Assembly (NCBI GenBank): GCA_900113385.1
Contig: FOPE01000005.1
Coordinates: forward strand, 1 to 64,000
Origin: Lachnospiraceae bacterium C7
Lineage (GTDB): Bacteria > Bacillota > Clostridia > Lachnospirales > Lachnospiraceae
Direction of reading: 5' to 3'
DNA: 64,000 nt
The translations under genes were made by a program, and so were the position numbers. Under the pieces are notes generated by a model. It saw only the letters and a list, made by a program, of their open reading frames with translations. It did not search any database and was not told where the DNA came from. Shown one piece after another: positions 1-64,000 of this stretch (positions are counted from its first letter, which is position 1; each line of letters begins with the position of its first letter).

Positions 1-1
1 C

Positions 2-238
2 TATAGACTCGCACAGTTTATAGAATACAAAGCCAAGTTAGCAGGTATAGCAGTTGAGTACGTAAATCCTGCATACACAAGTCAGACATGTCCTGTTTGC
101 GGTCATGTGCATCATGCCAATGACAGAATTTATGCTTGTAAATGCGGATTCCACATTCACAGAGATATTCTTGGGGCTATGAATATCTGCAACTCAACTG
201 AGTATGTTGGCGATAGCGATATCAGACATACTGCGTAG
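2..238 (+). CDS. tnpB: TnpB, RNA-guided nuclease of IS200/IS605 elements, C-terminal 78 residues
   Basis: Frame 2 is open from the window edge to the TAG at 236-238. The peptide has the zinc-ribbon cysteines CPVCG and CKCG spaced as in TnpB/OrfB, preceded by the typical YTSQTC segment, and then HRDILGAMNI, which holds the third RuvC aspartate in the family. TnpB is a transposon-encoded nuclease, ancestral to Cas12, that is guided by the omega RNA made from the element's right end. The catalytic ends visible here look intact, so the protein may be active; the N-terminal two thirds lie outside the window. Confidence 0.9.
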   Translation, partial: YRLAQFIEYKAKLAGIAVEYVNPAYTSQTCPVCGHVHHANDRIYACKCGFHIHRDILGAMNICNSTEYVGDSDIRHTA

Positions 239-375
239 GGAACTATATGTTCTGCCTTGCGATGGGTAATGGCATACCCATACCTTGCACTACGACCTAA
301 CAGAAATGTACTGGTCAGCCACTATGTAGTGGCAGGTAGCAAGAATCCCCTGCCTTTAGGCATGGGGAGTGTCAA
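200..375 (+). ncRNA. Probable omega RNA (reRNA) scaffold of the TnpB element
   Basis: In this family the guide-RNA scaffold is transcribed from the 3' end of tnpB through the right end, and the guide is the flanking DNA just after it. Three hairpins are visible: 262-281 (arms ATGGGTA and TACCCAT), 319-332 (CCACTA and TAGTGG) and 347-366 (CCCC..GCC and GGC..GGGG). The scaffold would end at TCAA 372-375, so the current guide would begin at 376 with AGATAAAGAACAGG. The 5' boundary given is a guess. Confidence 0.5.
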
Positions 376-592
376 AGATAAAGAACAGGAGATGTATGAC
401 AGAGCAGCTATTTCTAGAGATATAAGAAATCAGTGTTTGATTTGGTCTGCATTAATGCTCATAGGTACGTTGCTTTCTTTTATTATATCGCCTTATATGG
501 CTATTCCTACGTTTATCATTTGGGGCTTTTTGTTTTTTAAGGATACTCACATGGATCCTCATAAGGCATTTGATAAGTATCTGCTGAAATAA
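376..592 (+). pseudogene. 3' fragment of a small membrane-protein gene interrupted by the IS element
   Basis: Right after the element the reading frame codes for about 71 residues. There is a charged stretch, two hydrophobic segments (LIWSALMLIGTLLSFII and a second ending IIWGFLFF), and a polar tail ending DKYLLK. The frame also runs back into the element (from a TTG at 257), but that part is element sequence, not gene. An ATG at 392 would give 66 residues, but its GGAG sits directly against the start codon, too close to work well. The simplest reading is a host gene whose 5' part lies beyond the left end of the element. The product is not recognised. Confidence 0.55.
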
Positions 593-702
593 ATTGCTAT
601 TTTAACTTGGGATTTGCAGAGAACTTCTACAAGAGAAAGAGCTCGATAACTTCAAATTTGCAGGGATGTTAGGAACATAAAATCAGAATTTAATCCTAAT
701 AA

Positions 703-737
703 TGGGTCTTAGTGATATATTACTAAGGCTCATTTTT
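703..737 (+). terminator. Rho-independent terminator
   Basis: An 11-bp stem (703-713 with 722-732, including G-T pairs) around an 8-base loop is followed by TTTTTG. It would end transcription coming from the IS element and the truncated membrane-protein gene. Confidence 0.7.
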
Positions 738-781
738 GTAATAAATTCAAAAAGATAAAGTGTAAAATATCAGAATAGGTC

Positions 782-806
782 ACTTGTGGTCACTGTGACC
801 ACAAGT
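782..806. repeat. Perfect 25-bp palindrome
   Basis: The arms ACTTGTGGTCAC (782-793) and GTGACCACAAGT (795-806) are perfect reverse complements around one central base. There is no T tract next to it on either side, so it is unlikely to be a terminator. It could be an operator or a remnant of a mobile-element end. Confidence 0.6.
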
Positions 807-835
807 TGAAAATTTTATATGAGTTAATTAATAAA

Positions 836-893
836 AGGCTGTTTAGCTGCTTTAGAACAGAGAGTTCAAAAGTATGCTGAACGGTCTTTTTTG
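836..893 (+). terminator. Long hairpin followed by a T run
   Basis: Bases 836-847 pair with 875-886 along 12 positions (some G-T pairs). Further pairing inside brings GAAC near 855 together with GTTC near 865. The sequence TCTTTTTTG follows. No gene ends directly before it, so it may be left from a lost gene. Confidence 0.5.
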
Positions 894-900
894 TATTTAA

Positions 901-1032
901 ATATCTATCGATTTTAGAAGAAAACTTATTAGTGAGAATCCCAATGCTGATTTTATCCTTTTGAATGGAAATAGAATGCAGATTAAGAGAGTGAAATTTG
1001 AGGCATATATTGATCGCATGGATGCTATATAA
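901..1032 (+). pseudogene. Short open remnant, product not recognised
   Basis: The frame 901-1032 is open for 43 codons and ends in TAA. It reads like ordinary protein (for example ISENPNADFILLNG and IKRVKFEAYIDRM), but it has no start codon with a ribosome site and a stop lies immediately upstream at 898-900. It is probably the 3' remnant of a decayed gene. Its neighbours are an IS element and palindromes, so a mobile-element gene is possible, but no family could be assigned. Confidence 0.25.
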
Positions 1033-1095
1033 CCCATGAAGCATTCCTTAGAAGATATGTAAAATACAGGGAAAGGAGGTGTCCCGTGGAGGTTT

Positions 1096-1118
1096 GTGAT
1101 ATACTAACACTATGTCAC
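1096..1118. repeat. 23-bp imperfect palindrome between two GGAGG motifs
   Basis: The half-sites GTGATATACT and CTATGTCAC read as near reverse complements (GTGAYATA in both directions). The site lies between GGAGGT at 1076-1081 and GGAGGT at 1127-1132. The second of these precedes a 17-codon frame starting with ATG at 1139. The arrangement resembles a recombinase site or an operator, but nothing proves either. Confidence 0.3.
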
Positions 1119-1207
1119 ATCTCCTCGGAGGTAGATACATGGAACCAAAGAGACGAGGTTATAGTACGTTTCTGGATTTTGAAAAAATTTAAGGAGATAA
1201 AATTAGC

Positions 1208-1723
1208 ATGATAAAGGTATTATTCATCTGCCACGGCAATATCTGCCGTTCAACTATGGCAGAAAGCGTTTTTACTGATATGGTATATAACGCTTCAAAC
1301 TACAAAGTAAAAGATATAAGAAAAGAACTAGGAATTGAATTTGAAATTGATTCAGCAGCAACTAGTAGAGAGGAAATAGGTAATGGACCACATTATGGTA
1401 CAGTATCTAAGTTAGAATCGTTAAATATTCCTGTCGTTCCTCATAGAGCACGTCAGATGACAAGGGACGATTATTTGCATTACGACTACATAATAGGAAT
1501 GGATCAGGTAAATATTAGAAATATTGCTAGAATAGCAGGAGGCGATCCAGAAGAAAAAATATTTAAAATGTTACAATTTGCGGATTATGAAAAAACATAC
1601 GAATTAAATCAGAACGCAAAAGATGTAGCAGATCCGTGGTATACAGGTAACTTTGATGTAACTTATTCAGATATATCAAAAGGCTTACGCGGATTATTAG
1701 CTTACATAGAAAAAAATAATTAA
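1208..1723 (+). CDS. Low-molecular-weight protein-tyrosine phosphatase
   Basis: This cytoplasmic phosphatase removes phosphate from protein tyrosine (or, in Bacillus YwlE, from phosphoarginine). The P-loop CHGNICRS is at residues 8-15, giving the nucleophile Cys8 and Arg14. The general-acid Asp142 sits in DPWYTGNF, in the place usual for the family. At 171 residues it is slightly longer than the typical 150-160. AAGGAGATAAAA precedes the ATG with good spacing. The gene stands alone, follows decayed DNA and ends at a strong shared terminator, so context says nothing about its substrate; partners in capsule-kinase systems (Wzb type) are not visible here. Confidence 0.9.
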   Translation: MIKVLFICHGNICRSTMAESVFTDMVYNASNYKVKDIRKELGIEFEIDSAATSREEIGNGPHYGTVSKLESLNIPVVPHRARQMTRDDYLHYDYIIGMDQVNIRNIARIAGGDPEEKIFKMLQFADYEKTYELNQNAKDVADPWYTGNFDVTYSDISKGLRGLLAYIEKNN

Positions 1724-1728
1724 AAAAT

Positions 1729-1777
1729 AAATTCCACCTATAAAAACCAAGTTGAGTTTTTGTAGGTGGAATTTTTA
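1729..1777. terminator. Bidirectional terminator between the phosphatase and the chemotaxis gene
   Basis: An 11-bp outer stem (AATTCCACCTA with TAGGTGGAATT) encloses an inner AAAAAC/GTTTTT stem. T runs exist on both strands (ATTTTTAT on plus, the complement of AAAAAATAA on minus). It sits between two converging stop codons. Confidence 0.85.
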
Positions 1778-1802
1778 TAAAAAGTTATGGAAAAGCAAAA
1801 AT

Positions 1803-3827
1803 TTACAGTTTAAATGTATTAACAGATTCGTTGATAGTATCTGCGCCGTTAGATACACCAACGGAACTTTCTTTTATTTTCAAGCTAGAAGAAGAAACGT
1901 TTTCAGCACTTGAAGTTAATTTGTCGAGAGAAGCAGAAATTTCTTCAGAGCTAGCAGCTTGCTCTTCAGCAATGGAAGCCAAGCTAGTTGCAATTTCATT
2001 TACAGCATTCATATCCGTTATCATTTCTTGTACAGTATCTCCGGTTACGCCCAGATTTGTGAAAATTTTCTCGAAGGTCTTTTCGGCAGTTTCTACAGAT
2101 TCCGTACTGCGTTTAATAGCATCTACATTTTCTGTTGATTTTTTAGCAAGAGAAGTAATCTGTTCAGCAATATCTCCAATAATAGAAGCAATCTCAGTAG
2201 TTGCATCAGCACTATCATTTGCTAATTTTCCAATTTCATCAGCAACAACTGCAAAACCTTTACCAGCTTCACCGGCTCTAGCAGCTTCGATAGAAGCATT
2301 TAGAGAAAGAAGGTTAGTTTGGCTAGCAATGGAGTTAATCATTTCGATAATGTTATTAATTTGTTTAGCAGATTCATCTACATGTTCAACTGCACTATTA
2401 ACATCTGACATAGATTTTGAAATATTATCCATATTTTCAGTTACGCTACGCATATCATTTTTACCTTGATTAGCTATGTCTACAAGTTCTTTCATAACAG
2501 TATTAGTTTCAGTTCCTTGTGCAGTTAATGTACCAACTTTATCTGCAAGGGAAGTGGCATCATTTGAAAGCTCAGAAACGGCTTGAGCCATGCCTTCAAC
2601 AGTACCTTTAAGCATATTCATTGAATCAGATTGTTCTTTTGCCTCATTGTACATAGTGGATGACTCGTCTTTACTAGTGTCAGCTTCATAAGAAAGTTGG
2701 TCAGAAACTTCTTTCATAGTACTTAAGGTTATATGCATATTTGAAATAAATTTTCGCATATTGTGATTCATTTCACCAATTTCATCGTTGTTACGGTCAG
2801 GAATATCTATAGTAAAATCCTTATTTGTAATACCAATAATAACCTCAGTTAAATTCTTGACTGGTTTAGATACAACTGATGACATTGTAAAAAGCATTAC
2901 AATTGTTATGATAATAATCATAATAATTGCTGCACAACTACAGATAATCATAAAACGATTTAAATCAGCCAATACATCATCTTCATCTACATATGAAATT
3001 AAAGTCCAATTAGTTCCAGGAACTTTTTCATAATCTACGTAGAAGGATTTTCCGTTACCTTCAAGTTTTAAAACCTTAGAAGGATTAGACTGAAGTTTGC
3101 TATAAATATGTGTTAAAAGTAAATCATCAGAATGATCTTTTACACTAGTACCACTAAATTTTTCATTTGAATAAGCAATTATCATATCATCACTTAAAAG
3201 AAGAGACGAGCCTTTACCCATAGGTTTTAAAGCATTTGTTTTTTCTGTAATAGACGAAAGGAAAAAGTCAGCTGCTGCAACACCATCTCGACCATCTTTT
3301 AAAGTGATTGCTCGTGAAATAGGTACAACTAGCTTACCTGTAACTAAATCTAAATAAGGTTCTCCAGTTGTAAAAGTTTCATGTTTTAAACCTTCTGCGT
3401 ACCAACTACGCTCTGTAACTACATAATCATCAGCAGGTACCCATCCACTTAAATCGATAAGTTGGCCATTACTGAGTCCTAGGTATATGCCGTTTGGAGC
3501 ATCTGTACTAAACTGTTTAGAGTTTTCAAGAAAAGAAAAAAGGTCATCATCATCTCGGAATTCTCTGTTTTCTAGAGTTAGAGCCATTGAATTAGCTTCA
3601 CCTAAAAAGTTTGAAATATCACATCCAACACTATTTGCATTTGAAGCAGTTTCTTGTTTTAAACCATTTTCAGCAGAACTTAAAATTATAGTTCTTGCAT
3701 TGAAAATAAGAAAAATAATTACAATGGCAATTGAAAAAATAATCAGAGGTAAAATTCGACGTAATAGTTTACCACTGATGGTTTTGTTAAACCTTTTAAT
3801 GTCTTTGTTTTGAATTTTGCCTTCCAT
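1803..3827 (-). CDS. Methyl-accepting chemotaxis protein with Cache-type sensor
   Basis: This is a transmembrane receptor that passes ligand signals to CheA/CheW. From the N-terminus it has a first membrane helix (about residues 20-42), an extracellular region of about 240 residues resembling a double-Cache sensor, and a second membrane helix rich in Ile and Met. A HAMP region and a long coiled-coil signalling domain follow, with the conserved tip around AARAGEAGKGFAVVADEIG. It ends in NTFKL, with no CheB/CheR docking pentapeptide. The start chosen (674 residues) follows AAGGAGG; an in-frame ATG 30 codons upstream lacks such a site and would add an odd hydrophobic leader. The ligand cannot be read from sequence. 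It implies a motile cell. Confidence 0.93.
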   Translation of the reverse strand: MEGKIQNKDIKRFNKTISGKLLRRILPLIIFSIAIVIIFLIFNARTIILSSAENGLKQETASNANSVGCDISNFLGEANSMALTLENREFRDDDDLFSFLENSKQFSTDAPNGIYLGLSNGQLIDLSGWVPADDYVVTERSWYAEGLKHETFTTGEPYLDLVTGKLVVPISRAITLKDGRDGVAAADFFLSSITEKTNALKPMGKGSSLLLSDDMIIAYSNEKFSGTSVKDHSDDLLLTHIYSKLQSNPSKVLKLEGNGKSFYVDYEKVPGTNWTLISYVDEDDVLADLNRFMIICSCAAIIMIIIITIVMLFTMSSVVSKPVKNLTEVIIGITNKDFTIDIPDRNNDEIGEMNHNMRKFISNMHITLSTMKEVSDQLSYEADTSKDESSTMYNEAKEQSDSMNMLKGTVEGMAQAVSELSNDATSLADKVGTLTAQGTETNTVMKELVDIANQGKNDMRSVTENMDNISKSMSDVNSAVEHVDESAKQINNIIEMINSIASQTNLLSLNASIEAARAGEAGKGFAVVADEIGKLANDSADATTEIASIIGDIAEQITSLAKKSTENVDAIKRSTESVETAEKTFEKIFTNLGVTGDTVQEMITDMNAVNEIATSLASIAEEQAASSEEISASLDKLTSSAENVSSSSLKIKESSVGVSNGADTINESVNTFKL

Positions 3828-4135
3828 ATAAGGCCTCCTTAATTTTTTTGTGAAAAAAATGATAAAAGTGCTAAAATGGTAAAGTATATACACAATTAAA
3901 TGAATTGTAATAGACATAATTTATATAACATTTTATGGTAAATGTAATTATATGGTATATAACTTTACAGATTTCTTATAGTGTTTATCGTAAGAAAAGT
4001 TACAATAATTTATTTAATAAGAAAAACAAAAAGACAATAAATTATTAAAAAATAATAAAGTGTAAAAAGTAATAAATTTAAAAAAAATAATATAAATAAT
4101 AAACAAATAACTAAGTACATTAATAGGAGATTTCA
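3828..4135. other. Divergent intergenic region, very AT-rich
   Basis: This stretch separates the chemotaxis gene (minus) from the UDG-like gene (plus) and should hold both promoters. A 7-bp inverted repeat, TTTCTTA 3972-3978 with TAAGAAA 3991-3997, lies in the middle. No convincing -35/-10 pair, sigma-28 promoter or small gene stood out. Confidence 0.4.
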
Positions 4136-4714
4136 ATGAAGATAGATGAAATTATAGAGCAATTAAAAAATGATCAACGTAACAAAGAATATACTGACAG
4201 AGGAATTCCACCAGTTTTTCAAGTTAGTGAAAATGCCAAAATTCTAGTTATAGGACAGGCTCCAGGCAAAAAAGTTGAAGAAACCCTTATTCCATTTAAC
4301 GATAAATCAGGTGAAAAATTAGTTGACTGGATGGGAATAGATAAAAATACGTTTTATAGTGAAAAAATCGCAATTATGCCTATGGACTTTTATTACCCAG
4401 GAAAAGGAAAAGTAGGAGATTTGCCACCAAGAAAATTTATAGCAAACGAATATCATAAAGCTATAATGAATCTTATGCCTAATATAGAACTTACAATTTT
4501 AGTAGGAAAATATTCTATGGATTATTATTTGAGAGGTGTTAAAAAACGCAATTTAACAGAAACAGTTAGAAACTATAAAGAGTATTTACCTGATTTTTTC
4601 CCAATAGTGCATCCTAGTCCACTTAATTTTAGATGGCAAAAAAATAATCCTTGGTTTGAAGAAGAGATTGTACCAGAACTAAGACAAAGAATTCAGAATA
4701 TTTTGTTGACATAA
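4136..4714 (+). CDS. Uracil-DNA glycosylase family protein
   Basis: Proteins of this superfamily cut damaged bases such as uracil out of DNA at the start of base-excision repair. The motif GQAPG at residues 40-44 matches the water-activating loop of family 4/5-like enzymes, and HPSP at 159-162 matches the conserved C-terminal loop. The 192-residue length is normal. No four-cysteine iron-sulfur set typical of family 4 is visible, so it belongs to a cluster-less subgroup and its real substrate is uncertain. AGGAG precedes the ATG. A MutS-like gene follows after 78 bases on the same strand, suggesting a repair pair. Confidence 0.8.
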   Translation: MKIDEIIEQLKNDQRNKEYTDRGIPPVFQVSENAKILVIGQAPGKKVEETLIPFNDKSGEKLVDWMGIDKNTFYSEKIAIMPMDFYYPGKGKVGDLPPRKFIANEYHKAIMNLMPNIELTILVGKYSMDYYLRGVKKRNLTETVRNYKEYLPDFFPIVHPSPLNFRWQKNNPWFEEEIVPELRQRIQNILLT

Positions 4715-4792
4715 TTTAATAAATGAAATACCATAAAATTAGCTAAGCAAGGGAAAATGCTTAGTTAATTTAAGGTAAGGAAATGAGTTAAA

Positions 4793-6517
4793 ATGAACAA
4801 CAAAAAATTTAGTATTTTGTACCCGGATAATGGTGCAAAGTTTAAAAAATTAAGTGATGTAGCCGTACACGATTTAGGTATGGACATCATATGTAAGAGA
4901 GTTTCTATGAAGGAACAGGAACAAAATTTAATTATGGGTATTATATCTAACATGTCTGATGACCCATATGTAACAAAATATCGTTGTGATATTTTTGATG
5001 ATATTCTAAAAAACAAATCAATGCGAGAAGAACTTATGTCTATCCTCGATAAAATCAACTTTTTAAGAGAATACGGAAGTTCAAAACACAATATGGACAG
5101 TGAAATAGGTACATGGGACTTACTTCACCAGCTAGAAGAGATTCGAGATTATATTAAATGCATCGAGGCAATCTATAGTTGTTTAGAAAATGCAGATTTA
5201 CATTCAGATGGTTTACTTGGTTTAAAGAAATATGTATCTGATTTGTACAATGACAATGGATTTAAAGAATTAAAAGAAGATATTGCTAACCTAAAATGTG
5301 ATACATCTAATTTAAAGAGTGTTACTGTTGGAATCAATTTAAATAACAGATTCGAGGCAGAGAGCATAGGTCTTATTTCTGTAAATAGTAAACAGTTTAC
5401 AAAGTCTAATTTAATTGGAAATTTCTGCGATAGATTTTCAACAAAAGATAACATCAAGGATACATTAGAGTGGAAAGATAATTACAGATACAACCAATTA
5501 AGCGAATCTGATGCAGCTACATTTAATAAGGTTTTGAACAAAAGTGCGGTTAATACAATGGTAGCAAATTCATCGGCTACAACTCTAGGAATTATTGGAG
5601 TTATTGAAGGTAGTGGAACAGAAGGTGTTACACACTACATGGATCGAATCACAAATCGTCTTTTATCACATACAGTGAAAAATCTCAGAGATGTTCTAAA
5701 AAAATATACAACTTTGACAATTACAAATATTACAGATTTAATGCCAGAGTTTACATATTACATTCGTTGGGCAGAATACATTGAAAACTTGCAGAAACAA
5801 GGTGCAAAATTTGCAAAAGCTACAGTGATTCAAGAATTAGGAGAATCTAATGATAATGCTCGTACAATGCATGCTAAAGGCATTTATAATTTAAAACTTG
5901 CTGCTATTGCTACAAAGGAGCATGAAGAAATTATTACAAATGACATTGATTTTACTGATGAGCATAGAGTTTATATTTTGACAGGTGCTAATAGAGGTGG
6001 AAAGACTACTATTACTCAAGCAGTTGGTCAGCTTTATTTATTAGCACAGGGTGGAATTTATATTCCAGGTGATTCATTTGAATTTGCACCAGTTGATGGC
6101 ATTTATACACACTTCCCAGCAGATGAGGATCAAACTATGGATTTAGGAAGATTAGGAGAAGAGTGTAAACGTTTTAGAGAAATTTATAAAGAAGCCACAA
6201 ATAAGAGTCTTATGCTATTAAATGAAACATTTTCTACAACATCTTTTGAGGAAGGATATTATATTGCAAAAGATTCTGTTAGAGCAATTATGCAAAAGGG
6301 TATTAGTACAGTTTATAATACACATATGCATAAGCTAGCTAGAGATATTGATGAGATGAATGCAGAACCATGTAAGGACAAAGCAGTTTCTTTAGTTACA
6401 AAATCAGATGAAGGAAAACGTTCTTACAAGGTTGTAATTTGTCCACCATCTGGAAAATCTTACGCTAAGGACATTGCAGAAAAATATGGCGTAACTTATG
6501 AAATGCTTGTAGAGTAA
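4793..6517 (+). CDS. MutS-like ATPase (short MutS homologue)
   Basis: The C-terminal third is a MutS domain V ATPase: Walker A GANRGGKT at residues 398-405, the aromatic/Gly-rich stretch AQGGIYIPGD, Walker B-like LMLLNET at 473-479, and the VYNTHMHKL segment near 507. The N-terminal mismatch-recognition domain and its Phe-X-Glu motif are absent; the first 390 residues resemble only the lever and clamp part. At 574 residues it is far shorter than MutS (about 870), and no Smr nuclease tail of MutS2 is present. Walker B has Asn477 where MutS has Asp, with the catalytic Glu478 kept. It is probably a specialised MutS paralogue known in Clostridia, of unknown function, perhaps working with the UDG-like neighbour. 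Confidence 0.8.
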   Translation: MNNKKFSILYPDNGAKFKKLSDVAVHDLGMDIICKRVSMKEQEQNLIMGIISNMSDDPYVTKYRCDIFDDILKNKSMREELMSILDKINFLREYGSSKHNMDSEIGTWDLLHQLEEIRDYIKCIEAIYSCLENADLHSDGLLGLKKYVSDLYNDNGFKELKEDIANLKCDTSNLKSVTVGINLNNRFEAESIGLISVNSKQFTKSNLIGNFCDRFSTKDNIKDTLEWKDNYRYNQLSESDAATFNKVLNKSAVNTMVANSSATTLGIIGVIEGSGTEGVTHYMDRITNRLLSHTVKNLRDVLKKYTTLTITNITDLMPEFTYYIRWAEYIENLQKQGAKFAKATVIQELGESNDNARTMHAKGIYNLKLAAIATKEHEEIITNDIDFTDEHRVYILTGANRGGKTTITQAVGQLYLLAQGGIYIPGDSFEFAPVDGIYTHFPADEDQTMDLGRLGEECKRFREIYKEATNKSLMLLNETFSTTSFEEGYYIAKDSVRAIMQKGISTVYNTHMHKLARDIDEMNAEPCKDKAVSLVTKSDEGKRSYKVVICPPSGKSYAKDIAEKYGVTYEMLVE

Positions 6518-6648
6518 AAATGTCTATTATTATAAAATAAACACAAAAATAATAGGTTTATGTAAAAAAATCACACAAATTTATTTTGTGAGTTTTCTAC
6601 AAAACTTGCACATAAAACTGTAAAAAATAGCAGAAAATCAAAAAAACA

Positions 6649-6705
6649 CCTAAGTTCAATTGTTAATTTAGAAAATTAATTGTATAATTGGACTTGGGTC
6701 TTTTT
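6649..6705 (+). terminator. Rho-independent terminator after the MutS-like gene
   Basis: Arms CCTAAGTTCAATT (6649-6661) and AATTGGACTTGGG (6686-6698) pair along all 13 positions, counting G-T pairs. TCTTTTTG follows. Confidence 0.8.
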
Positions 6706-6868
6706 GTATTAATAAATATGGTTTTAACATTAGATAATATATAACAGGTGTTAAGTAATTGTCTTTAAGTGTGTGTTTTCCAATTACTAGTTTATGTTAT
6801 TGTCTTTGCTAGAATTATTTAACTTTTTTTCAAATAGGGCTCAAAAAAGCGAGGAAGGAAAAAGAAAA

Positions 6869-7192
6869 ATGCGTAATCAACTCAAAAAATGTTTTGCGTT
6901 CATGCTTTGCATGACCCTTATGTTGACTTCAATGGTATTTAACACACAACCAACTGAAGTTAAAGCAGCAGCAACTACCCCACAATCAGGACAAATCTAC
7001 TATTTAAAGAATAAAAATAGTGGAATGTATCTTCAAGTTGCAGGCAATTCATCTAATGCAGGAGCTAATGTAGTTCAATCTGCAGGTACAGGTTCAGAAG
7101 GTCAAAGATGGGTTTTAGAAAAAATAACTCAAATGGAACTTTCAGAATTCATCCAGCAACAGATATGTCCGGTGGAAAATCACTTGATGTAG
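6869..7192 (+). CDS. Secreted pectate lyase, 5' fragment (signal peptide and start of ricin-type lectin repeat), frameshifted
   Basis: The ATG at 6869 follows AGGAAGGA and starts a clear signal peptide: MRNQLKK, a hydrophobic core, then a likely cut near VKAAA at about residue 33. The mature part begins a ricin-type beta-trefoil repeat (QIYYLKNKNSGMYLQV through to GQRWVLEK). After WVLEK the frame is lost at a run of six A (7119-7124); the remaining residues up to the stop at 7192 are out of frame and meaningless. The true continuation is the frame that contains 7108-9384. One extra A would rejoin the two parts into a protein of about 840 residues. Confidence 0.75.
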   Translation: MRNQLKKCFAFMLCMTLMLTSMVFNTQPTEVKAAATTPQSGQIYYLKNKNSGMYLQVAGNSSNAGANVVQSAGTGSEGQRWVLEKITQMELSEFIQQQICPVENHLM

Positions 7193-9384
7193 CAAATGGT
7201 TCAGGAAATAATGGGACTAACATTCAGATTCACAACAATAATGGATATCCAGCTCAGAACTTTAAGCTAGTTAAAGCTAGTAACGATGGTGGATATTACC
7301 TTATGACAGAGTCTTCAGGATTCAAATCATGTGTTGAAGTAAAAGATGCATCTAAAACAAACGGTGCTAATGTTATCCAGTACCAGAAGTTAGGTGGAGA
7401 TAACCAAGTATGGTTCTTTGAAAGTGCTCCATGGCCAGCTTCAAATGGTAAATCAAATAACAACCCTCAACCAAAACCAAGTTCTTCAAACATTTTATCT
7501 AATGGTTGGTATTATATTAAAAATATTAACAGCCAAAAATATGTAGAAGTTACAAATGGAAAAGACGCAAACGGTGCTAATGTAGCACAGTTCCAAGGTA
7601 ATGATTCATCTTGCCAAAAATGGTATGTAACAAACCTTGGCAATAACTACATTACTCTTAAGACAGGTCTTCCAAGTGGTCGTATGATGGACGTTTACAA
7701 CGGAGAGAATAAAGACGGTGCTAATGTTCAAATCTTCGACAGAAATGGTGCTGATGCACAGACATTTAAAGTTGTAAAAAGTTCAAATGGAGCAGTATGT
7801 CTTTTATCTAAGTCAAGTGGAGAGACAAAAGCTCTTGACGTATATGGCAGTTCAGCAGATAACAATGCCAACCTCAATCTTTGGACTTACTCAGGAATCC
7901 CATGCCAGCAGTTCTTATTTGAAGCTATTGGCGGTGGATCAAGCTCACAAGGTGGAGCATCAGGAAACACTTCAGGAAATAAAGAACATGTAGATGGATC
8001 ATTCCCAACACAGCAGATTAACATGGTTAACTGCCAAAACGGTAAAATGGTTACAGGTTCTTCTATTAATAAAGGTGTTTCTTCTAATGCAAACAGTTCA
8101 ACAGCAAACCGTTGGACAGTAAGCTTTGTTGGAAATGGAGTATTTAAAATTGTTAATGTAAATACAGGATATGTACTTGCACCAAGTAACAATAATGCTT
8201 CAAACGGAGCATCTGTTGTAACAACAGGTTCTACTTCAAGCAAAGCCCAGTGGTGGGTTGTTAAAGCTTCAAAGAATGATGATCAAGGAACAGGCTTAAA
8301 CTACACAATCGTAAACTATGCTAACCAGAGTCTTGCATTAACTGTATCTGGTAATGGTTATGTTTTAGCAGGTAACTCTAAATCAGCTTCTCAATCATTT
8401 AGAATTAATTCATATGGTCTTGAAGGATTTGGTGGATACTGTAAAGATATGTACGGTAGAGAAAAAGCTTGTACTATCGGTGGACTTTTAGGTGAAACTG
8501 TAAAAGTAAACAACGTTTCAGAATTACAGAAATACGCTAATGGTTCAACACCTTATACAATTGTTATTAATAACAATATTAGTGCTAATGCACTTACAAA
8601 AGTAAATGTAGGTAGAAACAAGACATTTATTGGTTCATACGGAAGAAATACTTTATATAATATTCACTTTAGAAATATTTCTAATTCCGGAAATAATATC
8701 TATAAAAATATTACATTTAGTCACGACGTAAGAATTAATAATAATGATGATATCCAGATGTATATTTCAGATGGTCCAAACTTCTGGTTAGACCACTGTA
8801 CATGGACAGGACATGACATGTATAAAGATGAAAATATTCACCATAATGATACAGATAAATTTGTATATGTTGGACTTAAAGCATCATTCGTAACAGTATC
8901 TGCATGTAATTTCGGTGGACATAAATATGGTCTTATTTTAGGCTATCCACAGGAAAATGGTAGAGGAACATACGATGGATATCCATGTATGACTATTTGT
9001 AACAACTACTTCCATTCAACAATTACAAGAGCACCAGGACTTATGCGTTATGGTAATTATCATGTATATAACAACTATATTTATGACTTTAATATAGGTT
9101 ATACACCATACACAGATTGTACAATTTTCTCAGAGAAAAACTGCTTTGAAAAAGGAAAACAAGCTGGAGCTCCAATTAATGGAAATGGTAATAACAGTCA
9201 TTTCGTAGATTATGGTTCAACAACAGATCAAAGTTATTATAAGATCTATAACATTGGTACAGTTAACTGGAACCCTTCTAGTAACTACAGTTACAAAACA
9301 AGAAATGCAGCAGATGCAAAAGCATGGGCGTTAAGTAATGCAGGTTCACGTTCATCAGGCAGATTAGCTTATGCTGTAGACTAA
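7108..9384 (+). CDS. Pectate lyase, polysaccharide lyase family 1, with ricin-type (CBM13-like) lectin repeats; main part of the frameshifted gene
   Basis: The enzyme cleaves pectate by beta-elimination outside the cell. The part from 7126 on continues the lectin region: repeats ending in NFKLV, VWFFE, QKWYV, QTFKV and QQFLF form two to three beta-trefoils, followed by a low-complexity linker and a further lectin-like segment. The last 330 residues are the lyase, with FWLDHCTW, VTVSACNFGGHKYGLILGY and TRAPGLMRYGNYHVYNNY matching the family 1 signatures, the last holding the catalytic Arg region. The ATG at 7108 is only the first in this frame; it has no ribosome site and overlaps the 5' fragment, so the gene is really read from 6869. 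A strong terminator follows, so it is a single-gene unit. Confidence 0.85.
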   Translation: MGFRKNNSNGTFRIHPATDMSGGKSLDVANGSGNNGTNIQIHNNNGYPAQNFKLVKASNDGGYYLMTESSGFKSCVEVKDASKTNGANVIQYQKLGGDNQVWFFESAPWPASNGKSNNNPQPKPSSSNILSNGWYYIKNINSQKYVEVTNGKDANGANVAQFQGNDSSCQKWYVTNLGNNYITLKTGLPSGRMMDVYNGENKDGANVQIFDRNGADAQTFKVVKSSNGAVCLLSKSSGETKALDVYGSSADNNANLNLWTYSGIPCQQFLFEAIGGGSSSQGGASGNTSGNKEHVDGSFPTQQINMVNCQNGKMVTGSSINKGVSSNANSSTANRWTVSFVGNGVFKIVNVNTGYVLAPSNNNASNGASVVTTGSTSSKAQWWVVKASKNDDQGTGLNYTIVNYANQSLALTVSGNGYVLAGNSKSASQSFRINSYGLEGFGGYCKDMYGREKACTIGGLLGETVKVNNVSELQKYANGSTPYTIVINNNISANALTKVNVGRNKTFIGSYGRNTLYNIHFRNISNSGNNIYKNITFSHDVRINNNDDIQMYISDGPNFWLDHCTWTGHDMYKDENIHHNDTDKFVYVGLKASFVTVSACNFGGHKYGLILGYPQENGRGTYDGYPCMTICNNYFHSTITRAPGLMRYGNYHVYNNYIYDFNIGYTPYTDCTIFSEKNCFEKGKQAGAPINGNGNNSHFVDYGSTTDQSYYKIYNIGTVNWNPSSNYSYKTRNAADAKAWALSNAGSRSSGRLAYAVD

Positions 9385-9427
9385 TTAGGGCTTAATGATA
9401 TATATTAAGTACTAGTTTTACAAAAGG

Positions 9428-9468
9428 CCTCACAAGGTAAATCATTTGATAACCTTGTGAGGTTTTTT
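9428..9468 (+). terminator. Rho-independent terminator after the pectate lyase
   Basis: CCTCACAAGGT (9428-9438) pairs perfectly with ACCTTGTGAGG (9452-9462), followed by TTTTTT. Confidence 0.9.
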
Positions 9469-9555
9469 ATTGCTAATAAATGCGACAAATATGGGCAATA
9501 AAGAAGAATTGTATATAAAAAATAAATGAAATTCACAAAAACTTCACATAATTTA

Positions 9556-9582
9556 TTAGCACTCACTATTGACGAGTGCTAA
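9556..9582. promoter_or_regulatory. CIRCE operator (HrcA binding site) of the Hsp20 genes
   Basis: The site reads TTAGCACTC-N9-GAGTGCTAA, a perfect match to the CIRCE consensus. The HrcA repressor binds this element until heat stress removes it. It overlaps the -35 box of the promoter at 9569-9597, so bound HrcA would block RNA polymerase. Confidence 0.95.
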
Positions 9583-9597
9583 TAAAGGTGGTATAAC
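9569..9597 (+). promoter_or_regulatory. SigA-type promoter of the Hsp20 pair
   Basis: TTGACG (9569-9574) and TATAAC (9592-9597) are 17 bases apart, with TGG just before the -10. The -35 box overlaps the right half of CIRCE. The leader to the first start codon is about 100 bases. Confidence 0.65.
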
Positions 9598-9702
9598 ATA
9601 ATTACAGAAAAGAAAAAGAGATACAAAATAACAAAGAAAATTCTTATCTGGACAATAAATCAACATAGAAATAAAACTTATAATTTCAAGGAGGAATGAA
9701 TT

Positions 9703-10134
9703 ATGATGTTATCAAACTTTTTAAATGACAATTTTGCAAATGAATTTTTCGGAGATGCATTTAGTCCTCTGACTACATACAATTATGACTCAGCAAGCCA
9801 AGTTAGAATGCTAGTGGACATTCAAGAATTTAAAGATAGATTTGAAATCAGCGTTGACCTTCCAGGATATGAGAAAAGCGATATAGCTGTAGAATTAGAA
9901 GAAGGTTACCTTACAATTTCAGCTAAGAATGCTAGAAAAGAAGGAGAAAAAGAAGGTAGATATATCAGAAAAGAGAGACGATTTGGAGATAATCATAGAA
10001 GCTTTTACGTGGGAGAAGAAGTTACACAAGAGGATATTAAAGCAAGATTTGCAAGAGGTGTATTAACAGTAAAAGTTGCAAAGAAACAACCAGAACCAAA
10101 GGTTGAGCAAAATAGATATATTTTAATTGGATAA
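9703..10134 (+). CDS. Small heat-shock protein, Hsp20/alpha-crystallin family (first copy)
   Basis: This ATP-independent chaperone holds unfolding proteins in the cytoplasm. It has a short N-terminal arm (MMLSNFLNDNFANEFFGDAF), the alpha-crystallin domain at about residues 30-130 with the conserved DLPGYEKSDIAVELEEGYLTISA and the A-x-x-x-x-GVLTV strand, and a short tail. The I-x-I/V anchoring motif is only weakly represented (YILIG). AAGGAGG precedes the double ATG. A similar gene follows 160 bases on, and CIRCE lies upstream, so heat induction through HrcA is expected. Confidence 0.95.
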   Translation: MMLSNFLNDNFANEFFGDAFSPLTTYNYDSASQVRMLVDIQEFKDRFEISVDLPGYEKSDIAVELEEGYLTISAKNARKEGEKEGRYIRKERRFGDNHRSFYVGEEVTQEDIKARFARGVLTVKVAKKQPEPKVEQNRYILIG

Positions 10135-10294
10135 TTTATTTGCTTGAGAAATCAATAACAAAAATCAACAATGGAATTCAAAAGTGAAATTCAACATAGT
10201 TGATTTGTTGGCATAAAAAAGAATTATTCAATTTTTATATAGTAATAAAACAACAATAAAAACAAAACACAAACTTTTCAAGGAGGAATGAACT

Positions 10295-10729
10295 ATGATG
10301 TTACCTAGCTTTTTAAATGACAATTTTACAGACGACTTTTTTGGAGATATGTTTAGCTACCCATTAAGAGGCGTCGAATCAAGATTTTCAGGAATGAGCG
10401 CAGATGTTCAGGAATTCGATGATAAGTATCAGATGGATATAGAACTACCTGGATATGACAAATCGGATGTTGTTGCTGAACTTAAAGATGGTTATTTGAC
10501 AATTTCTGCAAAACATTCTGAAAATAAAGATGAAAAAGATGAAGAAGGCAAATATATCAGACGTGAAAGATACCAAGGAGAATGCCACAGAAGCTTCTAT
10601 GTTGGTGATGAGATAAAACAAGATGATATAAGTGCTAAATTCAACAATGGAGTTTTAACTATCGACATTAAAAAAGTAGAAGAAAAGCCACAAGTAGAAG
10701 AAAAACACACAATTGCCATAGAAGGATAA
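10295..10729 (+). CDS. Small heat-shock protein, Hsp20/alpha-crystallin family (second copy)
   Basis: This paralogue of the preceding gene has the same layout: arm MMLPSFLNDNFTDDFFGD, crystallin domain with ELPGYDKSDVVAELKDGYLTISA and NNGVLTIDI, and tail HTIAIEG, which contains an I-x-I anchoring motif that the first copy lacks. The ribosome-site region CAAGGAGGAATGAA and the first codons are nearly identical to those of copy one, so the duplication included the translation start. No terminator or second CIRCE lies between the copies, so both are probably on one heat-induced transcript. The two may form mixed oligomers. Confidence 0.95.
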   Translation: MMLPSFLNDNFTDDFFGDMFSYPLRGVESRFSGMSADVQEFDDKYQMDIELPGYDKSDVVAELKDGYLTISAKHSENKDEKDEEGKYIRRERYQGECHRSFYVGDEIKQDDISAKFNNGVLTIDIKKVEEKPQVEEKHTIAIEG

Positions 10730-10751
10730 AAACAAACTTATCATTTTAAAA

Positions 10752-10786
10752 GCCCTGGTGGACGTAAGTCCGCTAGGGTGTTTTTT
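10752..10786 (+). terminator. Rho-independent terminator after the Hsp20 pair
   Basis: CCCTGGTGGAC and GTCCGCTAGGG pair around a GTAA loop (with G-T pairs) and are followed by TTTTTT. Confidence 0.88.
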
Positions 10787-10834
10787 GGGTGTTTTTAAGA
10801 GTTGGCGATACTTTAATGGACAGGAGGAATAGAT

Positions 10835-11638
10835 ATGAAAGAAAATAATTACAAAAATTTGATTTTAGATTTTTCGGATATTTATCAAGATGAAAAGGAT
10901 AAAAGATTTGAGTTTATTGATTGTAGAGATATTCCGGGAACAGATATGTATTGTACAGAATATGCAAAAGATGTACTTAATAAAAGGTTGAAAAGTTACC
11001 CGCCTCGAGGCATACATTTTATCGATTCGGGAAATTATCACTACATGACTAAATTTTTCGTGGAAAAAATAAATACTCCTTTTTCGCTTGTTCTGTTTGA
11101 TTTTCATAATGATATGCAAAGACCTTTGCTTGGAAATCTAACAAGTTGCGGAAGCTGGGCAAGAGAGTTGATAGATGGCAATGAATATCTTCAGCAGTTG
11201 ATTTTGATAGGACCTGAGGAAAAAACCATAGAAGCAGCAGATATAAAAAATAGAAAAAAATTAATAGGTATAAGTATAGAGGATATTGAAGCAAAAGCTT
11301 ATATGCCTATTTTGGAAAATAAATTTAATAGTTCATATCCAATCTATATATCAATAGACAAAGACGTGCTGTCAGAGCAATATGCAAGAACTAATTGGAA
11401 TCAAGGAACCATGAGTCTTAAAATATTAGAAGAATTAATAGAAGGATTTTTTGAGCATACAAAGGTTATTGGAGTTGACGTATGTGGGGAAAATTCTAAG
11501 ACAGAGCCTATTTTATCTGAGTTAAATGACGAAAAAATAAATAGGAGTACAGATGAAAAATTATATGATTTTATAGAACGTCTTGTAAAAGGAGATTATA
11601 GATATGGAAAAGGTGAAAATTTATGTTATGACTCATAA
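10835..11638 (+). CDS. Arginase/agmatinase/formimidoylglutamase-family hydrolase
   Basis: Ureohydrolases use two manganese ions to split guanidino or formimino groups. The metal ligands are kept: His in SGNYHYMT (where the family has GGDHS), the D-x-H-x-D set in LFDFHNDMQ, and D-x-D in ISIDKDVLS, followed by a Gly-rich turn and GVDVCGE. It is 267 residues, somewhat short, and diverged enough that the substrate cannot be named. AGGAGG precedes the ATG. The 3' end overlaps the DUF4422 gene by 35 bases, so the two are probably translated together. It is remote from the arg operon at the right end of the window, so arginine catabolism is not implied. Confidence 0.8.
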   Translation: MKENNYKNLILDFSDIYQDEKDKRFEFIDCRDIPGTDMYCTEYAKDVLNKRLKSYPPRGIHFIDSGNYHYMTKFFVEKINTPFSLVLFDFHNDMQRPLLGNLTSCGSWARELIDGNEYLQQLILIGPEEKTIEAADIKNRKKLIGISIEDIEAKAYMPILENKFNSSYPIYISIDKDVLSEQYARTNWNQGTMSLKILEELIEGFFEHTKVIGVDVCGENSKTEPILSELNDEKINRSTDEKLYDFIERLVKGDYRYGKGENLCYDS

Positions 11639-12653
11639 AGAGTTTACGCCACCAAGTGATCCTATTTACGTTCCATTTCATGTAAAAACAAAAATAGGGG
11701 ATAATATTGCAGAAAAAAATTGTTACTATAGTGAATTGACAGGTCTTTATTGGGTTTGGAAAAATGAAAAAGATGCAGATATTGTAGGAACCTGTCACTA
11801 TAGAAGGTATCTGCTTAACGATAATAAAAATATTTTTAACAAAGAAGAAATATGCCATATTTTAAAAAAATATGATGTTATAACAACAAAAACATTGGAT
11901 TTAAACTTCTCTTATTACTATGGTTTTGGAGAAAATCACAAGTATTATTACCTCGACGAAATTGAAAAAATTATAAAAGATATTAAACCTGAATATTATG
12001 ATATTTATGTAAAACTAGTAAATGAAAAACATACATATTTTGGAAATATGTTAATCTGTCGCAAAGATTTATATGATAAGTACATGGAGTGGTTATTTGA
12101 CATTTTTACAGAAGCAGAAAAAAGAATTGTGGTAGATGAAGAAGATTCATATCATAGAAGAATTTATGGGTTCATTTCTGAATTTTTGCAATATGTTTGG
12201 ATAAAATATAACAAATTAGATGTATACGAGACAATGGTTGGAATGTTAGGAGAAAAAGCAGAAACACGAGAAGTACGTCACAATCTTTTTGCTATGTTAG
12301 AAGAGGGAAAAGTGGATGATGCAAAACAATATATTCTTGATGCTAGAAAAAAACGTCCAGATATTTTGATGGAGGCTTCTGATGTAACCGGTGAACTTCA
12401 TATATGTATGGAAATTATTGCAATTGCAGGGCTTGAGCGACAAAAATACGGAAAAAGTATTTTAGATTATAGGAAAACTCACGATGAATTAATTGAGTTT
12501 TGCAATAGATTAAATACTTTTACAATTAGAAATATTAATAACGTTGATATAGAAAAAGAAAAGGCATGGTTAATAGATAACCATGCCACAGACGTTGCAT
12601 TTGAAGTAGCACAAAAATGTTTCGCAAATGCAAATAATGTTTGGAAAAAATGA
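11604..12653 (+). CDS. DUF4422 protein, putative glycosyltransferase-like
   Basis: The N-terminal 230 residues fit DUF4422, a domain found in capsule and exopolysaccharide clusters and thought to be a glycosyltransferase. Signs are VMTHKEF at the start, GDNIAEKNCYYSELTGLYWVWKN and the hallmark CHYRRYL. The last 115 residues are an extra helical region not typical of the domain. The start at 11604 lies inside the ureohydrolase gene and is preceded by AAAGGAG, which fits translational coupling. No other polysaccharide genes are nearby, so the acceptor is unknown. Expression probably depends on the promoter of the ureohydrolase. Confidence 0.8.
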   Translation: MEKVKIYVMTHKEFTPPSDPIYVPFHVKTKIGDNIAEKNCYYSELTGLYWVWKNEKDADIVGTCHYRRYLLNDNKNIFNKEEICHILKKYDVITTKTLDLNFSYYYGFGENHKYYYLDEIEKIIKDIKPEYYDIYVKLVNEKHTYFGNMLICRKDLYDKYMEWLFDIFTEAEKRIVVDEEDSYHRRIYGFISEFLQYVWIKYNKLDVYETMVGMLGEKAETREVRHNLFAMLEEGKVDDAKQYILDARKKRPDILMEASDVTGELHICMEIIAIAGLERQKYGKSILDYRKTHDELIEFCNRLNTFTIRNINNVDIEKEKAWLIDNHATDVAFEVAQKCFANANNVWKK

Positions 12654-12658
12654 ATTCG

Positions 12659-12713
12659 TATGCGAGAAATTCTTATGCGAGAAAATCTTATGTAAGAAAA
12701 TCTTATGAGAGAG
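12659..12713. repeat. 15-bp tandem repeat, about 3.5 copies
   Basis: Copies of TATGCGAGAAAATCT with one to three changes start at 12659, 12674 and 12689, with a partial one at 12704. The array fills the gap between two converging genes and forms the last codons of the merR gene. No usable terminator is seen here. Confidence 0.7.
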
Positions 12714-13149
12714 GATCATCACCTGTATAATCTTCCCATTTTGGCCATGGACTATTTGAGTCGATGGCTTTTTTTATTTCAGAATAAAACCAAACCTTAT
12801 GATCTAAATGAAGCTGATTCATTTTAAGACGTTCGATTTTTTCACCAAGTTCTAAATTATGATTCTGTAATAAAGAAATTATATTGTCAATGTTTTCGAG
12901 AAGATTTTTATCGTATTTAAAAAAATCTTGCATCTTTGCAATACTTAGTCCAGTTTCTTTAAAACAGTTTATGGCCCGTAGTCTATTAATGTGTTCCTGC
13001 GTATAAATACGCTGGGAGGATTCCGTTCTTTGCACATTTTCCAAAAGCCCAATTTCTTCATAGTAACGTAGTGTAGAAGAAGGAACGTTAAACATATCAG
13101 AAATTTGGCGAATAGAATACGTGTCTTGCTTAGTATCTTTTTTTTCCAT
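12703..13149 (-). CDS. MerR-family transcriptional regulator
   Basis: The N-terminal winged helix fits MerR: YSIRQISDMFNVPSSTLRYYEEIGLL at residues 11-36, then the wing and INRLRAINCFKETGLSIAKM. A coiled-coil dimer helix follows (about 85-120), with a short tail. No cysteine metal site is present, so it belongs to the group sensing small molecules or stress. The start chosen gives 148 residues and follows AAGGAA; a longer frame reaching 13248 would add a meaningless hydrophobic leader. It is divergent from an aldo/keto reductase gene, its most likely target, with a dyad in the shared promoter region. Confidence 0.88.
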   Translation of the reverse strand: MEKKDTKQDTYSIRQISDMFNVPSSTLRYYEEIGLLENVQRTESSQRIYTQEHINRLRAINCFKETGLSIAKMQDFFKYDKNLLENIDNIISLLQNHNLELGEKIERLKMNQLHLDHKVWFYSEIKKAIDSNSPWPKWEDYTGDDPLS

Positions 13150-13259
13150 ATTGTAAAATTCCTTTTTTTTATTTAAAATTTTTGCGCAACTGAATGCGCA
13201 TTGCGTTTTGAATATAAGTATAAACTTAAAAATTAATATTGTAAACAAAAAAATAATGC

Positions 13260-13293
13260 TTGCATTAAAGTGTACTTGAAGTATTATTATAAT
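13260..13293 (+). promoter_or_regulatory. Probable MerR-regulated promoter of the aldo/keto reductase
   Basis: TTGCAT (13260-13265) and TATAAT (13288-13293) are 22 bases apart, or 16 if TATTAT at 13282 is the -10. The 11-bp palindrome TACTTGAAGTA (13273-13283) lies in the spacer, where MerR proteins bind to untwist over-long spacers. Confidence 0.45.
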
Positions 13294-13338
13294 AATATAT
13301 ACAAAATAATTAATAAAGAAAAGGAAAAGTGAGGAAAA

Positions 13339-14316
13339 ATGAAGTACAGAAGTGTAGGAAAATCTGGATTAAAAGTAAGTGAAATTGCATTGGGAAGTTG
13401 GATGACAGATTTGTCAGGAAGCGCTCAAGCGGAGGCGGCAAAGGAAACTGTAAAATTAGCATATGAAAAAGGAATAAACTTTTTTGATTGCGCAGATGCT
13501 TACAGTGGAGGGAAAGCAGAAAAATTTCTTGGAAAAGTATTAAAAGATTACAGAAGAAGTTCGTATGTGGTTTCAAGTAAGGTATTTTTTCCAACTGGAA
13601 GTGGTGCCAATGAATGGGGACTTTCAAGAAAACACATTTTTGAAAATATAGACCGTTCTCTTATGAACATGAATTTAGATTATATAGATTTATATTATTG
13701 TCATCGTTTCGATAAAACAACTCCTATGGAAGAAACTTTAAGAGCCTTAAGTGATTTAGTTACGCAGGGAAAAATCTTATATTATGGAGTTAGTGAAGAG
13801 TGGGGAGCTGCAAGAATTGAGGAAGCAGAAAAAATCATAGAAAAATATAATCTCCATCCATTAACATCAGTTCAGCCACAGTATAATATGATGGACCGCT
13901 ATATTGAACATGAAATTATGGATGTGTGTGAAAAGTATGGAATTGGTATTACACCATTTTCACCACTTGCTCAAGGACTTTTAACTGGAAAATATAAAAA
14001 AGGACAGCCTTATCCAAAAGGTTCAAGAGCAACTCATCAAGCAGATAGGCAAATTAACAATTTGCTTACAGATGAAAACCTAGATAAAGTAGATAAAGTA
14101 GAAAAAATAGCTGGTAATTTAGGCGTTAAAATGCCAGTTCTTGCCTTAGCATGGATATTAAGAAAAGATATTGTAAGCAGTGTCATTACAGGAGCAAGTA
14201 AAGCCTCTCAGCTCGAAAGTAATATTGCTGCAAGTGATTTAGTAATACCAGATGATGCCCTTGAAGAAATTGACAAAATACTTGGCTTTACTAAATTTGA
14301 AAGACATGTAGGATAG
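13339..14316 (+). CDS. Aldo/keto reductase
   Basis: This NADPH-dependent carbonyl reductase has a TIM-barrel fold. The catalytic tetrad is visible: Asp50 and Tyr55 in FFDCADAYSGG, Lys81 in SSKV and His122 in YCHR. The sequence around residues 95-125 (SRKHIFENIDRSLMNMNLDYIDLYYCH) is typical of the AKR subgroup related to potassium-channel beta subunits and YghZ. GAGG precedes the ATG and the length of 325 is usual. It is alone on its transcript and divergent from a MerR regulator, which suggests induction by reactive aldehydes or an alcohol substrate; the actual substrate is unknown. Confidence 0.92.
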   Translation: MKYRSVGKSGLKVSEIALGSWMTDLSGSAQAEAAKETVKLAYEKGINFFDCADAYSGGKAEKFLGKVLKDYRRSSYVVSSKVFFPTGSGANEWGLSRKHIFENIDRSLMNMNLDYIDLYYCHRFDKTTPMEETLRALSDLVTQGKILYYGVSEEWGAARIEEAEKIIEKYNLHPLTSVQPQYNMMDRYIEHEIMDVCEKYGIGITPFSPLAQGLLTGKYKKGQPYPKGSRATHQADRQINNLLTDENLDKVDKVEKIAGNLGVKMPVLALAWILRKDIVSSVITGASKASQLESNIAASDLVIPDDALEEIDKILGFTKFERHVG

Positions 14317-14535
14317 TTATTATAATTTAAAGGTTTAATCCTAATCTCAAATGTATTAGTAGAAAATAGTCGAAGTTAAAAAATTAAAGAAATTTCTCAA
14401 AAAGTTCGATAAAAAAGATATGTAAAAAGGCATAAGTGAGAATAATTCAATAAGTAACGCACTGATTATTTGTATAAAATAACGAAAAGTATTAAAAATA
14501 AATGTGAAAATTATTTAAAATACTCAAAAAAGAGA

Positions 14536-14563
14536 TTACTTTTTTTGAGAGGTGTGGTATAAT
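14536..14563 (+). promoter_or_regulatory. Promoter of ndk, overlapping a hairpin
   Basis: TTACTT (14536-14541) and TATAAT (14558-14563), 16 bases apart, with an extended -10 (TGG). The -35 overlaps a hairpin at 14523-14549 (CTCAAAAAA with TTTTTTGAG), which could act as a weak terminator of upstream transcription. Confidence 0.55.
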
Positions 14564-14608
14564 TGACTTATTCAAAAACTACGAATATATTTGGGGAGGT
14601 AAAAGAAA

Positions 14609-15034
14609 ATGGTAGAAAAGACATTATCTTTAGTAAAACCAGACGGTGTTGCCGGTAATCATATAGGTGAGATCTTAAATGATTATGAGAAAGCAGGTCT
14701 TAAGATCGTTGCTCTTAAAATGATTAAAATCAATAAAGAGTTTGCTAGACAGCACTACATCGATTTGAAGGACAAACCTTTTTATCAGGAGCTTGTTGAT
14801 TTTATCTCAAGTGCACCACTTGTAGCTTTGATTCTTGAAGGGGAAGATGCTGTTAATACAGTTAGAAGAATCAATGGTGCTACAGATCCTGCAGAAGCAG
14901 AAGAAGGAACTATTCGCAACAAATACGCAAAAGGTAAAACAGATAATACAGTACATGGATCTGATTCAGTTGAACATGCAAAGAGAGAAATCTCTATGTG
15001 GTTCCCAGAATACTTAGATGCATACTTATCATGA
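14609..15034 (+). CDS. ndk: Nucleoside diphosphate kinase
   Basis: It transfers the gamma-phosphate of ATP to other nucleoside diphosphates through a phosphohistidine, keeping NTP and dNTP pools balanced. The active-site His116 lies in NTVHGSDS, and the N-terminal KTLSLVKPDGV and the segment RRINGATDPAEAEEGTIRNKY match the family closely. The 141-residue length is standard. GGGGAGG precedes the ATG. It has its own promoter and a terminator downstream, so it forms a single-gene unit. Confidence 0.97.
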   Translation: MVEKTLSLVKPDGVAGNHIGEILNDYEKAGLKIVALKMIKINKEFARQHYIDLKDKPFYQELVDFISSAPLVALILEGEDAVNTVRRINGATDPAEAEEGTIRNKYAKGKTDNTVHGSDSVEHAKREISMWFPEYLDAYLS

Positions 15035-15059
15035 TTACTTTTTTTGCAGATTCAATTTG

Positions 15060-15180
15060 AAAATAAAAAACCAATAGTAGAAAATAGATACAACTAGAAA
15101 AAAACATAAAACTAACAAAAACAAACACAAAAAATAAACACAAAACAAACCAATAGTAAAAAATAAACCAATAAAAACAC
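15060..15180. repeat. A-rich, G-poor low-complexity spacer with AAACCAATAGTA repeats
   Basis: Between ndk and its likely terminator the plus strand is nearly all A and C. AAACCAATAGTA occurs at about 15069 and again near 15147, with a partial copy just after, and ACAAAAACAAACAC-type words in between. It is not a gene or a CRISPR array. Confidence 0.5.
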
Positions 15181-15201
15181 AATAGCTTATGTCACTTTAA
15201 T

Positions 15202-15262
15202 AAAGGCAGTTATCCTTACTTTAATAGCGGAAGTTTGGAGACTGCCTTTGTTTGATTTTATG
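15202..15262 (+). terminator. Probable terminator of ndk
   Basis: AAAGGCAGT (15202-15210) pairs with ACTGCCTTT (15241-15249) around a 30-base loop with some inner pairing; GTTTGATTTT follows. The T tract is broken, so efficiency is uncertain. Confidence 0.55.
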
Positions 15263-15280
15263 CTAAGATTGTGCCATAAT
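15252..15280 (+). promoter_or_regulatory. Promoter of the thioesterase/aminopeptidase pair
   Basis: TTGATT (15252-15257) and CATAAT (15275-15280) are separated by 17 bases, about 40 bases before the first start codon. Confidence 0.45.
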
Positions 15281-15320
15281 ATACAATGATGGAGTACAAA
15301 AAGGAATGGAGTGATTTTTT

Positions 15321-15788
15321 ATGGCAAAACAGGAAATAGAAGTTGCAGGCATTCCAGAGGAAATCAAAATTAAACCTTATGAACGTCATGCAAAGTACTA
15401 CGAAACAGATCAAATGGGAATTATTCATCACTCAAATTATGTGAAGTGGATGGAAGAGGCAAGAATGGATTTAATGGACCAAATTGGTCTTAATTACAAA
15501 CAAATGGAAGATATTGAGATAATTAGCCCAGTTCTTTCAATAAATGTAGAATATGTAAGTATGGTACATTTTGATGATGTGGTGGTTATTGAAACAAAAA
15601 TCAAGAAATATAATGGTATAAAACTTGAATTGGAATATACAATAACAGATAAGGAAACAGGAGAGCTTAGAACTAGGGCAAGTAGTAGTCATTGTTTCCT
15701 AAATAGGGCAGGAAAACCTATTTCGCTTAAAAGAAATTATCCAGAAATTGACACCAAATTTTTTGAAACAAAGGAAGGACAGAATTAA
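15321..15788 (+). CDS. Acyl-CoA thioesterase, YbgC/4-hydroxybenzoyl-CoA thioesterase-like
   Basis: This hotdog-fold enzyme hydrolyses an acyl-CoA. The family signature YETDQMGIIHHSNYVKWMEEAR begins at residue 27, with the catalytic Asp30 and the following HHSNY as in YbgC. Later strands (SINVEYVSMVHFDDVVVIETKIKKY) also fit. The size, 155 residues, is slightly long because of a 15-residue N-terminal extension. The start follows GGAATGGAG. The stop TAA shares one base with the ATG of the aminopeptidase gene, so the two are translationally coupled; a functional link between them is not obvious. The acyl substrate is unknown. Confidence 0.85.
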   Translation: MAKQEIEVAGIPEEIKIKPYERHAKYYETDQMGIIHHSNYVKWMEEARMDLMDQIGLNYKQMEDIEIISPVLSINVEYVSMVHFDDVVVIETKIKKYNGIKLELEYTITDKETGELRTRASSSHCFLNRAGKPISLKRNYPEIDTKFFETKEGQN

Positions 15789-17578
15789 TGATCGCAGATA
15801 GACTTAAAAAGTTACGTGAAAAAATGCAAGAAAAAAACATTGCAATCTATGTTGTTCCTACATCTGATTATCACGGATCAGAGTATGTAGGAGAATATTT
15901 TAAAGCAAGAAGATTTATTACAGGATTTACAGGTTCAGCAGGTGTAGCAGTTATTACTATGGACCAAGCTGGATTATGGACAGATGGTAGATATTTTGTA
16001 CAAGCAGCAAAACAGTTAGAGGGCACAACAGTTGACCTATTTAAGATGGGAGAAGAAGGCGTACCTACAGTAGATGAATTTGTTGCTCAAACATTAAAAG
16101 AAGGAGAGACAATTGGCTTTGATGGTCGAGTTGTTGACTCAAAATGGGGACATGCCCTTGAAGAAATTGCCAACAAAAAGAATGGAAAAGTATGTTCAGA
16201 CTATGATTTAATTGACATGATTTGGGAAGATAGACCAGAAATGTCAAAAGAAAAAGTTTGGATTTTAGATGAAAAATATTCAGGAGAAAGTACACAAAGT
16301 AAAATCGCAAGAGTTAGAAAAGTAATGGAAGAAAATGGAGCATCAGTTCATCTTCTTACATCATTATATGATATTTCATGGTTGCTTAATGTAAGAGGTA
16401 ACGATATAAGCTTTGTACCAGTAGTACTTTCATACTTAGTTCTTACAAAAGATAAATGTATTTGGTTCTTACAGCAGGAAGTGTTAGATGATGAAGTTAA
16501 AGAATATTTAAAATCTAACAATATTGAAACTAGAGAGTATAACGATTTCTACAAATATGTAGAAGAGATTAATTCTAAAGAGACAGTTTTACTTAACCGT
16601 GCAACAGTTAACTATAGAACAATTGCCCTTTTAGATAAAAATATTAAAATCGTTGATAAACTTGAACCAACTACTTTATTTAAAGCAGCAAAAAATAAAA
16701 CAGAAGTAGATAATACAAGAAGAGCACATGTAAAAGATGGTGTGGCAATGTGCAAATTTATGTATTGGCTTAAGACAAATGTAGGAAAAATTGACATGAC
16801 AGAGATTTCTGCATCAGATCATCTTGCAGCATTAAGAGCTCAACAAGAAGGATTTTTAGATTTAAGTTTTGGAACTATTTGTGGATATGACGTTCATGGT
16901 GCCATTGTTCACTATGCAGCAACACCTGAGACAGACATTCCACTTGAGCCAAGAAGCTTACTTCTTGTAGATTCAGGCGGACATTATTTAGAAGGAACAA
17001 CAGATATTACAAGAACATTTGCACTTGGACCAGTTACAGATGAAATGAAAGAAGATTTCACAATGATTTGTAGATCAAATATGAATCTTGCAAATATGAA
17101 ATTTTTATACGGATGTTCAGGTTTAAATCTTGATCTTGCAGCTAGAGAGCCATTATGGGAAAGAGGTCTTGATTTCAAACATGGTACAGGTCATGGGGTA
17201 GGATATGTGCTTAATGTACATGAAGGACCAAATGGATTTAGATGGAGACAAGTAGCTGAAAGAAATGATAGTGGTGTTCTTGAAGAAGGTATGATTACTA
17301 CTGATGAACCAGGCGTTTATTTAGAAGGAAAATACGGAATCCGTACAGAAAATGAATTAGTTTGTCGCAAAGGTGAAAAGAATGAATTTGGACAGTTTAT
17401 GTATTTTGAAAATATTACATATTGCCCTATTGACTTAGATGCAATTAATCCAGATCTTATGACAAGCGTTGAAAAAAATAGATTAAACAACTATCACAAG
17501 AAAGTATATGAGGTTATTTCTCCATATCTTGAAGGTGAAGAATTAGAGTTCTTAAAGAAATATACAAGAGCTATTTAA
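15788..17578 (+). CDS. Xaa-Pro aminopeptidase, M24B family
   Basis: This cytoplasmic metallopeptidase removes an N-terminal residue preceding proline. It has two creatinase-like N-terminal domains (about 1-300) and a C-terminal pita-bread catalytic domain. Metal ligands are seen in LLLVDSGGHYLEGTTDITR, HGTGHGVGYVLNVHEG, DEPGVYLEGKYGIRTENE and the last Glu region. The 596-residue length with three domains matches the long APP1-type enzymes rather than E. coli PepP. It starts at the ATG overlapping the preceding stop. It probably helps recycle proline-rich peptides in an amino-acid-using anaerobe. Confidence 0.93.
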   Translation: MIADRLKKLREKMQEKNIAIYVVPTSDYHGSEYVGEYFKARRFITGFTGSAGVAVITMDQAGLWTDGRYFVQAAKQLEGTTVDLFKMGEEGVPTVDEFVAQTLKEGETIGFDGRVVDSKWGHALEEIANKKNGKVCSDYDLIDMIWEDRPEMSKEKVWILDEKYSGESTQSKIARVRKVMEENGASVHLLTSLYDISWLLNVRGNDISFVPVVLSYLVLTKDKCIWFLQQEVLDDEVKEYLKSNNIETREYNDFYKYVEEINSKETVLLNRATVNYRTIALLDKNIKIVDKLEPTTLFKAAKNKTEVDNTRRAHVKDGVAMCKFMYWLKTNVGKIDMTEISASDHLAALRAQQEGFLDLSFGTICGYDVHGAIVHYAATPETDIPLEPRSLLLVDSGGHYLEGTTDITRTFALGPVTDEMKEDFTMICRSNMNLANMKFLYGCSGLNLDLAAREPLWERGLDFKHGTGHGVGYVLNVHEGPNGFRWRQVAERNDSGVLEEGMITTDEPGVYLEGKYGIRTENELVCRKGEKNEFGQFMYFENITYCPIDLDAINPDLMTSVEKNRLNNYHKKVYEVISPYLEGEELEFLKKYTRAI

Positions 17579-17596
17579 TAACGATGATTTAAACTC

Positions 17597-17617
17597 AGTG
17601 GAAGGATTCCTCCACTT
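17597..17617 (+). other. Short hairpin between the aminopeptidase gene and polA
   Basis: AGTGGAAGG and CCTCCACTT nearly pair around ATT. There is no T run after it, so it is not a classic terminator; it may protect an mRNA end. Confidence 0.35.
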
Positions 17618-17659
17618 CAACAAAATGAGCGAGAATTGATAAAGAAAGGTTAGACATTT

Positions 17660-20416
17660 ATGAGTAAAAAGTTAGTGTTAATCGATGGACACAGTATTTT
17701 AAATAGAGCATTTTATGGTTTACCAGATCTTACAAATGCAGAAGGATTACATACGAATGCAGTCTATGGATTTTTAAATATTATGTTTAAAATTTTAGAG
17801 GAGGAAAAGCCAAATTTTTTGACAGTGGCATTTGATGTTCACGAGCCAACTTTTAGACATAAAATGTTTGACGAATATAAGGGAACTAGAAAACCTATGG
17901 CGGAGGAACTTCGCCAGCAGGTTCCCCTTATAAAAGAAGTTTTAACTGCAATGGGCGTTAAAATTATTGAAAAAGCAGGCTATGAAGCAGATGATCTTTT
18001 AGGAACACTTTCTGCCCGTGGTGAAAAAGAAGGTATGGAGGTTTCAGTTATTTCAGGAGACCGAGATTTACTTCAGTTAGCCACAGACAAGGTAATGATT
18101 AGAATTCCAAAAACTAAAAAAGGTGGAACAGAAATCGAAAATTATCATGCATCAGATGTAAAAGAGGCATATTCAGTTACTCCAAAGGAATTTATTGATG
18201 TTAAGGCTTTACAAGGTGATACAGCGGATAACATTCCAGGGGTTCCAGGAATTGGTGAGAAAACAGCTCAAAAACTTATAGCACAGTATGGAACAATTGA
18301 AGCTGTACATAAAAATGCAGAGGTAGTTAAACCACCTAGAGCATCAAAAAATATTGTAGAGTATTGGGAGCAAGCTGTACTTAGCAAAACTCTTGCAACA
18401 ATCATTACAGATGTACCAATTGAATATGATTTTAAAGAAGCTGAAATAGCAAGCAATGATGCACTATATACAGAAGAAGCGTATAAAATGTTTAAACGTT
18501 TAGAGTTTAAAAATTTATTAAAACGTTTTGATGCAGATGCTCATACAGAAGAATTAGATATATCTAAAATTTTTGAAGAAGTTACATCTAAGAAAAAAGC
18601 AGATTTAATTTTTGCAGAAGCTGAAGGAAAAGATGTAGCCTTTTACATAGCAAAAAAGGAAAACAGTGCAGCTGGTGGATATAAAGTTGAATCAGATGGA
18701 CAGTTAGGCTTGTTTGATATATGTCAAAATGAAGAGGAATGGCTAGGAATTTCTATTTGTTACTCCAAAGAAAAATGTTATTTTATTAAGACAGGTTCAG
18801 ACATAACAAGCGAATACCTAAGAGAAAAAATTATAAATACAGACGTAAAAAACTGGTATTCTCCAGAATTAAAGGAAGAAATAAAGGCCATAGGATGGAA
18901 TGATAGTCTTGATCCAACTGTAGACTTTGATAAATATGTGGAAAAACGTAAAAAATTTGCCGATATTTCAATTGCTGCGTATTTACTTAATCCTTTAACA
19001 GGTGAATATCCAATTGATAATATTGCTAAAATTTATTTAGACATGATGATTCCTACTAAAAAAGAATTATTAGAAAAAAATACATTGGAAAATGCATTTG
19101 AAAAAGATGAAGATTCAGCTGTAAAATTCTGTTGTTATGAAAGCTACATAAGTTTTTTGGCAAAAGATAAACTTTTTGTGCAACTAGAAAAAGAAAATAT
19201 GTTACAATTGTTTATAGATATTGAAATGCCTATGGTATTTGTTTTAGCCAATATGGAAAAAGAAGGAATTTCTATAGATGCTAATGCTCTTAAAGAATAC
19301 GGTAAGAATCTAGAAACAGGCATTAATGACTTACAACAGAGAATCTATGAAACTGCAGGAGAAGAGTTTAATATTAACTCTCCAAAACAACTTGGAATTA
19401 TTTTGTTTGAAAAATTGCAACTTCCAAATGGAAAGAAAACAAAGACAGGTTATTCGACTGCAGCAGATGTGCTTAACAATTTAAAAGCAGATTATCCTAT
19501 TGTAAGTGACATCTTAGAGTATAGACAGCTTTCAAAACTTAAGTCTACTTATGCAGATGGACTAATTAATTACATTGCAGCAGACAAAAAAATTCACACA
19601 ACATTTAACCAAACAGTAACAGCAACAGGACGATTAAGTTCTACAGATCCTAATCTTCAAAATATTCCTATTAGGATTGAGTTAGGAAAACAAATTAGAA
19701 AAGTTTTCCATCCAGCGGACGATTATGTATTTGTTGACTCAGATTATTCACAAATTGAGCTTAGAGTATTAGCTCATATATCAGGCGACGAGAAACTTAT
19801 TGAAGCCTATAAAGAAGACAAAGATATTCATAGAATTACAGCGTCCCAGGTATTCCATGTACCATTTGAAGAGGTAACACCTTTACAGCGTAGAAACGCA
19901 AAAGCTGTAAACTTTGGAATCGTTTATGGTATTAGTGCTTTTGGATTAAGTCAAGATATTGGAGTTTCACGAAAAGAGGCAAATGAGTACATTAATAAAT
20001 ATTTTGAAACATATCCAAAGATTAAAGAATTTTTGGATAGTACAGTAGAAAATGCTAAAAAAGATGGTTTTACAGTTACTATGTTTGGTAGAAAACGTCC
20101 CATTCCAGAACTTCACTCAAGTAATTTTATGCAGAAACAATTTGGTGAGCGTGTAGCAATGAATTCACCAATCCAGGGAACTGCAGCGGACATTATTAAA
20201 ATTGCAATGATAAAAGTTCACGATAGGATTTTTGCAGAAAGATTAAGCTCACGTCTTTTATTACAAGTTCACGATGAGCTTTTGATTGAAACTAAAAAAG
20301 AAGAACTTGAAGAAGTTAAAAAGATTTTAGAGGAAGAAATGCAGTCAGCAGCAGACCTTTTAGTACCACTTGAAATTGATACTGAAGTAGGCAACAATTG
20401 GTATGACGCGCACTAG
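17660..20416 (+). CDS. polA: DNA polymerase I
   Basis: It fills gaps and removes RNA primers during replication and repair. The 5'-3' nuclease occupies about residues 1-290, with VISGDRDLLQL and GDTADNIPGVPGIGEKTAQKL. The polymerase domain fills the last 400 residues with motif A DYSQIELRVLAH, motif B RRNAKAVNFGIVYG and motif C QVHDELLIE. The middle domain, about 310-490, looks like a dead 3'-5' exonuclease: where a D-x-E pair is needed it reads LIFAEAEGK. This is also the case in Bacillus PolA. The length of 918 is usual. It heads a likely operon with coaE, the FtsA-like gene and an MBL hydrolase. Confidence 0.97.
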   Translation: MSKKLVLIDGHSILNRAFYGLPDLTNAEGLHTNAVYGFLNIMFKILEEEKPNFLTVAFDVHEPTFRHKMFDEYKGTRKPMAEELRQQVPLIKEVLTAMGVKIIEKAGYEADDLLGTLSARGEKEGMEVSVISGDRDLLQLATDKVMIRIPKTKKGGTEIENYHASDVKEAYSVTPKEFIDVKALQGDTADNIPGVPGIGEKTAQKLIAQYGTIEAVHKNAEVVKPPRASKNIVEYWEQAVLSKTLATIITDVPIEYDFKEAEIASNDALYTEEAYKMFKRLEFKNLLKRFDADAHTEELDISKIFEEVTSKKKADLIFAEAEGKDVAFYIAKKENSAAGGYKVESDGQLGLFDICQNEEEWLGISICYSKEKCYFIKTGSDITSEYLREKIINTDVKNWYSPELKEEIKAIGWNDSLDPTVDFDKYVEKRKKFADISIAAYLLNPLTGEYPIDNIAKIYLDMMIPTKKELLEKNTLENAFEKDEDSAVKFCCYESYISFLAKDKLFVQLEKENMLQLFIDIEMPMVFVLANMEKEGISIDANALKEYGKNLETGINDLQQRIYETAGEEFNINSPKQLGIILFEKLQLPNGKKTKTGYSTAADVLNNLKADYPIVSDILEYRQLSKLKSTYADGLINYIAADKKIHTTFNQTVTATGRLSSTDPNLQNIPIRIELGKQIRKVFHPADDYVFVDSDYSQIELRVLAHISGDEKLIEAYKEDKDIHRITASQVFHVPFEEVTPLQRRNAKAVNFGIVYGISAFGLSQDIGVSRKEANEYINKYFETYPKIKEFLDSTVENAKKDGFTVTMFGRKRPIPELHSSNFMQKQFGERVAMNSPIQGTAADIIKIAMIKVHDRIFAERLSSRLLLQVHDELLIETKKEELEEVKKILEEEMQSAADLLVPLEIDTEVGNNWYDAH

Positions 20417-20431
20417 ATAGAAGGAGACACA

Positions 20432-21079
20432 ATGAAATTTATTGGAATTACAGGTGGAGTTGGAGCTGGAAAATCAGCAATATTAGATTATTTATCAAAA
20501 AAAGATAAGGTAAGAGTTATGCTTGCAGATGAAATAGCTCATAAACTAATGGAACCTGGAAGCAAATGTTATGATGATATTTGCCATGAATTTCAAGGAG
20601 AAGATATATTAGATGCTGACGGAAGCTTTCATAGATTAAAACTTGCTAAAGTGATTTTTTCTTCAGATGAAAAAAGAAATAAACTAAATGAAATTGTGCA
20701 TCCAGCGGTTAAAGAGTATGTAATTGACCAATATGAGAAAGAAAAGGCTAGTAATAGCCTTGACTTTCTTGTACTTGAAGCCGCTTTATTAATAGAAGAA
20801 CATTATGATGCAATTTGTGATGAACTTTGGTATATTTATACTAGTGAGGAAAATCGTAGAAAGCGATTGAAGGAGTCAAGGGGATATTCGGATGAGAAAA
20901 TAGATAATATTTTTTCGAGTCAATTGCGAGAAGAGGAATTTACTAAAAAATGCAAATGTGTAATTGACAATAACGACTCCTTAGAAAAGACTTTTCTACA
21001 AATAGAAAAAGCTTTGAGGGGTGGAGAATATGAACAAAGAGGCAGAGATTGCAGGTCAGAAATTAGTACTAGGGATTGA
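20432..21079 (+). CDS. coaE: Dephospho-CoA kinase
   Basis: It catalyses the last step of coenzyme A synthesis, phosphorylating dephospho-CoA. The P-loop GGVGAGKS at residues 8-15, ADEIAHKLMEPG with the conserved Asp, HPAVKEYV and the lid region RRKRLKESRGYS match the family. The 215 residues include a slightly extended C-terminus that overlaps the next gene by about 50 bases. It follows polA by 15 bases with AGGAG before the ATG, an order seen in many Firmicutes. Confidence 0.95.
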   Translation: MKFIGITGGVGAGKSAILDYLSKKDKVRVMLADEIAHKLMEPGSKCYDDICHEFQGEDILDADGSFHRLKLAKVIFSSDEKRNKLNEIVHPAVKEYVIDQYEKEKASNSLDFLVLEAALLIEEHYDAICDELWYIYTSEENRRKRLKESRGYSDEKIDNIFSSQLREEEFTKKCKCVIDNNDSLEKTFLQIEKALRGGEYEQRGRDCRSEISTRD

Positions 21080-23756
21080 TATTGGAACAAGAAATGTAGT
21101 TGGAACAGTTGGCTATAAAACAGATGATGGGGAATTTATTGTAGTGGCACAAACTGTCAGAGAACATGAAACTAGAGCTATGATTGATGGTCAAATTCAT
21201 GATATCAAACGAGTCGCAAGAGTAGTTTCAAATGTAAGAGAAGAATTAGAAGTTCAGATTAATCAGCCACTAACAGACGTATGTATTGCAGCAGCTGGTC
21301 GAGTATTAAAAACTGTGACTTGTCACGCAGAATATGAATATCAAGAAGAAGCAGTTGTAACTGGTGAAGATATTCATACTTTAAATCTTATTGGAGTTGA
21401 AAGAGCACAAGATATTCTAAAAGAAAAAAACGACACTAGTTATAAATTTTATTGTGTTGGCTATTCTGTAGTTAAATATTATTTAAATGAAGATGTATTT
21501 ATTAATTTAGAGGGACATAAAGCTAAAAAAATATCAGAAGACATAATTGTAACCTTTTTACCAGAAGACGTAGTAGATGGTCTTTATTCTGCAGTAGGAC
21601 AAGCAGGTCTTAATGTCGCAAATCTTACACTAGAGCCTATTGCAGCTATAAATGTTGCTATTCCTGAAAGCTATCGCATGTTAAATATCGCATTAGTTGA
21701 TGTAGGCGCAGGTACATCTGATATTTGTATTACAAAAGAAGGTTCAATAACTGCATATGGTATGATTCCACATGCAGGAGATGAATTGACAGAAGAGATC
21801 GTTCAGCATTATCTTGTGGATTTTCAAATGGCTGAACATATTAAATTATCATCATCTTCAGATGATGAAGTTATATACGAAGATATTATGTCTATTGAGC
21901 ATACAATCTCTTCAGAAGATGTATGGCAAGTAACAGACAGCGTAGTAGATAGAATGACTTCAGAAATAGCTAAAAAGATTAAAGAGTTAAATGGTGGCAA
22001 TTCAGTAAGTGCTACATTCGTAGTAGGCGGCGGCGGAAAAATTCATGGTTTTACAGAAAAATTAGCAGAATATCTTGAACTCCCAAAAGAGAGAGTTGCT
22101 TTGCGTGGTGAAGAAGTGTTAAAAGAAGTTACATTTTTACAAGATGAAATCAAAAAAGATCCATTATTAGTTACTCCAATAGGAATTTGTTTGAATTATT
22201 ATGATCAAAAGAATAACTTTATTATGATACGTTTCAATGGAGAAAGAATGAAGTTATATGATAACGATCATTTGACAATAGTTGATGCAGCTCTCCAGGC
22301 AGGAGTATCTAATGAAGAATTGTTCCCAATCAGTGGTAAATCTATTACATTTACTGTAAACGGAGTAAAGAGAAGCGTTCGAGGCGGTGCAGGAGAACCA
22401 GCAGTTATTACATTAAATGGTAAACCAGCTAATATTAATACTCAGTTAGAGCCAAACTGCGAAGTAGAGATTATTCCATCAAAAGTAGGAAAAGAAGCTG
22501 TATATACAATTTCTGATTTAGAGGAATATACTTCATCAAGTATGCTTATTACAGTTAATGAAAAATTGATAAATTGTCCTAAATTTGTTGAAGTAAATGG
22601 TGTTTTAGAGCCAAGTTCATATATGATTCAAGATGGAGATATTATCGAAAACAGAGGATTTTACACTGTAGGTCAAGTAGCAGAATTTATGGATGTGGAT
22701 GTTGATATTGACCAAGATATTTTTGTTAATAATACATTAGCAACTATGGATTCTTTGGTATATGAGAATTTTACAATTGATTGGACGGTAAGAGAATATC
22801 TAAGTGACGATACTTCATATTTTGCAACAGAAGAACAGATTAAAGAGAAAAAGTATCAAGAATCTATGGCAGGTGCAAGTATTGGAATGGGTAACTCTTA
22901 CTTGATAGAGCAAGAAAACATGCAAGAAAACGGACAAGTAAGCAAGAAAGAAAGTAACCAAGAAAGTAACCAAGAAAACCTGCAAGAAGATAAACAAGTC
23001 CAAAGTAATAATCAGCAAAATACTATAAAGGATCCAATTATTGAAAAATTTGATGTGACGCATTATGTAGACGTAGACTCTTATGAAGAAGCTTTTGATG
23101 AAAAATATGAAGAAACTAAAAGCTATAATAAGGCTATAGCTTCTCATCATGATGAACAAGAACAAACCGTGGTTTTAGACGCAAAAGTTGAGAAAAAAGC
23201 CAATGAGTTTAACGAAAACATAATGGAAAAGATTAGAACAAACAATGCAAAATCAAATGAAGACATCAGTAAGACAGCTAATAAAGAAGTTAATAGGGAA
23301 ATAGATAAAGAAATAAAAAAATCTATGGACGAAGAAGAGGATAGTAGTTATAATGGAAATTACGGTGAAGTTAGCGAAGAAGTTAATGACGCAACAACTG
23401 ACAAAGTTAGCGACAAAGTAACTAAAGAAGTCAACGACGTAACAACTGATGAAGTTAACAATGAATTAAAAGAAGAACCAGAGACAACTACTACACAAGA
23501 ATTTGAGACTGATTTGCAGGATCTTCAAGAGAAATTGCAAGAAGAAAAAGAAATCATCGTAACAGTTAACAACAATCCTGTTAAGTTGACAGACAAAAAT
23601 TCATATATTTTTGTTGATATTTTTGATAAAATAGACTTCGATTTAAACATGAGTAGAGGCAGAGGCATAATAACTACTTTAAACGGTAGAGATGCTAGAT
23701 TTTCTGAAGAAATTCATACAGGAGACAAAATAGAAGTATATTGGAAAGAGATATAA
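21030..23756 (+). CDS. FtsA-like actin-fold protein with a long beta-grasp and acidic C-terminal extension
   Basis: The first 390 residues form an FtsA/PilM-type ATPase: phosphate-1 VLGIDIGTRNVVGTVGY, phosphate-2 ALVDVGAGTSDICITKEG and adenosine motif FVVGGGGKIHGFTEKL. Unlike true FtsA (about 420 residues ending in a membrane helix) it continues for 500 more. Residues 400-560 hold repeated small units of the type ITFTVNGVKR / AVITLNGKPA / EVEIIPSKVG, which look like ubiquitin-like beta-grasp folds. Residues 615-840 are an acidic, Gln/Glu/Asn-rich linker with repeats. The last 65 residues form another such unit (IIVTVNNNPVKL to DKIEVYWKEI). A start at GTG 21021 is possible; ATG 21030 has GAGGGG 8 bases before it. 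The role is unknown; a cell-envelope or division scaffold is a guess. Confidence 0.7.
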   Translation: MNKEAEIAGQKLVLGIDIGTRNVVGTVGYKTDDGEFIVVAQTVREHETRAMIDGQIHDIKRVARVVSNVREELEVQINQPLTDVCIAAAGRVLKTVTCHAEYEYQEEAVVTGEDIHTLNLIGVERAQDILKEKNDTSYKFYCVGYSVVKYYLNEDVFINLEGHKAKKISEDIIVTFLPEDVVDGLYSAVGQAGLNVANLTLEPIAAINVAIPESYRMLNIALVDVGAGTSDICITKEGSITAYGMIPHAGDELTEEIVQHYLVDFQMAEHIKLSSSSDDEVIYEDIMSIEHTISSEDVWQVTDSVVDRMTSEIAKKIKELNGGNSVSATFVVGGGGKIHGFTEKLAEYLELPKERVALRGEEVLKEVTFLQDEIKKDPLLVTPIGICLNYYDQKNNFIMIRFNGERMKLYDNDHLTIVDAALQAGVSNEELFPISGKSITFTVNGVKRSVRGGAGEPAVITLNGKPANINTQLEPNCEVEIIPSKVGKEAVYTISDLEEYTSSSMLITVNEKLINCPKFVEVNGVLEPSSYMIQDGDIIENRGFYTVGQVAEFMDVDVDIDQDIFVNNTLATMDSLVYENFTIDWTVREYLSDDTSYFATEEQIKEKKYQESMAGASIGMGNSYLIEQENMQENGQVSKKESNQESNQENLQEDKQVQSNNQQNTIKDPIIEKFDVTHYVDVDSYEEAFDEKYEETKSYNKAIASHHDEQEQTVVLDAKVEKKANEFNENIMEKIRTNNAKSNEDISKTANKEVNREIDKEIKKSMDEEEDSSYNGNYGEVSEEVNDATTDKVSDKVTKEVNDVTTDEVNNELKEEPETTTTQEFETDLQDLQEKLQEEKEIIVTVNNNPVKLTDKNSYIFVDIFDKIDFDLNMSRGRGIITTLNGRDARFSEEIHTGDKIEVYWKEI

Positions 23757-24557
23757 ATGTTAGAATTACGTAGTATAGCCAGTGGAAGTAGCGGAAATTG
23801 CATTTGCATTGGTACAGATGAACACCACATTTTAGTTGACGCTGGAATTAGTGGAAAGAAAATTGAAAACGGTTTAAACGGAATGGAACTTAAAACGGCC
23901 GAGATGGACGGAGTTTTAGTTACTCATGAACATCTCGACCATATTAAAGGTTTAGGAGTTATTGCACGAAGATATGGAATACCTATTTTTGCAACAGAAG
24001 GTACAATTCGTGCAATTTCTCAAACTAAATCAGTTGGTGAAATTGATCCAGCACTATTTCGAATAATTGAACCAAATAATACATTTCAGATTGGAAATAT
24101 GGAGATATATCCTATACCTATATCTCATGATGCAGCTCAACCAGTGGCATATCGAGTGTCCCACAATGGAAAAAAAGTTGCAGTTGTAACAGATCTTGGT
24201 ACATATAACGATACCATTATTTCAGAATTACAAAATTTAGATGCATTATTGTTAGAAGCCAATCATGATATTAACATGCTTCAGGTTGGTAAATATCCAT
24301 ATCCTTTGAAGCAACGTATCCTTGGAGATCGAGGACATCTATCGAATGAACGAAGTGGCCAATTGTTAGGACAACTTCTTCATGATAAATTCGGCACAGT
24401 TATGTTAGGACACCTTAGTAAAGAAAATAATTTAGAGGAGCTAGCATACGAGACAGTTCGATTAGAAGTAACATTGGGAGATAACCCATATAAAGCCGAA
24501 GACTTCCCTATAATTGTTGCTAAAAGAGATGGACTATCTCAAAGAATTTGTGTTTAG
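23757..24557 (+). CDS. MBL-fold metallo-hydrolase, YycJ/WalJ-like
   Basis: The N-terminal SIASGSSGNC and the metal motif THEHLDH at residues 56-62 identify a metallo-beta-lactamase-fold hydrolase. Later ligands lie in VVTDLG and VMLGHLSKENN. This subgroup (YycJ in Bacillus, linked to the WalRK system) is thought to be a 5'-3' DNA exonuclease or regulator of cell-wall/DNA coordination. The start codon follows the stop of the FtsA-like gene without any gap, so the two are coupled. WalRK genes are not nearby. The 266-residue length is normal. Confidence 0.85.
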   Translation: MLELRSIASGSSGNCICIGTDEHHILVDAGISGKKIENGLNGMELKTAEMDGVLVTHEHLDHIKGLGVIARRYGIPIFATEGTIRAISQTKSVGEIDPALFRIIEPNNTFQIGNMEIYPIPISHDAAQPVAYRVSHNGKKVAVVTDLGTYNDTIISELQNLDALLLEANHDINMLQVGKYPYPLKQRILGDRGHLSNERSGQLLGQLLHDKFGTVMLGHLSKENNLEELAYETVRLEVTLGDNPYKAEDFPIIVAKRDGLSQRICV

Positions 24558-24572
24558 TAAAAGGAGAGAAAA

Positions 24573-24845
24573 ATGGATAAAAGTATTATCACAGTAGTAG
24601 GAAAAGACACAGTAGGAATTATTGCTAAAGTTTGTACATATTTAGCAGAAAGTGGTGTGAATGTATTAGACATTTCTCAGACAATTGTATCAGGATATTT
24701 CAATATGATGATGATTGTTGATATGAAAAATGCTACAAAAGATTTTGCACAAGTTGTAAAAGAAATGGATGAACTTGGAGAAAAAATCGGAGTATCCATT
24801 AAATGTCAGCGCGAAGAAATTTTTGAAAAAATGCACAGAATTTAA
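24573..24845 (+). CDS. ACT domain protein, UPF0237
   Basis: A single ACT domain of 90 residues: SIITVVGKDTVGIIAKVCTYLAESGVNVLDISQTIV. ACT domains bind amino acids and regulate enzymes. It is conserved directly upstream of the UPF0210 gene in many Firmicutes, as here (18-base gap), so it probably senses a ligand for that partner. AAGGAGAG precedes the ATG. Confidence 0.9.
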   Translation: MDKSIITVVGKDTVGIIAKVCTYLAESGVNVLDISQTIVSGYFNMMMIVDMKNATKDFAQVVKEMDELGEKIGVSIKCQREEIFEKMHRI

Positions 24846-24863
24846 TGGGAGGATCTTTGATTT

Positions 24864-26228
24864 ATGATAAATAGGTTTGAAGTTACAGAAACAAATGAAA
24901 TGATAGAAAAGGAGAACCTTGACGTAAGAACAATTACTATGGGTATCAGCCTTTTAGATTGTGTAGATTCTGATCTTGATAAATTAAATCAGAATATCTA
25001 CAACAAAATTACTACATTAGCTAAAGACTTAGTTAAGGTTGGAGAAAAAATTGAACAAAGCTATGGAATTCCAATTGTAAATAAGAGAATTTCAGTTACA
25101 CCAATTGCTTTAGTTGGTGGAGCAGCTTGTAAGACAATTGAAGACTTCGCTTCAATTGCAAAAACATTAGATGAAGCAGCAAAGAAAGTTGGAGTTAACC
25201 TTATTGGAGGTTATTCAGCATTAGTATCAAAAGGAATGACAAAAGCAGATGAACTTTTGATTAAATCAATTCCTTTAGCTCTTCACACAACAGAGAGAGT
25301 GTGCAGTTCTGTAAATGTAGGCTCTACAAAAATAGGTATCAATATGGATGCTGTTAAATTACTTGGAGAAATTGTACTTCAGGTAGCAGAAAATTCTAAA
25401 GATAATGATTCAGCAGAATGTATGAAATTAGTTATTTTCTGCAATGCACCAGATGATAACCCATTTATGGCAGGAGCATTCCACGGTGTTACAGAAGCTG
25501 ATGCAATTATAAATGTAGGTGTAAGTGGACCAGGTGTTGTAAAAAAAGCCTTAGAGAGCGTTAGACATGAAAGCTTTGAAGTGCTTTGTGAAACTATCAA
25601 AAAAACAGCATTTAAAGTTACTCGTGTGGGACAACTTGTAGCACAAGAAGCTTCTAAAGCGCTTAATATTCCATTTGGTATTGTTGATTTGTCTCTTGCA
25701 CCAACACCTGCAGTAGGTGATAGTGTTGCCGATATATTATGTGAAATCGGTTTAGAGTATGCCGGTGCGCCAGGTACAACAGCTGCTCTTGCACTTTTAA
25801 ATGATCAAGTTAAAAAAGGTGGAATTATGGCATCTTCATACGTTGGAGGATTAAGTGGAGCATTTATTCCAGTTAGTGAAGACCAAGGTATGATTAATTC
25901 TGTAGAAGCAGGTGCCATTACAATAGAAAAATTAGAGGCTATGACATGTGTATGTTCAGTAGGTCTTGATATGATTGCTATTCCAGGAGATACAAAGGCA
26001 ACAACTATTTCAGGAATTATTGCTGATGAAATGGCAATTGGTATGATTAACCAAAAGACAACAGCTGCTCGTTTAATCCCAGCAATTGGAAAAAAAGTAG
26101 GAGATACTGTTGAATTTGGTGGATTATTTGGATATGCACCAGTTATGCCAGTAAATAATTATTCTTGCGATGATTTCGTAAATAGAGGTGGAAGAATCCC
26201 AGCTCCTATACATTCATTCAAGAACTAG
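24864..26228 (+). CDS. UPF0210 (DUF711) family protein
   Basis: This 454-residue protein is known from crystal structures to have a fold like pyruvate formate-lyase, without the radical glycine chemistry being shown. Recognisable segments are [13 protein letters not shown] near the N-terminus, [55 protein letters not shown], and the end [14 protein letters not shown]. The function is unknown. It always travels with the ACT-domain gene upstream, implying amino-acid regulation. GGGAGG lies before the ATG. Confidence 0.9.
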
Positions 26229-26324
26229 TTTATAGTAGCTAGTAAAAAAACTAAAATAAAATATATAATATATAATATACAGTAAAATATATAATAATCA
26301 TTCAATCAAAGGAGGAAGCCTTAC

Positions 26325-27593
26325 ATGAAAAAGATAAGCAAGGTGGTACTATTAAAGGGCGATGATACAAACTGGGGACATGCTTCAGAGCAGATAGCCC
26401 TTGAACTAGAAAAACAAGGGTTTGATACTTATTTTGTAGATTATAGAAATTTGATAGACACAATTGCGGGGCTTCCTGCCTTTATTGGAAGAGATAAAGT
26501 AGCACTTATAACTTTTAATTTTAAAGGAATAGATAATAAATTATATTTTCAAGATGAGGATGGAGAGAGTATCTGGAGACAGTATGACATGGTATTTTTA
26601 AATATTCTTACTGACCATCCAAGTTTCTTTAACAGTTTATTAGTTTATGATGAATTCAGAAGCAAAATCTTTTGCATAGACAATAAACATTTAGAATATC
26701 TCAAGACATATTACCCAAAGAAAAAAGCATATTTGTTGTCAATGGCAGGAAATATAAGAACAGATTTTAATATGAATTTTTTAGGAGACGAAGTTGACCC
26801 AGATAGTGTTTCCTATGGTATAAAATATCGTGATTATGAAAGAATTTTAGATTATGAATATAGTTTGAAGCCTATTTATAGACGACAGATTGATTTAGCA
26901 TTTATAGGTAATTATGTTCCAGTTCAAAACCTCTTAAGTAGAATTGATTTCTCAGATGATTTTACAACAGCTCAAATGAAAAAAATTATAAAATTAATGG
27001 GTAGTGAACCAGAAAAAGCTTTTGATGAAATTCTGATAGAATATTTAGAAGATGGAAATGAAAAGTTAGAAAAAACATTATTAAGAGATAAAGTTGCAGA
27101 ATTAAATATTTTAAATTTGTGTTTAAGAACTATGTATAGAGAAAAAATAATAAGAACTCTTGCAGATTCAGATATAAGAGTAAATGTTTATGGTAATGAT
27201 TGGGATATGTTTAAATGCAAAAAGCCTTGGAATATCATTAGAAGTGAAGGACGTATTAGTTCTTGTGAGGCAGTAAAAGTTATTCAAGATACAAAGATTT
27301 CCCTAAATATTATGCCACTTGTTAAAAACGGATTTCATGAAAGAGTTTTAACGGCTATGTTACAAAAAGCGGTTCCATTAACAGATCATAGTGAAATGCT
27401 AGATGAGACATTTGTAGACGGAGAAAATATAGCATTTTATGATATTAGGAAAATAGGTCAAATTCCTAAAGTAGTCAACGATTTGTTAGATGAACCTGCT
27501 AAAATGCAACGAATAGCAGATTCAGGTTATGTAATTGCTAGGGATATGCATATGTGGAAAAATAGAGTACCAGATATTTTGAAACATTTATAA
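26325..27593 (+). CDS. CgeB-like glycosyltransferase family protein
   Basis: The C-terminal half contains a glycosyltransferase-1-like segment as in spore-coat protein CgeB: VNVYGNDWDMF, SSCEAVKVIQDTKISLNIMP and HERVLTAMLQKAVPLTD. The N-terminal half is a diverged Rossmann-like region starting KVVLLKGDDTNWGHASEQIALELEKQGFDTYFVDY. The 422-residue length fits the family. AAGGAGG precedes the ATG. It stands alone between unrelated housekeeping genes, so the sugar and acceptor are unknown; transfer of a sugar to a surface structure is a family-based guess. Confidence 0.72.
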   Translation: MKKISKVVLLKGDDTNWGHASEQIALELEKQGFDTYFVDYRNLIDTIAGLPAFIGRDKVALITFNFKGIDNKLYFQDEDGESIWRQYDMVFLNILTDHPSFFNSLLVYDEFRSKIFCIDNKHLEYLKTYYPKKKAYLLSMAGNIRTDFNMNFLGDEVDPDSVSYGIKYRDYERILDYEYSLKPIYRRQIDLAFIGNYVPVQNLLSRIDFSDDFTTAQMKKIIKLMGSEPEKAFDEILIEYLEDGNEKLEKTLLRDKVAELNILNLCLRTMYREKIIRTLADSDIRVNVYGNDWDMFKCKKPWNIIRSEGRISSCEAVKVIQDTKISLNIMPLVKNGFHERVLTAMLQKAVPLTDHSEMLDETFVDGENIAFYDIRKIGQIPKVVNDLLDEPAKMQRIADSGYVIARDMHMWKNRVPDILKHL

Positions 27594-27691
27594 GCACGAC
27601 TAATAAAAAGATTAAATTTAATTATTTTTATTTATCTTTACTGCATGTTAGAATATAGGCATAAAAGGTAAATGAATGTGAGGTAAATGAT

Positions 27692-28408
27692 ATGAAAATG
27701 AGCTCCCTAAGAGAAGAATTATCTTCAAATACATATCCTGGTAGAGGAATTGTAATTGGTAAGTCAAAAGATGGCAAACATGCTGTAACAGCTTATTTTA
27801 TTATGGGAAGAAGTGAAAACAGCAGAAATAGAGTTTTCGTTGAGGAAGGTGAGGGTATTAGAACTCAGGCCTATGATCCTTCAAAATTGACAGATCCAAG
27901 TCTTATTATTTATGCACCAGTTCGTGTATTAGGAAATGATACAATTGTTACAAACGGAGATCAAACAGATACAATTTATGAATTAATGGGCAAAGGACAG
28001 ACATTTGAACAGTCTCTTAGAACACGAGAATTTGAGCCAGATGCCCCTAACTATACACCTCGTATTTCTGGAATTATGCATATTCAAGATAACGAATTTG
28101 ATTTTGCAATGTCTATTTTAAAAAGTAATAATGGCAACCCAGAGTGTTGTAATAGATATACTTTTACTTATGATAAACCAGTTGCAGGAGAAGGACGTTT
28201 TATTCATACATATATGGGAGATGGCAATCCACTACCAAGTTTTGAAGGAGAACCAACTCTTGTAGATATTGAAGGAGATATTGATACATTTACAAATTTA
28301 GTTTGGAAAAATCTCAATGATGATAATAAAGTTTCGTTATTTGTAAGATATATTAATATTGAAACTGGAAAATATGAAACACGTATTGTTAATAAAAATG
28401 TAGATTAG
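27692..28408 (+). CDS. purO: IMP cyclohydrolase, PurO type
   Basis: It closes the ring of FAICAR to give IMP, the last step of purine synthesis. The 238-residue protein resembles archaeal PurO and the clostridial proteins annotated as IMP cyclohydrolase: NTYPGRGIVIGKSKDGKH near the start, YFIMGRSENSRNRVF and the central NGDQTDTIYE. Bacteria usually do this with the N-terminal domain of PurH, which is absent from the neighbouring transformylase, so the two genes complement each other. AGGT is a weak ribosome site before the ATG. Confidence 0.85.
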   Translation: MKMSSLREELSSNTYPGRGIVIGKSKDGKHAVTAYFIMGRSENSRNRVFVEEGEGIRTQAYDPSKLTDPSLIIYAPVRVLGNDTIVTNGDQTDTIYELMGKGQTFEQSLRTREFEPDAPNYTPRISGIMHIQDNEFDFAMSILKSNNGNPECCNRYTFTYDKPVAGEGRFIHTYMGDGNPLPSFEGEPTLVDIEGDIDTFTNLVWKNLNDDNKVSLFVRYINIETGKYETRIVNKNVD

Positions 28409-28512
28409 TTTGTTAGATTATAGATTTAGATTATAATTTTAAGATTTTTATTTTAAATATAGTCTAATAATTTTTACGTGTATGATTAGAATAGATATAA
28501 GGAGCAAGAAAA

Positions 28513-29691
28513 ATGAAAGAATACGAGTTAAAATATGGATGTAACCCTAACCAAAAACCATCAAGGATTTATATGGAAAATGGAGAACTTCCAATTGAAG
28601 TGTTAAATGGAAGAGCAGGATACATTAATTTTTTAGATGCTTTTAACGGTTGGCAATTAGTTCGTGAATTAAAAAAAGCTACAGGGCTACCAGCAGCAAC
28701 ATCATTTAAGCATGTTTCACCAGCAGGTGCAGCAGTAGGTTTACCACTTAGTGATGTTGAAAAGAAAATCTATTGGGTAGACGACATGGATGTAGAGTTT
28801 ACACCACTTGCAAATGCATATATTAGAGCAAGAGGAGCAGATAGAATGTCTTCATTTGGGGATTTTATCTCTTTATCTGATGTTTGTGATAAAGAAACTG
28901 CTCTCGTTATTAAAAGAGAAGTATCTGACGGAGTAATTGCTCCAGGATACACAGATGAAGCTCTTGAAATTTTAAAGAAAAAGAAAAAAGGAAATTATTG
29001 TGTAATCAAAATTGATCCAAATTATGAGCCTGAAAAATTAGAAAAGAAACAGGTATTTGGAGTTACTTTTGAGCAAGGCAGAAATGAATTAAATATTGAT
29101 GACAAATTCTTTGATAATATTGTCACTGATAATAAAGAGTTAACAGATCAGGCAAAAATTGATTTAGCTGTTGCAATGATTACACTTAAATATACACAGT
29201 CAAATTCAGTTTGTTATGTAAAAGGTGGACAGGCAATTGGAATCGGTGCTGGTCAGCAGTCAAGAATTCACTGTACAAGACTTGCAGGACAAAAGGCTGA
29301 TAATTGGTGGTTACGTCAATCTCCACAAGTTTTAGGACTTCAATTTGTTGACAATATTAAAAGAGCTGATAGAGATAATGCAATTGATTTATACATGGGT
29401 GAAGATTATATGGATGTTCTTGCTGAAGGGGCTTGGCAGAAAATCTTTAAAGTAAAACCTGAGGTATTTACAGCTACACAAAAGAGATTGTGGCTTGATA
29501 AAAATACAGATGTAGCTCTTGGTTCAGATGCATTTTTCCCATTTGGAGATAATATAGAGCGAGCTCATAGAAGTGGCGTAAAATACGTTGCTGAACCAGG
29601 CGGTTCTATTAGAGATGATCATGTTATTGATACATGTAATAAATATGGAATGGTTATGAGCTTTACTGGAATTAGATTATTCCATCATTAA
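28513..29691 (+). CDS. AICAR transformylase (standalone, without the IMP cyclohydrolase domain)
   Basis: It transfers a formyl group from 10-formyl-tetrahydrofolate to AICAR. The sequence begins MKEYELKYGCNPNQKPSRIY, the usual start of the transformylase half of PurH, and has SFKHVSPAGAAVG (the substrate-binding Lys-His), SNSVCYVKGGQAIGIGAGQQSR and the end VMSFTGIRLFHH. At 392 residues it equals that half alone; no inosicase domain is attached. The gene follows purO by about 100 bases with AAGGAG before the ATG, and a strong terminator follows. The pair together carries out both reactions of PurH. Confidence 0.93.
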   Translation: MKEYELKYGCNPNQKPSRIYMENGELPIEVLNGRAGYINFLDAFNGWQLVRELKKATGLPAATSFKHVSPAGAAVGLPLSDVEKKIYWVDDMDVEFTPLANAYIRARGADRMSSFGDFISLSDVCDKETALVIKREVSDGVIAPGYTDEALEILKKKKKGNYCVIKIDPNYEPEKLEKKQVFGVTFEQGRNELNIDDKFFDNIVTDNKELTDQAKIDLAVAMITLKYTQSNSVCYVKGGQAIGIGAGQQSRIHCTRLAGQKADNWWLRQSPQVLGLQFVDNIKRADRDNAIDLYMGEDYMDVLAEGAWQKIFKVKPEVFTATQKRLWLDKNTDVALGSDAFFPFGDNIERAHRSGVKYVAEPGGSIRDDHVIDTCNKYGMVMSFTGIRLFHH

Positions 29692-29730
29692 TTTGCTAGC
29701 ATCTATTATTCTTATTATTCTAATATTTTA

Positions 29731-29768
29731 AAGTGGCTCTCCCATCTTGGGAGGGCTATTTTTGTTTT
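29731..29768 (+). terminator. Rho-independent terminator after the purine pair
   Basis: GGCTCTCCCA and TGGGAGGGCT pair around TCT, with further A-T pairs outside, followed by ATTTTTGTTTT. Confidence 0.88.
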
Positions 29769-29770
29769 CC

Positions 29771-29798
29771 TTGTAAAAAATATCCTATACTGTATAAT
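29771..29798 (+). promoter_or_regulatory. Promoter of addB-addA-maf
   Basis: TTGTAA (29771-29776) and TATAAT (29793-29798), 16 bases apart, begin just after the preceding terminator and 33 bases before the addB start. Confidence 0.6.
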
Positions 29799-29830
29799 TA
29801 TTAATAGTGAAAAAAGTGGAGGGATACTAT

Positions 29831-32800
29831 ATGTCATTACAATTTATACTAGGTAATTCGGGCTGTGGTAAAACAAGAACAATGTTTAAAAAAGTTGTTG
29901 AACTTGCAAGCGAGAATCCTAGAAAAGATTATTTAGTGATTGTGCCAGAGCAGTTTACAATGGCAACACAAAGAGAATTAGTTGATTTATCGCCTAATAA
30001 AGCAATTATGAATATAGATGTTTTAAGTTTTGATCGTCTAGCTTATAGAATTTTTGATGAATTAGGAAAAAACGATTTAAATGTTTTAGAAGATACAGGA
30101 AAGAACTTAGTACTAAGAAAAGTAGCACAACAAAAAGAAAATGAACTTACAGTTTTTAGACCTAACTTAAATCGAATGGGTTATATTAGTGAAGTTAAGT
30201 CTTTGCTTTCAGAGTTTATGCAGTATCAAGTTTCTCCAGAAACATTAGCTCTTTTAATAGATGGAATGGATGATAAGCCTTTGTTAAAAGCAAAGCTAAA
30301 TGATGTTTTAACTATGTATTCTGGATTTAGAGATTATTTAGAAGGAAAATATGTTACTGCAGAGGATATTTTATCTATTTTAGAGTCTATTGCAGATAAA
30401 TCTGAGATATTAAAAAATTCAGTTATGGTGTTTGATGAATTTACAGGTTTTACACCTAGTCAGAATTCTTTGCTAAAAAAATTGATGCAAATTTGTGATG
30501 AAATTATGGTGTCATTAACAATTGATTCAAGAGAAAATTTTTGGAAAAGTCGAGGAATTTTTGAACTTTTTAATATGCCTAAAAAAACTATCCATAAATT
30601 AATGGAAATGGCAGATGAGACAAATGTTGAAGTAAAAGAACCTATAATTATTAGTGGGGGAGAAGAAAGTAGATTTAAGGATTCAAAAGCTTTGCATTTC
30701 TTAGAGCAAAATCTTTTTAGAAGAAGCAATGCTCAATATAAAGAGCAAACAAAGGAAGTTCAATTGGCAGTTGCAAAAGATCCTCAAAGTGAACTTATGA
30801 ATGTTTGTAGATTAATTAATCACCTTGTAAAAGATGAAGGATACAGATACAAGGATATAGCAGTAGTTTCTGGAGATGTAAAAGGTTATGGTAATTATGT
30901 AGAAAATATTTTTGCAAAATATAATATTCCATTTTTCCTTGATATAAAAAAAGAAATAGTCTTCCAACCTTTTACAGAGTTAATTAGAGCTGCCATAGAG
31001 GTCGTTCGAACAAACTATTCTTATCAATCAGTATTTAGATTTTTAAGATCAGGTTTAACGAAATTAACGGAGCAAGAAATTGATGTTTTAGATAACTATG
31101 CTCTTGCAGCAGGAATAAATAACTTATCAAAGTGGAAAAAACGTTGGGTATATATTCCTAAAACGGCAATAAAAAATACTAAAACAGAAGAAAAGCTTTT
31201 AAATGGATATAGTATTGAGGAATTAAATGAATTAAGAAAATACGTATACGAACTATTTTTGCCACTAAGGGAAAGCTTTTTAAAGAAAAATGAATGTACT
31301 GTAAAAGAACAGGTATATGAATTGTACAATCTTATAGATGGTCTTAAAATTCAGCAACAGTTAGAAGAAAAGGCACAAAGATATGAAGATTCAGGTGAGT
31401 TAGTAAAAGCGAAAGAGTATGGCCAAATTTATCAGATTATCATGGATTTATTTGATAAAATTGCTGATCTATTAGGAGATGAAATTTTAAACATAACTGA
31501 CTTTTCAGAAATATTAGATGCCGGTATTGATGCCGCTAAAGTTGGAGCTATTCCACCAGGATTTGACACAGTTGTAGTTGGTGATATAGAAAGAACTAGA
31601 CTTAATCATGTTAAGGTTCTTATGTTTGTTGGTGTAAATGATGGCATTATTCCAAAAGCATCTACAGGTGGAGGAATAATTTCTCAGTTTGAAAGAAATG
31701 TGTTAGAGGAACAATTTAAGATAGAGTTAGCACCAGGTAGCAGGGAGCAAACATTTATACAAAAATATTACTTATATTTAAACATTACAAAACCAAGTGA
31801 TAGACTCTATGTGTCGTATCATTTACTTAGTAGCGAAGGTTCAGCAGTTAGACCGTCATATTTGATAGGTGTTTTAAAAAGATTATTCCCTAATCTTGAA
31901 GAAGCAAAAATCTCAGAAGAGAAGATATTAGAAGATTTTTCTACAAGTCAGACGGCAGTAGAGTATTTAACTCATTTTAACATAGAAAATTTATTTGAAG
32001 ATGAAGACTTACAACAGGAAAAGTGGTTAGCTTTAGCTAAATTCTTTATGGAAGGCAATAGCGATAGAAGAAGAATAATTGAGACCTTTATGGAAGCAAA
32101 GTTCTTTGAACATGATGATGAACCAATTAGCCATGCAGTTGCTCAAGCATTATATGGTAGAGATATTCAAGCTTCAGTTACTCGTTTAGAAAGTTATGCA
32201 ACATGTGCGTATGCTCATTTCTTAAAATACGGTCTAAAGTTAAAAGAACGTGAAATTTCTGAATTTAAATCTTTAGATATCGGAAACATTTATCATGATG
32301 CCTTAAAGATTTATAGCGAAAAAGTTGAAAAATCAAATTATACTTGGTTCAACATTCCAGAAGATAAAAGAAATGAATTATCTGACGAATCTTTAGACGA
32401 AGCCGTTATAGCCTATGAAAATGTAAGTATTCATGATTCAGCAGAAAATGAGCACTTTGTTGAAAGAATGAAAGCTATTTTACAGCAAACCGTTTGGGCC
32501 CTTACTACTCAAGTTAGAAAGGGTAAATTTGTACCTAAAGATTTTGAAATTTCTTTTAGTCAAACTGATGATTTAAGTGCTATACAATTTGCTTTAAGTG
32601 AAGAAGAAAGATTAAAGTTGCAGGGACGAATTGATAGATTAGATACTTGCAGTGATGAAGGCAATATGTATGTTAAAGTTATTGATTATAAATCTGGAAA
32701 TACCAAATTTGATTTGTTTAAAGTATACGAAGGACTTCAATTACAGTTAGTAGTATATATGAATGCAGCAATGGAACTTCAGAAAAAAGAGTGTCCTAAT

Positions 32801-33349
32801 GCTAGTGTAATACCCGGAGGAATTTTGTATTATCACATTGATGATCCAGTAGTAGAAACTGAAACTGGTATTGAAGAAGGTGAAGAGGACGAAAAAATCA
32901 AAGAAAAAATCCTTAAAAAATTAATACCAAATGGACTTATTAATAGTGATGAAAAAATATATAGGGCTTTCGATGATGAATTTGAAAGCCAGTCCGATGT
33001 TGCGCCTATTTCTGTTAACAAAAATGGTTCTTTAAGCAAAAAATCAAAAGTTGCTACAACTGATGAGTTTAAAATCATTGAAAAATATGTAGACAAAATT
33101 ATAGCTCGAAATGGTAAAGAGATTTTAAATGGACGAATTGCTGTTAATCCATATAAAAATAAGAATGCTAGTGGAGAAAAAGATAGTTGCGAATATTGTC
33201 CATTTAGCGGAATTTGTGGATTTGATGAGTTGATTCCAGGTTTTAAAAGCAGAAATTATAGTCGATTAGAAGATGAAAAAATATACGAGAAAATGCAGAC
33301 AGATATTGCTAGGTTAGAAAATGAAGAATCAAAGGAAGGAGGCAACTAG
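29831..33349 (+). CDS. addB: AddB, subunit of the AddAB helicase-nuclease
   Basis: AddAB processes double-strand breaks for homologous recombination and is the Firmicute counterpart of RecBCD. The N-terminus has a Walker A, GNSGCGKT, and VIVPEQFTMATQREL, as usual for AddB. The C-terminal nuclease has VKVIDYKSGNTKFDL. The four cysteines of the iron-sulfur staple are visible: one in ESYATCAYAHFLKYGL and three in CEYCPFSGIC near the end. The ATG at 29831 after GTGGAGGG is preferred over an upstream in-frame GTG, giving 1172 residues. The addA gene starts 3 bases after its stop. Confidence 0.96.
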   Translation: MSLQFILGNSGCGKTRTMFKKVVELASENPRKDYLVIVPEQFTMATQRELVDLSPNKAIMNIDVLSFDRLAYRIFDELGKNDLNVLEDTGKNLVLRKVAQQKENELTVFRPNLNRMGYISEVKSLLSEFMQYQVSPETLALLIDGMDDKPLLKAKLNDVLTMYSGFRDYLEGKYVTAEDILSILESIADKSEILKNSVMVFDEFTGFTPSQNSLLKKLMQICDEIMVSLTIDSRENFWKSRGIFELFNMPKKTIHKLMEMADETNVEVKEPIIISGGEESRFKDSKALHFLEQNLFRRSNAQYKEQTKEVQLAVAKDPQSELMNVCRLINHLVKDEGYRYKDIAVVSGDVKGYGNYVENIFAKYNIPFFLDIKKEIVFQPFTELIRAAIEVVRTNYSYQSVFRFLRSGLTKLTEQEIDVLDNYALAAGINNLSKWKKRWVYIPKTAIKNTKTEEKLLNGYSIEELNELRKYVYELFLPLRESFLKKNECTVKEQVYELYNLIDGLKIQQQLEEKAQRYEDSGELVKAKEYGQIYQIIMDLFDKIADLLGDEILNITDFSEILDAGIDAAKVGAIPPGFDTVVVGDIERTRLNHVKVLMFVGVNDGIIPKASTGGGIISQFERNVLEEQFKIELAPGSREQTFIQKYYLYLNITKPSDRLYVSYHLLSSEGSAVRPSYLIGVLKRLFPNLEEAKISEEKILEDFSTSQTAVEYLTHFNIENLFEDEDLQQEKWLALAKFFMEGNSDRRRIIETFMEAKFFEHDDEPISHAVAQALYGRDIQASVTRLESYATCAYAHFLKYGLKLKEREISEFKSLDIGNIYHDALKIYSEKVEKSNYTWFNIPEDKRNELSDESLDEAVIAYENVSIHDSAENEHFVERMKAILQQTVWALTTQVRKGKFVPKDFEISFSQTDDLSAIQFALSEEERLKLQGRIDRLDTCSDEGNMYVKVIDYKSGNTKFDLFKVYEGLQLQLVVYMNAAMELQKKECPNASVIPGGILYYHIDDPVVETETGIEEGEEDEKIKEKILKKLIPNGLINSDEKIYRAFDDEFESQSDVAPISVNKNGSLSKKSKVATTDEFKIIEKYVDKIIARNGKEILNGRIAVNPYKNKNASGEKDSCEYCPFSGICGFDELIPGFKSRNYSRLEDEKIYEKMQTDIARLENEESKEGGN

Positions 33350-33351
33350 TA

Positions 33352-36300
33352 ATGGGTGTAAAATGGACTAGTGAACAGCAAAAGGTTATTGATACAAGAA
33401 ATAAAAATGTCTTGGTTTCTGCAGCGGCAGGTTCAGGTAAGACGGCAGTTTTAGTAGAACGTATCATAAAAATGATTACAGATGAGAAAAAACCGGTTGA
33501 TATAGATAAACTCTTAGTTGTAACCTTTACAAAAGCAGCAGCAGCTGAAATGAGAGAAAGAATCGGAAATGCAATAGAAAAACTTCATGAAGAGATTTTG
33601 AAAAAAGATCAAGCTGATGCAATGATTGAAAATCTTGAGAAACAGATGACTTTAATACATAATGCCAAAATAACTACTATAGATAGTTTTTGTAATTTTA
33701 TTGTTCGAAATCATTTTGGTGAAATTAATCTAGAGCCTAATTTTAGAATAGGTGATCAAGGAGAAATTAAGCTTTTAGAAGGAGATGTTATTGCAAAAGT
33801 ATTTGAAGACTTCTATGCCCAAAAAGATGAAAAATTTCTTAGATTAATAGATACATATTCTGATAAACGAAGTGATGAAGAAGTCAAAAAGATGGTTTTA
33901 GCAATATATAGAGCATCTGCTAGCCAACCATGGCCAAGAGAATGGATAGAAAGTCTAAGAAAAGCTTATAGCACGGAATATACAAAAAATATAGAAGATT
34001 TGCCGGTTATAAAAGACATGGTTTATTATGCAAAAGTTAATATAAAGGAATTTTGCGAAAGCTATAAAGAGTGTTTAGAAACTATAGATAGAGAACCAAT
34101 CTTAGAAAAATATAAGGAAATTTTTGCGTCAGAATTAGAAGCTTTAGAAGCTTTACTTGATTTAGATGGATATTCAGAACTAAGAGATGGAATTAACAAA
34201 GAAATTTTTGCAAAAAGATTACCAGCTATTAAAGTAGAAAATGGTAGTACAGAAAAGAAAATTAAAGATGCAATTAATGATAAAAGAAAAGCCATCAAAG
34301 AAAAAATAAATAAGCAAATGAAAGGTAAAGATTTTGCTTTAGACAGTTCAAGTATAAAAAAACAAATGGAAAATAGCAGTCCATTTGTAGACGAACTTAT
34401 AGAGGTGACATTTGCTTTCATGGATGCTTTAGAAGAAGAAAAGAAAAGTAGACATGTAGCTGATTTTGGCGATGTAGAGCATTATGCCTTGAAAATTTTA
34501 GTAGATGAAAATACGAAAGAACCTACAACAACAGCAAAAGAATATCAAGAAACTTTTGATGAAATTATGATAGATGAATATCAAGATAGTAATGATGTTC
34601 AGGAGTGGATTTTGCAGGCAATCTCTAAGGAGTCAGCTGGTGGCAATAATACTTTTATGGTAGGAGATGTAAAACAAAGTATTTATCGTTTCCGTTTGGC
34701 AAAACCAGAATTATTTATGCATAAATATAAAACTTTTTCATTAGATGATGAAAGTACAAGCCAAAGAATTGATTTAGCAAAAAACTTTAGAAGTAGACAA
34801 GAGGTTGTAGATTCAGTTAATGATATCTTTTTTAAATTGATGAATGAAGACCTAGGAAAAGTAAATTATGATGCTAAAGCAGCATTGTATTGTGGGGCTT
34901 CATATTTGGAAAACGAAGGATGTAATACAGAAGTCCTAATAGTTGATAGTGAAATCAATGAAGAAGATGAATTAACAGCAGGAAAAGAAGGAAAAACAAA
35001 AGAATTATCATTACTTGGCAATGCTGATTCTACAAATGTAGAAGCAGTAATGATAGCTAAAAAAATAAAAGAAATTTTAAAGGAACAAAAAGTTACTGAT
35101 AAGGAAACCGGAGAACTACGTCAGGCTAAATTATCAGATATAGTAATTTTGCTTAGAAGCTTAAAGAAGGTTGGAGAGCAATTTGCAAAAGTTTTAAATA
35201 ACCACGGAATTCCAGCAACGGTTCAAAAATCGACAGGATATTTTGACGCCACAGAGGTTCAGGTTATGCTTAGTTTTTTACAGATTTTAGATAACCCATA
35301 CCAGGATATTCCGCTTACAACTGTTTTAAAATCAAAGTTTGCCGGAATAGATGATTTAGAGTTGGCAGAGCTTAGAATTCGCAATAAATCTATAAGTTTT
35401 TCACAAATCGTAGTAGATTATGCCACTACTCTTAATCTAGTATGGAAAACACATGAAATGGAAATTGCTGTGGAAAAAGCAAAACAAGAGCAAGAAAATA
35501 GAAAAGACTCATTAACTATGCCTACTGAATTTAAATATGATGAATCAGAAGTGTTTGAAAAAACATCAATGCCAGAAGAAGATTACAGAAGTCTTCTAGA
35601 ACTTATTCAATGTAGGGAGTCCACAGAAGAAAAATTGTGTATTTTCTGGAGAAAATATGAAAAAATCAGAGCAATGATGGCAGATACGCCAACTCATGAT
35701 TTGATTCAAAAAATATTTAACGAATATAATTATTTGAATTATGTTGCAGCAATGCCAGCAGGTAGCAAAAGAGAAGCAAACCTAAAAAAATTATTAGAAA
35801 AAGCTATTGCTTACGAGCAAACAATGTATAAAGGTGTTTTTCATTTTGTAAGATATATTGAACAATTAAAAAAATATGAGATAGATGAAGGTGAAGCAGA
35901 CGTAATAGGCGAAAACACAGAAGCTGTGCGAATTATGACAATTCATCAAAGTAAAGGGTTAGAATTCCCTATTGTATTTGTTTCAAATATATCTAAGAAA
36001 TTTAATCAAAGCGATACAAGAAGTAAAATGATTATTCATCCAGATTTAGGAATAGGTATAGATGAAATTACATTAAAGCCAAGAACTAAGAGAAATTCAT
36101 TCTTTAAAAACATAATTAAAGATAAAATTGTTCAAGAAAACTTAGGAGAAGAACTTCGAGTTTTATACGTTGCTCTCACTAGGGCAAAGGAAAAATTGAT
36201 TTTAACTGGATCTATAAAAGATGCCCAGAAAAATTTCAGTAAATATACAGGACAAACAAAGGAAGGACAATTTTTACCATATTCAACTAGACGTGATGCA

Positions 36301-37392
36301 AATAGTTATATGGATTGGATTATTCCAGCAATTTTGTCTTATCCAAATAAATATGAAGTAGATATTGTAAACCTTTCATCTCTAGTTTATGAGGCAATAG
36401 AAGAAGCAGTAATAAATAAAATCCAGGAGATGGATTTAAGAAAAAAAATAATTAATTCATCATCAGATTTAATTAGTGATATTGAAAAGCAATTAGATTT
36501 TGAATATCCTTATTTAGATCAGCTTAACAAAAAAAGTAAGTATTCTGTATCAGAATTAAAGAAACTTTCTATGGAACAAGCATATGATGAAAATCAAGGA
36601 GAAGCAGAAACACCTACTTTTTTAAAGGAACTTTCAGAAGCAGAAAAAATAGTTCCTAAATTTATATTAAAGGAACGAGAAAAAAAGGCTGAAGAATTAG
36701 AAAAAAACGAAAAAGTAAATGAAAAAAATGATGCAGATTCTGTTTTTATTCAGCTAGAGTTTGATCAATTTCTTCAAGAGGAATTAGAAAATAAAAACGA
36801 GCAAGACGAAGCTAAGGAACAGCAAACAGATGAAGAGGGCCGAGTTATAGTTCCACCTAAAAAAGAGATTAATTTAGGAGCTAGACGAGGTACAGCAATG
36901 CATAGACTTTTACAGTGTATGAATTTCAAAGAAATCCTAAACATAGATAGAGAAAACAATAAGAAAGTTTTTGCATATGTAAAAAGGCAGATTGAAAACG
37001 CTGTGAAAGAGGAACTTATGACAACTAACGATGCAAAACTTATCTATATAAATGGAATTTGCGATTTCGTTCGTTCTGATGTTGCCCTTAGAATGGCTAA
37101 GGCAGATGAAAAAGGTGATTTATATAAGGAAAAACCATTTGTAATGGATTATAATGATGCATTGTTGCAAGGTATTATTGATGTCTTTTGGGTGGAAGAT
37201 GATGGCATTGTTTTGCTTGATTATAAGACGGATAGTGTAAAAACAGGCCAAGAATTGGTAATGCGTTATGAAATGCAGATTAATTTATATGCAGAAGCTC
37301 TTAGTAGAATTTTTTCGACTAAAGAGCATAAAGTAAAGACGAAGGAAAAACTTTTATATTCCTTCAAATTAAAAGAGGTAGTAGAAGTATGA
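33352..37392 (+). CDS. addA: AddA, helicase-nuclease subunit of AddAB
   Basis: This is the UvrD-type motor and nuclease of the complex. It shows Walker A SAAAGSGKT at residues 23-31, VVTFTKAAAAEMRERI, DEYQDSNDVQ, GDVKQSIYRFRLAKPELF and MTIHQSKGLEFPIVFV. At the C-terminus is a RecB-type nuclease motif, IVLLDYKTDSV. The 1346-residue length is at the upper end for AddA because of a Glu/Lys-rich insertion before the nuclease (about residues 1085-1165). AAAGGAGG ends 10 bases before the ATG, inside the end of addB. Its last four bases overlap the start of maf. Confidence 0.97.
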   Translation: MGVKWTSEQQKVIDTRNKNVLVSAAAGSGKTAVLVERIIKMITDEKKPVDIDKLLVVTFTKAAAAEMRERIGNAIEKLHEEILKKDQADAMIENLEKQMTLIHNAKITTIDSFCNFIVRNHFGEINLEPNFRIGDQGEIKLLEGDVIAKVFEDFYAQKDEKFLRLIDTYSDKRSDEEVKKMVLAIYRASASQPWPREWIESLRKAYSTEYTKNIEDLPVIKDMVYYAKVNIKEFCESYKECLETIDREPILEKYKEIFASELEALEALLDLDGYSELRDGINKEIFAKRLPAIKVENGSTEKKIKDAINDKRKAIKEKINKQMKGKDFALDSSSIKKQMENSSPFVDELIEVTFAFMDALEEEKKSRHVADFGDVEHYALKILVDENTKEPTTTAKEYQETFDEIMIDEYQDSNDVQEWILQAISKESAGGNNTFMVGDVKQSIYRFRLAKPELFMHKYKTFSLDDESTSQRIDLAKNFRSRQEVVDSVNDIFFKLMNEDLGKVNYDAKAALYCGASYLENEGCNTEVLIVDSEINEEDELTAGKEGKTKELSLLGNADSTNVEAVMIAKKIKEILKEQKVTDKETGELRQAKLSDIVILLRSLKKVGEQFAKVLNNHGIPATVQKSTGYFDATEVQVMLSFLQILDNPYQDIPLTTVLKSKFAGIDDLELAELRIRNKSISFSQIVVDYATTLNLVWKTHEMEIAVEKAKQEQENRKDSLTMPTEFKYDESEVFEKTSMPEEDYRSLLELIQCRESTEEKLCIFWRKYEKIRAMMADTPTHDLIQKIFNEYNYLNYVAAMPAGSKREANLKKLLEKAIAYEQTMYKGVFHFVRYIEQLKKYEIDEGEADVIGENTEAVRIMTIHQSKGLEFPIVFVSNISKKFNQSDTRSKMIIHPDLGIGIDEITLKPRTKRNSFFKNIIKDKIVQENLGEELRVLYVALTRAKEKLILTGSIKDAQKNFSKYTGQTKEGQFLPYSTRRDANSYMDWIIPAILSYPNKYEVDIVNLSSLVYEAIEEAVINKIQEMDLRKKIINSSSDLISDIEKQLDFEYPYLDQLNKKSKYSVSELKKLSMEQAYDENQGEAETPTFLKELSEAEKIVPKFILKEREKKAEELEKNEKVNEKNDADSVFIQLEFDQFLQEELENKNEQDEAKEQQTDEEGRVIVPPKKEINLGARRGTAMHRLLQCMNFKEILNIDRENNKKVFAYVKRQIENAVKEELMTTNDAKLIYINGICDFVRSDVALRMAKADEKGDLYKEKPFVMDYNDALLQGIIDVFWVEDDGIVLLDYKTDSVKTGQELVMRYEMQINLYAEALSRIFSTKEHKVKTKEKLLYSFKLKEVVEV

Positions 37393-38015
37393 GTCAAATA
37401 GTTTTAGCGTCAGGTTCACCTAGAAGAAAAGAATTATTAGAGCAAATTGGGTTAGAATTTGATATTTTTCCAGCAAAAGGAGAAGAAATAACTACAAAAA
37501 CAATTCCAAGTGAAGTAGTTATGGACCTTTCAAAAAGTAAAGCCATTGAAGTAGCGTCAATGGTAAATGATTATAATGAAAAGCATAAAGAACTAACAAC
37601 ACCACAGGACATTTTAGTAATTGGTGCAGATACTGTAGTTGCTTATGGCAATGAAATCCTTGGGAAACCAAAGGATGAAGAAGATGCAAAAAGAATGTTA
37701 AGAATGCTTTCAGGCAATACCCATGGAGTTTATACAGGAGTTACTTGCGTTTTTATAGATAAAAGCGGAAAAGCAGGACTACATAGCTTTTTTGAAAAGA
37801 CTCAAGTAAGTATGTATGAAATGTCCGAAGAGGAAATAGACAGATATATAGAAACAGGAGAGCCTATGGATAAGGCAGGTAGCTATGGAATTCAAGGAAA
37901 ATGCGCAATTTACATTAAAAAAATTGAAGGGGATTATAACAATGTAGTAGGTCTTCCGATAAGTAAATTGTATCAAGAATTAAAAAGTGTTGGAATTGAT
38001 ATATATTTGTGGTAG
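37389..38015 (+). CDS. maf: Maf-like nucleoside triphosphate pyrophosphatase
   Basis: Maf proteins hydrolyse certain non-canonical or modified nucleotides to monophosphates and slow septum formation when overproduced. The signature LASGSPRRKELLEQIGLEFDI opens the protein, followed by the catalytic-Asp motif VIGADTVVAYGNEILGKPKD, and SYGIQGKCAIYIKKIEGDYNNVVGLP at the end. At 208 residues it is a few longer than usual because of an insertion around residue 60. It overlaps addA by four bases (ATGA), so translation is coupled. Confidence 0.94.
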   Translation: MSQIVLASGSPRRKELLEQIGLEFDIFPAKGEEITTKTIPSEVVMDLSKSKAIEVASMVNDYNEKHKELTTPQDILVIGADTVVAYGNEILGKPKDEEDAKRMLRMLSGNTHGVYTGVTCVFIDKSGKAGLHSFFEKTQVSMYEMSEEEIDRYIETGEPMDKAGSYGIQGKCAIYIKKIEGDYNNVVGLPISKLYQELKSVGIDIYLW

Positions 38016-38029
38016 AATAGCAAAGTGTC

Positions 38030-38066
38030 GCAAAACTAGACTAACCATAGTGGTTTTTGATTTTGC
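38030..38066 (+). terminator. Probable terminator after maf
   Basis: An outer GCAAAA/TTTTGC stem (38030-38035 with 38061-38066) and an inner AACCA/TGGTT stem flank an internal loop rich in T. The -35 box of the next gene overlaps its end. Confidence 0.5.
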
Positions 38067-38092
38067 ATATATTGATGGATAAAATATATAAT
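38063..38092 (+). promoter_or_regulatory. Promoter of the small acidic protein gene
   Basis: TTGCAT (38063-38068) and TATAAT (38087-38092) with an 18-base spacer. Confidence 0.5.
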
Positions 38093-38129
38093 TACATCAA
38101 TTTATTAAAAGAAAAAGGAGAGCTTTATT

Positions 38130-38399
38130 ATGAACGGATATGAATACGATGAAGAGGTTTTAAACACTTTTTTAGAGAATCAAGGACAACTTTTTTCGGA
38201 GAATGTTGCTAATTCTTTAGAGGAAGCAGAGGCTTTTTTAGAGGATTGTATGGCAATAGTTTGTGCGAATTTCAAAGAAGTTAAAGAGTATTTTAAAGAG
38301 GCTGGAACAGATATTTCAGGTATGAGTGACGAAGACCTTAAAGATGCTTGTGAAGTCTTTGAAATTGAAGATGGAAGATATCTAATAGTAGAAGGTTAG
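38130..38399 (+). CDS. Small acidic protein, function unknown
   Basis: The 89-residue product is rich in Glu and Asp, probably all-helical, with no signal peptide or membrane segment. It starts MNGYEYDEEVLNTFLENQGQ and ends with a short strand-like tail EIEDGRYLIVEG. AAAGGAGAG lies before the ATG and a promoter is visible, so the gene looks real. Two cysteines occur (CMAIVCANF). No family is recognised. It stands alone between maf and a PAP2 gene. Confidence 0.7.
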   Translation: MNGYEYDEEVLNTFLENQGQLFSENVANSLEEAEAFLEDCMAIVCANFKEVKEYFKEAGTDISGMSDEDLKDACEVFEIEDGRYLIVEG

Positions 38400-38404
38400 T
38401 TAAA

Positions 38405-38515
38405 AAACTAGAATAAGACTAAATAAAACTAAAAATAATAATACTAAAGAAAACTAGAATAAGACTAAAAACAATAAGACTAAATAGAACTAGAATAAAA
38501 CTAAAAAGAGACTAA
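38405..38515. repeat. Degenerate short repeats of ACTAGAATAAGACTAAA
   Basis: The words ACTAGAATAA, GACTAAA and AACTAAAA recur at intervals of about 17-35 bases across the gap between the small acidic gene and the PAP2 gene. The units are too short and variable for a CRISPR array, and no coding frame is present. Confidence 0.55.
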
Positions 38516-38537
38516 TTTTTATTGAAGGTGAAAAAAT

Positions 38538-39071
38538 ATGACATGGGAATTTCATTTTTTATATGCTTTACAAAATATTCATACGACTATTTTAGATAAA
38601 ATAATGGTTTTGTTATCTACATTAGGAAATTCAGGAGCAATGTGGATTGGAATGGCTATAGCTTTATCAATTAATCGTAAAACTAGAAAGTTAGGTTTTC
38701 AAATGTTTATTGCAATGTTAGTTGCTTTTATATTAGGTAATGGAATACTTAAAAATTTTATACAACGACAAAGACCTTGCTGGATAGATGATTCAATCAA
38801 ATTATTGATTAGAAATCCAAAAGATTTTTCATTTCCATCGGGGCATTCCTTAAATGGATTTGTTGCTGCAACAACTATTTTCTTAAATGATAGAAAAGCA
38901 GGAATTATTGCTATTATTGCAGCTGGTTTAATAGCTTTTTCAAGATTATATCTTTTTGTACATTTTCCAACAGATGTGCTATGTGGCATAGTCCTAGGTA
39001 TAGGCATTGCAATTTTTGTAAATGAAGTATTTAAAAGATGGAAAAATAATCCACTAAAGAAATTTTATTAA
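38538..39071 (+). CDS. PAP2-family membrane phosphatase
   Basis: This integral membrane acid phosphatase probably acts on a lipid phosphate such as undecaprenyl pyrophosphate or phosphatidylglycerol phosphate. The three family motifs are visible in order: KNFIQRQRPCW, FPSGHSLNGF and SRLYLFVHFPTDV. Several hydrophobic helices surround them. The 177-residue length is typical. A weak GGTG precedes the ATG. The gene is alone between a repeat tract and a shared terminator. The substrate cannot be told from sequence. Confidence 0.9.
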   Translation: MTWEFHFLYALQNIHTTILDKIMVLLSTLGNSGAMWIGMAIALSINRKTRKLGFQMFIAMLVAFILGNGILKNFIQRQRPCWIDDSIKLLIRNPKDFSFPSGHSLNGFVAATTIFLNDRKAGIIAIIAAGLIAFSRLYLFVHFPTDVLCGIVLGIGIAIFVNEVFKRWKNNPLKKFY

Positions 39072-39091
39072 GAAATTAAATAATAATATAT

Positions 39092-39180
39092 AAACGCCAA
39101 TTCTCTACATGGTATTCATTGATATGCATCTAATATTATAGTTACATACCAATGAAGTAGTAGGAAATTGGCGTTTTTTA
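39092..39180. terminator. Bidirectional terminator between the PAP2 gene and htpG
   Basis: AAACGCCAATT (39092-39102) pairs perfectly with AATTGGCGTTT (39166-39176). The 63-base interior can also fold on itself (for example CTAC with GTAG). T runs follow on both strands. Confidence 0.75.
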
Positions 39181-39196
39181 AATTTGTTTTAATATT

Positions 39197-41254
39197 TTAT
39201 TTTGTAAGTAAAAGCATAATGTCATTGCTACGTTTGATGAATTTTGACATTTCATCAACAGCAAGTGGAGCATTACTGATTCTAGCTAAATCATATAATT
39301 GCTCAACAAACATTGGAATATTTTCTGAAGTGTTGTTTTCAAAAATATATTTTACAAGTTGGTTGTTAGCATTAAGTGTAAGTGTTTCATCTGCTGAGAA
39401 CATATTTGGATCCATTCCAGCCATTCCGTTAGCAGAGTAAAGTTTAAACATATCTTGCATACGACGACCTTGCTCAGAAAGTGTTAAAACAGATGCAACA
39501 GAATCATCTTTTAAACTTTCAACTTTTACTGTAAGTTTTTCTTTATTAAGAGTTTTCTTAAATAAGTCACTTAATGTTGTTGTTTCTTCAGTAAGATCTG
39601 CAGCAGAATCATCTTTTAAAGTATCAGTAACATCTGCATCAATTCTCATGAATTTGTAATCTGAATTACGTTGTTCTAATTGAGTAATAAATGAAGAGTC
39701 AATTGTTGAATCTAAGATTACAGCATTCATTTTTTGATCTTTAAACATATTTACATATTGACCTTGCTGATTTAAATCAGTTACATAGTAAATAGTTGTT
39801 TTTTCTTCTTCTTTTGTTTCTGTAGAAGAGTTATCAGTATTTTCATTATCTTTTTTATCTGAATCATCTTTTGCAACTGGTTTTAATAATTCAGGTAATG
39901 TCTGATATTTTCCATAAATATCTTTAAATAGGATATAATCGTTCATCTTATCACAGAACTTAGTATCTCTTAAGCAACCATATTTGATGAATGGACTAAT
40001 ATCATCCCAATATGTTTCGTAATTTTCTTTATCAGTTTTACATAAACCAGAAAGTTTATCAGCAACCTTTTTAGTGATGTAATCAGAAATCTTTTTAACG
40101 AAACCATCGTTTTGTAAAGCTGAACGTGAAACGTTAAGTGGTAAATCAGGACAATCAATTACACCTTTAAGTAACATTAGGAATTCTGGAATAACTTCTT
40201 TAATGTTATCAGCGATAAATACTTGGTTGTTGTATAATTTGATTTTTCCTTCGATTGATTCATATTCAGTATTGATTTTAGGGAAGTATAAAATTCCTTT
40301 TAAGTTAAATGGATAATCCATATTTAAATGAATCCAAAATAGTGGCTCTTTAAAGTCATTAAATACTTTACGGTAAAATGCTTTATACTCCTCATCAGTA
40401 CAATCACTTGGATTTTTTGCCCAAAGTGGAAGAGTGTCATTAAGAGGTACAGGACGTTTTTTGATTTTTAATTTATCTTTTGCAGGTGAAACCTCAACAG
40501 TTTCTTTTTCGCCCTTATCATTTGTTTTTTCCTCTGTTTTAGCATCTTCGTGAATCTCTTCAATTACTTCGTCTGTGTCAAGTTTCTCAGATTTTTCGAT
40601 AATTTCAAATTCGTCTGATGCATTAGCATTTGTAAGGTAAATTTCTGTTGGCATAAATGAACAATATTTCTCGATAACTTCACGAGCCTTAAATTCATTT
40701 ACAAATTCTAAGCAATCTTCATTAATAAATAAAGTGATTTCTGTACCGACAGTATCTTTAGTACCTTCAGTCATGTCGAATTCAGTACCACCATCGCAGC
40801 TCCAATGTACTGGAGTAGAACCTTCTTTATAAGAAAGTGTATCGATTGTTACTTCGTCAGCAACCATAAAGGCAGAATAGAAACCTAAACCAAAGTGGCC
40901 AATGATCTGGTCATCACTTGATTTATCTTTATATTTCTCAATGAAATCTGTTGCGCCAGAAAAAGCAACTTTATTAATGTATTCTTCAACTTCATCGCCA
41001 GTCATTCCAAGACCGTTATCAATGAATTTTAATGTTTTTTCTTGTGGGTTTAAAATAACTTCAATTTTTGCTTTGTAATCTTCTGGAAGAGTATATTCAC
41101 CCATCATATCTAATTTTTTTAATTTAGTAATTGCATCGCAACCATTTGATATAAGTTCACGATAGAAAATATCATGATCAGAATATAACCATTTTTTGAT
41201 TATAGGAAATAAATTGTCGCTATCAATTGAAAGATTTCCGTGTTTTGTACTCAT
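39197..41254 (-). CDS. htpG: HtpG, bacterial Hsp90 chaperone
   Basis: This ATP-dependent chaperone works as a dimer in the cytoplasm. The N-terminal GHKL ATPase shows ELISNGCDAITKL, DNGLGMT and GHFGLGFYSAFMV. A charged linker at about residues 215-250 (Glu/Lys-rich, ending PAKDKLKIKKRPVP) is longer than in most bacteria. The middle domain has SRSALQNDGFVKKI and the C-terminus carries the dimer helices. The length is 685. AAAGGAG precedes the ATG. A perfect CIRCE site lies about 115 bases upstream, so HrcA should control it, unlike Bacillus subtilis htpG, which is HrcA-independent. Confidence 0.97.
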   Translation of the reverse strand: MSTKHGNLSIDSDNLFPIIKKWLYSDHDIFYRELISNGCDAITKLKKLDMMGEYTLPEDYKAKIEVILNPQEKTLKFIDNGLGMTGDEVEEYINKVAFSGATDFIEKYKDKSSDDQIIGHFGLGFYSAFMVADEVTIDTLSYKEGSTPVHWSCDGGTEFDMTEGTKDTVGTEITLFINEDCLEFVNEFKAREVIEKYCSFMPTEIYLTNANASDEFEIIEKSEKLDTDEVIEEIHEDAKTEEKTNDKGEKETVEVSPAKDKLKIKKRPVPLNDTLPLWAKNPSDCTDEEYKAFYRKVFNDFKEPLFWIHLNMDYPFNLKGILYFPKINTEYESIEGKIKLYNNQVFIADNIKEVIPEFLMLLKGVIDCPDLPLNVSRSALQNDGFVKKISDYITKKVADKLSGLCKTDKENYETYWDDISPFIKYGCLRDTKFCDKMNDYILFKDIYGKYQTLPELLKPVAKDDSDKKDNENTDNSSTETKEEEKTTIYYVTDLNQQGQYVNMFKDQKMNAVILDSTIDSSFITQLEQRNSDYKFMRIDADVTDTLKDDSAADLTEETTTLSDLFKKTLNKEKLTVKVESLKDDSVASVLTLSEQGRRMQDMFKLYSANGMAGMDPNMFSADETLTLNANNQLVKYIFENNTSENIPMFVEQLYDLARISNAPLAVDEMSKFIKRSNDIMLLLTK

Positions 41255-41332
41255 AATAATGTCGCTCCTTTAAAAATATATATTAATTTAAATAATTGTT
41301 GTTTAATCTATATAAGATTTACTCTATTAAAA

Positions 41333-41361
41333 ATCATAAAACTAAAAATTAAAAAAGTCAA
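41333..41361 (-). promoter_or_regulatory. Promoter of htpG
   Basis: On the minus strand TTGACT (41361-41356) and TATGAT (41338-41333) are 17 bases apart. The CIRCE element lies 7 bases upstream of the -35. Confidence 0.6.
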
Positions 41362-41368
41362 TAGAAAA

Positions 41369-41395
41369 TTAGCACTCTTTTTAAATGAGTGCTAA
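41369..41395. promoter_or_regulatory. CIRCE operator (HrcA binding site) of htpG
   Basis: TTAGCACTC-N9-GAGTGCTAA, a perfect match in both arms. It lies upstream of the best htpG promoter rather than over or behind it. Repression may therefore work by contact with polymerase at the -35, or another promoter upstream may be used. Confidence 0.92.
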
Positions 41396-41466
41396 CAATT
41401 CCAAAACCAAAATGTATAAAAAATGAATATTTATTATTAAATTATAAATTTTTATGCAAAATAACA

Positions 41467-41494
41467 TTGCAAAAATGAATAATTATGGTATAAT
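41467..41494 (+). promoter_or_regulatory. Promoter of the thioesterase-transporter operon
   Basis: TTGCAA (41467-41472) and TATAAT (41489-41494), 16 bases apart, with an extended -10 (TGG). The leader to the first ATG is about 150 bases. Confidence 0.6.
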
Positions 41495-41582
41495 ATTCAT
41501 ATGCAATACATAAATATGCAGAAAACATTAATAATATACAGATAATTAATATGTATTTACATTAGGGAGAGAAAACTTTAAG

Positions 41583-41636
41583 ATAAATATGTAGAGAATT
41601 TTATTTATTTTTAGGTCAGAGTTTTTACATATTTAT
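41583..41636 (+). other. Inverted repeat in the leader of the thioesterase gene
   Basis: ATAAATATGT (41583-41592) and ACATATTTAT (41627-41636) pair perfectly. The hairpin would end four bases before the GGAGG at 41641, so it could influence ribosome access or mRNA stability. No known riboswitch fold was recognised. Confidence 0.4.
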
Positions 41637-41653
41637 GTTAGGAGGAATTAGTT

Positions 41654-42043
41654 ATGTTAGAAATAGGATTAAAAGGACAGTCTAAGAGAACTGTTACAAA
41701 TGAAACAACAGCTAAAGCACTTAAAAGCGGTGAGCTTGAAGTTCTTGCTACACCAATTATGGTGGCTCTTATGGAAGAGGCTGCATGTAATTGTTTAGAA
41801 GGACATTTAGAAGAGGGACAAAGTAGTGTAGGAACATCATTGAATATTTCACATGTTTCTCCAAGCCCAGTAGGAATGGACATTACTTGTGAAGCAGAAC
41901 TTATTGCAATAGATCGCAAAGCCCTTTCATTTGAAGTAAAGGCCTTCGATGAAAGTGGTCTAATAGGAGAAGGGACACATTCTCGTTTTATTATTAATAA
42001 AGAGAAATTCCAAAATAAAGCCAATTCAAAATTAAATAAATAA
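41654..42043 (+). CDS. Hotdog-fold thioesterase, FlK (fluoroacetyl-CoA thioesterase)-like
   Basis: The 129-residue protein has the signature of FlK-like thioesterases: ATPIMVALMEEAACNCLEGHLEEGQSSVGTSLNISHVSPSPVGM, with the catalytic Glu and His in the expected places. Most such proteins act on other small acyl-CoAs rather than fluoroacetyl-CoA. AGGAGG precedes the ATG. It is the first gene of a probable operon with an amino-acid ABC transporter and a hydrolase (22-base gap to the next gene), an unusual partnership. Confidence 0.85.
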   Translation: MLEIGLKGQSKRTVTNETTAKALKSGELEVLATPIMVALMEEAACNCLEGHLEEGQSSVGTSLNISHVSPSPVGMDITCEAELIAIDRKALSFEVKAFDESGLIGEGTHSRFIINKEKFQNKANSKLNK

Positions 42044-42064
42044 CAAATAAAAAAAGGAGAAACT

Positions 42065-43588
42065 ATGACTAAAAAAAATAATATAAAATCCATCGTAGGA
42101 ATTGTGGCAGTCATTGCTGTTTGCGTGATAGCTGCTATTGCAATTCATGGAAACGGCAAAAAAAATGCCCAAAGCATTAAAAGTGTTAAAGATATTGCAG
42201 GACACAAAATAGGCGTACAGCTTGGTACTACAGGCGATATTTTAGCAAGTGATTATGAAAATGATAAAAAAGGTTCAACTGTTGACCGTTACAACAAGGG
42301 AGCTGATGCGGTTCAAGCATTATCTCAGAATAAAGTAGATTGCGTAATTATTGATGAGGAACCAGCTAAAGCTTTTGCATCACAAAATAAAAATGTTAAG
42401 ATTTTAAAAGAGGCTTTTGCAGATGAATCGTATGCTTTTTGTATTGCAAAAGATAACAAAGCGTTAACAAACAATGTTAATGATGCACTTGAAAAATTGA
42501 AAAAAGACGGAACAATTGATGCAATTAGAGATAATTATATTGGAGAAAATGCAGGCAAGAATCCATATAAATCTAAAAATGTTTCTAGAGAAAATGGAGA
42601 ACTTGTAGTTGCTACTAATGCAACTTTCCAGCCATACGAATATTATAAAGGTGGAAAAGTTGTAGGAATCGATATGGATATTGCACAGGCTGTTTGTGAT
42701 GAATTACACATGAGCATGAAAATTGAAGATATGGAATTCGATTCAATTATTACAGCAGTTCAAACAGGTAAAGCGGATATAGGAGCTGCTGGTATAACAG
42801 TTACAGCAGAAAGAAAGAAAAATATAGATTTTTCTAATTCATATACAACATCAAAACAAGTAGTTCTTGTAAACAATGGTAAAAGTGCAGGATCATCACT
42901 TAGTGTTGGAGAAAAATTCAAAAACAACTTTATTAAAGAGCATAGATATCAATATATTTTAAAAGGTCTTAAGACTACATTATTTATTACAGTTTGTGCC
43001 TTGATAATTGGTATTTTACTTGGTTCATTACTTGCAATTATAAGAACTACACATGATAGAAATGGTGGACTTACTATATTAAATATTTTAGCTAAAATAT
43101 ATTTGACAATTGTTCGAGGAACACCTACTATGGTACAACTTCTTATCATATATTACGTAGTGTTTGCATCAACAAATATTAGCAAAACACTTGTCGCTAT
43201 AGTAGCTTTTGGCTTAAACTCAGCAGCTTATGTTGCAGAAGTTGTTAGATCAGGTATTATGTCTGTTGATAATGGACAGTTTGAAGCAGGACGAAGCCTA
43301 GGTTTATCATACAAAACAACAATGTTGTCAATTGTATTTCCACAGGCATTTAAAAACATTTTACCAGCCCTTGGAAATGAACTTATTACTCTTTTAAAAG
43401 AGACTTCAATAAGTGGTTACATTGGTCTTGTTGATTTAACAAAAGGAAGCGATATTATCAGAAGCATCACATACGATGCAATGATGCCACTTGGTATTGT
43501 AGCAGTTATTTACTTAATAATTGTTATGATACTTACAGCTTTAGTTAATAAGTTAGAGAGGAGTTTAAGAAAGAATGAGCGAAACTAA
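42065..43588 (+). CDS. Amino-acid ABC transporter: substrate-binding domain (apparently circularly permuted) fused to permease
   Basis: Residues 10-28 form a membrane anchor. Residues 36-160 match the second lobe and C-terminal end of a SBP_bac_3 binding protein ([60 protein letters not shown]). Residues 177-271 match its first lobe ([54 protein letters not shown]). In ordinary proteins the first lobe comes before the second, so the domain looks circularly permuted, cut at the hinge. Each half occurs once and the total length (about 235) is that of one domain. Residues 295-500 are a HisM/GlnP-type permease with five membrane helices and the EAA loop [21 protein letters not shown]. The next gene supplies the ATPase. 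Confidence 0.88.
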
Positions 43589-44315
43589 TGTTTTATTAGA
43601 TATTAAAAATTTAAAAAAGAGTTACGGAAAACATGAAGTTTTAAAAGGAATTAGTACTACAATTTCAAAAGGAGAAGTTATAGCAATTATTGGACCATCA
43701 GGTTGCGGTAAGTCAACTTTCCTTAGATCACTTAATCTACTAGAAGAGCCTACAAGTGGAACTATTCTTTTTGAAAATGAGGATATTACTAACAAGAATA
43801 TTGATATTGATCATATGAGAGAAAGAATTGGAATGGTTTTCCAGCAGTTTAATCTTTTCCCTAATATGACAATTAAGAAAAATATAATGCTTGCCCCTGT
43901 TAAGCTTGGAAAAATGACTAAAGAGGAAGCTAGCCAAAAGGCTGAAGAATTATTAGAAAGAATTGGTCTTAGTGATAAAGCTGATAGTTATCCAGACATG
44001 CTTTCAGGTGGACAAAAACAGCGTGTTGCAATTGCTAGAGCACTTGCTATGAATCCGGATGTTATGCTTTTTGATGAGCCTACATCTGCACTTGATCCTG
44101 AAATGGTAGGTGAGGTTTTAAGTCTTATGCAAGAACTTGCTAAAGAAGGAATGACAATGGTTGTTGTAACACATGAAATGGGATTTGCAAGAGAGGTAGC
44201 AAATCGTGTATTATTTATTAATGAAGGTGTGATTAGTGAGGATGATGTTCCAGAGAATATCTTTACTAATCCAAAAAGTCCAAGATTGCAAGAATTTTTA
44301 AGTAAGGTGTTATAA
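43575..44315 (+). CDS. Amino-acid ABC transporter ATP-binding protein (GlnQ/HisP type)
   Basis: It powers the transporter encoded by the preceding gene, which it overlaps by 14 bases. Motifs: Walker A GPSGCGKS near residue 38, Q-loop [12 protein letters not shown], signature LSGGQKQR, Walker [15 protein letters not shown] and the switch His in VVVTHEMGF. The 246 residues are typical of polar-amino-acid uptake ATPases. AGGAG lies before the ATG. Which amino acid is carried is unknown. Confidence 0.95.
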
Positions 44316-45376
44316 TGGAAAAAATATTAACTATATTAATAGTGAGCATCATACTTATTGCATTAATCGCTTTTACCGCAGGGTTAACTGTGGTAAAAGT
44401 GGTTTTTAAAAAAACATTTGCATCATTTAAATATGATCCATATGTGGCAATTGCAAGGTATGATTTTTATGAGAACGAGCTACACAGAGAGCTCGTTAAT
44501 TTTGAATCCGGGAAAAATATATTACAAGGATATTTTTACAAAGGTAAAAATAAAGATAGTGTAACAAATAATAAATTAATAGTTTTTTCTCATGGAATTT
44601 GGTCAGGTCATGAAGACTACATGACCTTATTGAAGTGGTTTATAGATCATGGAATGAGTGTATTTGCTTATGATTACACAGCTTATAACAATAGTAAAGG
44701 CTATTCAGCAAAAGGATTACCACAATCAATGCTAGATTTGAATTGTGCTCTTGATTTTATTGAAAAAGATAAAGAATTATCTAAGTACGAGATATGTTTG
44801 TTAGGTCATAGTTGGGGAGCTTATGCTTCAACTGCTGTTTTAAAATTCAAACATAACATAAGTAAAGTTGTGGCCATGTCTGGATTTGATAGTCCTTTAG
44901 AAATTTCAATGTCAACAGCAAGCAAACTTTTAGGTACGCAATCAGCATTGTTGAAACCATTTGTAAAGGCTGAGAACAAGAGGATTTTTGGTAAACAAGC
45001 GAATGTAAAGGCTACCGATTCAATTAATTCTTCAGAGGTACCAGTATTAATTATACATGGTGCAGGAGATAAATTTATAGAATATGATAAAACAGCACTA
45101 ATAGCTAAAAAAGATGAAATTACAAATCCTAATGTTTCCTATTATACAATTAATAAAGAAAAAATAGATAACCATAATTCATATATCAATAATGTTGAGG
45201 CTGCAACTTACATAGAAGAGATTGTGGCAGATTTTAAAGAGTTAGAAAAGCAATATGGTAAGGAAGGCGTTCCAAAGGACGTGAAGGATAAATTTTTCGA
45301 AGATATAGATAGAAATAAATCAAATCAAGCTAATGTAGAATTATGTCAAAGAATTTATGATTTCATAATAGTATAG
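44315..45376 (+). CDS. Alpha/beta hydrolase with N-terminal membrane anchor
   Basis: A hydrophobic helix at residues 4-25 anchors the protein, with the enzyme probably outside the cell. The fold is clear: LIVFSHGIWSGHEDYM for the oxyanion region, nucleophile Ser in LLGHSWGAYAS, Asp in HGAGDKFIEYD and a candidate His in DNHNSYINNVE. The C-terminal 60 residues are helical and charged. It shares one base with the transporter ATPase stop (TAATG), so it is co-translated with it. The substrate is unknown; cleavage of a compound whose product is then imported is one possibility. Confidence 0.82.
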   Translation: MEKILTILIVSIILIALIAFTAGLTVVKVVFKKTFASFKYDPYVAIARYDFYENELHRELVNFESGKNILQGYFYKGKNKDSVTNNKLIVFSHGIWSGHEDYMTLLKWFIDHGMSVFAYDYTAYNNSKGYSAKGLPQSMLDLNCALDFIEKDKELSKYEICLLGHSWGAYASTAVLKFKHNISKVVAMSGFDSPLEISMSTASKLLGTQSALLKPFVKAENKRIFGKQANVKATDSINSSEVPVLIIHGAGDKFIEYDKTALIAKKDEITNPNVSYYTINKEKIDNHNSYINNVEAATYIEEIVADFKELEKQYGKEGVPKDVKDKFFEDIDRNKSNQANVELCQRIYDFIIV

Positions 45377-45377
45377 C

Positions 45378-45408
45378 AAAAACCCTAGGGTATAGGCCCT
45401 AGGGTTTT
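45378..45408. terminator. Bidirectional terminator between the hydrolase gene and eno
   Basis: AAAACCCTAGGG pairs with CCCTAGGGTTTT around a short loop. T runs follow on the plus strand (GGTTTTGAGTTTT) and on the minus strand (complement of CAAAAACC). Confidence 0.82.
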
Positions 45409-45489
45409 GAGTTTTGCTAGAAATTTTTATATCTAACATAATTTTGTATAAGAAAGAATTTGAAAAATCAAATCAGTGAGATTATCTAA

Positions 45490-46815
<1,326 letters not shown>

Positions 46816-46850
46816 TCAATCAATTTTTATAACATATATTTATATTCAAT

Positions 46851-46877
46851 GGTTAGACTGATCTAACCGAAATTATA
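46851..46877 (-). promoter_or_regulatory. Putative operator and -10 box of eno
   Basis: The palindrome GGTTAGA-N4-TCTAACC (46851-46868) lies four bases downstream of a minus-strand TATAAT (46877-46872). A protein bound there would cover the transcription start. No -35 box is clear. Confidence 0.45.
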
Positions 46878-46995
46878 ATAACATTACTTTTGAAAAAAAA
46901 CAAGAGATAAACTATAAAAAAATTATAAAATTTACATAATTAATGATAAAAAATTATCAATTGTCTAAAAAATTCTTCGTCTAGTGGATTTTGTG

Positions 46996-47109
46996 GATTC
47001 AATAAACAAGTGATTTAATAAGTAATAAATTCGATAAGCAAGTGATTCAATAAGTAATAAATTCGATAAGCAAGTGATTCAATAAGCAATAAATTCAATA
47101 AGCAAGGGA
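46996..47109. repeat. 32-bp tandem repeat, about 3.5 copies
   Basis: The unit AATAAATTCGATAAGCAAGT plus GATTCAATAAGT is repeated head to tail, with nearly identical middle copies and a degraded one at each end. There are no spacers, so it is not CRISPR. The rest of the eno to activase gap (46878-46995) is AT-rich with nothing recognised. Confidence 0.75.
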
Positions 47110-47117
47110 TATAGTTA

Positions 47118-47163
47118 AGAAAAACTTACCCCCGCCTTAGGTAAATCCCAGGCGGGGGTAAGT
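47118..47163 (-). terminator. Strong terminator of the activase gene
   Basis: ACTTACCCCCGCCT (47124-47137) pairs perfectly with AGGCGGGGGTAAGT (47150-47163). On the minus strand it is followed by TTTTTCTT. Confidence 0.88.
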
Positions 47164-47199
47164 CTTGAATTTAAATAAATGCAATATCAATAATTAAAA

Positions 47200-50100
47200 T
47201 TATGCTAAATTCTTTGAAGGCTTTTCAGAAGATTTGTTTGTTTCTGTATTATGTGAAGCAATATCAGTTATCTTTTTATCGTTTTCTTCTTGCTTTTTAA
47301 GATTTTTTTGAGCAGTTGAAAGCATAAGTTTAATACGGTTAAGCTGATTTACTTCAGAAGCACCTGGATCAAAATCAATTGCTACAATGTTAGCAGAAGG
47401 GTGCTCACTGCGAATTTTCTTGATAACACCTTTACCAACAATATGGTTAGGAAGACAACCAAATGGTTGTGCACAAATGATATTTTGTGTTCCGTTATCA
47501 ATAAGTTCAAGCATTTCACCAGTTAAGAACCATCCTTCACCAGTTTGGTTACCAACTGAAACAATATGCTTAGAACGGTTAGCTAAATCATCGATGTGAG
47601 CTGGAGCTTCAAAATGTTTACTCTTTTCAAACTCATCTCTAGCGGCTTTACGTAACCATTCAAAGAATTTTATAAGCATATTACTTTTTCGTTTTGCTTT
47701 TTTAGATTCGCCTAAATAATCTGTTTTAAAGTTCTGATTATAGCAACTATAAAGTAAGAAGTCTGTAAGATCTGGTACAACAGCTTCAGCACCTTCTTTT
47801 TCAAGTAGTTCTACAATGTGATTATTAGCAGCAGGTGAGAATTTAACAAGAATTTCACCAACAACACCTACACGAGGTTTTTTAATGTCTTTAAGTGGAA
47901 GTCTATCAAAATCTCTAATTATTTCACGACACATTTTTTCATATCTGTGATGAGAAAGTAATTTAGTATTTCCAATAAACTCAAATACACGTTTTTTCCA
48001 TTTTTCATGCAAAGCATCAGCAGAACCTGGAATTAATTCATATGGACGTGTTCTATATAAGCAACGCATGAAAATATCACCAAATTCAAGAGCATATAAA
48101 CCATGTTGGATAAGCTTTGGAGTAAGTTTGAATCCAGGATTCTTCTCTAAGCCTACCATGTTAATTGAAATTACTGGAACATCTGGATATCCAGCTTTTT
48201 TCAATGCTCTACGGATGAAACCAATATAGTTTGAAGCACGACATCCACCACCAGTCTGTGAAATTAAAATAGCTGTTTTACTCATATCATAATCACCAGA
48301 TAAGACAGTTGTCATAATTTGACCGATTACAAGTAATGAAGGGTAACATGCATCGTTGTTTACATATTTTAATCCTGAGTCTACACAATTTTGTGTAGGA
48401 ATTTCAGGAATAACAAGTTTGTATCCTGCAGCTCTAAACGCAGGTAATAGTAAATCAAAGTGTATTGGTGACATCTGTGGACAGATGATAGTGTAATCCT
48501 TGCGCATCTCTTTAGTAAATACTTTACGTTCATAGTTAGATGGCTTAATAACACGCTTTTCGTTTTTCTTAGCCTTAACACGTAAAGCAGATAGAAGAGA
48601 TCTAACTCTGATTCTTGCTGCACCTAAGTTGTTTACTTCGTCAATTTTTAGACATGTGTATATTTTTCCTGAATTAGATAAAATATCATTTACCTGATCA
48701 GTTGTAACAGCATCTAAACCACATCCAAACGAATTGAGTTGGATTAAGTCTAAGTCATCACGAGTTTTTACAAAGCTTGCAGCTGCATATAATCTTGAGT
48801 GGTACATCCACTGATCCATAACAATTAATGGACGTTCAACATTTCCAAGATGAGAAATTGAGTCTTCTGTTAAAACACATACTCCGTAAGAATTAATAAG
48901 GTCTGGAATACCATGATTGATTTCAGGATCGCAGTGATATGGACGACCAGCAAGAACGATACCGCGTCTACCAGTTTCTTCCATATATTTAAGGACTTCC
49001 TCACCTTTTTTCTGCATATCATGTCTAGCATTAGCAAGTTCATTCCAAGCAGCTACAGTAGCTTCTTTTATTTCATTTTCAGGAATGTTAAATTCTTTTG
49101 TAAAGCAATCTACAAGTTGCTTTTCAGCAGTACTTTCATTTGTAAAGGCAACAAAAGGATTTAAGAAACGCATTTGTCCATTAGTAATTTCTTCAACGTT
49201 ATTTTTGATATTCTCTGAGTATGAAGTTACAATTGGGCAGTTGTAATGATTGTTTGCCTCTGGAAATTCATTACGTTCATAAGGAATTGCAGGATGGAAA
49301 ATAAAGTCAATGTCTTGCTTTAATAACCAAGCTACATGTCCATGTGTAAGTTTCGCAGGGTAACATTCTGATTCACTAGGAATAGAATCAATACCAAGTT
49401 CATATAGCTTTCTTGTTGATTTAGGAGATAAAACAACTCTAAATCCTAATTTCTTAAAGAAAGTTGCCCAAAATGGATAATTTTCGTACATGTTTAATGC
49501 TCTTGGAATACCAACTGTACCACGAGTAGCTTCAGTTACAGTAAGTGGTTCGTATCCAAAAATACGGTTAAGTTTGTATTCGAAAAGATTTGGAATATTA
49601 TCTTTATTTTTTTGTTTACCTAATCCACGTTCACAACGGTTACCAGTAATATAACGACGATTATCGTTAAATTGGTTAATTGTAAGTAAACAGTGGTTTG
49701 TGCATCTTTGACAACGAGCTAATGTTGTCTTATATGTTAATTCATTAATTTTATCAATAGAAAGCATTGATGATGTTTTTTCTTCAGCATCAGCATATCT
49801 TTCTTTTGCAATTAACGCAGCACCGAAAGCACCCATAATACCTGAAATATCAGGACGTGTAACGTGTACATTTGCAATTTTTTCTAAGCTTCGTAAAACT
49901 GCATCGTTATAGAAAGTACCACCTTGAACTACTATGTTTTGTCCTAAATCTTTTGCATCTGATAGTTTAATAACTTTAAATAATGCATTTTTCATTACTG
50001 AATAAGCAAGACCTGCAGAAATATCTGCAACTGTGGCTCCCTCTTTCTGTGCTTGTTTAACTTTTGAATTCATAAATACAGTACATCTTGTACCAAGGTC

Positions 50101-51540
50101 AATTGGATGCTTAGCAAATAAAGCTTCTTTTGCAAAGTCTTGTACAGTAAAGTTGAGAGATTTCGCAAAAGTTTCAATGAATGAACCGCATCCTGAGGAA
50201 CAAGCCTCATTTAATTGTACAGAGTCTACATTTTGATTCTTGATTTTGATGCATTTCATATCTTGACCACCAATATCAAGAATACAGTCTACCTCAGGGT
50301 CAAAAAATGCTGCAGCATAATAATGAGCTACAGTTTCTACTTCGCCTTCATCAAGCATTAAAGCAGCTTTAAGTAAAGCTTCACCATATCCAGTTGAACA
50401 TGAATGCACGATGTGCGCCTTCTCAGGCAAAAGAGAATAAATCTCTTGAATTGATTTAATTGCTGTTGCAAGTGGATTACCGTTATTACTACTATAAAAA
50501 GAGTAGAGTAGGGAACCATCTTCGCCAACTAGAGCAATTTTTGTTGTAGTTGAACCAGCATCAATACCCAAATAGCAGTTACCTTCATATGATGCCAAAT
50601 CAGCAGTTTGAACATGGTTCTCGCCGTGGGCCTTTAAGAAGTTATTATAATCCTCTTCGTTTTCAAAAAGAGGCTCTAGTCGAGCAACTTCAAATTCCAT
50701 TTTAATATCTGAATTAAGAAGTTTTAAAAGTGATTCAAGAGAAGTAGTGTTTTCTTTCTTGTAGTTTAATGCAGAACCAATAGCAGCAAAAAGATGAGAA
50801 TTGTCAAGTAATATCGCATGCTCATCATCTAACTCTAATGTTCTGATAAATGCTTCTCGTAATTCTGACAAGAAGTGAAGTGGACCACCAAGGAATGCTA
50901 CATGTCCTCGAATTGGCTTACCACAAGCAAGGCCACTAATTGTTTGATTTACAACAGCCTGGAAAATAGAAGCTGATAAATCTTCTCTAGTTGCTCCCTC
51001 ATTAATAAGTGGTTGGATATCTGTTTTAGCAAATACACCACATCGAGCGGCAATTGGATAAATTGCCTTGTAGTTTTTTGCATATTCATTTAAACCAGTT
51101 GCATCTGTTTGGATTAAAGAAGCCATCTGGTCGATAAATGAACCAGTACCACCAGCACAAATACCATTCATACGCTGTTCAACATTACCACCTTCGAAGT
51201 AAATGATTTTTGCATCTTCACCACCAAGTTCTATGGCAACATCAGTTTGAGGTGCATAGTGTTGTAATGCTGTAGATACAGCAATAACTTCTTGTGTAAA
51301 TGGTATGTTAAGATGTTTTGCAAGGGTTAAGCCACCTGAACCTGTAATAATAGGAGCAATTATGCAATTGCCGATTTTGTCGTGGGCTTCCTTTATTAAT
51401 GAAGACAATGTTTCTTTTATATTAGCAAAATGTCTTTTGTAATCAGAAAATAATAGGTTGTCATTCTCATCTAAAAGAGCTATTTTGACAGTTGTAGAAC
51501 CAATGTCAATACCTAGTTTGTTTAAAGCTTTGTTATCCAT
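47200..51540 (-). CDS. Large acyl-CoA dehydratase activase (BadF/HgdC type, double ATPase, with DUF2229 and HgdB-like parts)
   Basis: The family activates 2-hydroxyacyl-CoA dehydratases and related reductases by ATP-driven electron transfer. Two ASKHA ATPase domains lie in tandem: [17 protein letters not shown] (residues 9-25) with [13 protein letters not shown], and [17 protein letters not shown] with [11 protein letters not shown] and [13 protein letters not shown], whose cysteines would bind a shared 4Fe-4S cluster. A Cys-rich DUF2229 part follows ([20 protein letters not shown]) and then an HgdB-like region with more cysteines. The start after GGACGGAGG gives 1446 residues; a longer frame to 51594 is unlikely. 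Such giant proteins are common in Clostridia, but their partner enzyme is unknown and none is encoded here. Confidence 0.85.
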
Positions 51541-51760
51541 AAGATTTCCTCCGTCCCCTCTAGATATAAATAAGAAAGGTTTAATTCTAAACAAATTTAA
51601 AAATATTCACGCAATACTACTTATTATACGACAGGAACCCCTAAAAAACAATCATAACAATGAACTTTTTGTGTATAACACCGATTTTCTTTACAACTGT
51701 TTTATTTAATGTTAGTATAAACTAAATGATTATAAATTAATTGAAGAGGAGAAAATTTAT

Positions 51761-52624
51761 ATGAATTGGATGAATAAACTAGAAAGAAAAATACAAAATG
51801 TTGCAATTCCAAACATAACAATGTATTTAGTAATATGTTGTATAGCTGGAAATTTATTTTCGAGATCCTCAAGTCTTTTTATGAAATTTGTAGTGTTTGA
51901 TATGCATAGTATTTTGCATGGACAAATATGGAGATTGGTTTCGTGGATACTTGTTCCAGGTGGAAGTTTTAGCATACTAAATATTATCTTTTTATTGTTC
52001 TTAATTCCGATGGGAAGATCAATTGAAAATATGATAGGAACTGCTAAACTAAATATATTTTTAATAGGTGGATTATTATTAAGTTTAGTATTAGGTATTG
52101 TTCAATATTTTGTTACATTATTAATATTTGGAGTAGGTATTGGACCAAGACTTACGATATATTATGTGCTTATTTCTATATTTATGTTGTTGGGCATTTT
52201 CATGCCAGATGCAACAGCATTAGCAATGTTTATTATCCCTATTAAAATGAAATATATGTTAATTATATATATCATTTCGTTAGTAGCTGAAATGGTATCC
52301 TATGTTCAGGCTGGAATTTTATATGGATTGTTAGGTGCGACCCCAATTTTGTTTTCTTTAATTAATTTAGTAATTTTTTATTTGGGGCTAAAATATCCTA
52401 ATAGTTTTAAACAAGCTAGAAGGAGCAGACAATTTAGGAAAACAGCAGAGAGACAGGGATTTAAAGTTGTTAGACCAGGACAAACAGCAACAAGACACAA
52501 ATGTGCTATTTGTGGTAGAACAGAGTTAGATGATCCTAATTTGACTTTTCGCTATTGTTCAAAGTGTAATGGTAGTTATGAATATTGTAATGAACATCTA
52601 TACACACATGAACATGTAAAATAA
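51761..52624 (+). CDS. Rhomboid-like membrane protein with C-terminal zinc ribbon, probably not a protease
   Basis: Six or so hydrophobic helices span residues 15-205. The loop after the first helix, HGQIWRLVSWILVPGG, and SILNIIFLLFLIPMGRSIENMIGTAKLNIF resemble rhomboids. However, the catalytic G-x-S-G of helix 4 is missing (the region reads GVGIGPRLTIYYVL) and the helix-2 His/Asn are absent. The tail has a zinc-ribbon-like set CAICGRTELDD...YCSKCNGSYEYCNEHLYTH. It is therefore a pseudo-rhomboid that may bind membrane proteins instead of cutting them. GAGGAG precedes the ATG. A BMP-type binding protein gene follows after 23 bases. Confidence 0.65.
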   Translation: MNWMNKLERKIQNVAIPNITMYLVICCIAGNLFSRSSSLFMKFVVFDMHSILHGQIWRLVSWILVPGGSFSILNIIFLLFLIPMGRSIENMIGTAKLNIFLIGGLLLSLVLGIVQYFVTLLIFGVGIGPRLTIYYVLISIFMLLGIFMPDATALAMFIIPIKMKYMLIIYIISLVAEMVSYVQAGILYGLLGATPILFSLINLVIFYLGLKYPNSFKQARRSRQFRKTAERQGFKVVRPGQTATRHKCAICGRTELDDPNLTFRYCSKCNGSYEYCNEHLYTHEHVK

Positions 52625-52647
52625 TAAAGAAATGGAGATTATTTGTA

Positions 52648-53988
52648 ATGAAGAAAATAGTTGGCGCAGTGATTTTAGCGCTAGTTGTTATTGTTTGTGG
52701 TGTTACTTTGTTTTTAAATTTAAGCCACAAGAACAATGGAAGTCAGGCAAGTAACACACAGGAAACAAGTGGTTCAAATACTACTGATTCATCTAAATTG
52801 AAAGTTGGTGTGATATTACCAGGAGATGAAACAGATAGTTACTCACATTCCCAGATCGTTGGAATGAAAAAAATGGCAGAAGAATTAAATATTCCAGAAA
52901 AAGATATTATATGGAAAATTAAAGTTAAAAATAACGATGATTACAAAAGTGCAGTAAGTGATTTGTCATCAAAAGGCTGTAGTTATGTAGTTGTTACAAA
53001 TGATAGATTAGAAAATGCTGTAATTGATAATGCAACAGAATATGAAAATATGAATTTTGTATTTGTAGGCGGAACATCAGCTAAAATTTCTAAATTAAAA
53101 AATGTATATGATGTAGCTCTTAGAGAATATGAAGCAAGATATGTCTCAGGTGTAGTTGCAGGACTTAAGATTAAAGAACTTGCAGAAGCAAATGCTCTTC
53201 AACCAGAGTCATTAGATAATGATAATAATGTAAGAATTGGATACGTAGGTTCGTTTAAAGATGCAAAAACAATTTCTGGATACACAGCATTTTTCTTAGG
53301 CGCTAAATCAGTATATCCACAGATTACAATGGAACTTCAGTATGTTGATGGTAAAAATAAAATAGATGCAGAAGCAACATCAGCCCAACTTTTAATGAGC
53401 CGTGGTTCAGTAATTGTAGCTTATGATACAGATTCACATAGCATTCCTGCAATGGTTCAAATGCAAAAAGACGGTGGTAAACCAGCATTTTGTATTTCAT
53501 CAGATGAGAATCTTAGTGAAGATGCTAAAACAGCTCAACTTGCTGCAGTAGAAGATCAGTGGTCTGTTGTATATAAAGATATCTTTAGTAAGGTTTTAAA
53601 TGGTGAAAAACTTGACAGAGATAAGTCATATGGTTATGCAGAAGGAGCACTTTTAGTATCTGATTTTAGTGAGGAAGCAGCTCCAAATACAAAAGAAACT
53701 GTAGATAGTTTAGAACAGCAGTTTAAAGAAGGAACAATTAAAGTGTTTGATACATCTAAATTTACAGTAGGTGGTAAAGCTCTTTCAAAAGCAACAATTG
53801 ATTTATCATATTATAAATCTGATGATGATGAGGAAGCTTTATTTAAAGGAAAATCTAAAAATGCAATTGTTTCTGAAAATGGCATAACTTATTTTGCTGA
53901 AAGTAAATTTAGAGCAGCACCATACTTTAATTATGTAGTAGATGGTGTTGTTGAACTTGAGGTTTCAGAACCAAATCCAAAAGAATAA
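52648..53988 (+). CDS. BMP-family (PnrA-like) substrate-binding protein
   Basis: Residues 1-27 are a signal anchor (MKKIVGAVILALVVIVCGVTL); a lipobox is not convincing. A Ser/Thr/Asn linker leads to a type I periplasmic-binding fold: LKVGVILPGDETDSYSHSQIVGMKKMAEEL, NFVFVGGTSAK, RIGYVGSFKDAKTISGYTAFFLGAKSV and SVIVAYDTDSHSIP. BMP proteins bind nucleosides for ABC import or signal through receptors. No permease or ATPase of that transporter is next to it, so it is an orphan here, possibly partnering the pseudo-rhomboid just upstream. Confidence 0.8.
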   Translation: MKKIVGAVILALVVIVCGVTLFLNLSHKNNGSQASNTQETSGSNTTDSSKLKVGVILPGDETDSYSHSQIVGMKKMAEELNIPEKDIIWKIKVKNNDDYKSAVSDLSSKGCSYVVVTNDRLENAVIDNATEYENMNFVFVGGTSAKISKLKNVYDVALREYEARYVSGVVAGLKIKELAEANALQPESLDNDNNVRIGYVGSFKDAKTISGYTAFFLGAKSVYPQITMELQYVDGKNKIDAEATSAQLLMSRGSVIVAYDTDSHSIPAMVQMQKDGGKPAFCISSDENLSEDAKTAQLAAVEDQWSVVYKDIFSKVLNGEKLDRDKSYGYAEGALLVSDFSEEAAPNTKETVDSLEQQFKEGTIKVFDTSKFTVGGKALSKATIDLSYYKSDDDEEALFKGKSKNAIVSENGITYFAESKFRAAPYFNYVVDGVVELEVSEPNPKE

Positions 53989-54046
53989 TTACTCTAATTG
54001 ACAAAGTAAGTCACAGAATTTATAATGTCATTATATGGACTTTTAT

Positions 54047-54071
54047 GAGGTTGTTGCAATGCAGCAGCCTC
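54047..54071 (+). terminator. Hairpin after the BMP gene, possible terminator
   Basis: GAGGTTGTTGC pairs with GCAGCAGCCTC (G-T pairs allowed) around AAT. Only GTTTATGTAT follows, so the T tract is poor. Confidence 0.5.
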
Positions 54072-54118
54072 GTTTATGTATATGCCATCATAATGTAAAA
54101 GATGTTTTTGGGTATTAA

Positions 54119-54147
54119 TTGAAATATTACTTCTTTCGATATACTAT
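54119..54147 (+). promoter_or_regulatory. Distal promoter of glnS
   Basis: TTGAAA (54119-54124) and TACTAT (54142-54147), 17 bases apart. An 8-bp inverted repeat (ATCTAGAG with CTCTAGAT, about 54146-54179) follows. Confidence 0.45.
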
Positions 54148-54165
54148 CTAGAGATGTTTATAAAA

Positions 54166-54194
54166 TTGACACTCTAGATAAGCCTAATTATAGC
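54166..54194 (+). promoter_or_regulatory. Proximal promoter of glnS
   Basis: A consensus TTGACA (54166-54171) and TATAGC (54189-54194), 17 bases apart, lie about 40 bases before the ATG. No T-box leader is visible. Confidence 0.5.
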
Positions 54195-54237
54195 ATTACA
54201 GATGGTTTAATTTGTAAGACTAGGAGGACCAGGGACG

Positions 54238-55920
54238 ATGGAAAACGAAGCAGTCTCTAAAAATTTTATTGAGCAGATTATAGAAAAGGATTTAAGCGAA
54301 GGTCATTGTGAGGCCGTTCACACAAGATTCCCACCAGAACCAAACGGTTATTTACATATCGGACATGCTAAATCAATCTTACTAAACTACGGATTAGCAA
54401 AAAAATATAACGGAAAGTTTAATTTACGTTTTGATGACACAAACCCAACAAAGGAAAGAAATGAATTTGTTGAGTCTATCAAAGAAGATGTTAAGTGGCT
54501 TGGCGTAGATTGGGAAGATCGTCTATTTTTTGCTTCTAACTATTTTGATCAGATGTATGAAGCTGCAATTAAGCTTATTAAAAAAGGAAAAGCTTATGTA
54601 TCAGATTTAACAGCAGAAGAAATTAGAGAATACAGAGGAACTTTAACAGAGCCAGGTAAGGAAGATCCTTATAGCAAACGTTCTGTAGAAGAAAACTTAG
54701 AGCTTTTCGAAGGCATGAAAAATGGCGAATTTGAAGATGGTAGTAAAGTATTAAGAGCTCGTATTGATATGTCATCTTCAAATATCAACATGAGAGATCC
54801 AATCATATATCGTGTAGCTAGAATGACACACCACAATACAGGAGACAAGTGGTGCATTTATCCAATGTACGATTTTGCTCATCCAATCGAAGATGCAATT
54901 GAAGGAATTACTCATTCAATTTGTACTCTTGAATTTGAAGATCATAGACCATTGTATGACTGGGTTGTTTCAGAACTCGGATACAAAAAAGGTCCAGATG
55001 ATACTCCAAAACAGATTGAGTTTGCAAAACTTTACTTGACTAATGTTGTAACAGGTAAGAGATATATCAAAAAACTTGTAGAAGATGGAATCGTTGATGG
55101 ATGGGATGATCCAAGACTTGTATCAATTGCAGCATTGAGAAGAAGAGGATTCACTCCAGAATCAATTCAAAAATTTGTAGAGTTATGTGGTATTTCTAAG
55201 GCAAATAGTTCTGTAGACTATGCAATGCTTGAGTATTGTATTCGTGAAGACTTAAAAATGAAAAAACCACGTATGATGGCTGTTTTAAATCCAGTTAAAG
55301 TTGTTATTGATAACTATGAAGAAGGAAAAGTTGAATATTTACCTGTAGTTAACAACATGGAAAACGAAGAACTTGGATCAAGAGAAGTACCATTTACAAA
55401 GGAAATCTACATTGATCGTGAAGATTTCATGGAGAATCCTCCAAAGAAATATTTCCGTATGTATCCTGGTAATGAAGTACGTCTTATGAATGCATATTTT
55501 GTAAAATGTGAGAGCATTGAAAAAGATGAAAATGGTGAAGTATCTGTTATTCACTGTACATATGATCCAGAATCAAAAGGTGGAAATAGCCCAGACGGAA
55601 GAAAAGTTAAAGGTACTATTCAGTGGGTTTCTGCAGAGTATGGTAAAAAGGCAACAGTTAGATTATACGAAAATATTGTTAATGAAGAACTTGGAGTATA
55701 CAAAGAAGACGGAAGCATTAATGTAAATCCAAATTCACTTACAGTATTAGAAAATTGTTATGTAGAACCAGCTCTTATAGAGGCAAAACCTTATGATAGT
55801 TTCCAATTTGTAAGACAAGGTTATTTCTGTGTTGATTCAAAGGATTCAAAAGAAGGACAACCTGTATTTAATAGAATAGTTTCACTTAAGAGCTCATTTA
55901 AGTTACCAAAAAATAATTAA
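54238..55920 (+). CDS. glnS: Glutaminyl-tRNA synthetase
   Basis: It charges tRNA-Gln with glutamine directly. The HIGH box is [10 protein letters not shown] near residue 37, followed by FDDTNPTKE. The DGWDDPRL and [10 protein letters not shown] segments are typical of GlnRS. The KMSKS loop reads VVTGKR, a departure from the VMSKR of E. coli. The C-terminal beta-barrel anticodon domain is complete (560 residues). Most Firmicutes lack GlnRS and use GatCAB instead; Lachnospiraceae are among the exceptions. AGGAGG lies before the ATG. Confidence 0.95.
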
Positions 55921-55951
55921 TTCGTAGAGTTTCACGAAAGAGGGTTGAACA

Positions 55952-56863
55952 ATGAATTTATTGTCTGGACTAGAAAAATTTGGAATTAAATCTGATGGCA
56001 TCGGAGATATTTATCAAGATGAAAAACAAGATAAAAAAGAAGATGCCAAGAAGAAAAAAGAAGCTGAGGCTCCTAAAGTAAAAAAAGAAGAACCTAAGGA
56101 AACAGATTTTCTACTAGAAAAAGCAATTAGATGCCCAGTATGTGATAAGGTTTTTAAAACTTTAATTGTAAAAAATGGTCGTATAAAAAGAAAAGAGTCT
56201 GATAGAGATTTACGTCCACGTTTTATGTATATTGATACCTTAAAATATGACATTGCTTCTTGTCCATTTTGTGGATATACAGCAATGAATAGGTATTTTG
56301 AACATATTTCATCAATTCAAGTAAAGGCCGTTAAAGAAGGTGTGTGTATGAAGTATACACCATCTAACGAGCCCCAGACTGGAATAAGAGATTTTAGTTA
56401 CGATGAAGCAATCGAAAGATATAAATTAGCATTATATAATGCTATGGTAAAAAAAGGAAAAACAAGCGAAAAAGCATATACTTGTTTGAAAATTTCATGG
56501 TTATATAGAGCTAAAATTGAGGAATTAGAAGCAGAAGCTGAAAAGGAAGGCGTAGAAGAAACAAAAGTTGAATCCATAAAAAAAGAAGTTGAATTATGCA
56601 GAACAGAAGAAGCTGCTTTTTATAATCAAGCTTATGAGGGCTTTGAAAAAGCAATATCTAGTGAGCTATATCCAATTGCTGGAATGGATCAGAATACGCT
56701 TGACTTCTTACTAGCTTCAATGGCGTTTAAGCTTAAAAAATATGAGGTAGCATCGCGAGGTGTATCAAGATTATTGGCATCCTCTTCCGCAACATCACGA
56801 ATTAAAGATAAAGCTTATGATCTTAAGGAAGATATTATTACTGCAATCAAAAGTGGTACGTAA
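55952..56863 (+). CDS. DUF2225 family protein
   Basis: The protein has a charged Lys/Glu linker at about residues 24-50, then paired CxxC motifs, CPVCDKVF and CPFCGYT, which form a zinc-binding unit. Between them is the family's RDLRPRFMYIDTLKYDIASC. The C-terminal 180 residues are helical, possibly TPR-like (YKLALYNAMVKKGKTSEKAYTCLKISWLYR). The function is unknown. It follows glnS by 31 bases on the same strand and ends before a strong terminator, so it shares the glnS transcript. Confidence 0.85.
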   Translation: MNLLSGLEKFGIKSDGIGDIYQDEKQDKKEDAKKKKEAEAPKVKKEEPKETDFLLEKAIRCPVCDKVFKTLIVKNGRIKRKESDRDLRPRFMYIDTLKYDIASCPFCGYTAMNRYFEHISSIQVKAVKEGVCMKYTPSNEPQTGIRDFSYDEAIERYKLALYNAMVKKGKTSEKAYTCLKISWLYRAKIEELEAEAEKEGVEETKVESIKKEVELCRTEEAAFYNQAYEGFEKAISSELYPIAGMDQNTLDFLLASMAFKLKKYEVASRGVSRLLASSSATSRIKDKAYDLKEDIITAIKSGT

Positions 56864-56978
56864 TATTTAATGAATCTAGATAAAATATGGATACAAGAAT
56901 CTAAATACAAGATTCTATAAAAAGAATGTAAATACGAATAGTGTTTATATGATTAATGTAAAAAGAAAATGATATATT

Positions 56979-57027
56979 AAAAGAACTTCTTGCAGATAAG
57001 TTAATATCTGGGAGAAGTTCTTTTTTG
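56979..57027 (+). terminator. Rho-independent terminator after the DUF2225 gene
   Basis: AAAGAACTTCT and AGAAGTTCTTT form the outer stem and CAGATA/TATCTG the inner one, followed by TTTTTTG. The remaining 57028-57226 before the radical SAM gene is AT-rich; no precursor-peptide gene with a convincing ribosome site was seen. Confidence 0.85.
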
Positions 57028-57226
57028 TTACATGTGTAATTAAATTTTGGTATAAATAATGTCGATAACATATCTGTGGAGTAATTGTTAGTTAGATATG
57101 AGAGATAGTAGAAAATGTTAACAAGAAGTTAATAGTGGAAAATTATGTTGATGCTAATATAGAGATATATAATGCAATATAAGGGAGTGACAAATAGTAT
57201 TATTGTTAAAACTAGGAGGAACTGTA

Positions 57227-58351
57227 ATGAAAAATGATGATGAAGAAATGGTGAAATATATAGTGAATGCTATTAGATGTTCACTATTTTGGGATGAAAG
57301 CTGGTATAAAAAAACATATAATATTTCAGATGATATAAATGCATTGAATCATTATATTGTAGAAGGTTATAAAATGGGATATGACCCAAGTCCTTTGTTT
57401 TCTGGTGAGAAGTACTATGAAAATAATCCGGATGTAAAATCTGAAGGGATTAATCCATTGGTTCATTATGAACTTTTTGGTGTTGAAGAAAATAGAAAAT
57501 ACAAAGTAGATACACATGAAATGTTAGAATTTTTTAAAAATAAATATCCACATTTACGTATGAAGCTAGATGGTGGAATTATAAGAGTACGTGTAACAGA
57601 TAAATGTAATGCAAAGTGCAGGTACTGTGGATTAAGAGTTGGAGTTCTAGGAGAATGTCATGAACATATGAATCCCGATTGGTATATGAGATTGTTTAGA
57701 CCAATTTACGAAAAGGTTGATCAGGTTTTACTTACTGGTGGAGATCCATTTGTGTGTAAAGAGAGTTACTCATTAATGGAGATGCTAGGAAAAGAGTATC
57801 CACATTTAAATGTGTTGGTAGAAACTAATGGAATGATGTTAAATGAAAAATATAGGGCACTTCTTTCAGAATGTTTGTATACAATACATGTTTCTTTAAA
57901 TGCAAGTAATAGAAAAGTTTTTCAAGAAAGCTGTTGGGAAGGTGATGGAGGAGAAGTTTTCTTTGACAAAGTTCAAGAGAATTTAAAAAAATATGTAGCT
58001 TTGTTAGAATCTCGTGATATGCTTTGTTTTGCACCAGGTTATTCAATGGTTATTAATAAGGATAATTATTATGATGTAATTGATTTTGCAAAACTAGCAC
58101 TTTCATTAAAAGGAAAATATATTACATACTATTTTGATTATACGGAAAATGACATGTTAGCATCTTATTTTACTAATCCAGAAATAATGAGACCTACTTT
58201 AAAAAAACTTATGGAGATAGAGCGCGTTTTGGCTAGATATATATTAGTTACTTTTAGATTGTGGATACCTAATAAAGAAGCAGAAACTATTCAAAAAGAG
58301 GTAGACGAAGAGACAGATGCTGAATTGCAAAAAAATATGCGGACCTTTTAG
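57227..58351 (+). CDS. Radical SAM protein, N-terminal part of a probably frameshifted radical SAM/SPASM gene
   Basis: Residues 20-95 carry the repeat found in front of many surface glycosyltransferases (ESWYKKTYNI, YYENNPDV, INPLVHYELFGVEENR). A radical SAM core follows with C-x3-C-x2-C at Cys127, Cys131 and Cys134 in TDKCNAKCRYCG, then VLLTGGDPF and ETNG. Such enzymes start radical chemistry from S-adenosylmethionine. AGGAGG precedes the ATG at 57227; an upstream TTG is less likely. The frame is lost at a seven-A run (58329-58335) and ends in a meaningless NMRTF. With one more A it would run on into the SPASM-like part that follows. Confidence 0.8.
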   Translation: MKNDDEEMVKYIVNAIRCSLFWDESWYKKTYNISDDINALNHYIVEGYKMGYDPSPLFSGEKYYENNPDVKSEGINPLVHYELFGVEENRKYKVDTHEMLEFFKNKYPHLRMKLDGGIIRVRVTDKCNAKCRYCGLRVGVLGECHEHMNPDWYMRLFRPIYEKVDQVLLTGGDPFVCKESYSLMEMLGKEYPHLNVLVETNGMMLNEKYRALLSECLYTIHVSLNASNRKVFQESCWEGDGGEVFFDKVQENLKKYVALLESRDMLCFAPGYSMVINKDNYYDVIDFAKLALSLKGKYITYYFDYTENDMLASYFTNPEIMRPTLKKLMEIERVLARYILVTFRLWIPNKEAETIQKEVDEETDAELQKNMRTF

Positions 58352-58353
58352 AA

Positions 58354-58773
58354 ATGGCAAAAGACAGATCGGTGGAAGAAGAATATGAAAAAAGAAATGA
58401 AATTAGAAAGAAAAATGGAAAGCGTGAACTTTCGTTTGAACAAGATCAAGTAGCAACATTACATTTAGATGAAGTTTGTGATAAAGAGTTGTGTTTTTCA
58501 CCATGGAAAATGCTTGATGTATATCCAAATGGTAACATGGCTTTTTGCGGTTGGTATCGTCCAGTGTTAAATTTAAAGAATTTTATTGATGAAAATAAAG
58601 AATTAGATTTGGACAAAGTGTATAATTCATACATATTTATGAGAGAAAGAAATAAAATATTTAATGGTAATTATGATAATTGTCAATCTTGCTGCCCATT
58701 AAATGATGCAAAGAACCCTATTGTGAAGGCATATGAATATGGTTATGGTAGTTTACCAGACAGGAAGTATTGA
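58354..58773 (+). CDS. SPASM-like C-terminal part of the split radical SAM gene
   Basis: The 139 residues start with a charged helix and carry LCFSPWKMLDVYPNGNMAFCGWYRP and CQSCCPLNDA, cysteines arranged as in SPASM domains that bind extra iron-sulfur clusters. Upstream of the ATG the same frame reads AKKYADLLE, which joins the end of the preceding frame into one continuous helix. The ATG has no ribosome site. The two frames are therefore best read as one gene of about 515 codons with a one-base deletion, or one needing slippage. Confidence 0.75.
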   Translation: MAKDRSVEEEYEKRNEIRKKNGKRELSFEQDQVATLHLDEVCDKELCFSPWKMLDVYPNGNMAFCGWYRPVLNLKNFIDENKELDLDKVYNSYIFMRERNKIFNGNYDNCQSCCPLNDAKNPIVKAYEYGYGSLPDRKY

Positions 58774-58856
58774 AGTAATTATTAGTTGGAAAGACAAATT
58801 GAAAAAGCATAAAACAATACTAAAAAGATTAAAAAGGGGTAAATAGAAATAATTAA

Positions 58857-58905
58857 GGATGCAGGTGCTTATGCTGATTGTAAACACCGGCATCCTATTT
58901 TATTT
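58857..58905. terminator. Terminator between the radical SAM gene and argG
   Basis: GGATGCAGGTG (58857-58867) and CACCGGCATCC (58885-58895) pair with one mismatch; TATTTTATTT follows on plus and TTAATTATTT on minus. Confidence 0.65.
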
Positions 58906-58940
58906 GAGACTTATTTCTTATTAAAAATAGTTTAGATTGA

Positions 58941-60173
58941 TTAGTTGTTTTCAAAAGGATCAATACCTAATTCTTGCATTTTCATAGCACGTACTTTAAG
59001 TGGTAAACCAAATAAAGTGATGAAACCTTCTGCATCATGATGATCATACAAATCTCCAGTTGTAAAGCTGGCTAATGACTCGCTGTAAAGGGAATATTTT
59101 GAAGTCGTTCCTGCTTTTATAATGTTTCCCTTGTATAATTTGAATTTTACTTCGCCTGTTACATGTTTTTGAGTAACATCCACAAATGCTTCAATAGCTT
59201 CGCGAAGTGGAGTAAACCATTTTCCTTCATATACTACTTGGGCAAGTTTGTTTCCCATTTCTTTTTGAACTTCGAAGGTAGCACGATCTAATACAAGTTC
59301 TTCTAATTGACGATGTGCTTCCATAAGAATAGTTCCACCAGGAGTTTCATAAACACCACGAGATTTCATTCCAACAACACGATTTTCAACAATGTCGACA
59401 ATTCCGATACCATGTTTTCCACCAAGTACATTTAATGTTCTAATAATGTCAGAGACTTTCATTTTCTTTCCGTTTACAGAAGTTGGTACACCAGCTTCGA
59501 AAGTTAAAGTGACATATTCGCCTTCATTAGGAGCTTTTTCAGGAGAATTGCTAAGAACAAGAAGGTGATCATAGTTTGGTTCTACAGCAGGATCCTCTAA
59601 TTCTAATCCTTCGTGGCTGATGTGCCATATGTTTCGATCACGACTGTAACTTGAATCAGCAGAAAATGGCAAATCAATACCATGAGCCTTGCAATAATCA
59701 ATTTCATCTTGACGAGAGTCCATATTCCATTTTTCATCTCTCCATGCAGCGATAATTTTAATATCAGGTGCAAGAGCTTTTATGCCAAGTTCAAAACGAA
59801 TTTGGTCGTTACCCTTACCTGTTGCACCATGACAAATTGCGACAGCGTTTTCTTTTCTAGCTATTTCAACTAATTTTTTGGCAATACCAGGTCTAGCCAT
59901 AGAAGTTCCTAATAAGTATTTGTTTTCATAAACAGCATCTGCTTTTACGCATGGAACAATATAATTGTCACAAAAATCATCTGTAATATCTTCGATATAT
60001 AATTTTGAAGCACCTGAAAGCTTAGCTCTTTCTTCTAAACCGTCAAGTTCTTCTTCTTGTCCGCAATCAATGCAACAACAAATTACTTCATAATCATAAT
60101 TTTCTTTTAACCATGGGATAATTGCTGTGGTATCTAGGCCACCAGAATATGCTAATATAACTTTTTCTTTCAT
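58941..60173 (-). CDS. argG: Argininosuccinate synthase
   Basis: It joins citrulline and aspartate at the cost of ATP, the penultimate step of arginine synthesis. The N-terminal pyrophosphatase-type loop [11 protein letters not shown] is at residues 8-18; [14 protein letters not shown] and [11 protein letters not shown] match the family. The 410-residue length is standard. AGAGGAATAAATTT precedes the ATG. It is divergent from argC with a 516-base gap, so both may share arginine control. The gene argH is not next to it on the visible side. Confidence 0.96.
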
Positions 60174-60689
60174 AAATTTATTCCTCTTTTATCAAATAGT
60201 AGTATATGTTTTTCTTCACTCTCCAGAGAAGTGTATATGTTCACGCAATTCAAACTATAAGTAAAACTTATGTGATATATCGAAAACATAACTTATAAAA
60301 TAAATATACAACAAGTGAAAAATAAAAACAAGTGAAAAAATATACAAAATAATAAATAAAAATACATTTTTGGAGTGTAAATTGCTAAAAATAAAAAATG
60401 AAATAAAATATAAAGATGATAGTACTAGTATTATGAATAGATATATGATATAACAATATTGTGTATACAAATACCTAAGCTGATTGGGAAGAATAAATGC
60501 TAAACCAGTTATTGGGTATTACTAAGCATTGGAATATAGTATCTATTATCATTAAAAATGATCTAAAAAAGAAAAAAGTCTTGCATAATTTAATTGATAA
60601 ATGTATAATTATGCATAAAATACAGAACAACTATTAATAAAAACATAAATTGAATCGATAATATAAAAGTATAAAAAGGAGCATAGAAA
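60174..60689. other. Divergent argG/argC intergenic region
   Basis: This 516-base stretch is highly AT-rich. It contains the argC promoter (60581-60609), a hairpin-forming sequence in the argG leader near 60214-60234, and a TTGTGTATACAA palindrome near 60459. No protein or RNA gene is apparent. Confidence 0.5.
60581..60617 (+). promoter_or_regulatory. argC promoter with possible ArgR boxes
   Basis: TTGCAT (60581-60586) and TATAAT (60604-60609) have the ideal 17-base spacer. Two AT-rich near-palindromes overlap them, TGCATAATTTAATTGA and TGTATAATTATGCATA. These resemble ARG boxes, so arginine repression is plausible but unproved. Confidence 0.5.
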
Positions 60690-61745
60690 ATGATTAAAGT
60701 TGGAATTATAGGAGCTACAGGCTATGCAGGTGGAGAAATTGTCAGAATTTTACACAACCATCCCGACACAGAAATTGTTTGGTATGGATCTCGCTCATAT
60801 GTGGATGAAAAATATGCAAATGTCTATAGGAATATGTTTGAAATAGTGAATAACATATGTGACGATGGAACATTAGAAGAATTAGCAAGTAAAGTTGATG
60901 TTATTTTTACAGCAACGCCACAAGGTTTTCTAGCAAAGCATTTAAATGAAAAAATATTAAACCAAACAAAGGTTATAGATTTAAGTGCTGACTACAGACT
61001 TAAGGATGTAAAAGTATATGAGAAGTGGTATAAAATTCATCATGAAAGTCCACAACTTATAGAAAAAGCAGTGTATGGGCTTTGCGAAATTAATAGAGAT
61101 AAAATTAAAAATACTGATTTAGTAGCAAATCCAGGTTGCTATACTACATGTTCTATTTTAACGGCATATCCATTAGTTAAAGAAAAAATTATAGATCCAA
61201 ATACAATTATAATAGATGCAAAAAGTGGAGCTAGTGGAGCCGGTCGAGGTGCAAAAATACAAAATCTGTTTTGTGAAGTAAATGAAAACATAAAACCATA
61301 TGGGGTTGCAACACATAGGCATACTCCAGAAATTGAGGAACAATTAGGATATGCAGCTAATAGTGATATAACAATTGATTTTACACCACATCTTGTTCCT
61401 ATGAATAGAGGAATTTTGGCAACAGAATATGCAACACTTTTACCTAAAAAAGATGGAACTTATCCAACGGAACAGGAAATTAGAGAAATTTACAAAAAAT
61501 ATTATGAAAAAGAGAAGTTTATTCGAGTCCTTGAGAAAGGGGCAATGCCTGAAACTCGTTGGGTTGAAACTAGTAATTATGTTGATGTAAATTTTGTGGT
61601 TAATGAAAGAACCCATAGAGTAATTATGGTGGGGGCACTAGACAATTTAGTGAAAGGTGCAGCAGGACAAGCAGTCCAAAATATGAACATTTTATTTGGT
61701 TTGCCAGAGGAAAGAGGAATTGATTTTGTACCTGCATTCCCATAG
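60690..61745 (+). CDS. argC: N-acetyl-gamma-glutamyl-phosphate reductase
   Basis: It reduces N-acetylglutamyl phosphate with NADPH, the third step of arginine synthesis. The dinucleotide loop GIIGATGYAGGEIVRIL opens the protein; the catalytic Cys150 lies in ANPGCYTTC; GVATHRHTPEIEEQL and GAAGQAVQNMN follow. The length is 351. AAAAGGAG lies before the ATG. First gene of the cluster argC-GNAT-argB-argD. Confidence 0.97.
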   Translation: MIKVGIIGATGYAGGEIVRILHNHPDTEIVWYGSRSYVDEKYANVYRNMFEIVNNICDDGTLEELASKVDVIFTATPQGFLAKHLNEKILNQTKVIDLSADYRLKDVKVYEKWYKIHHESPQLIEKAVYGLCEINRDKIKNTDLVANPGCYTTCSILTAYPLVKEKIIDPNTIIIDAKSGASGAGRGAKIQNLFCEVNENIKPYGVATHRHTPEIEEQLGYAANSDITIDFTPHLVPMNRGILATEYATLLPKKDGTYPTEQEIREIYKKYYEKEKFIRVLEKGAMPETRWVETSNYVDVNFVVNERTHRVIMVGALDNLVKGAAGQAVQNMNILFGLPEERGIDFVPAFP

Positions 61746-61772
61746 AAATAGAAGAGAGAAAGGATATATATT

Positions 61773-62318
61773 ATGGAAAAAAATAATTTATTAGATGAAG
61801 TTGAATTTTATGCAAAAAAAACAAGTGCATATATAGAAGTTTCGAAAAATAAAGAGAGCGTTCATGTGCGTCCAATGAAAAAAGAGGACTATGAGCAAGT
61901 TTATGATTTATGGTTGCAGATTCAGGGATTTGGAATTAGAACTATAGATGATTCTAAGGAAGGCGTATATAAATTTTTAGAGAGAAATCCTGGAATAAGC
62001 ACAGTTGCAGTAGTGGACAATGGATCTCAAGAAAAAATTGTTGGAGCAATATTGTGCGGACATGATGGACGACGAGGATGTATGTATCATGTTTGTGTAA
62101 ATAAAAAATATAGAAAAAAAGGAATTGGAAAAGCCATGACAATTGCTTGCATGAGAGCTTTGCAAAAGGAAAAAATAAATGTAGTTTCCCTTATTGCATA
62201 TAAAAATAATGAGGTAGGGAATCAGTTTTGGCATGGCGAAAATTGGAATGAACGTCAAGAAATGAATTATTACGATTTCATACTAAATGATGAGAATATA
62301 ACAAATTTCAATGAGTAG
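61773..62318 (+). CDS. GNAT-family N-acetyltransferase in the arg operon
   Basis: The acetyl-CoA site is seen in VCVNKKYRKKGIGKAM (residues 108-122). The fold otherwise is standard, with a 30-residue N-terminal addition before HVRPMKKEDYEQVYDLW. It sits between argC (27-base gap) and argB (28-base gap), where argJ often lies. By position it could be a short N-acetylglutamate synthase, which would feed the pathway that argB and argC continue, but many GNAT enzymes have other substrates. AAAGGA precedes the ATG. Confidence 0.75.
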   Translation: MEKNNLLDEVEFYAKKTSAYIEVSKNKESVHVRPMKKEDYEQVYDLWLQIQGFGIRTIDDSKEGVYKFLERNPGISTVAVVDNGSQEKIVGAILCGHDGRRGCMYHVCVNKKYRKKGIGKAMTIACMRALQKEKINVVSLIAYKNNEVGNQFWHGENWNERQEMNYYDFILNDENITNFNE

Positions 62319-62351
62319 AATATTTTAATTAAAGAGCAAAGGAGTTTGAAA

Positions 62352-63257
62352 ATGTTAGATTTGAATGGGAATATGAAAAAATGGCTTGATAAAGCAGAAG
62401 TTTTAATAGAGGCATTGCCATATATTCAACGTTTTAATGGAAAAATTATTGTAGTTAAATACGGCGGTTCAGCTATGTTAGATGAAAATTTAAAAAGTCA
62501 AGTGATTCAAGATGTTGCTTTATTAAAACTAGTTGGCTTTAAACCAATCATTGTACATGGTGGAGGAAAAGAAATAAGTAAATGGGTTAATAAAACGGGA
62601 ATGAAACCTGAGTTTGTAAACGGATTTCGAAAAACTGATAAAGACACTATGGAAATAGTTGAAATGGTGCTTAATAAAGTTAATAAATCTTTAGTTCAGT
62701 TAATGGAACAAATAGGAGTTAAAGCAATTGGAATTAGCGGAAAAGATGCTAGTCTTTTAAAAGTAGAGAAAAAATATTCAGAGGGGAAAGACATAGGTTT
62801 TGTAGGAGATATTAAAGAAACTAATCCTGAAGTGATCTATGATTTATTGGAAAAAGATTTTTTGCCAATTATTTGTCCAGTAGGTATGGATGGAGAATAC
62901 GATACTTATAATATTAATGCAGACGATGCGGCATGTGCGATTGCTGAATCTGTAAATGCTGAAAAACTTGTCTTTTTGTCTGATATAGAAGGTGTATATC
63001 AAGATCCAGACGATCCAGACTCTTTGATTTCTGAACTTAAAATTTCAGAGGCTAAAAAAATGATAGATGATGGAAGTATTACAGGAGGTATGATACCGAA
63101 AATAAATAATTGTATTGAAGCCACTAATAATGGAGTTTCTAGAGTGCATATATTAGATGGGCGTATACCTCATTGTATGCTTTTGGAATTTTTTACAAAC
63201 CGAGGTATCGGAACAGCAATTTTAAGAGATGAGGAGAAAAAATTTAATGAAAACTAA
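62352..63257 (+). CDS. argB: Acetylglutamate kinase
   Basis: It phosphorylates N-acetylglutamate, the second and often arginine-inhibited step. Key motifs: [10 protein letters not shown] and VHGGGKEIS for ATP and substrate binding, GKDASLLKV, and [14 protein letters not shown]. An N-terminal helix (residues 1-20), present in arginine-sensitive hexameric enzymes, is visible, suggesting feedback inhibition. The ATG at 62352 is preferred over the TTG six bases earlier because of spacing to AAAGGAG. It gives 301 residues. The 3' end overlaps argD by 11 bases. Confidence 0.96.
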
Positions 63258-64000
63258 TGAATATATTGAAAAAACAAAAAAAGAATTAGTTCATACATAT
63301 AATAGATTTGATGTGATTTTTGATCATGGAAAAGGTGTGTATTTATACGATAATGAGGGAAAAGAGTATTTAGACTTTGCAGCAGGAATTGCGGTTATGG
63401 CGCTAGGGTATGGAAACGAAGCCTTTAATGAAGAACTGAAAAAACAAATTGATAAATTAATTCATACATCTAATTTGTATTACAACACTTCCGTTTGCGA
63501 GGCGGCAGAAAAAATACTTAAAATCAGTCAAATGGATAAAGTGTTCTTCACTAATAGTGGAACAGAGGCAATAGAAGGTGCTATTAAATCAGCAAAAAAA
63601 TATGCATATTCAAAAACAGGTCATGCAGATCATGAAATAATTGCTATGAATCATTCATTTCATGGTCGCAGTGTAGGCGCGTTGTCTGTTACTGGAACGG
63701 AACATTATAGAACACCTTTTGAACCGCTAATGGGTGGCGTTAAATTTGCAGAATTTAATAACATTGAAAGTGTGAAAAAATGCATCACAGATAAAACTTG
63801 CGGGATAATTATGGAGACGATTCAGGGTGAAGGCGGAATTTATCCAGTTGAGGAAAAATTTATAAAAGAAATTAGAAAAATATGTGATGAAAAGGATATT
63901 TTACTAATACTTGATGAGATTCAATGTGGAATGGGCAGAACAGGAAAAATGTTTGCATGGCAGAATTACGGTGTTAAGCCAGATATTATGACATGTGCAA
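63247..64000 (+). CDS. argD: Acetylornithine aminotransferase, 5' part (runs off the window)
   Basis: This PLP enzyme turns N-acetylglutamate semialdehyde into N-acetylornithine. The frame opens at ATG 63247 after GAGGAG and stays open to the last base (251 codons). Visible are [32 protein letters not shown] for phosphate binding, [16 protein letters not shown], and [30 protein letters not shown] with the PLP-ring Asp. The catalytic lysine should lie just past the end. It overlaps argB by 11 bases, so translation is coupled. Confidence 0.95.

Follow-up and report, generated by a model that had tools for sequence, protein, structure and literature searches.

Organization of an amino-acid importer locus

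The DNA that we analyzed is a 64,000-nucleotide stretch from Lachnospiraceae bacterium C7, hereafter called the window, and all features described at this locus lie on its forward strand. Positions 42065-43588 constitute a single intact reading frame of 507 codons, running from ATG to TAA, that encodes a probable membrane anchor, a binding domain with permuted lobe order and a permease in one chain of 507 amino acids. A likely ribosome-binding site (AGGAG, 42055-42059) precedes the ATG. The N-terminal hydrophobic segment (residues 4-28, 42074-42148), which forms a helix in a low-confidence part of the full-length structural model, is a probable membrane anchor or signal. Because a lipobox pattern scan of this N-terminus gave no match, the anchor is probably an uncleaved helix. 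The segment is followed by lobe 2 of an SBP_bac_3 domain together with the natural C-terminal helices (residues 36-161, 42170-42547), by a linker that connects the natural C-terminus to the natural N-terminus (residues 162-175, 42548-42589), and by lobe 1 (residues 176-272, 42590-42880), which carries the first hinge strand at its end; both lobes were delimited by profiles, PDB-sequence matches and the model. A short linker (residues 273-282, 42881-42910) then leads from the hinge strand into a permease domain of the PAAT/HEQRo type (residues 283-506, 42911-43582), which is recognized by PF00528 and by the HEQRo-type NCBIfam model TIGR01726 (70.1 bits against a cut-off of 42.2).

The end of the fusion gene overlaps by 14 bases with an ATPase gene (43575-44315) that is identified by both Pfam and NCBIfam. 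Its best NCBIfam model is GlnQ, and since the score of 321.2 bits falls below the equivalog cut-off of 379, we call the product GlnQ-like only. Immediately upstream of the importer lies a gene for an FlK-like (fluoroacetyl-CoA type) thioesterase (PF22636, 41654-42043), and a downstream alpha/beta hydrolase gene (44315-45376) begins on the base with which the ATPase gene ends. A search for the SBP_bac_3 family in the same genome found three places, namely the fusion gene, a stand-alone protein of 284 amino acids with canonical lobe order (L233), and one inside a 1045-amino-acid frame.

The binding domain carries its two lobes in swapped order

Domain databases conceal the lobe order of this protein. 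Pfam lists two SBP_bac_3 stretches and one permease stretch, with a PF00497 score of 126.5 bits against a cut-off of 26.4, and nothing in this output reveals how the lobes are arranged. Likewise, in two proteins with permuted domains in tandem (L026 and L209), Pfam takes the lobe 1-lobe 2 pair in the middle for an ordinary domain. The arrangement emerges from matches to individual proteins and models. When compared with PDB sequences by phmmer, residues 9-106 of AncQR (4zv1) match residues 177-273 of the window protein (76.6 bits), and AncQR residues 103-233 match residues 32-161 (79.2 bits). A single canonical protein is thus matched by both lobes, in a crossed fashion. The NCBIfam matches are crossed in the same way, with positions 23-126 of TIGR01096 falling on residues 176-279, and positions 134-263 of NF008426 falling on residues 31-162. 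Finally, lobe-specific profiles find lobe 1 once and lobe 2 once; as a positive control, these profiles assign the canonical lobe 1-lobe 2 arrangement to 43 of the 124 ORFs annotated in related loci. Judged by the canonical 1-2 order, the window protein, whose order is 2-1, is a permuted variant rather than a canonical member of the family.

An earlier, sequence-only reading of this DNA had proposed that lobe 2 precedes lobe 1, each occurring once, and the crossed matches and lobe profiles bear this out, with lobe boundaries that were correct to one or two residues. The short linker between the lobes was also recognized correctly, but it measures approximately 14-16 residues and not 17. We agree that this is a real circular permutation, in which the natural ends are linked and the chain is opened just past the first hinge strand, and that the domain is tethered on both sides, by the N-terminal anchor at lobe 2 and by the permease at lobe 1. 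A cut at this position would leave open one of the two places where the chain crosses from lobe to lobe.

Structure prediction, which had been suggested as a check, models the binding domain as one unit (pLDDT 90.7, pTM 0.85, from an alignment of 14 sequences). The model contains two long strands, formed by model residues 87-95 and 229-238, the second being the C-terminal end of the modeled domain. From the alignment and the known fold, we take these to be the hinge strands, which they match in location. In the full-length model (pLDDT 73.5, pTM 0.59), confidence is too low to position the domain relative to the permease. Foldseek, which aligns in chain order, fits the model poorly to whole binding proteins (TM approximately 0.35-0.5, identity mostly 7-17%) and better to a single lobe, domain 1 of TmArgBP (identity 31-32%, TMt 0.61-0.63, though with a high rmsd of 11-12 Å), a pattern that fits, indirectly, with a permutation. 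Among PDB sequences, 96 were matched at 1e-10 by a profile of 55 permuted domains. No chain among the best 60 of these resembles a permuted member, and the only permuted-order stretch across both lobes in this subset is in the GlnPQ construct 6h30, a tandem, where it bridges two domains.

These data also bear on the possibility that, in a homodimeric importer, each lobe 2 has its partner lobe 1 in the opposite chain, such that there is no permuted monomer. The importer is probably a homodimer, as judged from GlnPQ, and the lobes are joined by a linker, both of which would accommodate such a domain swap. However, the monomer is modeled as one unit with high confidence, 61 stand-alone relatives described below have the lobe-2-first order (59 of them with a lipobox), and, in a more distant tandem group, one complete ORF at locus L222 consists of just one lobe 2-lobe 1 module, which is 80% identical to the first unit of the tandem protein at L216. 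We therefore regard a swap between chains as improbable.

Distribution and forms of the permuted proteins

A search of the genus matched 46 of 60 genomes at 1e-20, several of them with full-length matches in a single frame. Lobe annotation of the ORFs at 127 loci revealed 44 with the order lobe 2-lobe 1-permease, 26 with lobe 2-lobe 1 and 43 with lobe 1-lobe 2, and the remaining ORFs were five in which lobe 1 sits between two parts of lobe 2, one tandem of order 2-1-2-1-permease and five fragments. Of the distinct proteins at 189 loci, 44 are permuted and fused to the permease, 58 are permuted and stand alone, 42 are canonical and 13 are split. The final set for the close family comprises 44 fused proteins (the window included), 56 stand-alone proteins with the same main cut, five with a later cut, 56 canonical proteins and 17 of the split form, whose cut lies inside lobe 2 so that lobe 2 flanks lobe 1 on both sides. 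Proteins whose lobe 1 scores below 110 bits are left out of these close-family counts and of the lipobox, linker and site tallies given here. A search for other proteins of equal order, another check suggested by the sequence-only reading, thus yielded 105 distinct close proteins with lobe 2 first, the window included. Of these, 44 are fused to a permease and 61 (56 with the main cut and five with the later cut) stand alone; three near-identical pairs are among the 105. No permease fusion was found among the single-domain close relatives that are canonical (0 of 56) or cut in lobe 2 (0 of 17).

Lobe identity to the window protein is 54-75% for fused, 39-66% for stand-alone, 42-61% for canonical, 49-52% for later-cut and 36-56% for split proteins, and the nearest named record is from Lachnobacterium bovis (L063, 76%). 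The spacing of the parts is nearly constant, with 17-23 residues between the profile ends of lobe 2 and lobe 1 in the 105 distinct proteins, and 12-17 residues between those of lobe 1 and the permease in all 44 fused proteins, including that of the window. In stand-alone genes of the main form, the hinge strand (QVIIVRK) or a point close to it marks the end. A strict lipobox pattern is present in 59 of 61 stand-alone lobe-2-first proteins, 28 of 42 fused proteins and 54 of 55 canonical proteins, and several of the 14 fused proteins that miss the strict pattern have what resembles a near-lipobox.

The sequence-only reading had raised the doubt that the gene might be a misassembly or a chimera of two genes. 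A related alternative is that the protein is the remnant of a GlnPQ-like tandem, with residues 36-160 representing half of a lost domain. Tandem canonical domains do occur in the family (L204), and the GlnPQ structure 6h30 matches residues 38-267 of the window protein across its two domains. Nonetheless, the order recurs in 105 distinct proteins with near-constant linker lengths, in the single-contig genomes G016, G035 and G052 (lobe 2-lobe 1-permease in each), and on the complete Ruminococcus bicirculans chromosome (L072, lobe 2 first), and dN/dS values are low in the pairs tested. Conservation of the order across relatives refutes misassembly or chimerism as a general reading, and we consider any version of this explanation to be highly implausible.

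The swapped order reaches wider than the sequence-only reading had stated. A permuted-domain profile passed 1e-50 in 71 of 299 genomes from the same family (sampled at about one per genus, with the genome of the window among them). By our tally from the match table, 62 of the 299 hold a permuted-order match that spans the profile, and 20 of these 62 hold the fused form, as judged by open-frame length. This tally leaves out a canonical tandem (G254), canonical-type pieces (G178, G183, G267 and G283), matches with the pattern of the split form (G089 and G114) and partial matches (G226 and G268). With all forms mixed, 112 of 391 genomes pass 1e-40 in a class-level sample, and five of 398 pass 1e-45 in a phylum-level sample. 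Open frames longer than 500 were also examined as candidate canonical fusions: 18 of the 19 fetched proved to be separate binding-protein and permease ORFs, and the other was a fusion of three tandem canonical domains.

Several individual loci are unusual in other ways. A contig labeled as a Prevotella metagenome-assembled genome (binned as Bacteroidota) carries a permuted fusion that is 59% identical to the window protein (L069:2782-4503, forward strand), reflecting either horizontal transfer or a binning error. In Roseburia porci, a stop codon separates lobe 2 from lobe 1 of a permuted gene (L067:2974-4539, forward strand), which is either recent damage or a sequencing error. Two stand-alone permuted binding-protein genes are adjacent at L046:505-2265 (forward strand), and a 619-amino-acid protein (L215:1686-3542, reverse strand) has a type I Peripla_BP_4 domain ahead of its fused, permuted type II domain.

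Cut points and evolutionary origins

Beside the canonical form, three permuted forms exist, with the chain cut after the hinge strand (as in the window), slightly later, or inside lobe 2. The five later-cut proteins (L071, L112, L114, L116 and L122) are cut approximately 10-20 residues beyond the main cut, and they begin at the GVQ strand and retain a tail past the hinge strand. The cut inside lobe 2 falls at profile positions of approximately 70-74.

Phylogenetic analysis places the later-cut group inside the canonical proteins with SH-aLRT values of 97 and 96 in two trees, and of 87-90 in a thinned broad tree in which the group is represented by a single row. Forcing all lobe-2-first domains into one clade costs 88.2 lnL (p = 0.0102), and the same constraint on a broader set of 111 domains (254 before removal of near-copies above 72% identity) costs 313.7 lnL (p = 3e-66). 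On these alignments, a single origin of all lobe-2-first domains is rejected. The starred branches require at least six changes for the lobe-2-first order, where a change is a gain or a reversal in an unrooted tree; these are quick trees of approximately 212 columns with long branches and many open forks, and both the number and the direction of order changes are uncertain. The tree groups were defined after part of the data had been seen. L063 (a copy of L005) and domains that were too short or of odd order are left out of the trees, L004, L118_1695 and L069 are also left out of the 88.2-lnL test, and these three and L061 are left out of the second tree (SH-aLRT 96).

It appears that the lobe order changed several times, with differing cut points. 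An alternative model holds that a single ancient permutation was followed by several returns to canonical order, and indeed change counts on an unrooted tree cannot separate gain from loss. This model seems unlikely to us, however, both because the later-cut group lies within the canonical proteins and because the cut points differ among permuted forms, and a return to canonical order yields no new cut points.

How might such rearrangements arise? We propose that a canonical gene was first duplicated in tandem and in frame, that the leading lobe 1 and the trailing lobe 2 were then lost, and that loss of the stop codon ahead of the permease gene finally gave the permuted fusion. A protein of 973 amino acids in genome G254 (L204:713-3631, reverse strand) has three canonical SBP_bac_3 domains, 89-91% identical to each other, fused to one permease. 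We suggest that this triple tandem is the expected duplication step made visible as an intermediate, and that trimming it would give a permuted protein.

In a more distant group, a permease is fused to a tandem of lobe 2-lobe 1 modules, of which there are two or three. The tandems at L209, L210 and L213 continue into an ATPase (confirmed by Pfam in L209), and the 1145-amino-acid frame of L209 (1675-5109, forward strand) thereby places two permuted modules, a permease and an ATPase, nearly a complete importer half, in one chain. We considered an alternative pairing in which these tandems contain a nested canonical module. This is countered by the two L222 ORFs, which match the units of the L216 tandem one-to-one: the complete ORF corresponds to unit 1 as noted above, the next ORF, truncated where the fetched sequence stops, is 83% identical to unit 2, and crosswise identities are 31-34%. 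This correspondence supports lobe 2-lobe 1 as the module of the tandems.

Predicted function and the role of permease fusion

The residues expected to line the amino-acid site, whose roles we presume from GlnH, are nearly invariant regardless of chain order. F188, T55 and D97 are identical in all 105 lobe-2-first, all 56 canonical and all 17 cut-in-lobe-2 proteins, and R250 is identical in 105 of 105, 55 of 56 and 17 of 17, respectively. N185, at a place where GlnH has Asp, is common to nearly all close relatives, and some of the canonical proteins have other residues at T247 and G54. For close pairs, dN/dS is 0.023-0.156 in the 11 of 13 that were computable, the other two being saturated at synonymous sites; seven of these 11 pairs exceed one synonymous change per site. 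The named binding-protein NCBIfam models listed for the window protein all score under their own cut-offs. The simplest reading of these sequence data is that the gene would encode an amino-acid importer subunit of ordinary kind whose chain order is unusual.

Taken together, these observations make it highly probable that the fusion supplies both the binding domain and the permease of an ABC importer for polar amino acids, and that this binding domain is a naturally occurring circular permutant. By analogy with GlnPQ, two fusion chains and two ATPases would form one importer. The binding domain would close on its amino acid and dock on its own permease, and ATP would drive import. Lobe 2 would be suspended from the N-terminal anchor, and lobe 1 would lead through the hinge strand and the 12-17-residue linker to the permease.

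A further hypothesis is that the permutation was selected because it allows the two lobes to be tethered separately to the membrane and couples lobe closure to the permease. Fusion to a permease occurs in 44 of the 105 lobe-2-first proteins and in none of the single-domain canonical or cut-in-lobe-2 relatives (one canonical triple tandem is fused as well), and the fused linkers are uniform in length. A study on Treponema likewise considered permuted proteins to be probably tethered (PMC4990184). However, 61 of the 105 proteins have no permease fusion, which indicates that permutation is independent of fusion. Moreover, canonical relatives are equally lipid-anchored by the lipobox pattern, and the sample was largely drawn with a fused permuted query, which favors fused permuted matches. 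The coupling idea thus stays conjectural, and we find it doubtful. A more inclusive proposal, which we offer only tentatively, is that gut Clostridia have, in their amino-acid binding proteins, a hotspot of natural circular permutation, in which one family went through canonical, lobe-2-first (two cut points) and cut-in-lobe-2 orders by tandem in-frame duplication, and that the hinge-opened form was selected for separate lobe anchoring and direct permease fusion.

Comparison with known systems

GlnPQ of Lactococcus lactis is likewise an amino-acid importer with an SBP_bac_3 domain before the permease in one chain, and its linker to the membrane part has 19 residues (PMC8025302), compared with 12-17 in fusions of the window type. 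GlnPQ carries two canonical domains in tandem (6h30), whereas the window protein has one domain with reversed lobes. Among the hallmarks of fused PAAT importers, the window locus has the HEQRo-type permease, the SBP_bac_3 domain and the GlnQ-type ATPase, and lacks tandem canonical domains.

Relatives with 36-75% lobe identity to the window protein come in four chain arrangements, one canonical and three permuted. Because their binding-site residues are nearly equal, it should be possible to test in matched natural proteins how chain order affects binding, closure and docking. The lobe-swapped relatives therefore amount to an experiment of nature on how much re-ordering a protein tolerates without losing its function.

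By way of analogy, the chain of ionotropic glutamate receptors also leaves an SBP-type domain into a membrane part. These receptors are not permuted, and their pore is inserted between lobe segments.

The sequence-only reading knew of no permuted fusion of this kind. A natural permutant among ABC binding proteins has already been described, although it is a sugar-binding protein of type I. This protein, TpMglB-2 (Tp0684), is a glucose-binding lipoprotein of Treponema assigned to 'Type Ic / Cluster Bc', for which ligand binding was shown (PMC4990184). It is the only natural permuted binding protein among the full-text matches listed in our literature search; none of these matches, which mostly excluded subscription papers, described a binding protein for amino acids that is permuted in nature. 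TpMglB-2 is membrane-tethered and has relatives in Gram-positive bacteria, many of them gut commensals; both of its ends are in the N lobe, the permutation adds a fourth crossing, and its permease is separate. TpMglB-2 alone merited a structure paper (PMC4990184). The window protein shares with it a permuted order of lobes or strands in an ABC binding protein, and differs in its type II amino-acid family fold (SBP_bac_3) as opposed to a type I sugar fold. Because of this difference, the window protein may work like a Type Ic / Cluster Bc protein but is not a member of that group. The family of the window protein is further distinguished by a hinge cut that opens a crossing, by several cut points, and by the fusion of some members to a permease.
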